From the NCBI GenBank assembly GCA_024180945.1, contig JAKSGN010000020.1:558001-622000 (forward strand): a stretch of DNA of 64,000 nt, read 5' to 3'. Shown here one piece after another: positions 1 through 64,000 of this stretch. The notes under the pieces are model-generated. The model saw only the letters and a program-made list of their open reading frames with translations. It had not been told where the DNA came from and did not search any database. The translations under genes were made by a program, and so were the position numbers. The stretch comes from Macrophomina tecta. Taxonomy: Eukaryota; Ascomycota; Dothideomycetes; Botryosphaeriales; Botryosphaeriaceae. Each line of letters opens with the position of its first letter. The stretch's first letter is position 1.

Positions 1-479
1 CAGACGGAAGTGGCTGCAACTGCGGGTGTGTGAAACCACCATGTCAATTTCCTACGTTTGACTCTGGATATCATGGGCGGCAAATGTCCCAAGTGAAGAC
101 AAGCATCATTGGAGATTTCATGATATATGTACTACAGTAGTGGCGCAGCAAAGAGACAAGACAAGCCTGGCAGTTCCCAAAACGCGTTGAAGGGGGACCT
201 TGCAGCAGCCGTGAACTTTGCAAAAGTTACTATTGCTTCGGTAGCCGCCACCCCCCCACCCCCCCAAAAACAACAACAGATTCCGTTTCCTGGACTGTAC
301 ATCTGGTAGCCCAATCGCACAGGATTTTGCTTCACCTGGTCCTCAGGCGAATTACAAGTGATTCAGTACATGAAAACCCACCATAAAAGGCCGCATCACC
401 ACCTAACTTCCGTCGAACCCAGACATCACTCATTCAAATCAAGTCTATCAACTAACCTCAAGCAACAAAACAACCGACC
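1..479. other. intergenic, window edge to secreted-protein gene
   Basis: I see no gene in this stretch. Short open frames here have no recognisable domains. A C-run/A-run stretch lies near 250-275. The last 100 bases are CA- and ACC-rich and probably belong to the promoter and 5' leader of the gene that starts at 480. Confidence 0.5.
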
Positions 480-986
480 ATGCACACCAAACTCCTCACC
501 TGCACCGTCTCATTTCTCTCGCTCCTCCTTCACCCTACCATAACCTCTTCCCTCGACACCAGCTTCACCATCACCAACCTCACCCATATTCCCACCTCGA
601 CCGTTGCGCCGCACATCCACAACGGCAGCATCACCTTCACCTTCACTATCTCTTCTACCGCCTCTTCATCCCACTACTGCGAACAGACCTTCATCACGCC
701 ATATGACCCGGCCGCAGCCGGTGGGCCCTTCGCCTGCAACGACGCATGGCAAGACATGCTGTACTACTGGCGCGAGGACCTAAGCGCGGCGGATGGCATG
801 GTCGAGTTTAATGTGTGGTATGCGTATTTGGATTGCAGGTACGTTATGTGCTCATAACCGCCAGGCCAAAATCAACCTTCCTGTACTCCATCTCAAACAT
901 AGGCGGAATGAATAAGGGGGGGAGGGAGAGATAAAATGAGAAAGAAAGAAGGAAAAACGCAGCTGACTGGAAGCCTCACGCCAAAA

Positions 987-1019
<33 letters not shown>

Positions 1020-1223
1020 TAACGAGCAAACAGCGACCCCGCAACCAGCGCAACCATATCCGAGTCCGGCAAACTCACCCTCCCGCCTCCAGACCGCGTA
1101 GACGGCGAAGATGACGACAGCCGAACTCGCGCCTGGGATGCGCTCTCCGTGCCGGTGCAGACGGCGAGCTCGAGCGCGTTTCTTCCAGGCCAATGGGACG
1201 AGGTGTGCCTGAATTGCAAGTAA
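480..1223 (+). CDS. small secreted cysteine-containing protein (182 aa)
   Basis: Two exons are read: 480-838 and 1034-1223. The intron has donor GTACGT and acceptor CAG and contains a 27-nt A run. The protein begins with a hydrophobic signal peptide (about residues 1-24, ending near TSS). The mature part has five cysteines (67, 86, 119, 178, 181) and finishes in CLNCK. Small size, signal peptide and paired cysteines are usual for secreted fungal proteins of the AA1-like/effector-candidate kind, but I do not recognise a defined family and assign no function. The second exon was chosen because it continues the frame exactly, keeps typical residues (LPPPDRVDGEDDD) and ends at a stop after two cysteines. 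Export from the cell is inferred from the signal peptide. Confidence 0.65.
983..1009. repeat. 27-nt poly(A) run inside an intron
   Basis: An uninterrupted A run lies within the intron of the small secreted-protein gene, upstream of the acceptor at 1033. It is likely length-variable between strains. I see no other role. Confidence 0.85.
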
Positions 1224-1946
1224 AACGCCGAAAAGGACGAAAAGTGGGGAGGTGGGTGAGGAGGAAGTAGGAGAAGGGGAGCACTTGCTTCTTAAGTAAG
1301 GAGGAAGGAAGGGGAGGGTTGGGGAATTTGATTTGCACAGTACACCTGTCGAACAGATAAGTGATAGTGGATCCTCAATAGCAACTGTTGGGATTCCAAC
1401 GAAGGATGACCCTGTTGAGCATAAAATTGCGTCTAGTGATATATCCTAACAATACCTCGACATATGTGACCTGGAAGCACAATAGATGGCTGTGAATCTC
1501 GATCAGAATGTCCTGTATCCTATTTCAATATAGAGATAACGCATATCCTCGGCCATAACTCTTGAAAAGACATGACCGCCAAAAAAGAGTGAAGAAATCT
1601 TAAAATAAGATTGAACGACGTGTAGCATATTGAAAGTGGAAAGAAACTTTGACGACTAGTACAGTTAGTTGTATGCTCCGGCCGTAAACAAAGCGACTAC
1701 ACCATTAAATCGCAAAAACAGGGAAAGGAGCACACGCTCTGAGCTTTTGTTTTCTTGCAAAGTCAATAAAAAAAGGGGTTATCTCGTTGAATCCTCCCAC
1801 CCCCAAATCTTCCCTACGTGGCAATGCTTTCCCGTTCCAGACTCCTGAATCTCTCTCGTGCCTGGCGCACCGTCCCCACCACTTGGAAGCGCGTTGAAAA
1901 GAATCAAGAAGAATGAAACGACACCATTTCCCAAACCTTAACCTGT
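1224..1946. other. intergenic between two converging genes
   Basis: This stretch holds the 3' flanks of the secreted-protein gene (+) and of PMT2 (-). It is less GC-rich than the genes. An open frame on the minus strand (1705-2118) overlaps the PMT2 end in another frame and has no coding features. No RNA gene was seen. Confidence 0.5.
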
Positions 1947-4377
1947 TCAGTCCGTGACGCGCCACGTACTGAACCACTTCAGGTGCTTCCACTGCGCGCT
2001 CGGGCCCTGCATACCGAAAGTGATATCCCTGAAGTAGATGAAAAGACCGAGCGTAACGGTGTAGAGAATACCGTAGACGACCCAGCGAATCTGGGTTCGA
2101 GCATTCCTTGTAAACCAATCAACGACAAAGGTGAAGGTAAGGATGGCAAAGTAGAGGGCCGGGAAGTAGTGGTGGACGTAGGTGACACGAGCCATGGCAA
2201 CAAATGGGAAATAGTGGAGGAACCAGCCAATGATGGGGTAGATGCCAGCATAGTGGATCTGGTCTATATCGGCAGGCTTGAGCTCCGTATATCCGCGTTG
2301 CCAACGGATCAGGTACCAGGCAACGATAAGGCCAACACCGGCGAGGGAGGCGGTGGAAGCCCAGTAGACGAAGGGATTGCCGAGCAGGAAGTACTTGACA
2401 GCTGCAGGTTTCTGTCAGTATATCGCTTTGAAACGCGGTTTGTGCTAGGAGAACTTACTTTCATCACCCCAACCACACATGCGGAGACCGACATGCAGGA
2501 TAGGCCACTGCCAAGGTGCTGATGCGAGATCATCCTGCTTGTCCGGATCAGGGACAAGAGCATTGTTCGAAGTCATCATAGCAACATTGAGATGGATGAA
2601 GTCGCGGAAGAAAGGCGACTTGTACGAGCCGGGATCGCCGGCAGGGAGCCTGTCGTTCCAGTGACTCTCAACGTTCCAGTGCGTGTAAACGTCCCTAGGG
2701 TTGTTGGTCTTGGTGCAGGTAACTTCAATCTGCTTGAAACCCCACTGAGGCAGGTTAACATTGCCAGCGCGGAGGTAGCAGCCAAGGTCGACGTGCTTGA
2801 GGCGGAAAGACGTGGTCAAGGTCCTGATTTTTGAATAATCGCGAGACGCAGCATCGCTGACGACCTCGATCTTCCAGTGGTCCTTAGAGTCACCGATAGT
2901 GACATTTCCGTAAGAAGAAACTTCCCAGTCGGCCTTGGAAACGGGGGCAGCGATTTGGTGAGAGTGCAGATTGCGACCAGTCTGAGCATGGATCAAGCGG
3001 ATGACGTCACCGTCCTTGGGGAAACGCATGGGCTCCTCTCCAACAACGTACTCGGGCTCGAAGCGATTGGGGTAGATGAACCAGTCGTTGTTGGCATCTT
3101 TATGGTGGTAGCAAGTGACCTGTTGTTGCTGGGAACCCTCGGGATAAGTCTGGACGTGCGAGTGGAGAAGACCACCACCGTAACCCATGTTCTTGATCGT
3201 AGCGCGAGAGCCAATCGCAATCTCGAGCGGACTGTCCTTTCCGACGTCTGTGCCACGTAGGTTGGCCTGGAAAAGAGAGCTCATCTGAGCATCACCAGGG
3301 CCGCTGTTCTCCAGGATCAGGAAGTGAAGCCAAAAGGAGAAGAGGTAAACCATGAGGGGAATGAGGATGAGCGAAAAAACACGGAAACCGAGGTGGGCTG
3401 CTAGCTCGACCTTGGGCATCCTAAGGTCGCCAAACTTGTTCCACAGATCCTCGATGGTGTACAGACCGACCAGAGCCGTGGCGAAGAAACCAACCCACTT
3501 GACACTGCACACGCAGCCGATTGAGACACCACAGAGCATCAGCCAGAGACCCCATTCAGGCGAGAAGGGATCATGCTGAAGGCGGTGGAATTTGGCCCAG
3601 CAGAAGACGGTGGTGAAGGTGAAGAACAGGAGCATGGAGTCGAGGAGGATAAAGCGGCTGATAGTGGCGAGCGAGTTGTCGCACAGGACCATGAGGGCAG
3701 CCAGCCAGCAAGCCGGCTTGCGGAAGTTGAGCTCCTTGGCCGTGAAGTACGCCAGCGGGACGCAGAGAGCACCGAAGGTTGAGTTAAAGGCACGCATGAA
3801 GGTGTAGTTCAGCTCGGGTGGGTATGTCTCGCCGGACTTGAATTCGAAGGAGCCGTTGTATCCGGCCAGGTAGCCGGACAGGCCAACCAGCATTTTTCCG
3901 AGCGGCGGATGGACATCGAAGTAGAACTCACGCTTGAGGTAGTGTGATCCGAATTTTCCAAAGCTGTGAACTGTTGTAAGCCAAAGGCATTCACCAGGCA
4001 ATTGAGCGGCGGCGCGCGTGGGGGCGCTTACTGAGCCTCATCCCAGGTCACGATGTTGGAGAGTCCGATCTTGTACAGGCGGGTGAAGAAGGCGGCGGCG
4101 ATGAAGAAAACGGGTGCCCATATGTACTCATACTCATCGAGCGTCTCGATAATGGACTTGGTCTGCAGGCGCGCCCGGCGTGGGCTGATCAGCTCTGTGG
4201 TTCTGGGGAGCCAAAGCTCCAGGTGGAGCTGTGCCAGCGGGCGCTCACCTTCTGCTTGGCCTTCTCTTCAGTCTGCGGACTGGCGAAGACGGTCTGGCCC
4301 TCGCCATTGGGGACATTTCTCCTGCGCAGGCTGTCGGGCTGCTGGTCGGCGCCGGTGGCATAGCCTTGCGAGGCCAT
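1947..4377 (-). CDS. PMT2: dolichyl-phosphate-mannose protein mannosyltransferase, Pmt2 type
   Basis: This enzyme moves mannose from dolichyl-phosphate-mannose to Ser/Thr of secretory proteins in the ER membrane; Pmt2 normally acts as a heterodimer with Pmt1. Exons (5' to 3'): 4377-4249, 4162-4032, 3963-2459, 2401-1947; product 739 aa, close to yeast Pmt2. The N-terminal GT39 region shows IVTWDEAHFGKF with the conserved acidic pair, and FDVHPPLGKMLVGLSGYLAG, which is characteristic of the PMT2 subfamily. MIR domains occupy roughly residues 330-520 (GSRATIKNMGYGGGLLHSH; GDVIRLIHAQTGRNLHSH). Hydrophobic membrane segments precede and follow them. The intron after DEA has donor GTAAGC. Exon 2 begins at CTGCAG/ACC because only that acceptor keeps frame with the KQK end of exon 1. 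The start at 4377 is the first ATG in frame. Confidence 0.95.
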
Positions 4378-5124
4378 GGTTTCAACGTCAACCCCTCAGG
4401 AAGCTCGCGGCGGAGCTGAGCTGGGAGCGGTGCGGTTAGCAATAACCTTCTAGAGGCGGTCGGTGCGGAAAGCGTAAACACAAAAGAAGATTGAAAGGAG
4501 GGAAAGAAGAGGAAAGGTAAGGTTGGGTGGAGGATGCGAAGCTCCAGGCGGTGCTCGCCGTGATTCGCAAGCCAAGTTGAGCGGAGCAGGGGAAGCGTCG
4601 CTCGAAATAGCACGGGCAGGCCGTGGACTTTTCATACGCGGCCGGCGATCCTCGGCGCGGCAAGGGGGTGGATGCGCGTCGGCGCGGAGCTCAGGTCAAC
4701 GTGTCTTTTCCGCCCACCTGCGCCTCCGAAAACACGAACACCAGCGCCCTTCCGAGGCCCATGTGACGAGCTGATTGGCCGCTCCAACGCAAGGTGCATG
4801 CCTTTCAAATGCTAGATTCTGTATCCCTATGTCCTGCCCTGATTCGACTGATTTACAAAAAATCCACCCGGAGGCACCGGCGTCTGCTGCGGACGTGGCT
4901 CGAGCCACTGCAGAGCCGCCTCTAAAAGAAACACCCGGTCGACTGAAGCGAAGAAAGAAAATTACTCCCGTCCGCCCCTGCGTCTTTGCCCGTCGTATGC
5001 CTTTCCCATGCAAGGCTGAATAAGGATCCCAGTGCGCCCGCATGAAAATCTATCAGTTCTCCGTGTGCAATCCGCATTCCGAACGAAACCTTCCCACCCG
5101 GTCATTACATCCGAGACGAGTCTT
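4378..5124. other. PMT2 promoter and transporter 3' flank
   Basis: This stretch holds the promoter and 5' leader of PMT2 (-) and the 3' flank of the MFS transporter (-). An inverted CCAAT (ATTGG) lies at about 4776-4780, some 400 nt upstream of the PMT2 start; it could be a CCAAT-factor site, but this is only a motif match. No gene was seen. Confidence 0.4.
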
Positions 5125-7610
5125 CTACTCGTCATCCTGGTTGACACGCCTGTAGCTGCCGCTCTGACTGTCTCCCTCTCCGTTACCCTTGTTGCGCTTG
5201 ACTAAGTTCGAGATCCAGCCGCCCAGGCCCTCAGACCGGTCGTCCGAGTCCTGCTTGGAGAATTTCGGCTTGCCGCCCTCAACATGCACCGAAGGGGGGT
5301 TGATATCAAGGCCGGGAATGGCATTGTCCGCACCAACGCCGCGACGAATGTCCAGAGAAGGAACGGGCGATCCGTGTCCGCTGAAGAGCGACTCCGCTTC
5401 TGCCAGCGTAGCGGGGGTCGGCATCTGGGACGTGGCGTCGCCGAAGAGACTGTTCATATCCTCCAGACGAACATTGGCGGTCTCGGGGTAGATGAACCAA
5501 ACTGCGCACCATTAGATGGGCCTTTCCAGAAGCTGAAGAAACAAACTTACCGACAACAAAACTGACAGCACAGAAGAAAGCGTGTACAAGGTAGAGACGC
5601 CACTGGATAGCCTCCTGAAGGATCGGAGTCATCTCACCAACGAGCCAATTGAATGCCCAGTTGGAAGCTGTGCTGAGAGAAGCTCCCTTCGCGCGAATAC
5701 TGAGCGGTAAGATTTCGGGAGGATAAAGCCACGGAATAGGGCCCCAAGACGCCCCGAAAGCGCCGTTGTAGATCATGACAAAGATGACAACCAGGCGCGG
5801 GGTCCAGATCGGGATATCGACGTAGATGAAGTACGAGATCAGCGACAGAGACACGATCATGAGCAGCGCGCCGGAGAGCAAAATCGGCCGGCGCCCCCAG
5901 CTGTCGACGATATACCATGGCGGGATCGTGCAGGCGAGGTAGCTGAGTGCGTTGATACCGGTCATAAGAATCGCGTCGCGGCCAACCCAGCCGGCCTGCT
6001 CGAACACAAGCGGTGCGTAGTACGAAATGACGTTGATACCATTGAGCTGGGCGAGGGCTTGAGCGGACATGGCAATGAAGACACGCTTATAGTATCTCTT
6101 GAACATATCGGAGTAAGAACGCTCGCCCTCCTGGCGTTGGAGAAGAACGTTCATCTTGATCTCGCGGTACTCATCGCGAGCCTTGGGGTTGTGGATGTCG
6201 CCCTTGCCGTAGAGGTTGGCGATTACGACGATGCCCTCCTCATCGTGGTCGTTGTCGAGGAGCCACCTGCGGGGTGTTAGCTTAATACCAACGGAGGCAT
6301 GAGATCTAGTACCTGGGAGATTCGCAGATCACCAAGCTGCCGAGCGCGAGCAAGCTGCCCATGATGCACTGCATGAGCAACGGGATTCTCCAGGCCCAAT
6401 TGCTCTTGATGAAGCTGCAAAAGTAATCGACCCAGACACTGGCAGCATAACCGGTGATGTTTCCGGTAAATTCGACACAGGCCAGCTTGCCGCGGTTGTG
6501 GGGCGGGGAGATCTCAGACTGATAGACGGGCACGATGGTGGACAGAGCACCCACACCCAGACCAGCAATGATTCTTCCGACCATCATCATCTTCAAGTCG
6601 TTTGCAAATGTCTGGAATGCGCCTCCAACTACAAAGATCAGAGAGCCGTACAGGATCGTACGCCGGCGTCCGATGGTGTCTCCTATCCGTCCGACCGCCA
6701 AGGATGATATGAGCGCGCCGATTTCGAGGATGGCCACCATCGTGCCAATCTCGGCGCGACTGGGCTGGTTGAACTGGTCTTTGAAGTAGGAGCCCCTGGA
6801 AAAAGAGGTAAGCTGTCAGTGAAGCACACGAAAGGCGTACGGAGACAGCGGAACTTACGTGATGATACCCGACATAACGCCCTGATCATATCCAAACAAA
6901 AACACGCCTAATGAAACAAATACACTGGTGAAATAGCTGTTCACTTGTCGTCAGCAAGTCGTCTGGCGGTGCAGTTGGAACGAGAGCGTCGGCGAGGGCG
7001 AGCGTAAGAGCGGGCGTACATGAGCTTCTTCCCGTGCAACCCGTGCATGCGGGAGGGGCCATCGTTTGGGGCCATGATGGCGGCGAGAATGCTATGCGGA
7101 TGTCAGTATCGCCGTCGTCGACTTAAAGTTGGCTGGGCGCTCGACGCACCGTTCTCCGCGCGAGGCTAGCCGTCGAGGGACGTTAGGGATGTCGATGTCC
7201 TCCTTTCGAATGTGACTCGGCTTCTCGCTGTCGTCGGCGTAGTGGACGTGGCGTGGGTGCCGCCTGTGCGGGACGGATGAGGCTCCAAATTCCTGCGATT
7301 GGCGAAGGCGAGCCTGCAAGGGATCCTCCTCGTCGCCCAGCTGGTCGACGAGATCGCCCGTATCGCTCCAGAGAGAGTCTAATTCCGAGTGCTCGGAGTC
7401 GCTGCTGGAATGTCGTCGGCCACGCTTTTCGTCGGCGGATGAGCGGGACGACGAGAGCGTGTGGAGGGGGATGTTGGCGGGCTTGCGACTTGAGGAGGGA
7501 ATCTTGACGAGGTTGGGCTGGGTTGGAGCAGCCCTCTCCACGGTATCGGGTGTAGCAGGTCTAGGAGCGAGAAGGCCCGCTGACGTTCGGCGCACAGGGT
7601 CCGCAGGCGG
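5125..7610 (-). CDS. MFS sugar transporter with N-terminal cytosolic extension; 5' end unresolved
   Basis: A plasma-membrane sugar/H+ symporter-type protein with 12 membrane segments. Exons: 7610-7150, 7091-7020, 6936-6859, 6795-6313, 6266-5551, 5501-5125. Sugar-transporter marks are FGYDQGVMSGIITG in TM1, GRIGDTIGRRR (loop 2-3), ESPRWLLDNDHDEE (end of TM6), and PETANVRLEDM after TM12, a variant of the PETKG motif. A hydrophilic C-tail of about 110 residues follows. The in-frame ATG at 7075 (MAPNDGPSRMHGLHGKK) would give 569 aa. However, an upstream exon joins in frame through donor GTGCGT and acceptor ATAG, reads RGERRILAAIMAPNDGPSR, and adds at least 150 Ser/Arg/Asp-rich residues. That exon meets an in-frame stop before any ATG, so a further 5' exon lies upstream and was not found. 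The substrate is unknown. Confidence 0.85.
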
Positions 7611-9566
7611 CTGTTAGACTGTTCGGTGGAGCCAAGCAGGGCCAGTGGATCACGGGCATTGAAGAAACGAGCGAGTGCGTGGTCGGGTGCTGTACGTACG
7701 AGTAGTGCTAGGCTGGCAAGGCAAGATGGATCACTGGAATGAGCCGGAGCAGCTGCGGAGTGGAAGGGCAGAACCAGGGCTTGCCTCCGGCCACGAATGG
7801 CGGCGCACGCCGCCCAGCTGGGGGCCTGCGGCGATCTCTATCAACGGTTAGAGCAGCATCATCGTACAGCGACAGACCGCCAAAGCGTGGACACGCCTGA
7901 TTTGCCCTGCGCGGGTGGACCGCTTGCTCTGCTCGATTTTTTTTTTTTTTTCAGCGCTGCTCTCGTATCTCTAGCCTCTGCCAGCAGCGCCTGCTACGGG
8001 GCGATTGGGGCTGGCCTCGGAGCAGAGCCACGGAGAGCTGAAAGCAGCAGCGCCGCATGCTTGAAACGCCCTTGTTGGCCGCCGGCCGCCCGCAGACACG
8101 GCGCTGCACCGAGCACCGTTTTGCCTTGCGGCTTGCAGCGGCGGCGCCGCCTGCTCCGTCAAGGGTCCTGAGATCGAGCGTCATCAGGCACCGGATCCTC
8201 GTAGCATGTCGGTCATGTGGACCTGGAGAGGACGCGCTCGTGAGCATTTCCCCAGGTCATCGCTAGCGGACTGTGGGGGAAGAAGGACACCAGGACTGGG
8301 CGCCTGATTAGTCAAGCCGGCGCAGTTGCCGGGCGGCACGGCGACGCGTCTCTGAGAGCGGGAGGCCGGGAGGTCACGATGTGGCGAGTCGACGACGTGG
8401 TGGAGCGGAGCGGAGGCCAGGAGCCGCGCTTGCCCTCGTTGGCCCACTTCGGTCTTTGCTCCATACCGCCTTTTGCCTTAAAACTTCACCAGTGCGTGTC
8501 CATCGCGCCCATCACCCGGACGCGTTGCTTCATCCGGCCCTCTTGGAGAATCGCAGCTTCATCATGCGCCGCCAATCCCCTTCGTCACACCGAGCCCCAG
8601 CCATGCCACTGATCGCGCCCCTCATGCGCCCAGCCGACGTTGGGCTCTCCATGTGTTTTGGGATGATTGCGCCCGCTCAAGGCTGATGCCAGTGCCTGCG
8701 TCAGGCGCTGCCATTGCCAAACTTAGCTAGCCACTCAGATAACTCAGATTGCTCTCGGTGTGGATTCCTCCGGTGCCGTCGATCTTGCTCCTTTTCACAT
8801 GATGGGAACGGCCTCCACGGCTTCCGTTACTGCAAACAAAAAACAGGGTGCGGGAAGAATTTGCACGACTCATGCCACGAGGCTGCTTCGATTCGAACCG
8901 AACCCCCAAGAGTGGGAACCGCTGTCACGTGGGTGGATAATGAAACTGCGACTACGTAAAGACACAATTCAACAAATCTACTACAAACAGTGTTCAATGC
9001 CTACGGACCTATATACATTTCTTTGAGCAGACTATGGCCCTCATTGACCGGGAAAATGAGAAATTCTTACACAATGATGGAATGAGCCTGTACATTATCT
9101 TCTCCATAAATGCGCATCCAAGAACGACAGAGCAAGAGTGCCTTTCTTCTGCGACCACTAGAAACCAGAGACGAGGCTCCTACTGAAAGACAACAACTGG
9201 TATGCTCCGCTACGTCGGAAAGAAATGTTGATACACAACCGTGCTTGTGTAAAGTTCTACAAGTTCTACAAGTCCTCAAGGGGTTATAAAACACTTTTTC
9301 CTGCGCGGAACAAAAATGAGCTTCATAGAAATATGATTGAAATATACATAGCGTATATATCCATAGATAATACTTCCTCTAAGATAGGATTATTCAACAT
9401 TTGTGGGAGACTGACGAGGTGGTCGTTCAGCATACCCGTTAGTGGTCTCACACATGGCGATTGAATGCGTGAGTTTTGTTTTCACATTATATTGGATCTT
9501 ACTGAAGTCTCTCTCATCAACAGCCACTCCAGTTTGAGCTGGACGTAAGGAGTTGAATATAATAAC
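7611..9566. other. long gene-poor stretch upstream of the MFS transporter
   Basis: Probably the promoter and an unfound first exon of the MFS transporter (-). The part at 7700-8650 is GC-rich with a 15-nt T run at 7937-7951. The part at 8750-9560 is AT-richer. A CACGTGGG element is at 8935-8942. Open frames here are short, overlap each other on both strands and have no recognisable domains. Confidence 0.4.
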
Positions 9567-9655
9567 TCCTCCGTGGCGCAATTGGCTAGCGCGTCTGACT
9601 GTTATTGGTCTCCAAAGCAATCAGGAGGTTGACAGTTCAAGCCTGTCCGGGGGAG
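9567..9655 (+). tRNA. tRNA-Asn (GTT) with 15-nt intron
   Basis: A full cloverleaf can be drawn. Acceptor stem TCCTCCG/CGGGGGA has one T-G wobble. D-stem is GCGC/GCGC and anticodon stem TCTGA/TCAGG. The loop is CT-GTT-A, then a 15-nt intron (9605-9619), then A. The variable loop is AGGTT, and T-arm GACAG-TTCAAGC-CTGTC carries the B box. The discriminator base is G. The intron sits at the canonical position between nucleotides 37 and 38, so normal tRNA-splicing-endonuclease processing is expected. A nine-T Pol III terminator follows directly. Confidence 0.95.
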
Positions 9656-9659
9656 TGTC

Positions 9660-9668
9660 TTTTTTTTT
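9660..9668 (+). terminator. Pol III terminator of tRNA-Asn
   Basis: A run of nine T residues begins five bases after the discriminator base of the tRNA-Asn gene, as expected for RNA polymerase III termination. Confidence 0.9.
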
Positions 9669-10869
9669 GCTGTTTCCCAGGACACCATTGGGCAGGAACT
9701 GGGGTGTTTCCCCCTGGAGGGCAGGTCCTGCACGTTCCCCCTTTTACTACACAAGATCGACGTGAAGAATATTGCAATTCGGCACGCTCGTGCTGTGAAT
9801 TGTCCAAGCAGCACTGCGATACAAATTTTAAGAGGGAGGATACGTGGGTGTGCGGATAGAGACGCTAATCTCTCCCCAAGGACATGTCCTGTTGTAACAC
9901 TCTTAACAGCGACATCACAACACACACTACCCCGGCGCAACGTGCCATATGCAAAGCAAGGAAAGGCTGTGTACCCTTCAAACAGGGTGCGTGCCTCTCT
10001 CACATCAGCCACGGCATGCCTCGCGTTGTACAATATGTCCAGGTGATATCATTAGCAGCTGGGACAAGGAAAGAGAAAAAGGAGGGCATTCCTAATGCAT
10101 GCAACACTTCATCATGGACAGATGATTAGAGTAGCTGCAAAAAGTGCAGCTGCGGACACCCCGGGCAAGCTGACGAGAGCCCTCTTTGGACAGTTATCAG
10201 GGTTCTGTTTTGTGGGAGCGCCAGCCTATCATGCAGGAGATAATGCAACTTGAACCACCCCTCCCCCCCCACGCAAAAAAAAAGCACCGACCACCACCTG
10301 CATGCTCCGCAGTGCATCACGATTATCAGTGAATCAATGCTGCAGCTGCCATCGCAGCCTAGAGCATCTTCAAGAAGAGGGCCCTAAAGGGACTCAATGG
10401 GGGTAAGGGGCACAGAAGTCAACACAGGGGAAAGCGACGAATGAGCATCACGGAAGAGGCCACGCGGACAACCATCCCCGTAGATATTTCCCAAGATTCC
10501 GAAATCGGCAATCCGTGAACAGTAGGGAAGGAATTTTGTGAGCGGTAGTATTACCCTCGATGTCTCCAGTCTATACGTCGTCTACTGCAAAATCAATAAC
10601 AGAAAAAAAAGAAGAAACTTGCGGCGTAATGCTGGCCGGCTACTAAACAATGTAGGGGGTAAGAGTTCCAAGTTCGACCCAGACAGAGGCGCGGTTTCGT
10701 GCTCATCCAGAGTTCGTCATGACTGTCCACCTGCCGCGGTATTCCAGGTCCAAACCACGTGATATATGCCTTTATTGTTCCCATTGCTCATATAATTCTC
10801 CTGGTATCACCAAATACCCACAGACTGACCGAGATGACCGAGAAGAGCCCAAGTAACGCCTTTATCCGT
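9669..10869. other. intergenic, tRNA-Asn to YHM2
   Basis: No gene was recognised. C-rich and A-rich runs occur near 10257-10288. A phrase resembling a B box near 10671 (AAGTTCGACCC) has no matching A box or cloverleaf around it. The right end is the 3' flank of YHM2. Confidence 0.45.
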
Positions 10870-12030
10870 CTAGTGCTTCGCCGTGACCTTGTCGCCAGTG
10901 AGCTTCTCAACAGCTTCCTTAGCGCTGTCCAGGTACAAGTTAGCAGGTTTCGCCACTGTGGGGATGAACTGGGGAAAACTGGGGGGAGCCGGGCCACTTA
11001 CACGTCACCCAAAGCAACCATGCAAACCGTCTGCCAAACGCCCAAACCAATCCTAGGAGTAACGCCCCTGTACAAGCCCTTGATGCCGTTCTTCGAGTAG
11101 ATGTACTTAGCCGCGTTGACGACGTTCATCTTCTTCGGGCGGTTAGGGTCCTCGACCTTGCTCTGCAGCTCGACGCGGATGACCTCAATGGGCTGGTTCC
11201 AAGCCGAGAGACCACCACCGAGCGCTGAGGCAATGATCTTTTCGACAACGCCAAGCTTCTCGCCGTGCTCCTTGCCGGTGACCTTGCGGATTCCGGATTC
11301 CGCGACACGGGACAGACCGAAGCGAGAGCCCCAGTTGGTGACTTGGCGGACAGCGACGGCGTTGACACCCTTGTTGATGCCGCGGATACCTTCCTTACGC
11401 CAAATCTCCATGAAGGTCTCCATGGTACCCGGGGGCTTCGCGCCCGACGCGGCAACCTTGTGCTTTGTGATCTCGACCGTCTTCATGCAAGTGCAGAAAC
11501 CCATGGTCGCGTAGGCCTGCGCGAGACCACCGACCATGCCGCCAGAAATACCGCCGACGAAGGGGGAGGCGCCGAAAGAGCGCGCGTGGTATTCAGCCTC
11601 AGAGGCCACGAAGAGGAGCACAGCTCCCTTGGTCGAGGCTTCAATCCAAGCCCAGGGGATCAAGCCTTGGTAGACTGCGGGGAAATAATGGGTCAGCACA
11701 GCTGCGCCTCTTGCAACTTCGGTATCCATGGAAACTTACAACCAAGGACTCCGCCACGAGCCCAGATCTTGCGGATAGCGCCACCGAAGCCGTCGTTGCG
11801 GTTGGCGGCCATGGTGGTCTTGATGACCTCCAAGGGCTGCACAGGGTGGGCTCGTTAGCACACGGTGGCTTTATCGGACGTGCGGTTTGCGAGCGACTTA
11901 CCTGACCCAGCGTCGACACTTCGAACATGTTCAGACCCGAGCCAAGCAGCAAATTGCTGAACTTGATCGGCTTCTTCTCGAGCTTCGGGGGCGCCTCAAC
12001 GCCTGCCATTGTGGCTGCGGGAGTGGACAT
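10870..12030 (-). CDS. YHM2: mitochondrial citrate/oxoglutarate carrier Yhm2
   Basis: Inner-mitochondrial-membrane carrier of the SLC25 family; the yeast homologue exchanges citrate for 2-oxoglutarate and was first found as a suppressor of mtDNA loss. Exons: 12030-11902, 11836-11740, 11674-11002, 10924-10870; 317 aa (yeast about 314). Recognisable stretches are PIKFSNLLLGSGLNMFEV near the N-terminus, then FYQGLIPWAWIEASTKGAVL, CMKTVEITKHK, and NQPIEVIRVELQSK in the third repeat. Carrier signature motifs are degenerate in repeats 1-2, as is typical for Yhm2. The last short exon encodes AKEAVEKLTGDKVTAKH; it was placed because the donor GTAAGT falls inside the apparent terminal GDV codon. The gene lies next to mitochondrial citrate synthase, on the same strand. 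Confidence 0.95.
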
Positions 12031-13313
12031 GATCTAGGTGCTTCGCGGTGGGGAGGGGCCTGACCAAGGCAGTAGGGTGCTTCGTCGCAAAGAAAGCGTG
12101 GTATGCAGAGGAAAGGGAAGAAAGGAGGAGAAGGTAGGAGTGGGCGCTGTGGAATGTATATGGGGCGGTGCGCGCGCTGCGGGATGGCAGTCCGTGCTGA
12201 GTAACTAACAAAGTCGCCGAGAGAGCTGGGTGCACCCGCGGCCTCGGAGCCCTCCTTGCTGCCTTGCCGTAATGGGATAATAGTTGGGACGAAAAATCGG
12301 GACCGTGCAACGCTCTCTGGCTATGGAGGGCCGTTGTTGACAAGTTGCTGCTCTGGAAATCGGGCGCTCACGGGACAGGCCCTTCAATAGCCGCGGCCGG
12401 GGGCTGCTGCTGCCGCAGCCGCTGTCGCCCTGGCTGCAGGTTGTGCCAGTCCGCAGCAACTCTGGCACATGCTGAGTGAGCTGAGACAGCATCATCACCC
12501 GCTAGCCTTGTCGCTCGCTCGGCCCCCGTAACTCAGTCGAGCAGGCTGCAAACTCCGAGCCGCCCTTCTCTGAGGGAAAGTCCGGAGAGAGCGCCATCGG
12601 AGTCTGAGCGGCACCGGACTGGTTGTTGAGCGACGCAATGTCCGACGCCGACCTGGCGCACCCATACTCGGCTCCCCAGCGATCCTCAGCAAACTCGCTA
12701 CAGTTCAACAACCGTGCCCCATGCAGCCCCATCAGCCCCAACGTGCCGCCGCCCGGCCCTCACCGCTAGCTTACCTCTAGCTTTCCCGCCGCCCTGTTCC
12801 CTCCCATGGCCGGTAGCTGTACCTGCAAGCCTGCTGTGTCCTGGCACTGCGAATCCGATCTTCGAGGTGGCCGGGGGCTGACATTTTATTTTTGTTGACG
12901 CGCCAGTAGCAGGGTCTGCAGGGGGTAGGACGACCTTAGGAAGCTTTGATCCTGCGAGCTGCTAGCGCGTGGGACCCGCCGCGTCGTCCGTCCAAGAGTT
13001 CCTCACGGTCGAAAGTATTGTGAACAAACTTGCAGCAACGTTTCAGGCCTCATAATTCACGGCAGAATCGCCCGTATCATGAGTCGCGTAGTTTAGTCTG
13101 TGATCATATATGCGCATTGGCCATCGGTAGCTTGGTTCACAGTCACTGCGACACCGGCCGAGAGGTACTGTTGTTACATTGCGTACATTTCAAATACTAA
13201 GAGGCATTGGGTAGACAATGCCCCGCTCCCACTCCGATGCCGTAAACCATTCCTTTATCCTAGATACATACAATTTTCCCGACCATCTATGCTCTAAAAC
13301 CTCCAATATGCGT
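12031..13313. other. intergenic between citrate synthase and YHM2
   Basis: This stretch holds the promoter and 5' leader of YHM2 (-) and the 3' flank of the citrate synthase gene (-). It is GC-rich up to about 12,800. Two overlapping minus-strand open frames near 12,495-12,741 have no domain and no splice support and are not called. Confidence 0.45.
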
Positions 13314-14080
13314 TTACAGTTGAGCGCCAACGAGCTTGGCGTAGGCATCGGTGCTGAAAGACTTGGGGCGCTCAATAGGCATGCCAACGGCGCGGTCGAT
13401 GATGAGCTGGGGAAGGACACCGAGAGCACGCGAAACACCGAAGAGGACGGTGTAGAAGTTCTGCTCAGTGAGGCCGTAGTATTGTAGGAGGACACCGGAG
13501 TGAGCGTCGACGTTGGGGTAGGGGTTCTTGGTCTTGCCGTGCTCGGTGAGAACACCGGGGGCAATCTTGTAGACCTGCGAGACGAGCTTGAACATGGGGT
13601 CGTCGGGCAGGTGCTTCTGCGCGAACTCGCGCTGGGAGACGTAGCGGGGATCAGTCTTGCGGAGGACGGCGTGGCCGTAGCCGGGAACGACCTGGCCAGA
13701 TTTGAGGGTAGACCATAGGTACTCCTTGATGGACTCATCGCTGAGGTCGTTGCCGACAGCCTTCTTCATCTTAGTGAGCCAGTTGAGCACCTCCTGGTTA
13801 GCAAGACCATGGAGAGGACCAGCCAGACCGTTGAGACCGGCAGCCAGGGACAGGTAAGGAGAGCTGAGAGCAGAGCCAACCAGGTGAGTGGTGTGGGCGC
13901 TGACGTTGCCACCCTCGTGGTCGGAGTGGATGGTCAGGTACAGCCTCATGAGCTCAACGAAGTCCTTATTGCTGGCAAAGCCGAGCTGGTTGGCCAGGTT
14001 GAAGGCATAGTCCTTGTCCTTCTGGACGGGGGCGACCTTGCCGTCCTTGAAGACGTTGCGGTAGATGCGGGCTGCAATGG

Positions 14081-14111
<31 letters not shown>

Positions 14112-15000
14112 CTCGAAGGTGTGCTCCCAGTACTGGGCCTTGGGGATACCACGGGCGTAGGCCTTGGCGAAGGCAGACTGGTGCTCGAGAGCAGTGACGG
14201 CAAGGGAGAACTGTGCCATGGGGTGGAGGTCGTTGGGGCAACGGTCGATGAGCTCCTCGACGAACTTGGGGACATCGGAGCGGGCGGCCCACTCAGCAGA
14301 CAGGTCGCGGACCTGCTGCTCGGAGGGAACCTCGCCCGTCAACAGGAGCCAGAAGAGACCTACGCCTGTCAGCCTTCAACCATCTTAGCTTTGTTGTGCG
14401 CAAGACAAACCTTCAGGAAGGGGCTCCTCGCCGCCGGGAGCTTTGGGCAGGAGCTGCTGGCACTCGGGGATCTACGGAACATGAGCAATTGGTAGATGGA
14501 GAACGGGGTTTGGCCAACTTACGGTCTTGCCGCGGAAGCGGATACCCTCCTCAGAGTCGAGGACGGAGCCCTTTGATAGAGCAGTCAGCATTCACGGTCA
14601 CAGTGACAGGGCCATGGAGTACCAACCTCCCAGACAAGGGCCTTGATGCCACGAGCACCACCGTAGACCTGGTCGAGGGTGACCTCGCCGAGGACCTTGC
14701 TACCATACTCCCTGATATCATCGTTAGCGCATGGCAGCCGGCAGCGAGGGTAGGCCGGGATGGGCGCACTTCTTGAGCTTCTTGATCTTCTCTTGCTCCT
14801 GGGGAACCTTGGCGGCGAAGGTCTCCTTCAGCGACTGCAGCAGGGCGGATCGTCAGCTTGAGCGGCGGCAGCGGCGGCAATGGGGAGCTTACGGCAGTCT
14901 TGCTGGAGTAGCAGCGCAGACCGTTGAGGGCAGCAGAGCGCGCAGGCGCCCTGGTGGACGAGCGCAGGGCGGCGGAACCGAGGCGCAGAGCAGAAGCCAT
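13314..15000 (-). CDS. CIT1: citrate synthase, mitochondrial
   Basis: Condenses acetyl-CoA and oxaloacetate to citrate at the entry of the TCA cycle, in the mitochondrial matrix. Exons: 15000-14893, 14834-14770, 14711-14627, 14570-14523, 14471-14411, 14359-13314; 470 aa, the normal size for the eukaryotic enzyme. The first 30 or so residues are rich in Ala, Arg and Ser with no acidic residue ([19 protein letters not shown]), a matrix-targeting presequence. The catalytic triad is visible: His in [13 protein letters not shown], His in [14 protein letters not shown], and Asp in NVDAHSG. The five introns are all near the 5' end, and the largest exon encodes nearly the whole catalytic body. The paralogous 2-methylcitrate synthase is the main alternative; the overall sequence reads as citrate synthase. 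Confidence 0.95.
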
Positions 15001-15841
15001 TGTGGAAGACGGAGATGGGGCGGGGGAAAAGGAGAGGAATTGATGGGGGAGTGGGTGGGATAAATAAATGGCGCGAAAGTTGGCGGGAAAGCTGCGAGAA
15101 CTTTGAGGGCCAGCTGCCTCAGTTCCGGCGCCGATTGCGTCGGCCGGTGGGAAAGGCGGTCCGTGCGCGCTGAGCTGCCATTCACGTCCGCGCCAGGCTT
15201 GGCCCGAGAGTGCGCCGCCGCCCGTCTGGCAGCGCGTGCACATCCTTCGTCATCGCCCATTATTACATCCGCCCGTCACTCACTTGTCGAGAAATAAGCA
15301 CTGCGTCCGGCGCGTCGCTCAGCCCGTGGCACCATCCCGGACGTGCTGCTGTCCCGCGTCCGCCAGTGACCGCCTTCCGCCTCTAGCTTGCCTGCGTTTC
15401 ACGGCTTCCAAGCGCGAGAGTGCCAGATCGTCTCCTGAGGACGCAGTTTCCACGCACCTCCACTACTTCTCCGTATCCCCCGCGCCGCCTACCAGTAAGC
15501 TCTTGATCGTGTCAAGGAAGCGGCGAGCGCCCTGAGCTGCGGCAGACACCTCGTAGTCGCCCAGCGCATCTCGCCTCCTTCACCCTGCGTACCACCACCA
15601 AGTCTTTCAGCTTGCGCCCTCGCAAAGCCCCATCTCACCCGCCGTCGCCTGGCTGCTTCTACTTCTTCTCCGCTGCAACGCAGGTGTCGAGGTTGATTCA
15701 GTGACGTAGCGCCGCCGGCTCCGCTCCAACCCACTACTACTACTCCAAGTATTCCGCGCACACCCTTGCTCTACAGCACGCGCACCGCGCGACTCGTTTG
15801 CTTAGCTCGATACGGGCGCCGCCGCCCCAGTAGAAGTAGTC
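15001..15841. other. divergent promoter region, CIT1 (-) / SEB1 (+)
   Basis: An 841-base GC-rich interval shared by two genes transcribed away from each other. It holds both 5' leaders. Pyrimidine-rich stretches precede the SEB1 start. No RNA gene or recognisable binding site was assigned. Confidence 0.5.
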
Positions 15842-17416
15842 ATGTCGGCCATCGAAGAGCTGAACACGTTGCTGCTGTCGCTGTCTGCGCTGAAGCCTCC
15901 AGGAGCGAACAAGTCGAAAATCACCGCCATCACCAATCTCTGCATCGCGAACGCAAATGTAGGCCGAGACTGCTCCCTAGACTACGCAGACGCGATCCCC
16001 ACTAACCTCTGCCCGCTGTAGCAATGCCCCCTGATTCTCCAGACGATCCGCGACCGCTTCAACACCTCACCCAACACCCACAAACTTGGCGTTCTCTATG
16101 TGCTTGATGCCGTCGTGCGGCAATGGGCGGACAGGGCCCGGCTGAACAAGGAAGATGCGGCATCTGCAGGTTCTGACGTGTCCAAGGCTCCCAACTCCAT
16201 TGGAGTTGCCATTGCTACGCAGGTGCTCCCTCCCATGATGCACGACCTCATCCAGACTGCTCCAGAAGATCAGAAGGTACGCACCATTGTATTCAGCGCG
16301 CATTATTTGGATTCCTCGGCATTTTCCCCAAATCCGCATGACCGCGTGTTGCCATCACCCGCAGTCGGCACGGATCACTTACAAGTTGTATCATTTTAGG
16401 ACAGGATTGGCAAGATGATCGAGATTTGGGAGCGTGGCAACACGTTTCCCCAGCAGATGCTCGCCGACTTCAAACAGCGCTTAGGAGCCCGTAAGACAGT
16501 CCCCGGCTTGCAGAGATACCCCTGTGAGACAGCACAAACGTCTGATATTTTCGTATCTGCAGCCGCCGCTCCGGCAACCGGAACTCCAACGGGTGCCACA
16601 TCTAATGCAACGGCTCAGCCGCAAGCGGCCCCAGCATATTCAGCAATGCCTTCTGGCACAGTATCACTGCTCGCAAGCCTTGCCAACGTAGGAAAGCAAG
16701 CTCAGTCTGCCGCGCCCGCGCAGAATGTCCAGTATCAGAACAGCGCACAGTATGCCACCACTACTCAGCCACATCAACAGAATGTAGGCCCTGCTATGAC
16801 TGCTCCATCGATACCTCCGTATGCTGCTCAGCCCAACGGACAAGGTAATGCCACAACTATGCCGCCTGTTGCGCCTGTTGCGCCTATTGCGCCTGCTGCT
16901 CCTCCGGCGAACCCTCTTATGCCCCAGGCATTTCAAAATATGCCTGGCGGCAACGAGGCCTTTATGCAATTCATAGGCTCCTTGGTTCAGCAAGGTTGGA
17001 GCCCGGAGCAAATAGCTCAGGTGATTGCCGCCATGAGTGGAGGCCAAGGCATCCCAGGCGCACTTGCTGCCCCTCAAGCTCCGCAGGCCCAAAATGGACA
17101 CGCCCAGGCTGTTCCAAATGGCCAGCCACAGCCTGCGCAGGATTATAGGAGTAGAGATGACCCTCGCGACTTCGACCGGAACCGTGATCGTAGCCGCTCA
17201 CCCGACTCGAAACGTCGGCGTTCTCCTCCCGTCAATCGTCGTGAGAGCCCAACCTATGGTGTTTACGACCCTTACACCGGTCCCAGCATCCCTGACGGGC
17301 CTGTTGGTGCACCTAATGGGGCGAACGGCCAGCCGTCCAGCGAGCATGGCGGTAGCCGTCGTGGCGGTAGGAAGAATAGGAGAAACCGTGACAAGCATCG
17401 CAACTCGCCTGCCGTT

Positions 17417-17448
<32 letters not shown>

Positions 17449-18153
17449 ATCGCAGCAGCAGAAGAGCTCTAACCCGAGGCCCAAGTACATTCAATTTGAT
17501 CAGTCTCTGCCAAGAGGCAACATCAAGGTGCTTAGTCGCACCTTGTTTGTAGGAGGTGTTTCGTAAGTTGCTCTGAACCATGCTTGACGATGAGGATTTA
17601 CTTCCTGACAGTCAATGTAGAGCCACGGAACAGGAGCTCAGGCAAATCTTCAGCCGTTTCGGCGAGGTACAGACATGCATTGTCAACCCGGAAAAGCACC
17701 ATGCCTTTGTGAAGATGGCGACTCGCACTGATTCCGTTCAAGCTAAGCTTGGTATGGAGAAGGAGAAGAACCCGCAGGTCCTTAATAAGGCTAGACAGGT
17801 ATGTATGGAAATGTGACAATGCAAAGCCATCTTTACTGACTTGTCCAAGACTCGCTGGGGTGTAGGCTTTGGTCCTCGCGAATGCAGCGACTACAGCACT
17901 GGTATTAGTGTCATCCCCATAGACCGGCTAACTGAGGCGGATCGTAAGTGGGTTATTAACTCAGAGTATGGCGGCACCGGCGGCCGTGCCTTGGAGACTG
18001 GCCTTGTGATAGAAGAGCCTGATATTGAGATTGGAACTGGAGTCTCATCCAAAGGTACGTTCACTCGCAGACGAAATTCAAAGATGGCGAGTCATTAACA
18101 CACAAGGGAAAAGCCATGAGTCGTCGGGTCGGCCCAGAGCCTGCAGGCAAGCA

Positions 18154-18186
<33 letters not shown>

Positions 18187-18394
18187 GGGTGGTGGTCATG
18201 TCCATGGCCGACGCCATCACGGCGGAGGAGGTGGTGGTCAGCATGGGGGCGGGTTTGATCCGAACGCGCCGCGCTTCCGCAAGCCCGATCCTCGCCCCGG
18301 TGGACCCCAAGGAGGAGAACCTCGGCCAGAGCCTCACACGATCGGCGTCCCCCCAGCCGTTCCGGGCTTTGGTTTCCAACTCCCTGGGATGTGA
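15842..18394 (+). CDS. SEB1: Seb1/Nrd1-type CID-RRM protein (transcription termination)
   Basis: Nuclear RNA-binding factor that reads the RNA polymerase II C-terminal domain and promotes termination and 3'-end choice (role from S. pombe Seb1 and yeast Nrd1). Exons: 15842-15958, 16022-16276, 16400-16490, 16563-17562, 17621-17798, 17850-18054, 18114-18394; 708 aa. The CID covers residues 1 to about 155 (LNTLLLSLSALKPPGANKSK; LGVLYVLDAVVRQWA). Next come a long Ala/Pro/Gln-rich linker and an RS/RRGG-rich patch. The poly-Gln tract is at about residues 440-450, the RRM at about 478-555 (SRTLFVGGVSATEQELRQIF), and a Seb1-type extension follows (TRWGVGFGPRECSDYSTG). A poly-Gly run is near residue 630. 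The third intron (16491-16562, 72 nt) is free of stops, so a retained-intron form would be 24 residues longer. Confidence 0.93.
17419..17448 (+). repeat. CAG repeat encoding poly-Gln in SEB1
   Basis: Tandem CAG triplets inside the SEB1 reading frame encode an uninterrupted glutamine tract; a short second CAG block follows after one serine codon. Trinucleotide runs of this kind usually vary in length between strains. Confidence 0.85.
18152..18189 (+). repeat. GGC repeat encoding poly-Gly in SEB1
   Basis: Tandem GGC triplets in the last exon of SEB1 encode a glycine run, followed by another Gly/His-rich segment. It lies in the low-complexity C-tail, outside the CID and RRM. Confidence 0.85.
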
Positions 18395-19478
18395 GCGGCT
18401 AGCTGCAGTTTGCAGCTCCATGCTCCTGCTAGCGGGTCGTACTTCATCCAAATTATCAGAATTTCTGCCGGTTCTTCGCGGAACTTTCTTCTTCGTTTAC
18501 TTTGGCGGCCATTGACGACGTGGTGGCTTTCAGTTAGGCTTCTGCGCTGCGATATGGCGTCCGGGTTCTATCACCAAAAACAGTGCTTCATTGACATTCG
18601 AGTTTGAGGGTGGCACTTCTGCTTTGGCATTTTGCTTTTGTCTTGCTCTCTTGGGTTCATCCTTACGTTTGCATGCCCCTCTTCGTGTAGTATAGCAAAA
18701 ATTATGGCGATGGCGAGTAGGCGGTGGTTGGCTTTCTTTCTTTCTTTCTTTTCTTCCTTTTTTTCTGTTTCGATTGCTCACTCGCAGATTTTTGTGGTTC
18801 TCCTATCAGCTGCTTTCAGTAGTCATCCTATTTGCATAGCTTGCGAGGTGATATTCCCTCTTATTCGTTCTTCGAAGGCAATGGGAGGGGAGGAAACGGG
18901 GACTATGGTGCATTTTAATGCGGATTTATAAACTTGTTTTTTCTTGCTTTACATGATATCGTTCGGATTATCTTCCTTGATTTGTCTCGAGTTGATTGAT
19001 CAGTGTCGGTCGACTTTCTGCGATCTTGGTGGGGGTTACGATTCACGCACGCTCTTATTCGAGTTATGTTGCTCATAATTTCCGCACGCTATCTATTTTC
19101 TTGTTATTTCTATTCATGTTATCGAAGCTCTAGTAGGTAAAAGTCAAGCAATACTCAGCTTTGGTGTTCTTGTCTCGCACGCGTATACAATGCAGGTACG
19201 AGCAGATTTCACGCAACCCATCATCAGCTGGCACCATGACCCCCTTATTGTTGCAGTACCGCACCTCACGAGTTTCGAACTCCGATTTCAAGCACTCGCG
19301 TTGCACGCCGTTGGCAGGCATGAATGTCAAGGCGGCCAGTCATAAGTCCACTGTCACACGAAGCGGGTGCCGTAAAGTTGGCCATGAGTCATTGCTTTCC
19401 CGATGTGGGCCTTTACGGGGCACCCTGTGGAGACGCACAAACGGTCCTTCCAGCCAGTCAAAATTCAACAAGCAACAG
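18395..19478. other. SEB1 3' flank
   Basis: This is a T-rich region downstream of SEB1, with TTTC repeats at about 18730-18765. It probably contains the 3' UTR and polyadenylation area. Open frames have no domains. Confidence 0.5.
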
Positions 19479-19496
19479 AAAAAAAAAAAGGCAAAA
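19479..19496 (-). terminator. Pol III terminator of initiator tRNA-Met
   Basis: Read on the minus strand, a four-T block (19496-19493) and then an 11-T run (19489-19479) follow the tRNA 3' end by 14 bases, as expected for RNA polymerase III termination. Confidence 0.85.
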
Positions 19497-19509
19497 GAAA
19501 GCCAAGTTC

Positions 19510-19639
19510 TAGCTGCGAATGGTTTCGATCCATTGTCCTCCGGGTTATGAGCCCGGCGCTGCCCAGATTGTTAGTGTATAGTTCGGAGTGATAATTGTGC
19601 GATGAGAAATGCTTACCGCTTCCGCTGCGCCACGCAGCT
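19510..19639 (-). tRNA. initiator tRNA-Met (CAT) interrupted in the D-stem by a 58-nt spliceosome-like intron
   Basis: Exon 1 is 19639-19617, the intron 19616-19559, exon 2 19558-19510. Joined, the exons give a 72-nt initiator tRNA. Acceptor stem AGCTGCG/CGCAGCT has the A1-T72 pair typical of eukaryotic initiators. The D-arm is GCGC-AGCGGAA-GCGC. Anticodon stem CCGGG/CCCGG has loop CTCATAA. T-arm AATGG-ATCGAAA-CCATT carries A54 and A60, hallmarks of the initiator, and the discriminator is A. A box (TGGCGCAGCGG) and B box (GGATCGAAACC) are intact. The interruption lies between nucleotides 24 and 25, far from the canonical 37/38 site. It begins GTAAGC, contains CACTAACAA with the branch A at 19571, and ends CAG. 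It has no TTTT that would stop Pol III. Confidence 0.93.
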
Positions 19640-20413
19640 TTGTCGAATGACTTGAATGGAAATTATTTTGGCTTGTGATTTACTTGTAGACAAATACAAC
19701 GTTTTGATTCACCTGATCATTGCTTGGGGGCTCGATTATTCCTGTGCTCACTTCTTGTGGTGGCCTGCAGCTCTCCGGTGCTCCGAACTCGGCTTTGTTC
19801 GGCCCCTCGACATGTTGAATGCGGCGCGTCAAGGCTATTGGTGGTGTACTTTGTCGCTTGCTAGCTCCACAGGGCCGTGCCGAGATTATAGCTCGAGCAC
19901 TTGAAAACCGCTCTAGATTTGCATGTGAAGATGACGGGGAGTGCGCATGACCTTATCATCTATGCTCTATTTGCGAGACTGGGGGTTTAGGTAATGAACG
20001 GGAACAAATACGCATGTGGCAGACAGCAGCAACCAAAAAAAAAAAAAAAAAAAAAAAGAAGTTTGTATAGGCATCCAAATGCACTTATGAACACCTCAAG
20101 AAGAGTTCTTTGAGCCAGGGAATTCCAAGATAAAAACCTTTGAGCTGTACATAGATTTATGTACCTGAGATATCTCTTTTCATAGAACCATATCCACATC
20201 GGATGTTCGCAAAACCTCCAAATTTCCCTGTTGTATCTCTTTGACATAGAACCATCGCACATACCATTGTCGGGGCAGGGGCATTTGAACATCGGTAAAC
20301 GTGGATGTCGAGCCGTACACCCCAGGGTATCCGTTGTGTGGTCTGATATAATGCTTACAACCCACTGCTGCTGCAAGGACCGCACGAGTATTCTGTGCCG
20401 CAGAGGGCGTCAT
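19640..20413. other. intergenic, tRNA-iMet to ANT1
   Basis: This stretch holds the upstream flank of the initiator tRNA (-) and the 3' flank of ANT1 (-). A 23-nt A run is at 20035-20057. No gene was seen. Confidence 0.5.
20035..20057. repeat. 23-nt poly(A) run
   Basis: An uninterrupted A run lies in the intergenic DNA downstream of ANT1. It has no coding context and is likely length-variable. Confidence 0.85.
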
Positions 20414-21569
20414 TTATTTCTTGATTGCCGCCCTCCTGGCCTTGACCGTCATATCGTAGAGAGCATCCTTGAAAGCGAACAAGAATGCAGCCGTAATGAC
20501 GCTCTGAGTAACTTTGGGTCCGATGCCTGCCATCTTGTCAGTACGCATTCCCAATCTCGAACCCAATAAAGCCGACCTACCTCCATAGAGACCAGCCCAT
20601 CCCTCCTCCTTGATGATACGACGGAAGCTCGTCATCATGTCCTCCTTCGGGCCATCCTTGCCGGCGACGTGCATGCGGCTCTTCACCGTGATATAAGGGT
20701 ATGTGATGGACGTGGCCAGCAGCTTGCCCATAGCACCGAGGTAGAACGAGTCTGTCGGGGTGACGCGCCGCCTCTTCTCCAGCACATTCTTCAACTGCTC
20801 GAAAAAGGTATACTGGAGAATGGGGTTGATGACGAGAACGAGGGCGGGCACAACACCGGCGAACAGGCGCATGAAGCCCTCATCCTTAATGATGGAGAGG
20901 AGGGTGCCGATGGTCGACGGGGCCTTGGCCGGCTTGCTGCCGGGCAGCGTGTCGTTGGATTCGGACTTGCGGGCCGTCATGCGCGTATTGACGACCCAGA
21001 TGGGGTTGGTGATGAGGACGGTGGCGCTGCCGGCAATGGCGCCCGCGATCATCGACTCGATGGTGGTGAGCTTCTTCGAGGCCCGGCCGGACTTGATGGC
21101 GGCCTTCTCGAAGCCGGCGCGAGTCCATTCATACCCTGGTGCGTTGCATCCCCTCGTTAGCCGCGCCCCAACCCTGCTCCCGCTATCACATGCTACTCAC
21201 AGTAATAGTAGACAAAGTTGGTGACGCTGATGCCAAACAGCGCGGATTCGAGACCGGCATAAAGGCCGCTGATGCCTTCGCGCTGGATGATGCGTTTGGT
21301 AGCGTCGAGAGTTGAGGACTGTGCCCGCTTGGACTCGACCTGAGCGCGGGTGGAGAGGGTAATGAGCGGGTAGCTGGCTTGCATCAGCGGGACTTGGGCA
21401 GCGAGGTCGCTGTCAAGGGAGCCTACGTCAGGGCCATGGAGAGCAGGCCTCCACCCGCACCAGCGAGCGCGTGGGCGACATTGTCGCTCTGCTGGGCGGC
21501 GGTCGAGGCGGCGGTCGAGGCCGGTTGGCTGTCCGAGGACTTCCTGAGGTCCTGTGCCTGTGCGGACAT
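20414..21569 (-). CDS. ANT1: peroxisomal adenine nucleotide carrier (Ant1/PMP47 type)
   Basis: SLC25-family carrier of the peroxisomal membrane that brings ATP in exchange for AMP/ADP for fatty-acid activation (function known for yeast Ant1 and Candida PMP47). Exons: 21569-21427, 21373-21201, 21135-20581, 20526-20414; 327 aa. Three carrier repeats are visible: AYPL-like start TYPLITLSTRAQ in repeat 1, NPIWVVNTRMTA in repeat 2, and YPYITVKSRMHV in repeat 3. The LYAGLESALFGISVTNFVYYYWYEW region resembles PMP47. The N-terminus is Ala/Gln/Ser-rich (MSAQAQDLRKSSDSQ). The start was chosen as the only in-frame ATG before the first membrane segment. Peroxisomal location is inferred from family, not from a motif I can point to. 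Confidence 0.9.
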
Positions 21570-22284
21570 TTTGCGGGGAGAGTACTGGGAGCGCGTAGTA
21601 GAGCTCGAGGTGTAGCTGTGGAAGTAGGTGACGAAGTATTCAATGGAGAGTAGAATCTCAGATGCGGAAGCCAGGATAGAGTGTCTGATGAATAGGGAGA
21701 CTAGAAGTTCTGCGGGTGGGCGACGAAAAAGGAGCGGGTTGACATGATGGTCTTGGACCTTTCAAGCATCATCATGCATCCAGTCGGCTTTGCGTCCTTG
21801 CACCAAACCTCGGCACAAGCGGAGAACACATGGGACAAATCACGTGCTGAGAGGCTTCTGCATGCGGCTTAGCCGCGCTGGGGGTGCGTTTCAGGACAAG
21901 GGGCGCCAAAAATATACCTGAAAATAGCGACAAACACCCCTAAACTTCTTCGCAAGTCCACCAAATCGACCGCAAATTTGGGTACCACCAACCAACATAA
22001 CCGCTACTTCTTTGGAATCCGAACCACCCGCCGACTGCCTGCACGCGTCGCTGCCGGCCAAATTTGCGACGAACAAGCGTCCGGCGGTTGAGCGAGGCAG
22101 CGCTACGCGCCTACGCGGCTGCGCGTTTGCATCAGCTGGCCGTCAGGAGATTGTCCTGTCTCTTGTGCCGCACTCCGAGACCAAAATTCGGCTCTACGAG
22201 AAAGAAGCGCGTTGAAGGCCATTCCCGGCCCTTCTTCCGGGTCTGCTGAAATGGTAGCTGGTCTACTACTGCTCTGCTGCAGCC
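21570..22284. other. divergent promoter region, ANT1 (-) / ABP2 (+)
   Basis: A 715-base interval between two genes transcribed away from each other. It must hold both promoters. No RNA gene, repeat or confident binding site was found. Confidence 0.5.
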
Positions 22285-24679
22285 ATGGATTTCAACACTA
22301 ACGGATCGCACCTTTCCCCGCATAATCACCAATATCCCCAGCAGCAGGGCTCTCCTGGTCCCGCTTACTCGCAGTATTCGCCCGCCATAGATCCCCATTT
22401 GGCTTCCACCCCCGGAGGCCAACGGCATTTCCACCACAATACCATGCCCGGCTCTTCTCCCGGCTTCAATGCGTCGCCGCGCTACAGTGCGTCTCCAGGC
22501 CACCAGCAACCCTCCAACTACGTGCCTTCTGATCGTTCGTTGCCGTCGACGGAGAGTGTATCGGCCGAGAACATTGACGAAATTTATGCGGCTTTCGTCT
22601 TGTATTGCAATCCGTATTTCCCTCCTCAGTATGACACCACCGAATTGAAAAAGGTGTTCAAGAAGCCACCGATGAGCGATAATAAGACATTTGATCCGTA
22701 CAATCTATTTGAGCTTCTGAAGAAACTTGAAAAGGGTGAAATTAAGACGTGGATCCAATTGGCTTTGGACCTGGGCGTTGAGCCGCCTGATGTCGAGAAA
22801 GGTCAGAGTACACAGAAAGTGCAACAATATGCTGTTAGGCTGAAGGTACGTTCGTCCCCAATGTTATGATCCGCGTTCGATCAGGAGAAAGTACTTTCGC
22901 CAGAGAGTTGGGGTCTCGTCCAACCTTCGCACGGCGCAAAGCGAGGCTTGAACTTGGCGAGAACAGCTTCCCAGGTGTCCTATCTTGCGCAGGACTAATT
23001 TTTTCCCACCTTAGCGCTGGATGCGTGCAATGCACATCGACGCCTTCTTCGATTTCTTACAAGGCAAATCACACTCTTATTATACGAACATTCCACCGCC
23101 AAATGACCCATTTCCGCCGGGAGGCCGCGACGGGGTTCCGTTGGAGGAGGACCTGGCCATCCGTGGCCTCGATCCAGCCTTCAAGCCGAAGCGTGGGCGC
23201 AAGAAAGCGGAGGACCTGGAGGACGACGAGCACGGCACCCCTCCGCCGAAGAGGCCGCAACTGGATACTTCCTTCACCGCCTATAACAGCAACAATCACC
23301 CGCAATCTGGCTATCCGAACAGTGCGATGCCTATGAGTGCTCATCCTGACAACTTTGTCAATGATCCGTGGACTGCGGCTTCGATGGGTACTCCCAACAC
23401 CAACCAGAGAGGGTTGACGCCGAATTCTGCGTTAAATACAGCGAGCAATTCCCACTTGCGGTGGCAGGTGGACAGCCATCAAAATCCCAGCACACCGCAC
23501 CCTCTCTCGGCGGTCAGCCCAATGGCGGAGCGTCCTCCAGACTCTGCCTTCGACGAACCACTGTCTGCAATTACACCGGGCTCAAGAAAACCGAGGCGCA
23601 GACATGGGCCGGCGGTGTCATCAGCCTGGCCAAGTAGCGGATCTGGTTCTAGTGGGAAGCTGCGTGGAAGGCCGCCACAAAATCGGTCTGTCCGTGACGG
23701 ACCGTACGTCACGTTTCCTGCCAATCCGAACACCAAGGAGCAACCGACGGTTGACCTTACTCGACGCAGTCCTGATCCGGCTAGCGCGAGTGTCCAGCTA
23801 CTCGAAGCTGCGCAAGGACAAGGGCAAGGCCCATCCGGCCCGGCACCGGCTCAAGGCCAGACTTTCCGTTTCCCTCCCACGCCAGCCTCAGCGACACAAA
23901 CGGGGACGTCTCCGATTCATAGTCGCGCAGGTCAGCGCTTATCTCTCCAGGTACCCCAACATACCGGTGGCCCTGTTCATCTGGTCACGCCAACGGTGCT
24001 GGTTAACGGAGAATCCAACAGTCCAGACAAGCAAGAGAACCAAACCGGTGCAGCTCTCGAGGTTCCCAAAGTGACCCGGGAAGCGCTGAAACGCCTGCTG
24101 GCTGCTGATCTTCTGCGTGCTGATCTCAGCGGACGTAAGCGGTTGCGTGGTCATGAAGCAAAGGCACTCGCCGACGCTGTTCTGACGCAGCTGAGTAATC
24201 AGAACGAGGGCGCTGGTGAAGAGGATGGCATGACGAACCAAGGGCTTGCCAACTGGCTCGGCTACTCAAGCCACGTTGGCTTGGGCAGTGCTCCTGTTCC
24301 CAGCGGTGTCAAGAAGATTATCGTCCAGAAGTACAGGGTCAGCGAAGACGGGTACGAAAGCCCCATCGATGAGGGCGAGGACGAGCGTGAAGGGAGCGCA
24401 GCTCTGGATAACGGCACGAAGATCAAGGAGACTTTCGACGTCAACTGGAGCCTCACGTTCGGCGGCTGCACGGGAAAGTTCGCTGCGAAGGGGCTGATGG
24501 TGGAGTCAAAGGATGAGGATGGGGAAGGCGAGAAGGAGGAGGGCAATGTTGGGGGTGCTAGCGGGCAAGACAAGGGGAGAAGCCTGGAAGAGAGGGTGAA
24601 AGAACTAGAGACACAACTGAAGGGCAAGGATAGAGAGGTGCAGCTGTGGAGGCAGCGCGTACTGGAGGCTGTTTTGTGA
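22285..24679 (+). CDS. ARS-binding protein 2 (Abp2) family protein
   Basis: Nuclear DNA-binding protein of the Abp2 family; in S. pombe Abp2 binds AT-rich replication-origin (ARS) DNA. Exons: 22285-22845 and 23015-24679; 741 aa. The N-terminus (residues 1-90) is Gln/Ser/Pro/His-rich. The conserved Abp2 domain runs from about 95 to 245, crossing the intron (NIDEIYAAFVLYCNPYFPP; KRWMRAMHIDAFFDFLQGK; SYYTNIPPPNDPFPPGGRDG). A basic patch KPKRGRKKAEDLEDDEHGTP follows and could act as a nuclear localisation signal. The rest is low-complexity until a C-terminal coiled-coil-like segment (SLEERVKELETQLKGKDREV). The intron, 169 nt, is longer than most in the window. The family match is good; binding to origins in this organism is inference. 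Confidence 0.88.
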
Positions 24680-25810
24680 GTGCTCCTGAGACGTGTTTTG
24701 TCTTCCTTTCTCTCGGCGTTTGTTTTGGGAGCGATTTATAGGTGCTGTTTAGGATACCACTGAGGGCTTGCGTTGAGTTTGATAATCCGGAGATTTGATA
24801 CCCGTAATACTACGGACGGGGTCTGCATGCAGAGCGGCGTTGTCCGGACGTCGGGCCGGATAGCCTTGGATAAGTGGCTGACGCTAATCATCATTGTCCG
24901 TTTGGTTTATAACGGCCGGGCTGTGTCACTTCGAGGCTGTGGGTGGAGAACGAGCTGGACAAAGCGCCGCCGGGCCGGATACAGGAAATTACACAGTAAA
25001 CGCTTCAGGCTGGCCTTTGTCGGGAAAGGCTATGGCTGCAGGCCGTTTCTCGAGGTGCTTCGCTGTCAAAGCAAGTGGTGGAGCAAGCTTGGCCAGCAAT
25101 CTGCCTGAAGCTGCAGGCACCAACCCACATTCCCCCCCCCCCCGGCGCGTCATCCGAGTCTTCGCGTCTGAGCGTGGAGAGATCTGCAGCGGGCCCTGGT
25201 GGCGCGGGGATGAGGGGCGCAGATTCCGGCGGCGAAACAAAGTGCGGCGATCTGTTGTCACAACACGGCTTTATTGTCGTGAGACGGACTCACGCGTCGT
25301 GGCCGGTGCCTCTTCCTGCTGCTGCTGCTGCTGCTGCTGCCGCTGCCACGCATCGTCATCTGCGCTCCACACCGCACGGCCGCACCTCGTCGCCACTTCC
25401 TGGCACAACTTCGATGGAGCTCCACGCGCATCGCCGATCGGGGCCGATTAGCGTACACTTACTCAGGAAACCGCATTGTCTAGAATTCCATGCGCAGAAT
25501 TGCACCTTTCTCCTCGCCCGCGCTGGCCCCCCTCCCGCCCCAGGAGCTGCAGCACGCCCAGTGTCCCTGACAGCCGCCAAATCCTGCCCGCTCTGAGCCC
25601 CCGCATGCCGTTTTGCCGCCTTTTTTCCCTTTCGGGCACTCGACTCACCACCGCATCCTACCTTTGTGAAGTCTATCTGAACCTTTCTCGGACGGTACTC
25701 CCTCACAACACCGAGCTACCGACCGCCCACGCAATCTCAGCACAGACCGATCCCCGAGCAACGGAACAAACAGCTATTGTTGCTAGCGCAGAGGCGCGCC
25801 GCGAGACGCG
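24680..25810. other. intergenic, ABP2 to histidine kinase
   Basis: This stretch holds the 3' flank of the Abp2 gene and a GC-rich promoter/leader of the histidine kinase. A C run at about 25134-25142 and a CTG repeat at 25318-25340 occur. Open frames around the CTG repeat exist in several frames on both strands and are not called. Confidence 0.5.
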
Positions 25811-28800
25811 ATGCTAGCATCCTTCGCCAGCAAAGGTGGAGGTGCTAGCGGCGGCGGCCGCCTGCACCACCACGGTAGCAGCGGCAGCAGCAGCAATGGC
25901 AGCGAGACCTCGCGCCAGACCACTGCTAGCGAGAGGCTCCCGAGCGAGCCTGCATGGTCCATCTTCGGCGGCCGATCGACCTCGCAGCCCACCCACCACC
26001 ACCACGGCGGTCTGCAGCAAGGCCCCGAGTCAGAGCCCGAAATGTCGCGCGAGGACGACCTGTTTGCCGGCGTGCCTCTCATCGACTTCCTCGACCTCGA
26101 CCTCCGGCCCACCTTTGTCGTCGACCTGCTCGCCAAATCAACCGCCCCCAAAGTTTCGTTCTCGGTCCCTGCTTCTGCGGAACGCTTCCCACACTCGCTG
26201 CCGATCGTATATTACAACCAGGCGCTGCAGGATGCCGGGAATCTGCTCGAGGTGGTCGAGGGTCATGCGCCTAGCAGCCCCTACGGACAGCCGGCTTGGG
26301 TCACCTATCCTGTGTTTCGAGCGTGGATATTGGATCTGTCGCGGAGGACGTACGCGAAGAAGAAGTACACTATTGTGTATGGGGGCATGACGTGGGCAGC
26401 CACTACGGTGCGCAGACGGTGGAAGGTGCTGTATGGAGAGGCTTATCGGCATCCCGATCATCTAACTGCGTCCTACTCGAATATCTATTATTCAACCAAG
26501 GCCGTCGGCGCCCCGGACGGAAAGCCGATCCAGGAGGAAGTGGGAGGAGAGTTAGATGGTTTGAGTCAGAAGCCCACGGAGTACGCGAACGTGGAAGCTA
26601 GGCCTTCAGGAGAGGAACCTAAAGTCCCGACCGAGGAGCTGAAGAGAACAGGCGAAGACCACAGGAATACCGTGGAGGTGCAAGCCAGTACGGGACGGAC
26701 CAGGAAGGACTCGCTGAAATTTGAAAGAAGGCACAGTTTACCACCAGCTGTGAGCGCGGTGCCTCTTACTCCAGGGACCAGCACATACTACCGACAGAGC
26801 TCGTTGCCCGCCGACGTTCGATACGACTGGACCTGCAATCCTCCTCCGCCCAATCTCGCACCACACGTTCAGCGCATCCGTGACAAGGACTGGTCAAAGA
26901 CCGCTCTTGGCCCTATTGAGTCGTGGTCGTCTACCTTGAAGTTCATGTGCAACCTCGTAATGGCCTGCCCTAACCCCTCGATTGTTTTCTGGGGACGCGA
27001 GTTGAACATGATATACAATGAAGCTTATGTCCCAATCGCGGGAGCTAAGCATCCGGCTATGATGGGCGCCCCGCCATGGGTCTGTTTTAAAGAGGCTTGG
27101 AACGATTTCGAGCCCTTTTTGCGAAGCTGTGAAGAGACGGGTTGTGGCGCCATGGTCGAGAACATGCTTCTTTTCGTCGATCGAGGAGCGGGTGAGAGGG
27201 AAGAAATGTATTGCTCGTTCAGTTTCACGCCTATTCTGGAGCATGACAAGATCGTCGGCTGGCATGAGGTTGTGTTCGAGACCACCAAACAGATGATCAC
27301 CGAACGGAGAGTGTCCACTATACTTGCGCTCAGTGAGAGGCTCTCGTCGGCGCTTAATCTCAAGCTATTCTGGGAACAAATACTGGATGGCCTCCAAGCA
27401 AATCCGCAAGATATCGCCTTCGCCGTTGTATATTCGGTAAGTGACCTGGCAAGTGAAAGCCACCCAGGAAGTCAGGATCTATCGTCATCACGGCGCTACG
27501 AACTGGAAGGAAGTGTTGGTGTACCAGAAGGACATCCGGCCATTTCCACGCGACTTGACGTAGCTCTGGGTAGAGACTGCTACATGCGATATTTCCGTGC
27601 CGCTGCAGAAACCGATGAACCTATTTTGCTGAGTGTCAAGGATGGCTCGCTGCCCGAGAATCTGGTTCATGGAATAGAGTCAAGAGCTTGGAATGAGCCT
27701 TGCGAGTCTATTGTGGTCTGTGCTCTTCGTCCAACCAGTGGCCATGACACAACTCGGGACACCGCTTTGGGGTTCTTGATTCTCGGTCTCAACTCCCACA
27801 GACCCTACGATGAAGAATATAGGAGGTTTATCCGACTGCTTAATCGCCAGATCACTACGTCTCTTGCTTCTGTGTTGCTACTCGAGGAAGAAATCAAACG
27901 TGGCCGTACGATTGCCGAACAAGCAGCCCTCGACCAGCAGAAGATCGAGGAGCAATTGCAAATCCGTACTCGTGAGCTTGAGCAGAGCGAGCTTCAGCTT
28001 CAGCACTTTGCGGACGCTGTGCCTATTGGTATTTTCATCCTCGAGTTTACTCCGGACAACATGGATGGTAGCTACCGGTATCGTAACGAAAGATGGTTTG
28101 AGTTGATGGGTGATTCGCGAGAAAACATTCCGAGCTGGAAGAGCCCGCTCTGGCAGAAGATGCACGCAGACGACATCGGAAATGTGCAAAAATGCTGGAC
28201 GAAGCTCATGGAGGAGAGGACGGAACAGAGCTTTGAGTTCAGAATTCCAAGGGAGAACAAGGGTACTTCACCCGTAGAGGAAAACTTCCAACACACGTGG
28301 ATTCTTTGCGTAAGTGCTTGACGACTGGGGTAGTCCGGGTGTCTTCTGATGACTGACTCAAATTCTTCAGCATGCATTCTCTGTCATCACAGATGACGGC
28401 TGGCTCCGGTCGATCGTAGGCTCCGTGACCGATATTACGACCATCAAATGGGCCGAGGGTGTCCAGAAGCGCAAGATGGAGGACGCCATTGAGGCGAAGA
28501 GACAACAGGAGAATTTCATCGACGTTACATCGCATGAGATGCGTAATCCGCTCAGTGCTATCATGATTTCGGGTGAGTCCAACGGTAGCTGTCTCTGGAC
28601 AGCGTATCTAATTTCCAATGCTAATTTGAGCCAGCGGACGATATCATCGCCTCGTTAAAGGAGCTCGACCGAAACTCAAAGGAATTCGATGCCATTATTG
28701 AAAATAGCATCGACGCTGCTAATACGGTACTTCATTGTGCGCAGCATCAGAAAAGAATTGGTATGGGAATATACAGTGTACAAGCTCCTGGATGCTTTTG

Positions 28801-30163
28801 TACTAACAGCTTTGCAGTGGACGACATCTTGACCATCAGCAAGCTTGACTCTGGCCTTTTCTCTATCAATCCGGTGGAGGTGCAACCAGAAATCCTGATC
28901 AAAGACCTTTCCAAAATGTTTGCCGGCGAGTATAACGCAGCAGGCATCTCGCAAAAGATCATTATTGACGATTCCTTCAAATCGGTTGTGGGAAATGGTT
29001 GGGTGTTGTTGGATGCTAGCCGCGTAAACCAAGTGCTCATTAATCTCCTCACAAACAGCATCAAGTTCACTCAATACCAGTCAACACGTGAAATCAGAAT
29101 CCGTCTCGGGGCGTCAATTGAGAAGCCGACCATGAGTGCAGAAGGCATTCAATACCTCGATTTCCGGATGAACCGCGAGGATCTGACCCAGCGCAAAGAG
29201 TGGGGGAAGGGTGAAGAACTGTACCTGCACTTCTCTGTTTCAGACACAGGTTGCGGACTTACAGTGGACGAGAAGAAGCTTCTCTTCATGCGCTTCTCGC
29301 AGGCTCCGCGGACAATGGTTCACTATGGAGGCTCCGGATTGGGCCTCTTCATCTGCCGCGAACTTACAGAGCTCCAGGGTGGTTCTATAGGCGTCGAGTC
29401 GGAGACTGGGAAGGGTTCGACATTCGCATTCTACATCAAGACTCGCCGATCCGTACCACCAACCATCGAGCTACCAACCATCGAGGCACCAAGCCGCCCG
29501 TCAAGCCACACACCGGAATTGACAGCTCTGCAACAGCTTCAAAACATCGAACAAACGTTCGAGCAACCACCCTTACCTCGCGCGGATCTACATGCACCAA
29601 GCCTGTATTCCCGTCAACAGACGCGACCACCATCACCTTTGACCACCATTACCACCGGGACCACCGTGTCTACGCAGATGCCTCCATCATCCGTGCTGCG
29701 CTGCCCTCGCGCTTTCGACTGCTTGATTGTCGAAGACAACAAGGTCAATCAGTCGGTGATGAGCAAAGGCCTCGTCAAGCTCGGGCACGCCGTCTATGTA
29801 GCCAATCACGGAGCCGAGGCCCTGGACTTCCTGCGTACGACGCGGCACTGGCGCGGCAACTCTTCCGAAGCACAGAACCTCACCGTCGTGCTGATGGACA
29901 TCGAGATGCCGGTTATGGATGGCTTGACCTGTGTCCGAGAGATCAGGAGGCTCGAGAGGGAGGGTAGCATCGCCGGCAGGGTGAACGTGATCGCCATCAC
30001 GGCAAATGCGAGGGTGGAGCAGGTGAACATGGCGATGGAGGCGGGGATGGACGACGTCGTGGCGAAACCGTTCAGAGTCGGGGAACTGATCTCGAGTATT
30101 GAGAGGTTGGTGGATTCAAAAGAGCCGGTTGTGGAGGCGGTGGAGGTCGAGGAGGAGAGCTGA
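25811..30163 (+). CDS. hybrid histidine kinase (PAS-HisKA-HATPase-REC), 1390 aa
   Basis: Two-component sensor that autophosphorylates on His and passes the phosphate to its own receiver, then normally to the Ypd1-type phosphotransfer protein. Exons: 25811-28309, 28371-28572, 28635-28760, 28818-30163. The N-terminus is Gly/Ser/His-rich. A first PAS-like segment is around residues 85-220 (DLRPTFVVDLLAKS...LPIVYYNQAL). A second PAS/GAF-like region begins near 335 (DWSKTALGPIESWSSTLKFM; NPSIVFWGRELNMIYNEAY). A third PAS precedes the kinase core (YRYRNERWFELMGDS). The H-box is FIDVTSHEMRNPLSA with His888. The N-box (INLLTNSIKF), DTGCGL and GGSGLGLFICREL of the ATPase are present. The receiver has VEDN and VLMDIEMPVMDG with Asp1303. 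No membrane segment was seen, so it is probably cytosolic. The signal is unknown. Confidence 0.93.
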
Positions 30164-31154
30164 GACACCAGCTGGGCCGCGCGACCTACCTACGCCGGAC
30201 ACGCTCGGCTACGAAAATGTGTTTTTTCTTTTTTTTTTTTTTATCCCTCCAGGACGCGACACTTTAGCGGTTGTTTGGCTGGAGTAGTGGCGGAGAGTTT
30301 TCCATTTCATCCCGGCCAAAAGCGGCTGGTATCTTTTGTGTAATTGTCAGGATTTGGAACCTTTGGCGCGGCGGAGCAAGGCGAGGTTTTCAGGCGTACT
30401 CGAGGATTCAGGGACAGGGCGACGGGAGATTCAGCATTTGATATTAGCACAGATTGACTCGAGCAGCATGGGGCGGCGGAGCGGAGAATGGAAGGAAGGT
30501 GTATTGTTTTGTTCGCAGTGTGTAGATAAGCAGGTGGTGGCCCGAAAGTGGCTCTTTGGAGCGGTCGATTTTCCAGCGTTTCAGCGTACAGCATAGTTGC
30601 AAGCTCAGTGACGAGCCCAGTTTGGCATGGAGAGCAGCCACCCAGGGTACGTGGCAGTCCAAGCATTCCAGCTCAGCGTTGGATAGACTGAGCCCATGCC
30701 GTGTCAGGCAGGGTTTCTTGGCGCTCAAGAGGGGTGACACAGCCGACTTTATCTGACGCGCGCAGTGTTGGCGTCAAGAATATATACGAGTGCGCGGGGT
30801 GTTCTTGTCGCCAACGGTCTTTTCTTGCCTCTTCGGATCGACTCGCACCTCTGCCGCCGTTCCCCACATGCCTTGGCTCCCCGAGAGTGGATCCCGGCGG
30901 ATGCTCGCCGCGCTCGAGTGCAAGCTTTACAGCTCCTCCTTGTCAATTGCGGCGCAGCACCAGCCGACGCGCAGGCAGCAGACTCTGTCCGGGATGGGCA
31001 AATTCAGCGATCAGAGCGTCCTGGCAGCAGCCGGAAACGAGAAGGAAGAAGAAGAAGAAGGGCGGCGACAGGCGAGCAGAGGGAGCGACGTGCAAGAGGC
31101 TAGCGGCAGCGGTTGCTAGGCGGGGCTCCCTGCAAAAAAACGGAGCTCTGATCG
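30164..31154. other. intergenic, histidine kinase to VTC4 promoter
   Basis: This stretch holds the 3' flank of the kinase (T run at about 30229-30241) and the distal promoter of VTC4. No gene was recognised. Confidence 0.5.
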
Positions 31155-31162
31155 CACGTGGG
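31155..31162 (+). promoter_or_regulatory. CACGTGGG, candidate phosphate-response (Pho4/NUC-1) site upstream of VTC4
   Basis: A CACGTG E-box with GG on its right flank, 218 bases upstream of the VTC4 start codon. CACGTGGG is the high-affinity Pho4 site in yeast, and VTC genes are phosphate-starvation targets there. A chance occurrence cannot be excluded from one site. Confidence 0.5.
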
Positions 31163-31372
31163 AGCTTCTCCGACAGCTCACTCGCTCACTCTGGCCGCAA
31201 CCTTCCTCGCCGCCCTCTTGCTTCCCACCACAACAAACTTCCCACGAGCCCGGCTTCGTTCCTACTCTTGTGCGTTACACAGTTCGCCCGAGCCTTGTAC
31301 GCCCGGTGATCAATTGGCACCAAGCACCTTTGCCCCGGCGCCCCGTGTCTGCCTCTTGCTTGTGCCGTCAGA

Positions 31373-33981
31373 ATGCGCTTCGGCCGCACCCTGCAACGGT
31401 CCGTGTACCAGCCGTGGCGCGACAACTACATCGACTACGACAAGCTCAAGCAGCTGCTGCGCGAGGGCGGCAGCGACCAGGGCGGCAGCGATGAGGACCT
31501 CGACGACCGCTGGACCGACGAGGACGAGGGCGCCTTCGTCGAGGAGCTGGTCAACGTCCAGCTCGAGAAGGTCAACGCCTTCCAGAACAACAAGTACCAG
31601 GACCTGCGCGACCGCACCTCGGAATGCGAGAAGAAGCTGGAGCCGCTGACGGCCGCCCCGGCCGCCGCTGAGGGCGAGGCCGACGGCGCGAGCAAGCAGC
31701 AGTCCGAGGAGACGCAGCCTGGCGAGGAGGAGCGCAAGCGCGTGCTGCGCGACGTGCTGAAGGAGCTCGACACCATCACCAAGGAGGTCAGCGAGCTCGA
31801 GCGCTACAGCCGCATCAACTACACCGGCTTCCTCAAGGCCGCCAAGAAGCACGACCGCAAGCGCGGCCACAGCTACCGCGTGCGTCCGCTGCTCCAGGTC
31901 CGCCTGGCCGCCCTGCCCTTCAACAAGGAGGACTACTCACCCCTGCTCATCCGCCTGTCGGCCATGTACTCGTTCGTGCGCCAGAACCTCGAGGGCAAGG
32001 AGAAGAGGGAGATGTCCTTTTCCGAGGGCCCTACCGCGGGCGAGGATTTCACTTCGTACAAATGTATGTTTATGGTCAATTGCGGTGTGATGGAACTGCC
32101 CGTTAACATGCTGTAGTCTGGGTGCATCCGGAGAACCTGCTCGAGGTCAAGACCGTCATCCTCCGTCGCCTGCCAGTGCTCGTCTACAACCCTCAGACAT
32201 CCAAGGTCGCCGAGGGCACCCAGCGTGATCCCACAATTACCTCCATTTACTTCGATAACCACCGGTTCTCGCTCTACACCAGCAAGGTCGGACACGAGCC
32301 TAATGCCTCGTCGTTGCGCTTGCGCTGGTACGGGCAGCTGGGAGAGAAGCCGGAGATCGTCCTGGAGAAGAAGACGATCAAGGAGGGAGATTCGAGCGAA
32401 GAGCTGCGCTTTCCCATTAAGGAAAAGTACATTGAGTCGTTCATTCGGGGAGAGTACAAGATGGAGAAGAGCATCGACAAACTGAAGAGGACCGTGGGCG
32501 AGGACTCTCCCGAGGTGCAGCAGCTCCAGAAGAGCGTCGACGCGATTCAATCCTTTATTCGTGAGCAGGACCTCCAGCCTGTTCTGCGCGCAAACTACAC
32601 CCGCACCGCTTTCCAGATCCCTGGCGATAATAGGGTTCGCATTTCTCTCGACACAAATCTCGCCCTCATCCGCGAGGACGCTATCGATGTTGACCGTCCC
32701 TGTCGAGACCCCGACAACTGGCACAGAAGCGACATTGACAGCGCCGAGATGGAGTACCCTTTCAACGAGATTCGCAAGGGCGAGATTTCTCGTTTCCCCT
32801 TCGCGCTCCTCGAGATCAAGATCAAGGGCAAGAAGCAGTATGAATGGGTCGAGGACCTGATGAACTCGCACCTGGTCAAGGAGGCTCCTCGCTTCTCCAA
32901 GTTCGTACATGGCGTGGCCCAGCTGTTCGAGGACCACGTCAACACCTTCCCCTTCTGGCTCAGCGAACTCGAGACGGACATCCGCCGTGATCCGCACAAG
33001 GCCTTCGAGGAGGAGCAGGAGCGTAAGGCAAAGGCAGCAGAGGACGAGTTTGCTGTGGGCAGTCTGTTCGGTACGCGCGGAAGCCCGGCGGCTTTCCGTC
33101 ACTCCATTGCCTCTCCCGTCGGCTCTCCCTCGAATGCCGGCGCCTCCAAGGTGGCCCAGTCGCCCGGCAGGGCCACCGTCGAGGATGCGCGCCGCGCCTC
33201 GCTGGCTGCGCACACGGCGCACTCCGCATCCCTGAGGCAGAGCGGCCTCGCCGAGACGGTCGGGGAAGAAGACTCGGACGACGACGGGCTGCAGGGCCAC
33301 GGCGCCGACTCGGGCGAGCGCAACATGACGACCATGTCGGGCGTGCGCGGCCTGTTCCCGTCATTCTCCTACTCCAAATACGCGCAGCGGCACCGCGCGC
33401 GTCAGCAGCAGGCGCAAAACCTGCCCCCGGGCGTCCGCGACCCGGGCCCGCGCTGGATCAAGGACCAAGGGCCCGTCCGCGTCGAGGCTAAGGTCTGGCT
33501 GGCCAACCAGCGCACCTTCATCAAGTGGCAGCACGTCGCCGTCCTGCTCGCGTCGCTGTCGCTCGGCCTTTTCAACGCTGCGGGCGAAAATAATAATGTC
33601 GCGCGGACGTTGGCGGTTGTGTATACTGCCGTCGCAGCTTTTGCGGGGGTGTGGGGCTACGCGATGTATATGTATAGGAGTAGCTTGATTCAGGCGAGGA
33701 GTGGGAAGGACTTTGATAATATTTTGGGGCCGATGGTGGTGTGTTTGGGGCTGGTGGTGGCGTTGTGCTGTAATTTTGGGTTCAGGGTGAGTTTCATTCC
33801 CTCCGTGAGGACGAGAACTGGCGATATGGGGAATTTTGCTAATTTGTGGTGATCACAGTATCATGCTATTTTGAAAGAGGGAGATGACGCTCGCGCGGAG
33901 GTTACGAGAGTCAGCAATGGCACCTTGCTAACAGCCGCTGTAGAGGCAGTTGTCGGGATGGCGGGGGCTGGAGAGTTGTAA
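31373..33981 (+). CDS. VTC4: vacuolar transporter chaperone 4 (polyphosphate polymerase)
   Basis: Catalytic subunit of the VTC complex: makes inorganic polyphosphate from ATP and moves it into the vacuole/acidocalcisome. Exons: 31373-32063, 32117-33786, 33859-33981; 827 aa, versus about 720 in yeast. The SPX domain (residues 1 to about 190; MRFGRTLQRSVYQPWRDNYI) senses inositol pyrophosphates. The catalytic tunnel residues are recognisable: LRLRWYG, LEKKTIKEG, FPIKEKY, RANYTRTAFQ and EIKIKGKK. A low-complexity Ala/Ser-rich insert (about 560-690) accounts for the extra length. DUF202-type membrane segments follow (HVAVLLASLSLGLFNAAGE and two more). The last short exon is the least certain part; an alternative splice (donor GTCAGC at about 33911, acceptor at about 33943) would give a different tail. 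Confidence 0.94.
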
Positions 33982-35845
33982 AAATAAGGTAAAGGAAACG
34001 AGGACACATGTAGGAGACGAAGGCGCTGCTGCATAGTCCAGAGGAGGGGCTGTGTGATTACTGTATCGCATTACGCACTGTATTAGTGGCTTGGATGGCA
34101 GGTATGCTCACAGGCATGGCGTTTTCATACCCGTCATGTACTGGTGGATAGGGCGGATGGGTAAAGTAAGGAGCATGCATGTCTTTCAATTCGTTTGTAT
34201 TGCTGGCTGTAAGAATAAAATGGTTTTTTTTTTTTTTTTTTTTTTTTTTTAACTTTCAGTCATCTGGCGACAATGGGGTATGCTGTATGTGGATCCTAGC
34301 GTAAGTGACGTACTTTTTCTCGCAATCGACATGCATTCATGTAAGACTGACTCGACCTCAGTGATTCCGAGCCTGCCCCGTGGCGTGTTTCCCCCTTCAT
34401 TTCCATCCTGATTGACTGCCTTCCCTTTCAAGCCATACCCGCCCGCTTCCATCCCCACAGACGGCGAAATTTCAGGCCCCCACAGCCCAACCTTTGCGTG
34501 CGCGCGTGCTGCTGCACAGCATCGGCACACAAGCAGTCGTCGATCTCGGCACTCGTCCGCCAATGCGACTGCCGTGGGCTGTGCTTTTACGCTTATTTTA
34601 AGCTCTGGCAGGCAGGGTTGTTGCGTCAACTGGTCTGCCAACCTCACGACTCGTGCCGGAACTTGATCTGGATCGTGGTGGCTCTTCGGCGGAATTGTCC
34701 GGATGAAGGAGGGGGAGGATGCCTTATTCGCTAATCTCGTTTCTCCCCGCTGACGTTGCGGGTCTCGTGCTCGTGAGGAGCAGAAGGAAGGAAAAAAGTG
34801 TATGCGTGTTGGAGCATGCGTGAGGAGAGATGTTGGACGCGAGGCGCGTGCCCCCCCCGTCTGGCTTGTATATTACAGTTTACAGATGATTGCCGCTGGC
34901 CAGACCGCGACGGCGATCTGCGATCTCCGCTCAGGCGAAACAGGACTGCCCGGGAGGCGTCGAGTTGCCTGATTGAGTAGTTTGGTGGCCTGCTGATTGC
35001 GGAGGCGGAGGAGTTCAGGGAGTTTGGCCCGAGCAAGAAGCAGAGGCTGAGTGACTTGGACTCGTGGCTTCGAGCTTGGCCTGACTCGGCCTTCGCCGCC
35101 AAGGCAGCGTTTCCGTGCTGGCCTGCTCTCGTCCCTCAGTTGAAGAGGAAACTTCCAAGAATGGCGACGTTGAAGGATACGCATGCCGCCGAGAGAGGCG
35201 TTTCGTCTCGGCTGTTTGGCAGTCGTCGAATAGGGAGGCTTCTTTTTTTTTGGGGTGGTGTTTGACGTGAATGGCTGTGCCCGCTGGTGGGGATCTGCGA
35301 AAAAACGGCTCCGAAGCTGCCGATATGCTCGTTTAGCGTGCATGCGCGCAGATCGTCTGTATCCTTCTGTGCCTTGTTCTTGCTTGGGTGGTTCTGGTTG
35401 GGTGGTGGTCACTGATGCACTGCACGCTTGTGGACTTCATCCCGACACACCGCCCATGCTCGCCTCTATCAGGCCAAGCGTGGCGGGGGATGTACTGAGC
35501 GTCCTTGGTCATCTGCTGGGAGAAAATAAGATTTTAGAGATGGTAAAGGGCTTTTAGATGCGAGGGGAGGTCGCTTCTAGTTGCTTTGCTCGGCGCATGC
35601 CACTGCCAACACGCAATCATCTTTGCGGGGCAGAAACTGCAGAAAAGTATGCCTTAGCGTGGAGGCAGTGTAGATGACTGGATGAGTGATTCGTGAGGGC
35701 TGTGAGCGGAGATCGAGCAGCGCCCCAGGGAGATGACGTTGGAAGTGTTTTGTGGTGAGGTGTGAATGCTGTTAAATAGGACTAGAGTCGAGAGAAGTCT
35801 GCACAAAGCAAACTCACCTCTTAACTCTCGATTTTTACCGTCCAG
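33982..35845. other. intergenic, VTC4 to fasciclin gene
   Basis: This is 1.9 kb with no recognisable gene. It contains a 27-nt T run at 34224-34250 and several overlapping short open frames on both strands (34.2-35.4 kb) without domains or splice support. Confidence 0.45.
34224..34250. repeat. 27-nt poly(T) run
   Basis: An uninterrupted T run lies about 240 bases downstream of the VTC4 stop codon. It has no coding context and is likely length-variable. Confidence 0.85.
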
Positions 35846-37683
35846 ATGAACTCCCACAATAGCCAAATGTCTTTGTATATCATGATTCCACTCCTCCCTC
35901 TCTTGTTCATGCCAATATGTTCCGCCTCGCCATATCCGCAGCAGGAAGGACGGCAACCACTCGAACCACTTCTCACGGCTATTGGCCGGGATCCTGACCT
36001 GTCGATATTCTATTCCTTGTTTAATGGCACGGGAGGGTCGCAAGGCGTACCGGGCCCCGCGCTTGAGGAGCGCTTCAATGATGAAAGGGATGGCAGAGAA
36101 TACACGGCGTTCGCGCCGACCAATGAAGTCAGTAATCCTACCGAACAGAACATTCACCGCGTGCGCCTACTCGAGACACTGCCATATAATTATCTGGCTG
36201 ATGTCACTCCCCCTAAACGCTGCCGCTTGGCTTGTTCTTGCAGCCCACTCCCGTGTCCCAGTTTTATGCGGCTGTGAACGACAGCCAAGGGAGCTCCTAA
36301 TGCTGACGTTTTCCACTCCAGGCCTTCTCCACCCTGTCTCCAGACTTCATATCAACGCTCACGGCCGCACCATCCTACGAGCTGCTACTTGCTATTCTCC
36401 GCACACACATTGTGGAAGGTGATTTGCCACCCTCAGACCTCGTTTCCGGGCCCGTGGAATCGATTCAAGGCTTCACCCTGAGTTTCGACAACACATACAC
36501 CTCCAATACAACCGTCACCACCAACACCGACGTCTCATCCTCCGACACAACTACCGGCCCACAAGCCCTGCTCCTCCGCGACGAGGAGGGCCCGGTCTTC
36601 ACCCCCGCCTCCAACGGGCGCATATACAAGCTTTCCCGCGTCCTCAACCCCTTCACCACCTACTTTGGCGCCGACGCCGCCAGCATTTCGTCTCTGTCGT
36701 CCCCACCCTCATCAACTGCCAGCGGTACAGTAACCGACATCCTCCTCACGCACCCCAACCTCTCCATCCTCTCCACCACGCTCGAGCAGATCGACCCGGA
36801 CTTCCTCACTCGCCTCACCCTCTTCACGGACGGCGACAACACCCAGGAGCGGCAGCAACAGCAACCGCAGCAGATCTACCTCGCCCCTTCCAACGCGGCC
36901 TTCGCCGCGCTGCCCGCCGACGCTCTCGCCCGCGCCACCCAGCCGTCAAACGCTGTCCTGTCGGCCTGGCTGCTCAGCTTCGGCCTGACGAGCGAGGTTG
37001 TCAACGGCAGCGGCTGGTTGAGCGTCCAACAGAAGAAAGCAAAGCGAAGCAGCAGCAGCAACAGCAACAACAACGACGGCGACCTCGTCTTCGGCCCCGG
37101 CGGGTGGCGCCAAGCGGGCGAACCGCCGCGCGTGCCGCTGCGCGTGCCGCAGAAGACGAAGTTCGGCACGAGCGCGAACGGCGGTCCGGCCGGCGCCGTG
37201 CTCGGACAGGTGGGCAAGGAGAATTGCGATCTCGTCTTTGGCGTGGGCGGGTACCAGTGCAAGCGCGAGGAGCGGAAGAGGAGGGCGCGGGCGGAGAGGG
37301 TGAGGAGGGAAGCGGAGGCGCAGAAGGGCTGCGATCTCGTCTTTGGCGTGGGCGGATATCAGTGTGCGCCTAAGGAGAAGAGGGGGGCGGGTGAGGCGGT
37401 GCAGAGGCGGACGCATCAGGACGGCTGCGACTGGCGCTTCGTTGTAGGCGGTTGGAAGAAGTTCTGCCCCCGTGACGTCGCGGGCGGGCGGGCGGAGCGG
37501 AGTTTGGAGAAGAGACAGGTGGAGATTCCGGCCTCGGGCGTGCTGAGGTCGGTGAGCGGGTTCAACATCACCATCAACGAGGGGCGGGTGAACAACGCGA
37601 GGGTCGAGGAAATCATCTGCGCCGAGAATGGCTGTGTGTGGATTGTCGGGCGCTGGCTGGACCCAGTCTTTGGCGCCTTCTAA
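35846..37683 (+). CDS. secreted fasciclin (FAS1) protein with a cysteine-repeat insert in its second domain
   Basis: Exons 35846-36127 and 36322-37683; 547 aa. An alternative start at 35870 gives a cleaner signal peptide (MSLYIMIPLLPLLFMPICSA). FAS1 domain 1 runs from about residue 35 to 190 (LSIFYSLFN; YTAFAPTNEAFSTLSPDF; RTHIVEGDL). Domain 2 starts near 225 (THPNLSILSTTLEQIDPDF; IYLAPSNAAFAALPADAL) but breaks off after WLLSFGLTSEVVNG and resumes at about 494 (SVSGFNITINEGRVNNARVE; ENGCVWIVGRWLDP). The insert carries four related units: GDLVFGPGGWRQ near 347, CDLVFGVGGYQC at 396-407 and 431-442, and CDWRFVVGGWKKFC at 463-476. These lie in Lys/Arg-rich linkers with KR sites at 408-409, 447-448 and 491-492. 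FAS1 proteins normally act in adhesion at the cell surface. The role of the repeats is unknown. Confidence 0.85.
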
Positions 37684-38369
37684 GTTGCTATGCCATGACT
37701 GATGTAAATATATACGTGTAAAGTTAACGATATCATGTCCCCTACAATATCAGAGAATTCACTGCTGCAATGACCACGAGAGGTCGAAGTGTTCATATGA
37801 ATGCGAAAATCGTGGCCGCTCTATTCGTCCCGCTTGGGAAGGCAGGAAGCTTTTCTCGACCATATACAGCGGACTTTCGCATATTCGGGGTGCGAGTAAG
37901 ATAAGGGTCAAAGTGGCTATCATTGCGGGGTAAGCCATGAGGTAGGAAAGGAAGCCAGTGTATGAGCCTTCGCAAGAACTCGATGGTGAATGGAGAATGG
38001 AGAGAGAAAAACGAGAGCAAGGAATGTGAACGGGCTTCTAGCCAGGGCCCTCGCTGTGGTAAGGCGGAGAAGACGCCCTGGCCGACGATCATTTTAGCGC
38101 CATCAGGCGACATCGCGGACAGCCCATCAGCCGGCAATAGTCAGCGTGTCATTGGCCGAATGCTCCCTGACATCACGACCTAAACTAGCCGTCCCGTGCG
38201 TCATCCCGCTCTCTGCTATTCGACCCCCGGACCGGTCCACCTCGAAATTGACATCACGACTTCGGAACAAGTCGACACGTGCGTCATGCGGCTGTTCCGA
38301 GCAGCAGTACCCCTTAAGCCGGATAGAACGCGGATGAAGCGCATGAAGGAGGGGATGTAATCTGCAGCG
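37684..38369. other. intergenic, fasciclin gene to SDR
   Basis: This stretch holds the 3' flank of the fasciclin gene and the promoter of the dehydrogenase. No gene or strong motif was recognised. Confidence 0.5.
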
Positions 38370-39662
38370 ATGCCATTCGCGGCAAGACTGGGGCGTGCCG
38401 TCGCCTCAAAGGCACGGCCATCCACATCGAGCCTGAACAAGCAAGACCTCATCCTACCGCCCTCCACGAGCCTGATAGCCTCGAGGCCGTTCCATCTCAC
38501 CTCGGTCCAGCTCGGACGCAACCCAAAGACGCCTACCTCTCCACTTGCCAGCATGGAGACCGTCAAGAACACCATTGCCGAAAACTTGGGCGGCGCCCTC
38601 TCCCACTCGCTCGCGCCAGCAGACTCGCAATTCGCGCTCTCGTCCGTGCCCGACCTGACCGGCAAAGTGGCCGTCGTGACCGGCGGCAGCGAAGGCATCG
38701 GCTACGGCTGCACGCACACGCTCCTCTCCCACAACATCTCCAAGCTGTCCGTCCCATGCATGCCCTCTCGCCCAGCGAGCCTCCGACGACAGAATCGCCC
38801 CGCTAACACAACCGCCAGCTTCATAATCTCGCAATCCCTCGACATCGTGTCCCACGCCCTCGACGCCATCCGCACCGAGCTCGGCCCCGCGGCCGCCTCG
38901 CGCGTCGAATGGCTCCCGTGCGACCTGTCCGACTGGGACGCCGTGGCCGAGGTCGCCGCGCGCATAGCCGCGCAAACCGCAACGCTCGACATCCTGATCT
39001 GCAACGCGGCGCGGGGCGTCATGACGGCGCAGAGGGCGGCGACCAGCGGCATCGACCTGCACATGGCCATCAACCACTTCGGCCACGCGGTGCTGACCTC
39101 GCACCTGCTGCCCCTGCTCAAAGCGACCGCGGCGCGGGGCCGCGCGGTGCGCGTCGTGCACCTGGGCTCCAACGCGCACGAGGCGGCGCCGCAGGACACC
39201 GGGTTCGCGAGCGTCGAGGAGCTCAACCGCGACTACGGCCCCAACGCGCAGTACGGCCGGTCGAAGCTGGCCGCCCTGCTGTACGCGCGCTACCTGGCGC
39301 GCCACCTCCGCGCCGAACACCCCAACGTGCTGGTCAACGCGGCGCACCCGGGCTTCGTCGACACCAAGCAGAGCAGCGAGCTGATCCACGAGGCGTATCC
39401 GCTGGGCGGGTACGGCATGAGCGTCGCCATGGCGCCGTTCAAGAAGGACGCGATGCAAGGGGCCGTGTCGGCCATGTTCGCGGCCACGGCGACGCAGCGC
39501 AGTGGCGAGTACGTGTGCCCGCCCGCGATTGTCGAGCCGGGCAGCGAGATGAGCAGGGATGCGGAGCTGGGGGAGGCGTTGATGCGGTTGACGAGGGAGG
39601 TCGTCAAGGAGAGGACGCGTCGCTCGAGTGTGGAGCAGGGCTGCCCGTTTCGGGATTACTAG
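38370..39662 (+). CDS. short-chain dehydrogenase/reductase
   Basis: NAD(P)-dependent oxidoreductase with a Rossmann fold. Exons 38370-38746 and 38819-39662; 406 aa. The cofactor motif is VVTGGSEGIGYG. The CNAARG segment takes the place of the usual NNAG. The catalytic Tyr and Lys are in YGRSKLAALL. AAHPGFVDT follows, as in retinol-dehydrogenase/WWOX-like SDRs. The 72-nt intron has no in-frame stop, so the frame stays open through it. It is called as an intron because the family reads KLFIISQSLD across the junction and because it holds GCTAAC before a CAG acceptor; the donor (GTCCGT) is weak. An ATG at 38553 (METVKNTIAENLGG) is an alternative start. The stretch before it is Arg/Ala/Ser-rich and could be a mitochondrial presequence. 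The substrate is unknown. Confidence 0.85.
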   Translation: MPFAARLGRAVASKARPSTSSLNKQDLILPPSTSLIASRPFHLTSVQLGRNPKTPTSPLASMETVKNTIAENLGGALSHSLAPADSQFALSSVPDLTGKVAVVTGGSEGIGYGCTHTLLSHNISKLSVPCMPSRPASLRRQNRPANTTASFIISQSLDIVSHALDAIRTELGPAAASRVEWLPCDLSDWDAVAEVAARIAAQTATLDILICNAARGVMTAQRAATSGIDLHMAINHFGHAVLTSHLLPLLKATAARGRAVRVVHLGSNAHEAAPQDTGFASVEELNRDYGPNAQYGRSKLAALLYARYLARHLRAEHPNVLVNAAHPGFVDTKQSSELIHEAYPLGGYGMSVAMAPFKKDAMQGAVSAMFAATATQRSGEYVCPPAIVEPGSEMSRDAELGEALMRLTREVVKERTRRSSVEQGCPFRDY

Positions 39663-40282
39663 GAGTGGGGGTGTGCTGTTTGTGGTGGAGCGAGGAGGCG
39701 TGATGTCGCGAGGGCGCTCGTCTGAGATTGGGCGACTGGATGGGTGAAACGTGAGATAGCGGGGTGGAGCGAGTGAAACCCTAATTGTACAACTGTATTG
39801 GTATCGGATCAGGGTGTCAGAACATGGTGGTATCATTCTGGAGTCAGGCACGTACCGCGGTGATGGTAGCTATCGAGAGTTGTGGTCGTAACATGGTCAG
39901 GACATATCTGCGACGCCGAACGCTGAATGGACCATGCTGCGACCCAACTACGGTGGCCATTCGATACTACATGCATGGCAAGCAATAATGGTTCTAGGAA
40001 TCTCTTAGCACGCAATAGTAGTCAGATTTGCTTCGAATGGAAATGCGAAGTTTTTGAGGACCTTCTATATACAAGACGTGTTGCTCACCGACGCCCGCAG
40101 TACGCATCAAGCTTACACTATCCAAACCCGTGAACAAAACCTCCCATCCTTCTATTGAGCACGCATCAGCCGGAAATTGTATTAGTCAAACAGATTGCAA
40201 GGTGGTCTTCGTAGAAACTCGATATGCGCCGTCGTTGAAATGAAATAGTGGTTGCTTTTTGTTCTTTGCTCATCAGGGGAAT
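39663..40282. other. intergenic between converging SDR and RCF2
   Basis: The 3' flanks of two converging genes. It is AT-richer than the genes. Nothing else was recognised. Confidence 0.5.
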
Positions 40283-41257
40283 CTACTGCTTCAGCTTGCC
40301 CTCCTTGCGGTCTTGCTCCTCCTGAGCCTTGACAGCAGCCTCGCGGGCCTTCATCTTACGCTCCTCGGCCTCGACCATTTCTGGATCAAAGTCAGCACAT
40401 CGTCCGATAATCACTCAACACGGGAATGAGGCACGTACCTCTCCACTGGTCTTCACCGGCGTAGCGCTCATGGTGGATCTTCTTCTCAATGTAGTGCGAG
40501 TGAGTGGGGTCGTTGGGGTCGAGAACCTTGACAGTCTCCCAGCGGCCGGTGCCCTTGTTCGCGTCGTTGGCCTCGAAGGCGAAACTGGCCAGCAGCACGG
40601 CGAGCGTCAGGCCCTGGGCGTAGACACGGGCCTGGACCAGCTTCTGCTGGCCGCTGAGGTAGGGGTTGCGCGAGACGATGGCGAAGGAGCCGCCCATGGA
40701 AGCCAGCCACGCGGCGAAGACGATGGGGTAGCGGTTTTCCGAGGCCCAGTCCTTCAGCCTCTGGAACTGGGTCTTGCCCGACTCGAGCAGCTCGGCCTGC
40801 TGCTTCTCCTCCTCGAGACGCTTCTTCTCCGGGTTGTGTTCGATGTCGAAACGGCGAGAGGCACGGTCAGCGGCGATGATACCTGCGCGAAATCCGTCAG
40901 TTGCCGGGTTCCGCAATGGAGCTGGTGGTGGAAGCGTGACGTGTGAATGGCGGCTGGTGACGTACCGGCAAAAGTACCGCCGGAAGTGATCAGGAAGGCG
41001 CGGAATGGCAATGAGAGCGAGCGGAAGACGTGGGATCTCTTGGAGGCGAAGAAGACACCGGCACCGCTTGCTGCCAGACCAGCTGCCAGACCTAGCGAAC
41101 CGCCTTTGACGGTGGCACTGCGATAAAAGTTAGCACGCGAGCTCTGTGGAAAGCGCTGGACGCCGGCGTCGCATTGAACGCGGGCATGGCCAATGCCGGG
41201 GGCGGGTGCAACTCACTTGTAGTGGGCTTGCTCCTCTTCCTTGGTGAGAATCTTCAT
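40283..41257 (-). CDS. RCF2: respiratory supercomplex factor 2 (HIG1 domain)
   Basis: Inner-mitochondrial-membrane protein that associates with cytochrome c oxidase and III-IV supercomplexes. Exons: 41257-41217, 41117-40966, 40882-40439, 40380-40283; 244 aa, near yeast Rcf2 (about 224). The N-terminus MKILTKEEEQAHYNATVKGG and the following Gly/Ala-rich hydrophobic segment (SLGLAAGLAASGAGVFFASK) match the fungal Rcf2 family. The HIG1 domain is at about residues 115-175 (RYPIVFAAWLASMGGSFAIV; LSGQQKLVQARVYAQGLTLA) with two membrane segments. The C-tail is strongly charged (EEQDRKEGKLKQ). Splice joins keep all codons in frame. Rcf1 is the alternative family but is shorter. Confidence 0.88.
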
Positions 41258-42365
41258 GATAACGGCGGAGCTCTAGGCACTTGGCAAATGGGGGTATCGG
41301 ATGAATCGAATGTGTCGCGGGGTAGGATGCTGGCGCGGGGGTGAGGCGACTGGCGCAATGTGGGCGTGGAGATGTGTGAGGGAGTGCTGGCGGAGAGCGT
41401 AGATGGGAGCAATAAAAAGAGTTGGAGAAGCGGGCGGGATGAGAGAGACAATAAGTATGGATGACGTCGGCTGCGACGGCCTCGAAGCGCAGCGATTTTG
41501 AGGGTGACGCAGCAAACTCGGGCACGTCCGAGCTTGGGCCGCCGGATTATATCACCCCATGTCAGGCGCCGAACTGCCTCCTTGTCGTTCCTCCAGGGTC
41601 TCAGATCTCGCGCATGCTATCTCCGGCCACCAGAATCCCCCAGTCTCCACCTTCCTCGCGCCCTGCCCGCCCTGCAGTGTCGCAACCCGTCTTCTCCTGG
41701 CCCCTCCTTTCCCTCAGTCCTCAATTGGCCGCTCTCAGTGGCGCTGCGCCGTGCGATATCTGCGCTCTGCAGCCTTCCGGAATCTCGCGATGGTCAGCCA
41801 GCGCCGCCGAAGATGCCGATGATGCCGACTCCGCGACGCCGCAGGCCCAAGCTCCCCGCCCTGCAAAATCTTCCCGCATTTCACTTTCCAGATCCTGCCG
41901 AGCCAGCCGATTTGCGGTAAAAGTCGGCGCCCACGCTTGCGTGTTTTTCAAACGGCCGCTAATCATTTGGCCGCTGCTTATTTCTTTCCTTTTTTTTTTT
42001 TTTTTTTTCCCAGCTGCTGATTCACCAGCTTGCATCTAGGCGGCGGCTGACGCACCGCCAGCTCGAGCGTTTCAAAGCGGGTGGGAAGCTGACTCTATAT
42101 ACCCTTTAGGCCGGGCGATTCCGATACGTACCAGGCTCCGCCATGTGCGTCCAACGGAATGGTGCTTACGGAGTCGGAGTTGATGCACTTCTTGGATTTG
42201 TTGAGTCCACGAGACATTGTGCAAAAGCATGAGCCTGATATTTACAACAAAATGGCGAACTTGTTTCATATGTAGACATCCAGACTGGGGAAAACGTGGC
42301 CGGCTGCCTCTTAGCACATAAATAGATAGTGCTGATGCATGGTACCACGTGAAGAAAAGCGATGA
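41258..42365. other. intergenic, upstream of RCF2
   Basis: This stretch holds the promoter of RCF2 (-) and the 3' flank of the NLR-like gene (-). A T-rich run is at about 41987-42008. Open frames at 41.46-42.04 kb on the plus strand overlap in three frames, a sign of base composition rather than a gene. Confidence 0.45.
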
Positions 42366-43468
42366 CTACCTCCGCGAGAAAAAATTCACGGCAAGGCGTG
42401 CATCTAATATGTCTCCATTGACCTGATTGCTCCTCCCCGTAGCTCGAATATTCGTCCATGTACTGTAGCCTGTTGCGTACTGTCCAGCACAGCTCCCCAG
42501 GCTCCCGTTCAGCTGGTTCGCGTCGTCAAATGAAGCCACTCCGGAGTATAATCGCCTACAGGCCGGCATGGGAAGTGCTGAGCCTTCATCGCGGCATGTT
42601 GCCGACTTGCCGTCGCATTCTTGCCCCCAAGCTTCTGGATATCGCCCTGGCCTATCCTCTTCCGAAGCGGACGTCGCAGATGTAGAAGCGCTCGCTTCCG
42701 AACCCACTTCGGAGTTTGTCCGGCGTCGCCCACAAGGCACAGTGCCATTCTGGCTCTGGACAAAAGAGGCACCCAGTTGCAGGAGCTACATGCAAGTCAG
42801 TCAACATTTCTGTCTCCTGCAGGCAATGATCCTGAACCGGAGCACCTGCCCTGCGAGAGGATACACACTGGGAGTTGAGTTGAGCATTCACCATGCCCAC
42901 ATGCCATAGTGGCATAGCCTCGCTCGATTTCTCGGCTTCGCTCCGCAATCTCGCTGTTGTCATGAAGGTGCTGTTTAATACTGCCGATTTCTTCTCGTAT
43001 CGAAGGCAAGCCGGCCTCAAGGGCCGATTGGATCTCGGAAATCCGATGTCCGAATGTGCCCAAGAGACACAACGCAAGGCAGCTCTTGTCGCGCTCGAGG
43101 TCGGCGAAGCCCTTGGCGATCGACTCTTCGAACTTGGGGTATTCCAGTGCCCTGAGACATTTCCTGACTTTGCTGGTTGAACCGATGAACCATTTGGCTT
43201 GGTTGATCTCAGAGTGGATAGTTAGTGTCGTTTTTGTAAGAGAAATAACGTGGTCCTGGATCAACCGCGATTGGTGGAAGTTTTCGGTTCTGCTGATTAG
43301 CTGCGCCATGTGGAGGACCTGGTCGATATGCTGCTTCCGTCCCTCGTACTGTTTGGCCAATTTGTCCGCATTCTGGCAGATATCCTGCAGCAACGCGCCC
43401 AGTTTGAGACAGTACTGTACGAGTTGAGTGACGCTGGCGGCGGCGCCGACGACCTCAAGGCCCGACAT
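42366..43468 (-). CDS. stand-alone fungal NLR-type N-terminal domain protein
   Basis: The N-terminus MSGLEVVGAAASVTQLVQYC and the following helices (LKLGALLQDICQNADKLAKQ; HIDQVLHMAQLISRT) resemble the helical N-terminal domains that precede NACHT or NB-ARC modules in fungal STAND/NLR proteins. Exons 43468-42869 and 42785-42366; 339 aa. The start at 43468 is preferred because family members begin MSGLEVVG or similar; an upstream in-frame ATG at 43591 would add an Arg/Phe-rich stretch. Exon 2 (LLQLGASFVQSQNGTVPCGR onward) is low-complexity, with SEASASTSATSASEED, and no ATPase motif (Walker A or B) appears anywhere. The gene therefore looks like a lone signalling domain or a truncated NLR. The splice between the exons (donor GTGTGT, acceptor TGTAG, phase 0) is plausible but not certain. 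Confidence 0.6.
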
Positions 43469-46144
43469 AGCCTGTAAAGAGATGAAAAAGAAGGGAAACA
43501 GGCGCTCGGACGGAAAGGAGGCTTGGGTGCGCGGCTCTATTTTGACAAACCAGTCAAGGCGTAATCGTTTGAGGGCACGCTGTTCGCCCACTGTCCAAGG
43601 CTCGATTAAGCCTCATCACCCTCCCTTTGGTCCTACACTGAAGGCGTACGTGGCATCAGCTGAGCGGCCGATAAGAGAAGCTGTAGGACAAGATGGCCAT
43701 GCGAGCTGAGAGAAAACCCAATCAACACCTGCCGCTGGCGTATTACATAACTGCTTGTGGCGGTCGTACGTGCGGCACAGAAGCGGTCATGGTTGGTCAG
43801 AGATGATCAGCATGATGAAGACCCATCATCCACCTTCCTCAACAACGGTCGAGACAACCGGGCAAAGTAGGCAAACTATGGAAGGCGGGGAAGTGGCGCG
43901 CTTTTTGGGGAAGGATATGAGAGCGCTGGGCGTTCGCACAGGAGGGTGCGTCGCTTGTTAAAGCACCCAATTACTGGTCCGTGCACTCACACAGGCTCGC
44001 CGAATCGGGCCAATGGTTCCGGCGATCGAAACGGATGCTGGTCAATGCAACACCACGCTACCTGCTCCCCCAGCTCATCCTTCGTCCCCCAGTGGCCGCA
44101 GGGGCTGGAAAAGACTTTTCTTTTGATCCCCAGGAGCTCCCGCGTGTATCTCGTGGCAGTCGGCATCCTACTTATGCTTGATTGTCTCGTCAGACCCGTC
44201 GGAGCCAGATAAATTGTGTTTGTCGCGTGGTTCGAGGCTGAAGCAGCTTACGATAAGCCAATGTCCAGTGGGTCAATGGCCAGGCTCAAGTGCAATAAGA
44301 AGCCTCGCTTGGTCGGCATAAGAGCCTGTTAATAGGTGTCCAATAACCTGACCGACGGTTTCCATCTGCAGATTCGTGTCGATATGGATGTTAGTCAATA
44401 GAGAGCACATCAGGAGCCACGTCGATAAACTGCTCAGCCCACGGTTTGCCTTGAATGCGGCTCAAAAATACGTCAGCTATAAATATGAGGGGTGGTGATT
44501 AGGGAAGGAACTTAACTTTCTTCCGCAAATTCCAAGCACCTGTACAATTCCGAACCATTGAGGGCATCAGTTACTGACTCTCTTGTCCGGTCGAAGGCTC
44601 TGATCCGCATCAGTTTATTGTAAGATACTTTCATGTCCAGAGCCCCTCTCAACAAGCTCACAGGTTTAGCCCAGTATCTAAGTACGGAAGCAAGGAAGAG
44701 GCTTCCAGGCAAGGGAAACGATGAGCAATCATACTCCAGAGGCCAACACTTCCCATAAAATCACCAAGGAGACACATATGGGCGAATCCACCGATAAGCA
44801 TGGATACGACAAGAGCGTCAAGACTTCCCAGCGCTGGCATACGATGCCCCCCGCAAGGCAGAACGGACTCCATGCGGCAAGGGGTTTGTGAAGGGAATCA
44901 GGCAGACAAGAGCGCTTGCGTGAGGAACTTCCCGCAGGTTGGGTCTCTAAATCCGGGCGTGGTTGCATGCGCCACTCACACAGCGGGGTGTGCCGTTTTT
45001 GCCAACTGGATGGGCTGGGCGAGCCTGTCGATTGGGGCCCTGCAGTACCGTCTGAACCCGCAGATTGCGAGAGACGAGTCTGACAGCCATAGCCGCAGAG
45101 ATCGATGTACAAAGGCTGATGAAACGAATACTGATATCCCCAGTCTAGTGCCATAATCACTTGCATGTTGTGATGTGCCCTAAGAAGGCAGGTATTTAAT
45201 GGTGATAGCAACATTGCACAAGCGCCAGGTGATTTCCAAAAAATTAGGTAAATATCAGCCCAAGTACTATGGATTGGGTAAGTAGAGAGAGATTATGCGT
45301 TTAACACTTGCCTAGATCCCTCCAACAGTTCCATAATACAAGGTTATTACTGTTTTGACTTAGGCTGAAATAGCTCTGTCTCAACCGGCTCTTATATTCT
45401 TAGCATTCATGGCAGACCGGTCAACCCCTTAAAGTATCTTTTTCCCAGCCGGCGCCAATTTTCGTATTCCGACAGCCTAGTCGCAGGCAGCGGGCAGAGC
45501 CACAGGCGGATGTGATATTTCGAGCAGATTACGTCCGTTTGAGCCACAGCGTGGCCCCCGTGGCTCAGCCAAAGGGCTTAGCTGAGTGAGGAGTGGAGCG
45601 CTGTTGTTCGCGAAGGCAGTCGCTGATTTCCAACTATTTCACAAGCCACCTTTTTGACAACCTCAAAATAGCTACCAGAGGCCACGAGAGTTGCAATAAC
45701 GAGTAAATAAACGTTGGTTTAGTCCAGGTGTTGTCTGGGCGTATGTGTAGTTGTACGTACCAGAACTGTGCACCTTTCTGTCAATCACAACATCTGGCTT
45801 TACGCTTTGAGCCGTAGAACCTATGATGGCCAAGGTACCTTGGTCCTCAGCAGTGGAGATCAACGTAACTCAGCCGCCCCGACTACTCCAGGCTCAGTCA
45901 TAAGAGCGAAGTCGATCAAGCGAACCTTCACAAGACGGCAAACGAACAGATGGCGCTCTCAATCGCGGGATAGCAGTGTCAAATCAGCCGTTATTCAATC
46001 TGATTATACGAATCATTCGCCTACATGGCTCTACAAAGGACACCTTCCAACTCCCGCTACCCATTAAAAAATGGTTGGCCGTATGCATCAACTTGTTTCA
46101 TCTCCTATCTTCACCAAAGTCTCTATTTTATTCCCTGGACAGGC
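43469..46144. other. 2.7-kb gene-poor stretch
   Basis: The left end is the promoter of the NLR-like gene. The interior, especially 44.2-46.1 kb, is visibly less GC-rich than the genes around it. Open frames near 44.66-45.21 kb (both strands) have no recognisable domain. It could contain eroded sequence, but I cannot identify any source element. Confidence 0.4.
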
Positions 46145-47540
<1,396 letters not shown>

Positions 47541-48222
47541 GGCTGGTTGTGTGTACGATGTGAGGAAGGAGTAGCCGAAGAGGACTATTCAGGCTTTGCT
47601 GAAAGACAAGTGGTGAAGGTGGTATAGAAAGGAGGCTTTTTTGGATTTACTATATACCTGAGCCAGCAGCAAAGCCTGCGGGAGAGAAAAAGACAGAGTG
47701 GGCAGCCCGTGCTCCACTTGTATGCTCAAATACCAGAGGTCTTCGCCTGGGCCGTTTGCTAATCCCCTCTCTGCCGTTCGCTGGCGTATAGGTCAGCATT
47801 GCAAGAACCGTCGTGGACCGACGGCTGCCGCTGCAAGGCCCTTACCCCTTGGGGAGGGCTGGAGGCACTGATTTCACGGGAAAGCGCGGATATTGGGGGA
47901 GGATGGAGGTCGATGGCCGGATATCTCAGGAGAAAAGTGCCAAGGCCGCTGTGGCGCTCGGCTTGCGGCGGGCCAATATGAACCACCCTGAACAAAGACC
48001 ACCAGGAATAGGCTTGCCACGGATCTGTGCCCAGGGCGTCTGCGTGCGGCACGGCCGAGTAAGCGGAATGCGCGGGGAACTGCGGACGTAAGAGATCGGC
48101 GCGCCGTGGCTTCTGGTGGGTAGAAATTCGATCTGTGTCCGCGGTGGAGCTGCGTCCCAAGCAAAGCCGCCGCCTACCTTCACTTCCTGGGCCTCAAATC
48201 TCGCCGAAAATCCCCACACAAG
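47541..48222. other. divergent promoter region, HPD (-) / TTC36 homologue (+)
   Basis: A 682-base interval with both promoters. Short open frames on both strands have no domains. No regulatory motif was assigned. Confidence 0.5.
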
Positions 48223-48963
48223 ATGGTTACAGCAACAGCAAGTCTATCGTCAAATGATGCGAAAGTGCTCTCCGCACTTTTCGATCCTGAATCCTCTCCC
48301 TCGGCCGAGATCAAAATATTACCGCAAGCACAGCAAACCCTACCGCACATATCCGATTCGCTTCTACCTTCGCTGCAAGCTGCTGAGCGAAAGGCTATCA
48401 CCCCCCTACACAAGCCAAAACCGTCTCTTGACGACGCCAATGCTGCGATAAAAGCGCTCAGCGAGTTGATCGAGCAACACCCCTTGTATGCTTCAGCCTA
48501 CACAAATAGAGCACAGGCTTCTCGGTTGATGATCGAGGACGAGAGAATTTTTGCGCCAGAGAACTCCGAAACCATCGATTCTCTGTTCGGGGATTTGTCC
48601 AAGGCGGTTGAACTCGCCTCGCCCGCATCACCACAGGACCCGCTATCACCGCTTCAGGCTCGGCTGCTGGCAACGGCGCATACCCACCGTGGGTACTTGC
48701 TGCTCAAAGCAGCCAAGGCAGCGGGCGATGGGAATTTGGAAAGCGGCCCGAAAGAGGTCAAAGGCAGAGACAAGGACAGTCTGGAGGAGATGGCGAGTCG
48801 CGAGTTCTTCCTCGGAGGGCGGTACGGAGATAAGATGGCCAAAGAGATGGCTGTCAGGACAAATCCGTACGCGAAGATGTGCGGAGCGATTGTGAAGCAG
48901 GCGATGAGGGAGGAGATGGGCGACGCGCCGAGGATAGATGTCGGAGGCGGTGGCAGATTTTGA
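48223..48963 (+). CDS. tetratricopeptide repeat protein 36 homologue
   Basis: Single exon, 246 aa. TPR-type helices run from about residue 70 to 180: SLDDANAAIKALSELIEQHP, LYASAYTNRAQASRLM, then LLATAHTHRGYLLLKAAKAA. The C-terminal block (SREFFLGGRYGDKMAKEMAV; TNPYAKMCGAIVKQAMREEM) is the signature of TTC36-like proteins, which are small TPR proteins conserved from fungi to animals. It probably serves as a protein-binding adaptor, possibly with a chaperone. In mammals TTC36 has been tied to stability of HPPD; here the gene lies immediately beside, and divergent from, the HPPD gene. The start is the first in-frame ATG. Confidence 0.88.
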   Translation: MVTATASLSSNDAKVLSALFDPESSPSAEIKILPQAQQTLPHISDSLLPSLQAAERKAITPLHKPKPSLDDANAAIKALSELIEQHPLYASAYTNRAQASRLMIEDERIFAPENSETIDSLFGDLSKAVELASPASPQDPLSPLQARLLATAHTHRGYLLLKAAKAAGDGNLESGPKEVKGRDKDSLEEMASREFFLGGRYGDKMAKEMAVRTNPYAKMCGAIVKQAMREEMGDAPRIDVGGGGRF

Positions 48964-49008
48964 AAGCAGCCCCTGCGTGAAGAAAAATTGATCCTCTCTT
49001 CGTGCCCT

Positions 49009-49668
49009 TCATTCAAAATGCGAGTTGACGTGGTGGGCAACAGCAATCTCATCGCCTTCGAATTGATTGCACACGGGGCATACCTGAGTGGCAGAGCTGA
49101 GGGCTGGAGTTGCATCAGGCGTAGGACTGTTATGTTGCTCTTGCAAAGGATGGCCGGGCGGCAGGAAGGCGCCCAGGCTGTATCCGACAGGAGGCGCATC
49201 CATCTCTTCCTCTTCTCGCACGTCTCGATACCTGATGTCGAATCTGGAGGTCCGTGTGGCCGTTGTTACTGCGTGGTGCATACCGCCGTGGGACTCCCCA
49301 TTCCTTCCTAAATTGCTCAGCCCTTCAGACCCAGCTCTTGCCTCAGCCTCAGTAGCCATGCGCTGCACGCGACCCACGCGGCCGTCGACCAGGCGCACTT
49401 TGATGCCGCGCGGATGATTACCGCTAGTCAGAACATCGGCCACAGTCCCTTGGACCTGGCGACCCGTGGGCTGGTCGACCTTCAAGACGATGGAAACGTG
49501 GGCGCCGGAGACCACCTGCTGAACAGTTGGCACGCTGGACGCGGCGTGGCTGTTGAATCGGCCGCCGCGCGCAGGGCCCCCTCTTCCCCTGCCGCCGCGG
49601 CCTCTCCCTCTGTCGGCGGACTGGCTCTGGGGTGGACGGCCCTGGCGGTTGCGAGGCCTTTGCATCAT
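49009..49668 (-). CDS. DUF2196 (YwbE-like) protein with C-terminal zinc finger
   Basis: Single exon, 219 aa from the ATG at 49668 (MMQRPRNRQGR); an in-frame ATG at 49758 would add 30 residues. The N-terminus is Arg/Gly-rich (GRGRGGRGRGGPARGGRF), typical of RNA-binding RGG tails. The DUF2196/YwbE domain lies at about residues 54-104 (GAHVSIVLKVDQPTGRQVQG; GIKVRLVDGRVGRVQRM). The end is a small zinc finger of UBZ/C2HC style (CPVCNQFEGDEIAVAHHVNS, with a final His). The bacterial YwbE protein is a lone domain of about 65 residues with unknown function. Here it is fused to an RGG tail and a possible ubiquitin-binding finger. RNA or ubiquitin binding is inference. Confidence 0.75.
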   Translation of the reverse strand: MMQRPRNRQGRPPQSQSADRGRGRGGRGRGGPARGGRFNSHAASSVPTVQQVVSGAHVSIVLKVDQPTGRQVQGTVADVLTSGNHPRGIKVRLVDGRVGRVQRMATEAEARAGSEGLSNLGRNGESHGGMHHAVTTATRTSRFDIRYRDVREEEEMDAPPVGYSLGAFLPPGHPLQEQHNSPTPDATPALSSATQVCPVCNQFEGDEIAVAHHVNSHFE

Positions 49669-50135
49669 ATCGGGATTCAGGCCGGTGTTGAGGGAAGGAC
49701 AAGACGCGGGTGGTGTGTGGACGGAAAAAGTTGGGTGAACTTGTCGGCGGTGGGGCATGTCGAGCCGAGTTCCCCCGCAAACCACCGCCCTCGGATTTCA
49801 GACGCCGACGTCAGTCGCCGGGTGAAGAGCACCGCAGTCCGGAAGCTATATCCCACTCCTGTACCCTTTAGCCGATCCGCGCCCATTCTCCAATCACGGC
49901 CACGATGTTGTCGTCTTCCGCCGCCGAGTCACCTCCCCCGACCCGCCTCCGCTCTCCCCAGCTTTTCTCCCATACCGTCATTCCACCTTAACTTCACCGC
50001 AGTGCTGGCCTGACCTGTCTCTTCCTGCTGGCCTGAACTGACCTGCCTCTTCTTGCCGGCCCGACCTTTCTCCTCCCCAGCCTCCAACCCCACCGCCTTC
50101 AATTGCACAGAACGCGCACAGAGCAGAGTGTGAAA
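49669..50135. other. divergent promoter region, DUF2196 gene (-) / lactate dehydrogenase (+)
   Basis: A 467-base interval with both promoters and leaders. Pyrimidine-rich, CCTCTTC-like stretches precede the dehydrogenase start. No motif was assigned. Confidence 0.5.
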
Positions 50136-51879
50136 ATGGCAAAGGTGTTCAGCTACGACGAAGGTGAGTCTGATTCCCCACGCTTCTCACGCCAGCTCTG
50201 CCGAAAGCTCCCCAACACTGACGCCCCCGCCCACCGCCCAGTCTCCAAGCACAACACAGCAGAGAGCTGCTGGGTTATCCTATACGGCCATGTCTACGAC
50301 GTAACCTCCTTCCTCAACGAGCACCCGGGCGGCTCCAAAATCATCCTCCAGCTCGCCGGCACCGACGCAACCGAAGAATACGATCCCATTCACCCGCCAG
50401 GCATCCTCGAGGAGACCCTCCCCGCCGAAGCCAAGCTGGGCAAATTCGACGAATCCACCCTCCCCAAACAAGAGCAGGCGCCCGCCGCCCAGCAACAAGC
50501 GGCCCAGTCTGCAGCAGTCGGCGGCAACGCGGCGACGACCGAGCCTGAAGGGCCGCCCGACCTCGAGTCACTCCTTAACCTCGACGACATCGAAGCGGCC
50601 GCAACCAAGCAAATCAGCGCGAAGGGATGGGCATACTACTACTCCGCGAGCGATGACCTCTTCTCCAAGACCTACAACAACACCGCCTACCGGCAGATCC
50701 TGATGCGGCCGCGCGTCTTCGTCGACTGCACGAACTGTGACACCTCGACCACGCTCCTCGGCCACAACGTCAACCTCCCCATCTACGTCTCACCCGCCGC
50801 CATGGCGCGCCTGGCGCACCCGGACGGCGAGCACGGCATTGCGCAGGCGTGCGCGCGCTTCGGCGCGTTGCAGGTCGTCAGCAACAACGCCTCCATGACG
50901 CCCGAGCAGATCGTGGCGGACGCGGCGCCCGGGCAGATGTTCGGCTGGCAGCTGTACGTGCAGACGGAGCGCCGCAAGAGCGAGGCGATGCTGCAGCGCA
51001 TCGCCAAGCTGCCGCAGTACAAGTTCATCTGCCTGACGCTCGACGCGCCGGTGCCCGGCAAGCGCGAGCACGACGAGCGCAGCAAGAACGTCGGGTCGAA
51101 CTTGCCCGTCAGGTCGTCGGTGCAGGAGGGATCGGCCAGCACGACCAGCCCCGCGCCGCAGGCGGCATCGGCGGGTGGGGAGAGCGGCGGCATTGGAAGA
51201 AGCTTGTTCCAGGGGACCGCGCCGGATTTGACGTGGAAGACGACGCTGCCGTGGCTGGCGAAGCATACGCAGCTGCCGATTGTGCTGAAGGGCATCCAGA
51301 CGCATGAGGATGCGTACTTGGCGTCGCTGTATGCGCCGCAGGTGAAGGGCATTATCCTGTCAAACCATGGCGGGCGGGCGATGGATACTGCGCCGCCGGC
51401 TGTGCATACGCTATTGGAGATCAGGAAGTACTGCCCTGAGGTGTTTGATAAGATCGAGGTGTGGGTGGACGGCGGTATTAAGAGAGGGACAGACGTCGTC
51501 AAGGCGCTGTGTCTGGGCGCGAAGGCGGTCGGTGTTGGCCGTGCCGCGCTGTTCGGTCTTGGCGCAGGCGGGAAGGAGGGTGTGGCGAGGATGCTTGAAA
51601 GTGAGTTGCTCATGGCATTAAGACTTTGCGGATGTGCATTGCTGACGAACGCGAACAGTTCTGAAGGCGGAGACCGAGACGGCGATGAGGTTATTGGGTG
51701 TGGAGAAGGTCGAGGACCTGGGAATGCAGCATGTAAGTGGCTTAGCCTCACCCGAACTTGTTACCTTTTAGCTGATCGTGGTACAGATCAATGTCAGGCA
51801 GGTGGAGCGCGATCTGTACGATGGCCCGGCCAACCTGCAGAAGCCGGCATTGTGGGAGAAGGTGAAGGCGAGGTTGTAG
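50136..51879 (+). CDS. CYB2: flavocytochrome b2-type L-lactate (alpha-hydroxy acid) dehydrogenase
   Basis: Fusion of a cytochrome b5 heme domain with an FMN alpha-hydroxy-acid dehydrogenase; the yeast homologue oxidises L-lactate and passes electrons to cytochrome c. Exons: 50136-50163, 50242-51600, 51659-51732, 51787-51879; 517 aa. The b5 domain is at residues 5-80, with the heme ligand in NEHPGGSK. A Gln/Ala-rich hinge follows (about 88-125). The FMN domain shows [24 protein letters not shown] and [12 protein letters not shown]. The catalytic His is in [11 protein letters not shown], and the FMN-phosphate region is [20 protein letters not shown] Ser/Ala-rich loop (about 325-360) corresponds to the variable protease-sensitive loop. 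Unlike yeast Cyb2 there is no mitochondrial presequence: the b5 domain begins at about residue 5. A cytosolic location or another substrate is therefore possible. Confidence 0.9.
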
Positions 51880-51893
51880 AAAAAGCTGGTCTA

Positions 51894-51936
51894 GAGAAGA
51901 AGAAGAAGAAGAAGATGATGATGATGATGATGATGG
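51894..51936 (+). repeat. GAA then GAT trinucleotide repeats after CYB2
   Basis: A run of GAA/AAG triplets passes into a run of GAT/ATG triplets just after the CYB2 stop codon, so probably in the 3' UTR. This is a simple-sequence repeat likely to vary in length. Confidence 0.8.
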
Positions 51937-52525
51937 GCGAGATCGGCGCATTTGGAAGACCAAGCATCGTGCATACCCATAGAGGAAACAGTGTTCATTT
52001 TTGTCGCAAAGTTACTTGAACTTTTCAAACTTCATGGATATTGATGTCGTTAAGTGACTGTGACAAGTTTGGCGTCTGAACCAAGCGACTGCGTGTTGTC
52101 ATCCTCGCGGCCATATAGGCACGTCATAGTTGCCATACGTGTGTACAGCGTGATGATTAAACGGCCAACCAAGACCGTGGCGGCTCCGGACAAAAGGCGT
52201 TCAATCGATTGATCTTGGTTTTCAGGAGTCGGCGGTCCAGTGGCTGGCAAGGCAAGGCAAGGCCTTTGAAGGCGAAGAGACGATCGTGAGAGTACTGCAA
52301 GCAAGCGCGTACCGTCCTCCGCCCTACGGGCTTCACGATCGCGCCCTCAGACAGACATTGCCCTCGCCCACAGCTTCGCGGCGAAGTCGCAACCCAAGAC
52401 TCCGAGATTTTCCTCGAAGGGCCCCGCTCGTGGCGAGCCGTACCACGAAGAACCTGTAGTGAGGACAACCTTTAAAGAGGTAAAAAAAAAAAAAACCATG
52501 ATCTACGCTTTCACTTTTGCTTCAG

Positions 52526-52676
52526 CTGAAGAGTTCGCCCAGGGAAGGGACTTCCGTTACCTTCAGGTGGAGGAAGGGAAAAGAGCTTCCGAAGAGCTAA
52601 CAACGCTGATCTGCCTGAAGAGTCCGCCCATTTAAGGGTCCCTCGTTACCCTTCGAAATAGAGGAAGAGGAGAGAC
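52526..52676. repeat. pair of diverged direct repeats (about 62 bp units)
   Basis: Two copies can be aligned by eye: 52526-52587 and 52615-52676. Both begin CTGAAGAGT(T/C)CGCCCA, share GTTACC(T/C)TTC in the middle and end in a GGAAG/GAG-rich stretch. Spacing is 89 bases. Similarity is partial, and the origin is unknown. Confidence 0.5.
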
Positions 52677-55600
52677 GGTAAGAGGGGGAGAGATATGGGG
52701 GGGTCATATAGTCGGCCACCGAAAAGGACGGGAGGGCATGGACACGCGGCAGGCTGCATGGGATGCACGCTGTGTTGAGTAGGTCTTACGTGAGCCGGTA
52801 GATCGGACAGGCTCGACGTCATCGGCCGGCGCGCGGTGCAGACGCGACGCGGATTTACGAAAACGCTTGAGTTCGGCCCCAGAAATAGCAAGCACACATA
52901 TGCGGGATTAGAAGCGTTCGTACGGATGTGGAATCTAGAAATTGGTGGCCTTTACGTTTGGGTGAAAGCTTTAATTTTTCACAGTAGGGGGAGGTTGCAA
53001 TGCTTCCGACGCTGACTTTGCAGAAAGACCACGAAGAATGCAATGGTAGCATGAAGAAGAATGTCCGAAGTGCATGCTGGGCGATTGCAAGACGTAGTCT
53101 TGTCCACACTGTCCTTCACCGGGCTTTTAGATCCTGGCCCCATGAGCACGTGGCCGCGTCGTGCATGAATAAATAACAGTGTCTTGACGCCTGAATAAAA
53201 GACTCTACAAGTACAGCGTCAGGTCGCCATGGAATGGCAAATGCTTGCCAGGAGAAGATATCCATCGTTCGGTAGTTCGCTCCGGCTAGGACAAGTGGAC
53301 CAGCAGGTATGCAAATACGAGACGATATAGGTATTCGATAAAGTTTAGAGAATGACGTAGGGTTTGCGTACAGAGTTAGCAGAGTATTTGAAAAGCGGCG
53401 AGAAGGTCTCTTCTACTTCATACGGCCTGAAAGTTTCAATGCGAAGCATTGGAGTCGCTGTCTGGTCTGGATCAAGTTTACACTACGCTCGTTTGGTCGC
53501 CGGATTTCCGGCGTAAGCTTCGGCTCGTAGCGAGTCTTATAAACTTACACACAATTGCACCGTCAACAGACGATCCACAGCTTGGCAGAGACAATAGCGC
53601 AAAGAAACTTCGAGTGCATAGGGCAGCTGAGCGATGCCGCCATACAATTTGCCTGCATCAGCCGCATGCTTGTCCACACAGTTCGTCACTTGCCAATTGC
53701 GCTTGGTTGTGCGTGGTTCAGTTGGCTGCCGCGGTCAGGAAGCTGCACCTCTGCCCCCCACAGCCGTCTTGTGTTGGCTAGCGGCCTTGACCTTGTTCGT
53801 TTTTGATATATTACTGTGGGGCTTTTGGATAGCTTTGCATGGCTTGATCTTGGCATAGGATTCGTTTAAGTGTGCGAATGTTCGTTCGGTTTTTGCTCGA
53901 CGAATCCGGTTTCGGATGTTGAAAGCAAGTGTATCGGCTTGGAAGAATGCAGGGAATGCGACGGATTTGAGTTCGCGACCGTACCGAAGAACGGAATGTA
54001 ACGGCGTTGTCTACTGTGGCTGAGACAGGGCGACCTCGGGTTGCTTTTCGTTCAAGGCAGCCAGTGCGGTTTACAAGTGCAGCATCTGACCGTAAGACTG
54101 TTAGAGCATATTGGTTGTTTACCTTGAACTCACAGAACGCCACATTCTAGGCCCCAAGACTTGGCCCAACATCGGACCGTGGGTAGCGGATAAGCCTTGT
54201 CGAAAAATCAACAAAACTCATCCAGCGTCACAAAGAGCCGTCGAACATCCGGATTTGGATGTGGAACTGACTCGGATTCGGACTGAACGGTCGCGCGCGA
54301 CCTGGTTGTCGGGACAGGGTTGGTGTGGAAGAAGGCGAGATGGATGGGTAAAACTTTCAGAACCAACACCACAAACCACGGACTCGTGGCCAGATTGCGA
54401 TCTGGACCTGGCCATTTCATCTCAGCTATGACATCAGCGGATCGAGCCATCGCCGGCTTTCCAACAGGGCTGAGCGGGCTAATAGGAGGATTGGGCATAA
54501 GATGGCCATCATATGTCGTTCTCCCGGAGGCGTAATTCAGCACGAGCCGCGGGTTTGGAGGCAGCGAGGAGTCGGAGCGGAATTTGCAGGTGCCTAGTGA
54601 GGCGGCTAGGCATGGAAGTAAGTTCGAGAAGAGATGAAGAAGGAAAGGCTTATGCGCTCGGGGAGGAGTGAGCGGGGCCCCTTTCGGCGACTGACGAGCA
54701 TGGCTCGGGCGGTGATACGACGAAAGGCGACGCGCGGAGCCAGACAAGCGCGCGTATGTGCGCTATTTCCGTAAGCACAAGCTCTGCTGGCGGGTACAGA
54801 TCAACGAGTCGCGGTGCCAGCCAGCTACAGGAAGGGGAGGCGGGCTCGCTGTGGAGAGACGTATCGGGGGAGAGGAGCGTTAGCAACTCCTTCATTTGGG
54901 CCGCGGCGCCTCTTTGCACAGAAGCAGGGACCAAAGCCAGCGGCAACCTCAGGCTTCAGCTCGCACTCGGGCACGGGAAAGTGGAGGAAAGTTGGAGGTT
55001 CAGTGTGGCACAGGGTGGCCCGGCGAAGAGGTGGTATCGGGCCTTCCAGACGGGGCTGGCAAGATCGCCAGGTTCTCCAGAAGGTGCAGGCGCGAGCGAG
55101 CGAACCAGAGAAGGCAAAGACGAGGTATTGCGGGCTCAGTCGCGTAATTGCGCACGAAATGAGACGGGCGCATTCTGCAGGGTAAGGCTTGGAGCTTGGG
55201 CCACGGCTGCCAGCAAGGCATGGCTCGTGCAGGATGGAGACGGGACCTTCCCGGCGGATCCAAAACAGGCGCACCGGTGGGGAGCAGGCAGGTGTCGGTG
55301 AAGATGCAGGCGGTAGATCCGCGGCGAGGGGGTCGGGGGGGTATTGAGCCGGAGCGGGCGGGCGGGCACCAGGGCGAGGCGGCGGGCGAAGGGGAGGGCT
55401 GGAGGTCATGTTAAGGGCAGAGGGGGCCCGTTTTGATCGGCTGCGATCTGCGCCAAGGCCATCGCCCCAAGCGAGACGCCTGACCGGCGAGCGCTGCAGA
55501 AAGTCCAGGCCGCATCCACGACACCATCCGTCGCGCCCGGGCCCCGCCGCGAAAAAGCATCGATGCAGCTGCGAGGCCGTGCCCGCCGCCGTTGCCGGGA

Positions 55601-56167
55601 TGCCCCCCTTCGCGCGTCAACACTGCGCGCCAGCCTCAGCGCCCTCAGCGCCAGTCCTTCGCTGCGTCCTCAACGACGGCCACGCGCGCGCCTCGCTCTG
55701 CCAGCCGCTGTACCCCTGGGGCAAATGACCGGCTCTGGCCTTCAGCCCAGCCCGGCACCGTTGACTAGCATTCCCGTACCTGCAGCAACGTCGTTCCCGC
55801 TGTCGCGCCCCATAGCTGACGGCATCCCGCCAAGCCCATGAGTCGCCCGGCCCCGAACACGCTGTTCTGGTGGAGAGCACACGCGCGCTCGTGCCGTTAA
55901 TCATGCATTTGCGCCATCTTCCCTGCCAAACATCGCTACTTACTTGCATATAGTAGAAGCCGCTGCTGCTGTCGCCTGCCTGTCTGCCTGTCTCGCTCAC
56001 CCTGCGCCGCCTCGCCCACAACTCCTCCGGCTAATGTTTTCTGTTCCGTCTTGATACCCCCCCGCTCCTTCTTCCACAGCCTGGCGCATCTAGGTCGATG
56101 CGCGCCTGTCAAATAGCCCTGCTGCCGACACCACTGTACCGCCTAAACTCTGGTCTGCTGTCTCCGA

Positions 56168-58874
56168 ATGTCGCCCGCTCGCAACAAACTGCAGAAGGAC
56201 CGGACCCACAGCTCCAAGAGCTCGAGCGAAAATGACTCGCCTACTCGGCATCACCGCACCCAGTCTGACGTCCCGCAAACCCCGCACTCTCAGGAGAACC
56301 GCTGGAAGAGGAAATCCAGGGACTCGCGTGGCCGTTCTAATTCCGTCTTGACTCTCTCTCGCCAACCGTTAAGAGAGCTGTCGCCTTCCGAACGCAATGC
56401 CGCCTCCCCGCCTCCTGAGCGCTGCGAACAACCAATGCCCCCCTTGCTCAGGATGGAATTGGAGAGGGAGGCCCAGCATGGTGCGAGTGTGGAGAGACGA
56501 GAGCGTGGAACGCCGTCAGCAACCTATTTTAAATCTCCCTTTCCTGCTCATCCATTGCAGGTCCTACTGCCCAGCCCTACTACCTCCAGTTTCATCTTCT
56601 CGCCTCCAGAGCAGACGCCCATCGAGTCCTGGAAGACTCCGGAGCCCTCTGTAGGCACTTCGGATGTTCCCGAATACTTCAGCAGCCTGGTGCCGCAGCC
56701 CTTGGCGGCCGAGAAGCGGAAATCGACCAGCGACACCATCAGATCCGCCACCGAAGATGAGGACTTGTTCTCTTTTGGAAAAGCGAGGCCGTCAAGCGAT
56801 CTGTACGGATCCATCAATTCACGCAACTCCGCGATGCGCTCCACCATCCGCTCAATCCAGCCGTCCGAGGAATACCCGTCAGTCACATCTGCGCGCTCGT
56901 CAGCATCGTCAGAGACGTTTTCCACCCGCTGCCATGAAGACCGCAAGTCGAACGGCAGTAATTGGACCCTCCACCCTCCTATGTCTGCTTCCACTCGGCC
57001 CACGTCAACTAACCCACGGACCCCGTCTCCTTTCGGCATCTCCACCCCGCGCACGCCTCTAATTGGCCCCCGCAGCCCCGGCGTTTCTAAAGACAAACGG
57101 CCTGTTTCAACTTTCGGTAACCCTCTGTCACCATTTTTGGAAGCCGACAATTTATGTCGTCCTGTGTCGGCGAGCGATGCATACTCAGAGAAATACTCCA
57201 ATTTTAGTTCGAGCGACAAACTCCTGGATGACCTCCGAACGATGTCTTCGGCCGCACAAAAAGCGTACCAGGCGACTTCGCATCCCGACTTCCTTTATCC
57301 CGAAGTTCGCAGCCTATCCGAGATGACGTCGACCACCGGTGAAGAGAGCGAACCCGCACCCCTTTGCATACCGAAAAGAGCCGCCAGACCAAATGACCGC
57401 GGTAATTGGCCTTCTTCGCACGCGGCGTCATCGACGCAGCCAGAGCCCATACAACGCCTACCCACCATTCCCTCGAGTGCACACAGCGAACCGCCGACTG
57501 ATTCCAGCTTTCGCAATACTGCTAATGAATCCCTTGTCTCTCTTCCTACAATGCATTTCGAGTCACGGCCTGTTACCCAGGATAGGGGTGAAGAATCTTC
57601 AGCTGCTGCTGCTGCACGAGCTCAGATTCCACCCATCAGAAATCCATGGCAGTCCGTAGACTCCACGAGCTTTTTCAACCTCCTGACTGGGCGCGAAGGC
57701 GATGGTATCAGAAAATCGGGATCCACTTCACGGCCAACGACAGGAGCCAGCAGGTCAAGCAATGCCACCGTTTTGCATATTGCCAAGGGCCTGCCTGCCT
57801 GGGCTAGGTAAGAATGGCGTTTTGTTTGACATGAACTACAGCTCACTGGAGTGTTACAGATCATTCTACTCCACCGGCGACACCAGTGTCATTGGCTCTT
57901 CACAGCCGTCAACGCGGTCCAAGCCGTCCAGCAACTCTCTACGTCATGAAGCAACACAGGGCAGTGGCAGCAACGGCAGTGACAGGAGAAACGACCGCTA
58001 TCGTAGTCGAACTGTCAGCAGCTCGCGCCCGACTAACACCGCACCGACTGATAGCCCAGCCTCGTCCGAATTCAGCATCGCCAGTATTCGCCGTCCACGG
58101 AATCGACCCCACAGCACTGTCTACAGCGAAAACTGGTCTCCTTCCCCAGTTCCAGCCGTCCGTGATCCCGATAGTGCCAACGAAGATGACGAAGACGACG
58201 CCTACTCCGCCGGCATTGAGCCGCACAACCCCAGCACCGGCCACAGCAACCACCATCCGCATGGTGACCGCTTCTCCATCTCCGAGGTTCCCACCACGAC
58301 CAATCACTCGAATGGTTCATCAGGCCGTCACTACAATATCCATCAACAGCAAGGACCGCTCCGGTACTTCGGTCCCTCCGGGCCGCAAAGCAACGAGACG
58401 CCCCGCCTGCACAGGGAACAGAGCAGCACCTTCCGCTGCTTGCGTCCCAGCAGTTGGGTTGTCGACGGCGCTAATGGTCCGAATCCAAACCGGCCGGCCG
58501 CGGACAGACAGATGTGGTTGTTTTGCCTGGGATTCATTCTCCCCGTCGCATGGATGTTGGCAGCCCTGTTGCCCGTGCCGGCGAAGCGGGAGATGCCGCC
58601 CAGTTCATACAGCCGTCACGACGAGAATGAGGAGAAAAGAGCAGAGGCCAGACACCATGATGACCGTGTGAGAGGCGACATGGTGGCAGAGACGGGGAGC
58701 GGCGGCGTTGTGGATATTGAGGCACAGATGGCGGATGCGCAGAAGATGGCGCTAGCGGAGAAAGAGAGAGTTAGGGCGGTATGGTGGCGCACTTTGAATA
58801 GGAGGATGAGTGTGGTCGGCGTGGCAGTCATCATCGTCGTTATTGCGGTGGCCGTGCCGTTGACGGTTGCGTGA
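56168..58874 (+). CDS. serine-rich protein with C-terminal membrane segments
   Basis: Exons 56168-57807 and 57860-58874; 884 aa. Most of the protein is disordered and rich in Ser, Pro, Thr and Asn, with many SP/TP pairs that could be phosphorylated (TPHSQENRWKRKSRDSRGRS near the start). Near the C-terminus a conserved-looking block begins at about residue 720 (LRYFGPSGPQSNETPRLHRE; FRCLRPSSWVVDG). It contains one hydrophobic segment (MWLFCLGFILPVAWMLAALL) and a charged loop (EAQMADAQKMALAEKERVRA). The protein ends with a second hydrophobic segment (VVGVAVIIVVIAVAVPLTVA). It is therefore likely to be membrane-anchored with a long cytosolic N-terminal tail. Similar serine-rich proteins are widespread in filamentous ascomycetes, with no function I can name. 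Confidence 0.8.
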
Positions 58875-61214
58875 GAATTGTCCCTTTCCTTTCTTGCTTC
58901 CCCTATTTTCTCGATTTTGCGGCATTTGCATTGTTATTTTTTTTTTTTTGTTTTTTTTTTGATCAGGTAATATTTTGCTTTGCGATTGTCTTCCTTTCTC
59001 CTTTGTCGTGGCGGGATGGGTTCCCTGGATATCTCCTCATTTTACCTTTTAGATTTTTGCTTCACTTTCCATTACCCTTATTGTTATCATTTTTCAGTCA
59101 AGAGCGGGGAAAAGTGTGGGTTCATTCTTGGATATTTGGGAAGGGATTCGGAAAAGATTCAGAGGAAAAGGTCCCGGATCGTTGCATCGCATTGCATCTT
59201 GTTTTTGTTTTCTTCCCCTCCTTGTGCGTTTTGCATTTAACTCTTCATGATAGCGGTTTACGATTTTGATGAGGATAAGGAAACGGAAGTGGTTTTCCGT
59301 GGCGAAGGCTGGGTAGCCGGTTGTTTCTGATTATGATCGTTATTATTATTCTGTCCGATACTGCGTTGGAAGTAAGATTGGGATAAACGCCGTTTCTGCG
59401 TCTGCTAGAGGACACTTCTTTATGCTCTTTCCCCCCTTGTATGTTTTCTTATCTTTTGAGGTATTGGAGCTGGATGATCGATGGATTTGGTTGGTTCAAC
59501 TGGACTGGTAGGGCATACTGAAAACAGAGAAGAGATAAAAACAAAAGGGGTCACCAAAGTCTATACTATATAAGACATAATTGCGCCCCCAGCAAAACCA
59601 TACGGGAATAAGAAGTTTGGGTAGACAAATATTGTTATGTAATTGTATATACTTGGGACCAATCTTCAGAGCGCTGCCCTTCATCTTTGACCTGTCACTC
59701 AGTGAGGCGCCGTAGCCAGAGTTACCGAGAGAAGACTGACCAAGTTCTGATAACGGGGACCGCTTTGAGACATAGCCCTAGTGTAACTCTATTCCCTAAG
59801 CTTCGAGAGTCTTCGTGTTAGCGACAGCGACAATTAATCGTGCCTTCAGCCGCTTCGACCTCTTCGTTTCCAGCTCAACACACCAGACATCCCGATATAA
59901 GCCGCGCATCCTTAACGCCAGCCCTACAGCGACCATCCTTGTACGCTGCATTCTTGCTCTGGTCTGCGCAGCACGTGGCGCGATATGCATTGTTCCGCGT
60001 GTGTTCGCATTGTGGCGGCTGAAGTGCTGTCCGATGTCTCTCTTCGGCGATGCTGTGGGTGGCGGCACCTGTGGGAGTCAGTGAGCGGTTAAGGTTGGAA
60101 TTTCGGGAGCCACAGATATGATGTATTCGAATCAGGCCTGAGACCGGGCGGTATGCGTGGAGGTGGACAGGGAGAAAGACAACGAAAATGAGGCTGTGGC
60201 CGAGCATGGTGGTTTGCTTGCCCGGTATGGACATCTCAACAACCAAACCTCTCTCCTCCCTGCTGCAGGAGCGTCTGAATTGCTCCAGGTGCGATGCATG
60301 GTTCTGCTACTAGGCTGAAATGCTCGTGGCGATGAGAGTCCGAGGTGTCCTGCTAATATGTGATGTCGATACGTCTATATCTCGGTATCACGCTCTTGTC
60401 TGCAATGTGTTGTGAGGTGTCAGTCTCACTGGACTATCACTGAGCTGGTAGGTGCATGCTCTTCGATCATTTTCTCTCATAGTGGGCGCTTGAGTTTTCT
60501 TAGGAACACTCTGACGAACCGGCGTGCCAAAAACCATCTATAGCTGCGAGTGCGGACATGGGCGAAGGGATTGAGTCCAATTTCAGGCAAGTTGCATAAG
60601 TCGCGGCGTGACAGTTCGTGTTCATTACATACTTGGGTAGGCGGCCTGGAGTTACCACATATCCCGTCGGAGCTTGCCAACGAACTTAAATGCGCCGAGT
60701 CTGAGCAGTCAAGGTACAAAATGCGTTCCTAAATATATTGTAATCCTCAAGCTGGCGGGAAACAGAGGGGTGGGCATGGGCTGTATACCTGCTGAGAATA
60801 TGAACCCGTTCACCCAGATACTGCTGCGCACGAAACCTGGTCCTCGGCGACCAAATACTATCTCCCAAGCAATCCACTATCGAGGGCGCTGCGGATGAGT
60901 TCGCATGCCCTACATACCATATTTCGCATACGAGCCTCGCAAGTCGCGCCGGCCGCAAGCAATTAGCACGTGCAATGGAAATAGGCATACAAAGAAGGGT
61001 GTAGATACAAGCTATCCGGGCTGTAGGTAACTTTGTGTCATGAATTAAAGAAAACGGGTCAGCTTTGTTTCCATCCAGCCAGGCCCTGAAGGTGTTACAG
61101 CATGTTCGTACACTCTGTTTAGAAATCATGGAGATCAAGTTATTGCAACACTCTTTATGCCATTTACGTGCGATGAGAAAACTTGAACATGGCCGGGTAT
61201 GGGAAAAGCTCCAC
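58875..61214. other. intergenic between converging genes
   Basis: This is 2.3 kb downstream of both flanking genes. A T-rich stretch at about 58937-58960 probably belongs to the 3' UTR of the serine-rich protein gene. Open frames are short and without domains, and no RNA gene was seen. Confidence 0.45.
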
Positions 61215-62634
61215 TCATCTCTGACGTCTATACCGCACCACCAAAGTCCCTACCAAAACCGCAAACGCCGTAACCCTTGCTCCCAGCGCCAACGCCACCG
61301 TCTTCCGGACAATGTCGTAGTAACCGTCAAGCAGGATTCCCACCGCGGATGACCTGGTGGCGGGATTCTTCTTACCAAGTCGGCTGTAGTACCTCTCCAC
61401 GCCCAACCCGCTTATACCTGATTCTGGCGGGTCGACTGAGCCGTTGGTCTGCGGAGCGATACTGTCCAGCCCCTCTTCCACCACGATTGGGGCTTGACCG
61501 CTGTGGTGCTCGGCCAACACCTTCTCCTTATCCTTACGGAAGCGGTAAGACATAGCCCAGAGCCAGACGCGCACATCGATAGGAGTGAAGGTTGGATAGG
61601 TCCACAGCCTGACGGCGTTGTATGGCGGGATCAGATCGAGGAAGTCGGCCATGATTCCAAGCGTCAGTCCCCAGAGGAGCAACGGAGTGTCGGTGCTGCT
61701 GGCGGGCTCGGCGCCGCCCCACCACTGCGATATGCTCAGAGCCAGGGTCCTGCCGCTGGCTTTCTCGCTGTTGTCTTCGGGCACGAAGCCTGGGATGGTG
61801 CTGCAGTACTTGCTTTGCGAGGGAATCAGGCGGATGGCGGCGAAGATCATCTTGCCCAGCATGGCGCGCAGGAACCAGCGCTTGATGCCGACCTCCTGTT
61901 TGGCGAGGCGATTGGAGACATCCTCGTGCCAGTATGTGCGTTGTGAGGGCGACAACAGGGCGCGGAGGGAGACCCAATGGGTTGAGCCGACTTCGGCGGG
62001 CTGCAAGCGGAGAGCGGGCGGATCGGGGTCGGTGAGGAGGTAGATGTAGGGGCAGAGGACCATGAGACTGTAGGGCGTCAGTCGGCTCGCTCGGTGGCCG
62101 AACGGCGGGCGGTTCTGCTTACGGTACTTTTCCCCAAGAAGTCGTGACGACGCGCTCGGGCAGGTTGCCGACGGGGATGGAGTTGTCGTCGGTCAGCTCG
62201 ATGCCGACCTCCTCTTCCGTTTCTCTCACGGCGGCGGCGCGGTCATCGGCGTCCTCAGGGTCTCTGCGGCCACCCGGCAGCGCGACGTGGCTGGTCCACC
62301 TGTCACCCGGGCGATGCGCGCGCTTGATGAACAGCACCTCGGGGTCGCCGTGCTGCACCCAGTCCTGCGCGAAGAACCTGGCGAGCCTGTCCTCGACCGA
62401 TTCGCCATCGCGCTTGCCGGCCCAGTGGGCGGAGTGGTGTTTGTTGGGCCAATGCGAATACCTCGGTTGTATGCGGATGATAAGGGCGACGGAGGCGCGT
62501 TTCTTGCAATTGGGCGGGTTCTCGACGTAGGGGTAAGGGTTGACGGAGAGGTCTTGGAGGACGGTTTGGAGGTGGGCGAGGAGCTCGTGTGAGGGCGCGG
62601 TCTCGGCAGCGGCAGGCTCGCGTGGTGTTGGCAT
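61215..62634 (-). CDS. Nudix hydrolase (CoA-diphosphatase-like) with a long C-terminal membrane tail
   Basis: Hydrolyses a nucleoside-diphosphate-X compound; the box type suggests CoA or its derivatives. Exons 62634-62123 and 62067-61215; 454 aa. The Nudix domain is at about residues 45-235, with the box PGGRRDPEDADDRAAAVRET followed by EEEVGI. The two-residue-longer spacing in the box is that of the NUDT7/NUDT8/Pcd1 group. The domain continues into VLCPYIYLLTDPDPPALRLQ after the intron. About 220 residues follow that typical CoA diphosphatases lack. They include a hydrophobic segment (TPLLLWGLTLGIMADFLDLI) and a final hydrophobic helix (ALALGARVTAFAVLVGTLVV) ending in YRRQR, a tail-anchor-like pattern. 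The membrane is not known; peroxisome or mitochondrion would suit the group. Confidence 0.85.
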
Positions 62635-62914
62635 GATTCTTGGGCGCGACAGGTTGCTTGCTTGGAATGTATGCGTTCCTGCGGCCTGGAGGGAGTGTCG
62701 GCCGGCAGCTGCATGAGTCAGGCATTGCGTCACGCAAGACCGTGGTCCTCTGGCGTGGGCTCTTCTTCCCGTCACCACCCGCTCTGTCTTCCCTCCGCAC
62801 CTTCATGCACTCCAGCCGCACTAGGAAATCGCATTCTCTGTCTAGCTAACTCCCGAAGACATGCCGCAGGACCAATCAGTCTGCCACCTGCCCGGCCTCG
62901 CTCCCGCTCGTCTC

Positions 62915-64000
62915 TCAATGGCTGTGACCATTGGCCCCGGCCTGTCCGCTCACAAGCCCGGCGTCGTTGAACTTGTACTTATCCTCCTGGTCCTGGCAAC
63001 CTGTTAGCCGACGCCATTAAGCAGCCGCCGAGCAACCCACCCAGTACTTGTTGAAGCCCACGCCTTCGCATACCTCCGAGTACGGGAGGATCATAGGCGG
63101 CGCACCCTCAGTCATTGACTTCTTCAGCGCCTCGAGCGTTTCACGAATGCTCTTGAGCTTCGCCGCCACAAGCGTCCACGGATACGCAACCGCGCAGAAT
63201 CCCAGCTCTGCCAGCTCCTTCGCCGAGAGGTTCTCTGTCTTTCCCCCTTCAATGACTGCGCCGGCGTCAGCCACTGCCCTCGCGGGCTCAGAACGTTGAC
63301 TTACTGTTCGCGAAGGTGGGCATATCGAGCTCCTCCACGCACTTCTTCATCGATTCGCGATCGGGCAGCGCCTCCACAAAAACGGCATCCACTCCAATGC
63401 GCTTGAACTCCTTCGCACGCGTCATGGCCTCGTCCCATCCATGAACCAACGCGTCTGTCCTGGCCAGGATGAAGATGTCCTTTCCTTCGTCTCTCGCATC
63501 CACGGCCGCCTGGATCCGTGCATACGCTTCGCCCCTAGAGACAACCGACTTCCCCTTCGTGTGACCGCAGCCTGATGACTGTCAGCGAGCTCAGGAGCAA
63601 TACTTCCCTGATCTGTGCTTACGCTTAGGCCATGTCTGATCCTCAATCATGATCCCTGCAGCGCCTGCCTCGGCGAATGCCTCGACCGTTCTCTTGACGT
63701 TCATTGGGCTTCCATAACCAGTGTCACCGTCCGCCATTACGGGGACTTCAACCTGGCGTACCGTCTCCTGGATCTTGTCGCACACCTCCTGCAGCGCGAT
63801 GTAGCCTGTGTCAGGGAGGCCGTACGCGCTGGCCACTGCATACCCGGCGAGGAAAATGAGAGGAAATCCAGCTTCTTCAACCAACCTCGAAGAAAGGCCA
63901 TCGTAAGAGCAGGCATGAGCCAGGATCTTTGAAGGGTCCTCATGTGCCTGAAGCATCATGGTCCGGAGACGAGATGCTTGCAGTGACGGGACTCTTCCGC
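62915..64000 (-). CDS. isocitrate lyase/PEP mutase superfamily enzyme, 5' end outside the window
   Basis: A TIM-barrel enzyme that makes or breaks C-C or P-C bonds next to a carboxylate. Exons seen: 64000-63623 (continues beyond the window), 63571-63305, 63255-63041, 62992-62915. The first in-window ATG (63959, MMLQAHEDPSKILAHACSYD) is in frame with upstream codons (PSLQASRLRT), so the true start is probably past 64000. Motifs: GLPDTGYI, the metal-binding VPVMADGDTGYGSPMNV, IEDQTWPKRCGHTKGK with the catalytic-loop Cys of lyases, and ILARTDALV. The last exon (DQEDKYKFNDAGLVSG) was placed by donor GTGGGT, a GGCTAAC branch site and a CCAG acceptor. The KRCGH loop favours a lyase (methylisocitrate or dimethylmalate type) over a phosphonomutase, but the substrate cannot be fixed. 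Confidence 0.85.

Follow-up and report, generated by a model that had tools for sequence, protein, structure and literature searches.

Textbooks assign the introns of nuclear tRNA genes to an endonuclease and a ligase dedicated to them, and the bulge-helix-bulge is the motif recognized by the archaeal and red-algal tRNA endonucleases. In the eukaryotic enzyme, the Sen54 subunit touches the D-arm of the pre-tRNA and sets the cutting distance (PMC4090602). The U6 snRNA gene of fission yeast, which is made by Pol III, carries a short spliceosomal intron of the mRNA type (PMC10484740), so an uncapped Pol III precursor would not be without precedent as a substrate of the spliceosome. Among the matches listed from titles and the beginnings of abstracts in the open-access literature, outside which most subscription papers and preprints lie, we found no description of tRNA genes with spliceosomal introns. 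Introns of this type, and the precedent in U6, are familiar already; their presence in tRNA genes, where they interrupt all the copies found of two families, is not known to have been described.

The gene described here is an interrupted initiator tRNA-Met gene in a 64,000-nucleotide stretch of Macrophomina tecta DNA, which we call the window (Table 1). Read on the minus strand, it runs AGCTGCGTGGCGCAGCGGAAGCG, then a 58-nt insert from GTAAGC to GGGCAG, then CGCCGGGCTCATAACC...GCAGCTA; the insert begins with GTAAGC, carries CACTAAC and ends in CACTAACAATCTGGGCAG. The original prediction placed it at 19616-19559, between tRNA positions 24 and 25, with GTAAGC, CACTAAC and CAG as its signals, and our reading of the minus strand agrees on coordinates and motifs alike (the numbering of the exons is our own: linear nucleotide 23 corresponds to standard position 24, position 17 being absent). 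The junction is indeed ambiguous by one base, a G, and a single register gives GT-AG ends. Removing the insert leaves the 72-nt initiator tRNA that had been foreseen, with A1-U72, A54, A60, a GCGC/GCGC D-stem, a CAU anticodon and three G-C pairs adjoining the anticodon loop. ARAGORN reads this spliced form as tRNA-Met(CAT) and sees no gene in the unspliced one. The gene is also missed by ARAGORN in bacterial mode and by Rfam at its gathering score; at a lax threshold, Rfam scores it at 25 bits (cut-off 29), with intron letters falsely serving as one strand of the acceptor stem. The A and B boxes were assigned by the box consensus. The window holds one ordinary tRNA gene as well, which is probably tRNA-Asn by its anticodon and is called Asp by ARAGORN.

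Table 1. Features of the interrupted initiator gene and of a second tRNA gene in the window.
Feature	Position	Strand	Detail
Initiator tRNA-Met(CAU) gene, interrupted	19510..19639	-	read by ARAGORN as tRNA-Met(cat) only without the insert
Exon 1, 23 nt (tRNA positions 1-24, position 17 absent)	19617..19639	-	A1 at 19639
Predicted spliceosomal intron, 58 nt (tRNA positions 24/25)	19559..19616	-	junction common to 4/4 initiator and 3/3 Trp genes found
5' splice site GTAAGC	19611..19616	-	GTAAG in 7/8 tRNA inserts, GTAGG in 1/8
Branch site CTAAC	19570..19574	-	presumed branch A 19571, 12 nt from intron 3' end
3' splice site CAG	19559..19561	-	YAG in 8/8 tRNA inserts
Exon 2, 49 nt (tRNA positions 25-73)	19510..19558	-	identical to C6 copy
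A box TGGCGCAGCGG, within exon 1	19622..19632	-	read from sequence
B box / T-loop GGATCGAAACC, within exon 2	19521..19531	-	read from sequence
Pol III-type terminator	19479..19496	-	TTTT 19496-19493 and 11-T run 19489-19479; first T run 14 nt downstream
Ordinary tRNA gene with canonical anticodon-loop intron	9566-9656	+	anticodon GTT by our reading

The source genome of the window (54.1 Mb, 37 contigs) was searched for other initiator tRNA-Met genes, intact or split, as the original prediction had proposed, and all four that it yielded are split. An anticodon-arm pattern matches these four places only, which lie on C6, C18 (the window), C35 and C37. A BLAST search with the spliced 71-mer returned the same four, each match beginning at nucleotide 23. 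In every one the insert follows tRNA position 24 and measures 55-58 nt, and the inserts are nearly unrelated in sequence apart from GTAAG, CTRAC and YAG. Neither BLAST nor the pattern found an intact initiator gene in the genome; a 17-mer spanning the spliced junction has no exact match there, and when up to two mismatches are allowed it has 44 matches, its reversed control 46. The finding of the insert is confirmed and holds generally across this genome.

Exon 1 is identical in the C6, C18 and C37 genes and differs in C35 by two compensated changes. In none of the three distinct initiator sequences is any of the 21 cloverleaf pairs broken, and in four pairs both partners have changed: two belong to the acceptor stem, where exon 1 pairs with exon 2, and two to the T-stem. 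Slid controls were 29-42% paired, with at most one doubly changed pair. Because four compensatory changes occur among three distinct sequences, a small sample, the initiator exons appear to be under selection. The C37 copy (C37:855560-) may be poorly expressed, since its branch site, CTGAC, is weaker and its first T run lies 48 nt downstream of the gene. When the four unspliced precursors were folded, no special structure was found (z -0.16 to -0.84), and the D-stem was lost in three of them, the minimum-energy fold of C35 keeping a D-stem-like helix across the insert.

The same junction is used in a second family. Three tRNA-Trp genes were found (C7:3081224-, C7:3082104- and C20:579256-), each with a D-arm insert of 53-68 nt at 24/25 plus a canonical intron at 37/38, which by our reading is 11, 16 or 23 nt long, in agreement with ARAGORN for two of the three genes. 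BLAST with the spliced form found no intact Trp gene in the genome. Each Trp gene therefore combines two introns of apparently different kinds, one with GT-AG ends in the D-arm and one at 37/38, and by our numbering the anticodon stem of all three has an A31-C39 mismatch. A third family is represented by a Leu(CAG) gene on C32 (C32:1546420+), where the insert lies at 25/26. A Leu(CAG) gene on C7 that has no D-arm insert (C7:1994279-) matches its predicted spliced form at 100% identity over 111 nt; the flanks of the two genes are unrelated over about 1.5 kb on each side, so the C32 and C7 genes form a natural presence/absence pair for the insert. The D-arm is likewise uninterrupted in a third Leu(CAG) gene, on C5, named so by ARAGORN.

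Tested on the spliced forms, including the C7 Leu gene, ARAGORN recognized 9/9 as tRNAs and misnamed three as Gly: both the C32 and the C7 Leu genes, whose identities rest on the related C5 gene that it calls Leu(cag), and Trp_C7a, whose identity rests on exons identical to those of Trp_C20 and of its neighbour Trp_C7b. Applied to the unspliced interrupted genes, it found no gene in 7/8 and a spurious tRNA-Cys for the C6 initiator.

Further split tRNAs were sought with several patterns, all of which presuppose a donor at or near GTAAG and could miss other families. A gapped pattern of A box, donor and branch site gave 8 matches against 1 in the reversed control, namely three initiators, one Trp, one Leu and three that by eye are not tRNAs. 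An ungapped pattern of D-arm and donor, in which up to two mismatches were allowed, gave 60 matches against 36, those with zero or one mismatch being only the four initiators and the three Trp genes. The pattern for an 8-nt D-loop gave 41 against 38, and no tRNA-like ones were noticed among them by eye; a Leu/Ser pattern recovered the split Leu gene and nine two-mismatch matches, some of them known intact tRNAs, against 2 in the control. A regular expression run over 120 loci and the window found only the split Leu and two Trp genes, and it demands a TTCRA T-loop, so it is blind to initiators. In the list from the ungapped pattern, the 21-mer TAGCTCAAGGGCAGTGGTTAT occurs 20 times on many contigs, in several cases less than about 50 kb from a contig end; it is a dispersed repeat and not a tRNA. 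The pattern TCTCATAATCNNNAGG for the elongator tRNA-Met had no match in the genome; that gene may have another sequence or be interrupted by an intron.

In the search with the tRNA family of Rfam, 63 of 1323 candidates were scored and 62 matches obtained, which makes it unsuitable for gene counts. Of 57 sequences (56 of these 62 matches and the other tRNA of the window), ARAGORN recognized 56 as tRNAs; any introns that it reported lie in the anticodon region, the only place where it seeks them. A cluster of 13 of the 62 matches lies on contig C17 at about 55-99 kb; those that were read are AT-rich, and the cluster is probably mitochondrial DNA. Beyond this genome, viral contigs, an uninformative collection for the purpose, held no match to the split initiator, to an intact fungal-type initiator or to the split Trp start, and a further viral scan gave at least 120 matching stretches, none of the 120 listed carrying the fungal T-loop. 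One match in a collection of genome contigs was rejected, as it lies in a bacterial MAG with no surrounding tRNA.

The eight tRNA inserts, from the four initiators, the three Trp genes and the C32 Leu gene, were compared with introns of protein genes. They are 53-68 nt long, seven starting with GTAAG and one with GTAGG, with YAG at the end of all eight and branch motifs CTAAC (five), CTAAT (two) and CTGAC (one) that leave 10-12 nt after the presumed branch A. All have the G at +5 and the AG end of U2-type GU-AG introns, and both the distance of the branch motif and the length agree with those expected of spliceosomal introns in this species. Outside the signals, the inserts show little resemblance to one another (highest z 2.7 and median 0.5 over all 28 pairs). 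For comparison, eleven introns from three genes of the window (those for the peroxisomal carrier, CIT1 and PMT2), mapped by spliced alignment knowing only GT and AG, span 51-68 nt, two of the eleven being placed differently by one other homologue; CTRAY is present in eight, 9-21 nt remaining after its A, and GTAAG starts four. The insert length had been said to fit the protein-intron range, and it does; the shared GTAAGC donor is likewise borne out in CIT1 (14892) and PMT2 (4031). By its proteins the genome is near to Diplodia seriata, with 96% for PMT2 and 88% for the intron-containing ORF of the peroxisomal carrier, which points to a Botryosphaeriaceae-like fungus; for CIT1 the best match is 97%, and the best named relative is Pseudovirgaria hyperparasitica at 92%. 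Given GT..AG, the chance of the signal set is 4e-5 to 2e-4 per insert, a figure for signals picked after being seen and for a branch distance that excludes the Trp_C7a insert (10 nt). As stated at first, the window insert holds no TTTT, and neither do the other seven; shuffling puts the probability that all eight lack it at P=0.425, so avoidance of T4 is not significant. Judged by these motifs, the tRNA inserts look like the introns of this genome, if anything with stronger signals.

How the introns arrived is a separate matter. A mobile introner family that spreads spliceosomal introns could recently have entered tRNA genes, an account that concerns origin only and is compatible with removal by the spliceosome. 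We consider it unlikely. The C32 Leu(CAG) gene with its insert and the identical paralogue without one are what recent gain would leave, as would precise loss, and the pair looks like the product of one or the other; however, the Leu insert, the sole insert searched, matches nowhere else in the genome at E up to 10, and the eight inserts do not form a sequence family. For the initiator and Trp genes, insert positions common to all paralogues found, together with deep divergence, suggest that the introns are old.

As to removal, the inserts could be ectopic tRNA introns of the red-algal and archaeal kind, with the tRNA splicing endonuclease making the cuts and tRNA ligase sealing the exons; we regard this as very improbable. 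The inserts lie at 24/25 (initiator, Trp) or 25/26 (Leu) by our numbering and not at the canonical 37/38 position of the endonuclease, and the initiator insert splits the D-arm, the region that Sen54 contacts. At the junction, only one of the four central pairs of a bulge-helix-bulge can form in 4/4 initiators and two of the four in 3/3 Trp genes, so the motif is missing from all seven. The Leu(CAG) junction is more permissive, with three of the four central pairs in place and all four at a site two bases away. Excision by the endonuclease pathway alone was the outcome that the original prediction had set against itself; the initiator junction has no bulge-helix-bulge, a motif that some ectopic introns elsewhere also lack. 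Non-canonical introns of the endonuclease type are known in Cyanidioschyzon merolae and in a nucleomorph, and many of those in the nucleomorph have no defined bulge-helix-bulge (PMC3978253), so the absence of the motif is an incomplete test. The endonuclease would nevertheless leave unexplained why GTAAG, a CTRAY at a nearly fixed distance and YAG recur in inserts that are otherwise nearly unrelated.

Even less probable is that the interrupted genes are dead copies and that intact genes which escaped us supply the functional initiator and Trp tRNAs. The terminator of the C37 gene is distant, the assembly may have gaps, and an intact initiator gene might be very divergent or sit in such a gap. 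Against this, no intact copy was found by BLAST or by pattern, and four compensatory changes with no broken pair are unexpected of dead initiator genes. The same junction also recurs in seven genes, and a T run begins 6-14 nt downstream in 7/8 interrupted genes.

Self-splicing can be dismissed almost outright, since group I and group II ribozymes are far longer than inserts of 53-68 nt, and the 58-nt insert matches no Rfam ribozyme family and shows no ribozyme core. Its one point of support is that group I introns are present in bacterial tRNA-fMet (PMC8450103).

With the endonuclease motif failing at the initiator and Trp junctions and ribozymes excluded by length, the spliceosome remains. 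Removal of the inserts is very likely spliceosomal, and we hold with high confidence that the window insert is most likely a genuine intron of the spliceosomal kind, in an initiator gene that Pol III would transcribe. The original prediction of an mRNA-type intron removed by the spliceosome is thus supported by divergent inserts with constant splice signals and by the lack of any intact initiator found. Because every initiator and Trp gene found carries the insert at the same D-stem junction, translation in this fungus would depend on the spliceosome. In the pathway that we propose, Pol III would make the precursor by way of the A and B boxes, both of them intact, GUAAG would be paired by U1 and CUAAC by U2, and the intron would leave as a lariat in the nucleus, after which the D-stem could form. 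For Trp and Leu, the spliceosome would act first in the nucleus, the D-arm would then fold, and the tRNA endonuclease would cut at 37/38 only afterward, because it positions itself by the mature D-arm. Coupling of translation initiation to splicing could follow. We think it probable, if a step less firmly, that these introns would make up a third class of nuclear tRNA intron: all initiator and Trp tRNAs would be maturable only by the spliceosome, Trp would need two machines in a fixed order, every translation start would pass through the spliceosome, and splicing capacity could set the level of initiator.

Two tRNA families essential to all protein synthesis appear to depend on the spliceosome instead of the dedicated enzymes, and its substrates would be short, presumably uncapped Pol III precursors with first exons of 23-25 nt. 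If this is true, translation initiation is tied to splicing capacity, and the genes offer a test of how the spliceosome handles Pol III RNA, with the intron-plus/intron-minus Leu(CAG) pair serving as a natural test of the effect of the intron on tRNA output. D-arm introns would also suggest how the initiator genes of some fungi could escape tRNA finders. In a few eukaryotes, missing initiator labels have been ascribed to mislabelling, in a count from which incomplete fungal genomes were left out (PMC8450103). The curated set of Aspergillus niger has 284 tRNA genes with one Trp only, and its two listed Met(CAT) genes are 72 nt long and intronless, their status as initiator or elongator not being stated (PMC6108506). 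Split Trp genes could be hidden there too.

Among known systems, the U6 intron of fission yeast resembles the tRNA inserts in being a short spliceosomal intron in a small structural Pol III RNA (PMC10484740), but there the host is a spliceosomal snRNA and not a tRNA, and the intron lies near the catalytic nucleotides; the single U6 gene found in the present genome (C37:3184782-3184880; 47 of 2731 candidates scored) is intronless. Canonical 37/38 introns, handled by the Sen endonuclease and Trl1 ligase, also interrupt nuclear tRNA genes, and the Trp and Leu genes here have such introns as well, whereas the inserts differ from them in position (24/25 or 25/26), GU-AG ends, a branch site and, in the initiator and Trp genes, the lack of a bulge-helix-bulge. 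The ectopic introns of Cyanidioschyzon merolae and of nucleomorphs share non-canonical positions in nuclear tRNA genes with our inserts, but their removal is ascribed to the tRNA endonuclease, and those of C. merolae have a bulge-helix-bulge, while the inserts here carry spliceosomal signals. Finally, the group I intron of bacterial tRNA-fMet is likewise an intron in an initiator tRNA gene, but it is self-splicing, sits in the anticodon loop and belongs to a bacterial host (PMC8450103).
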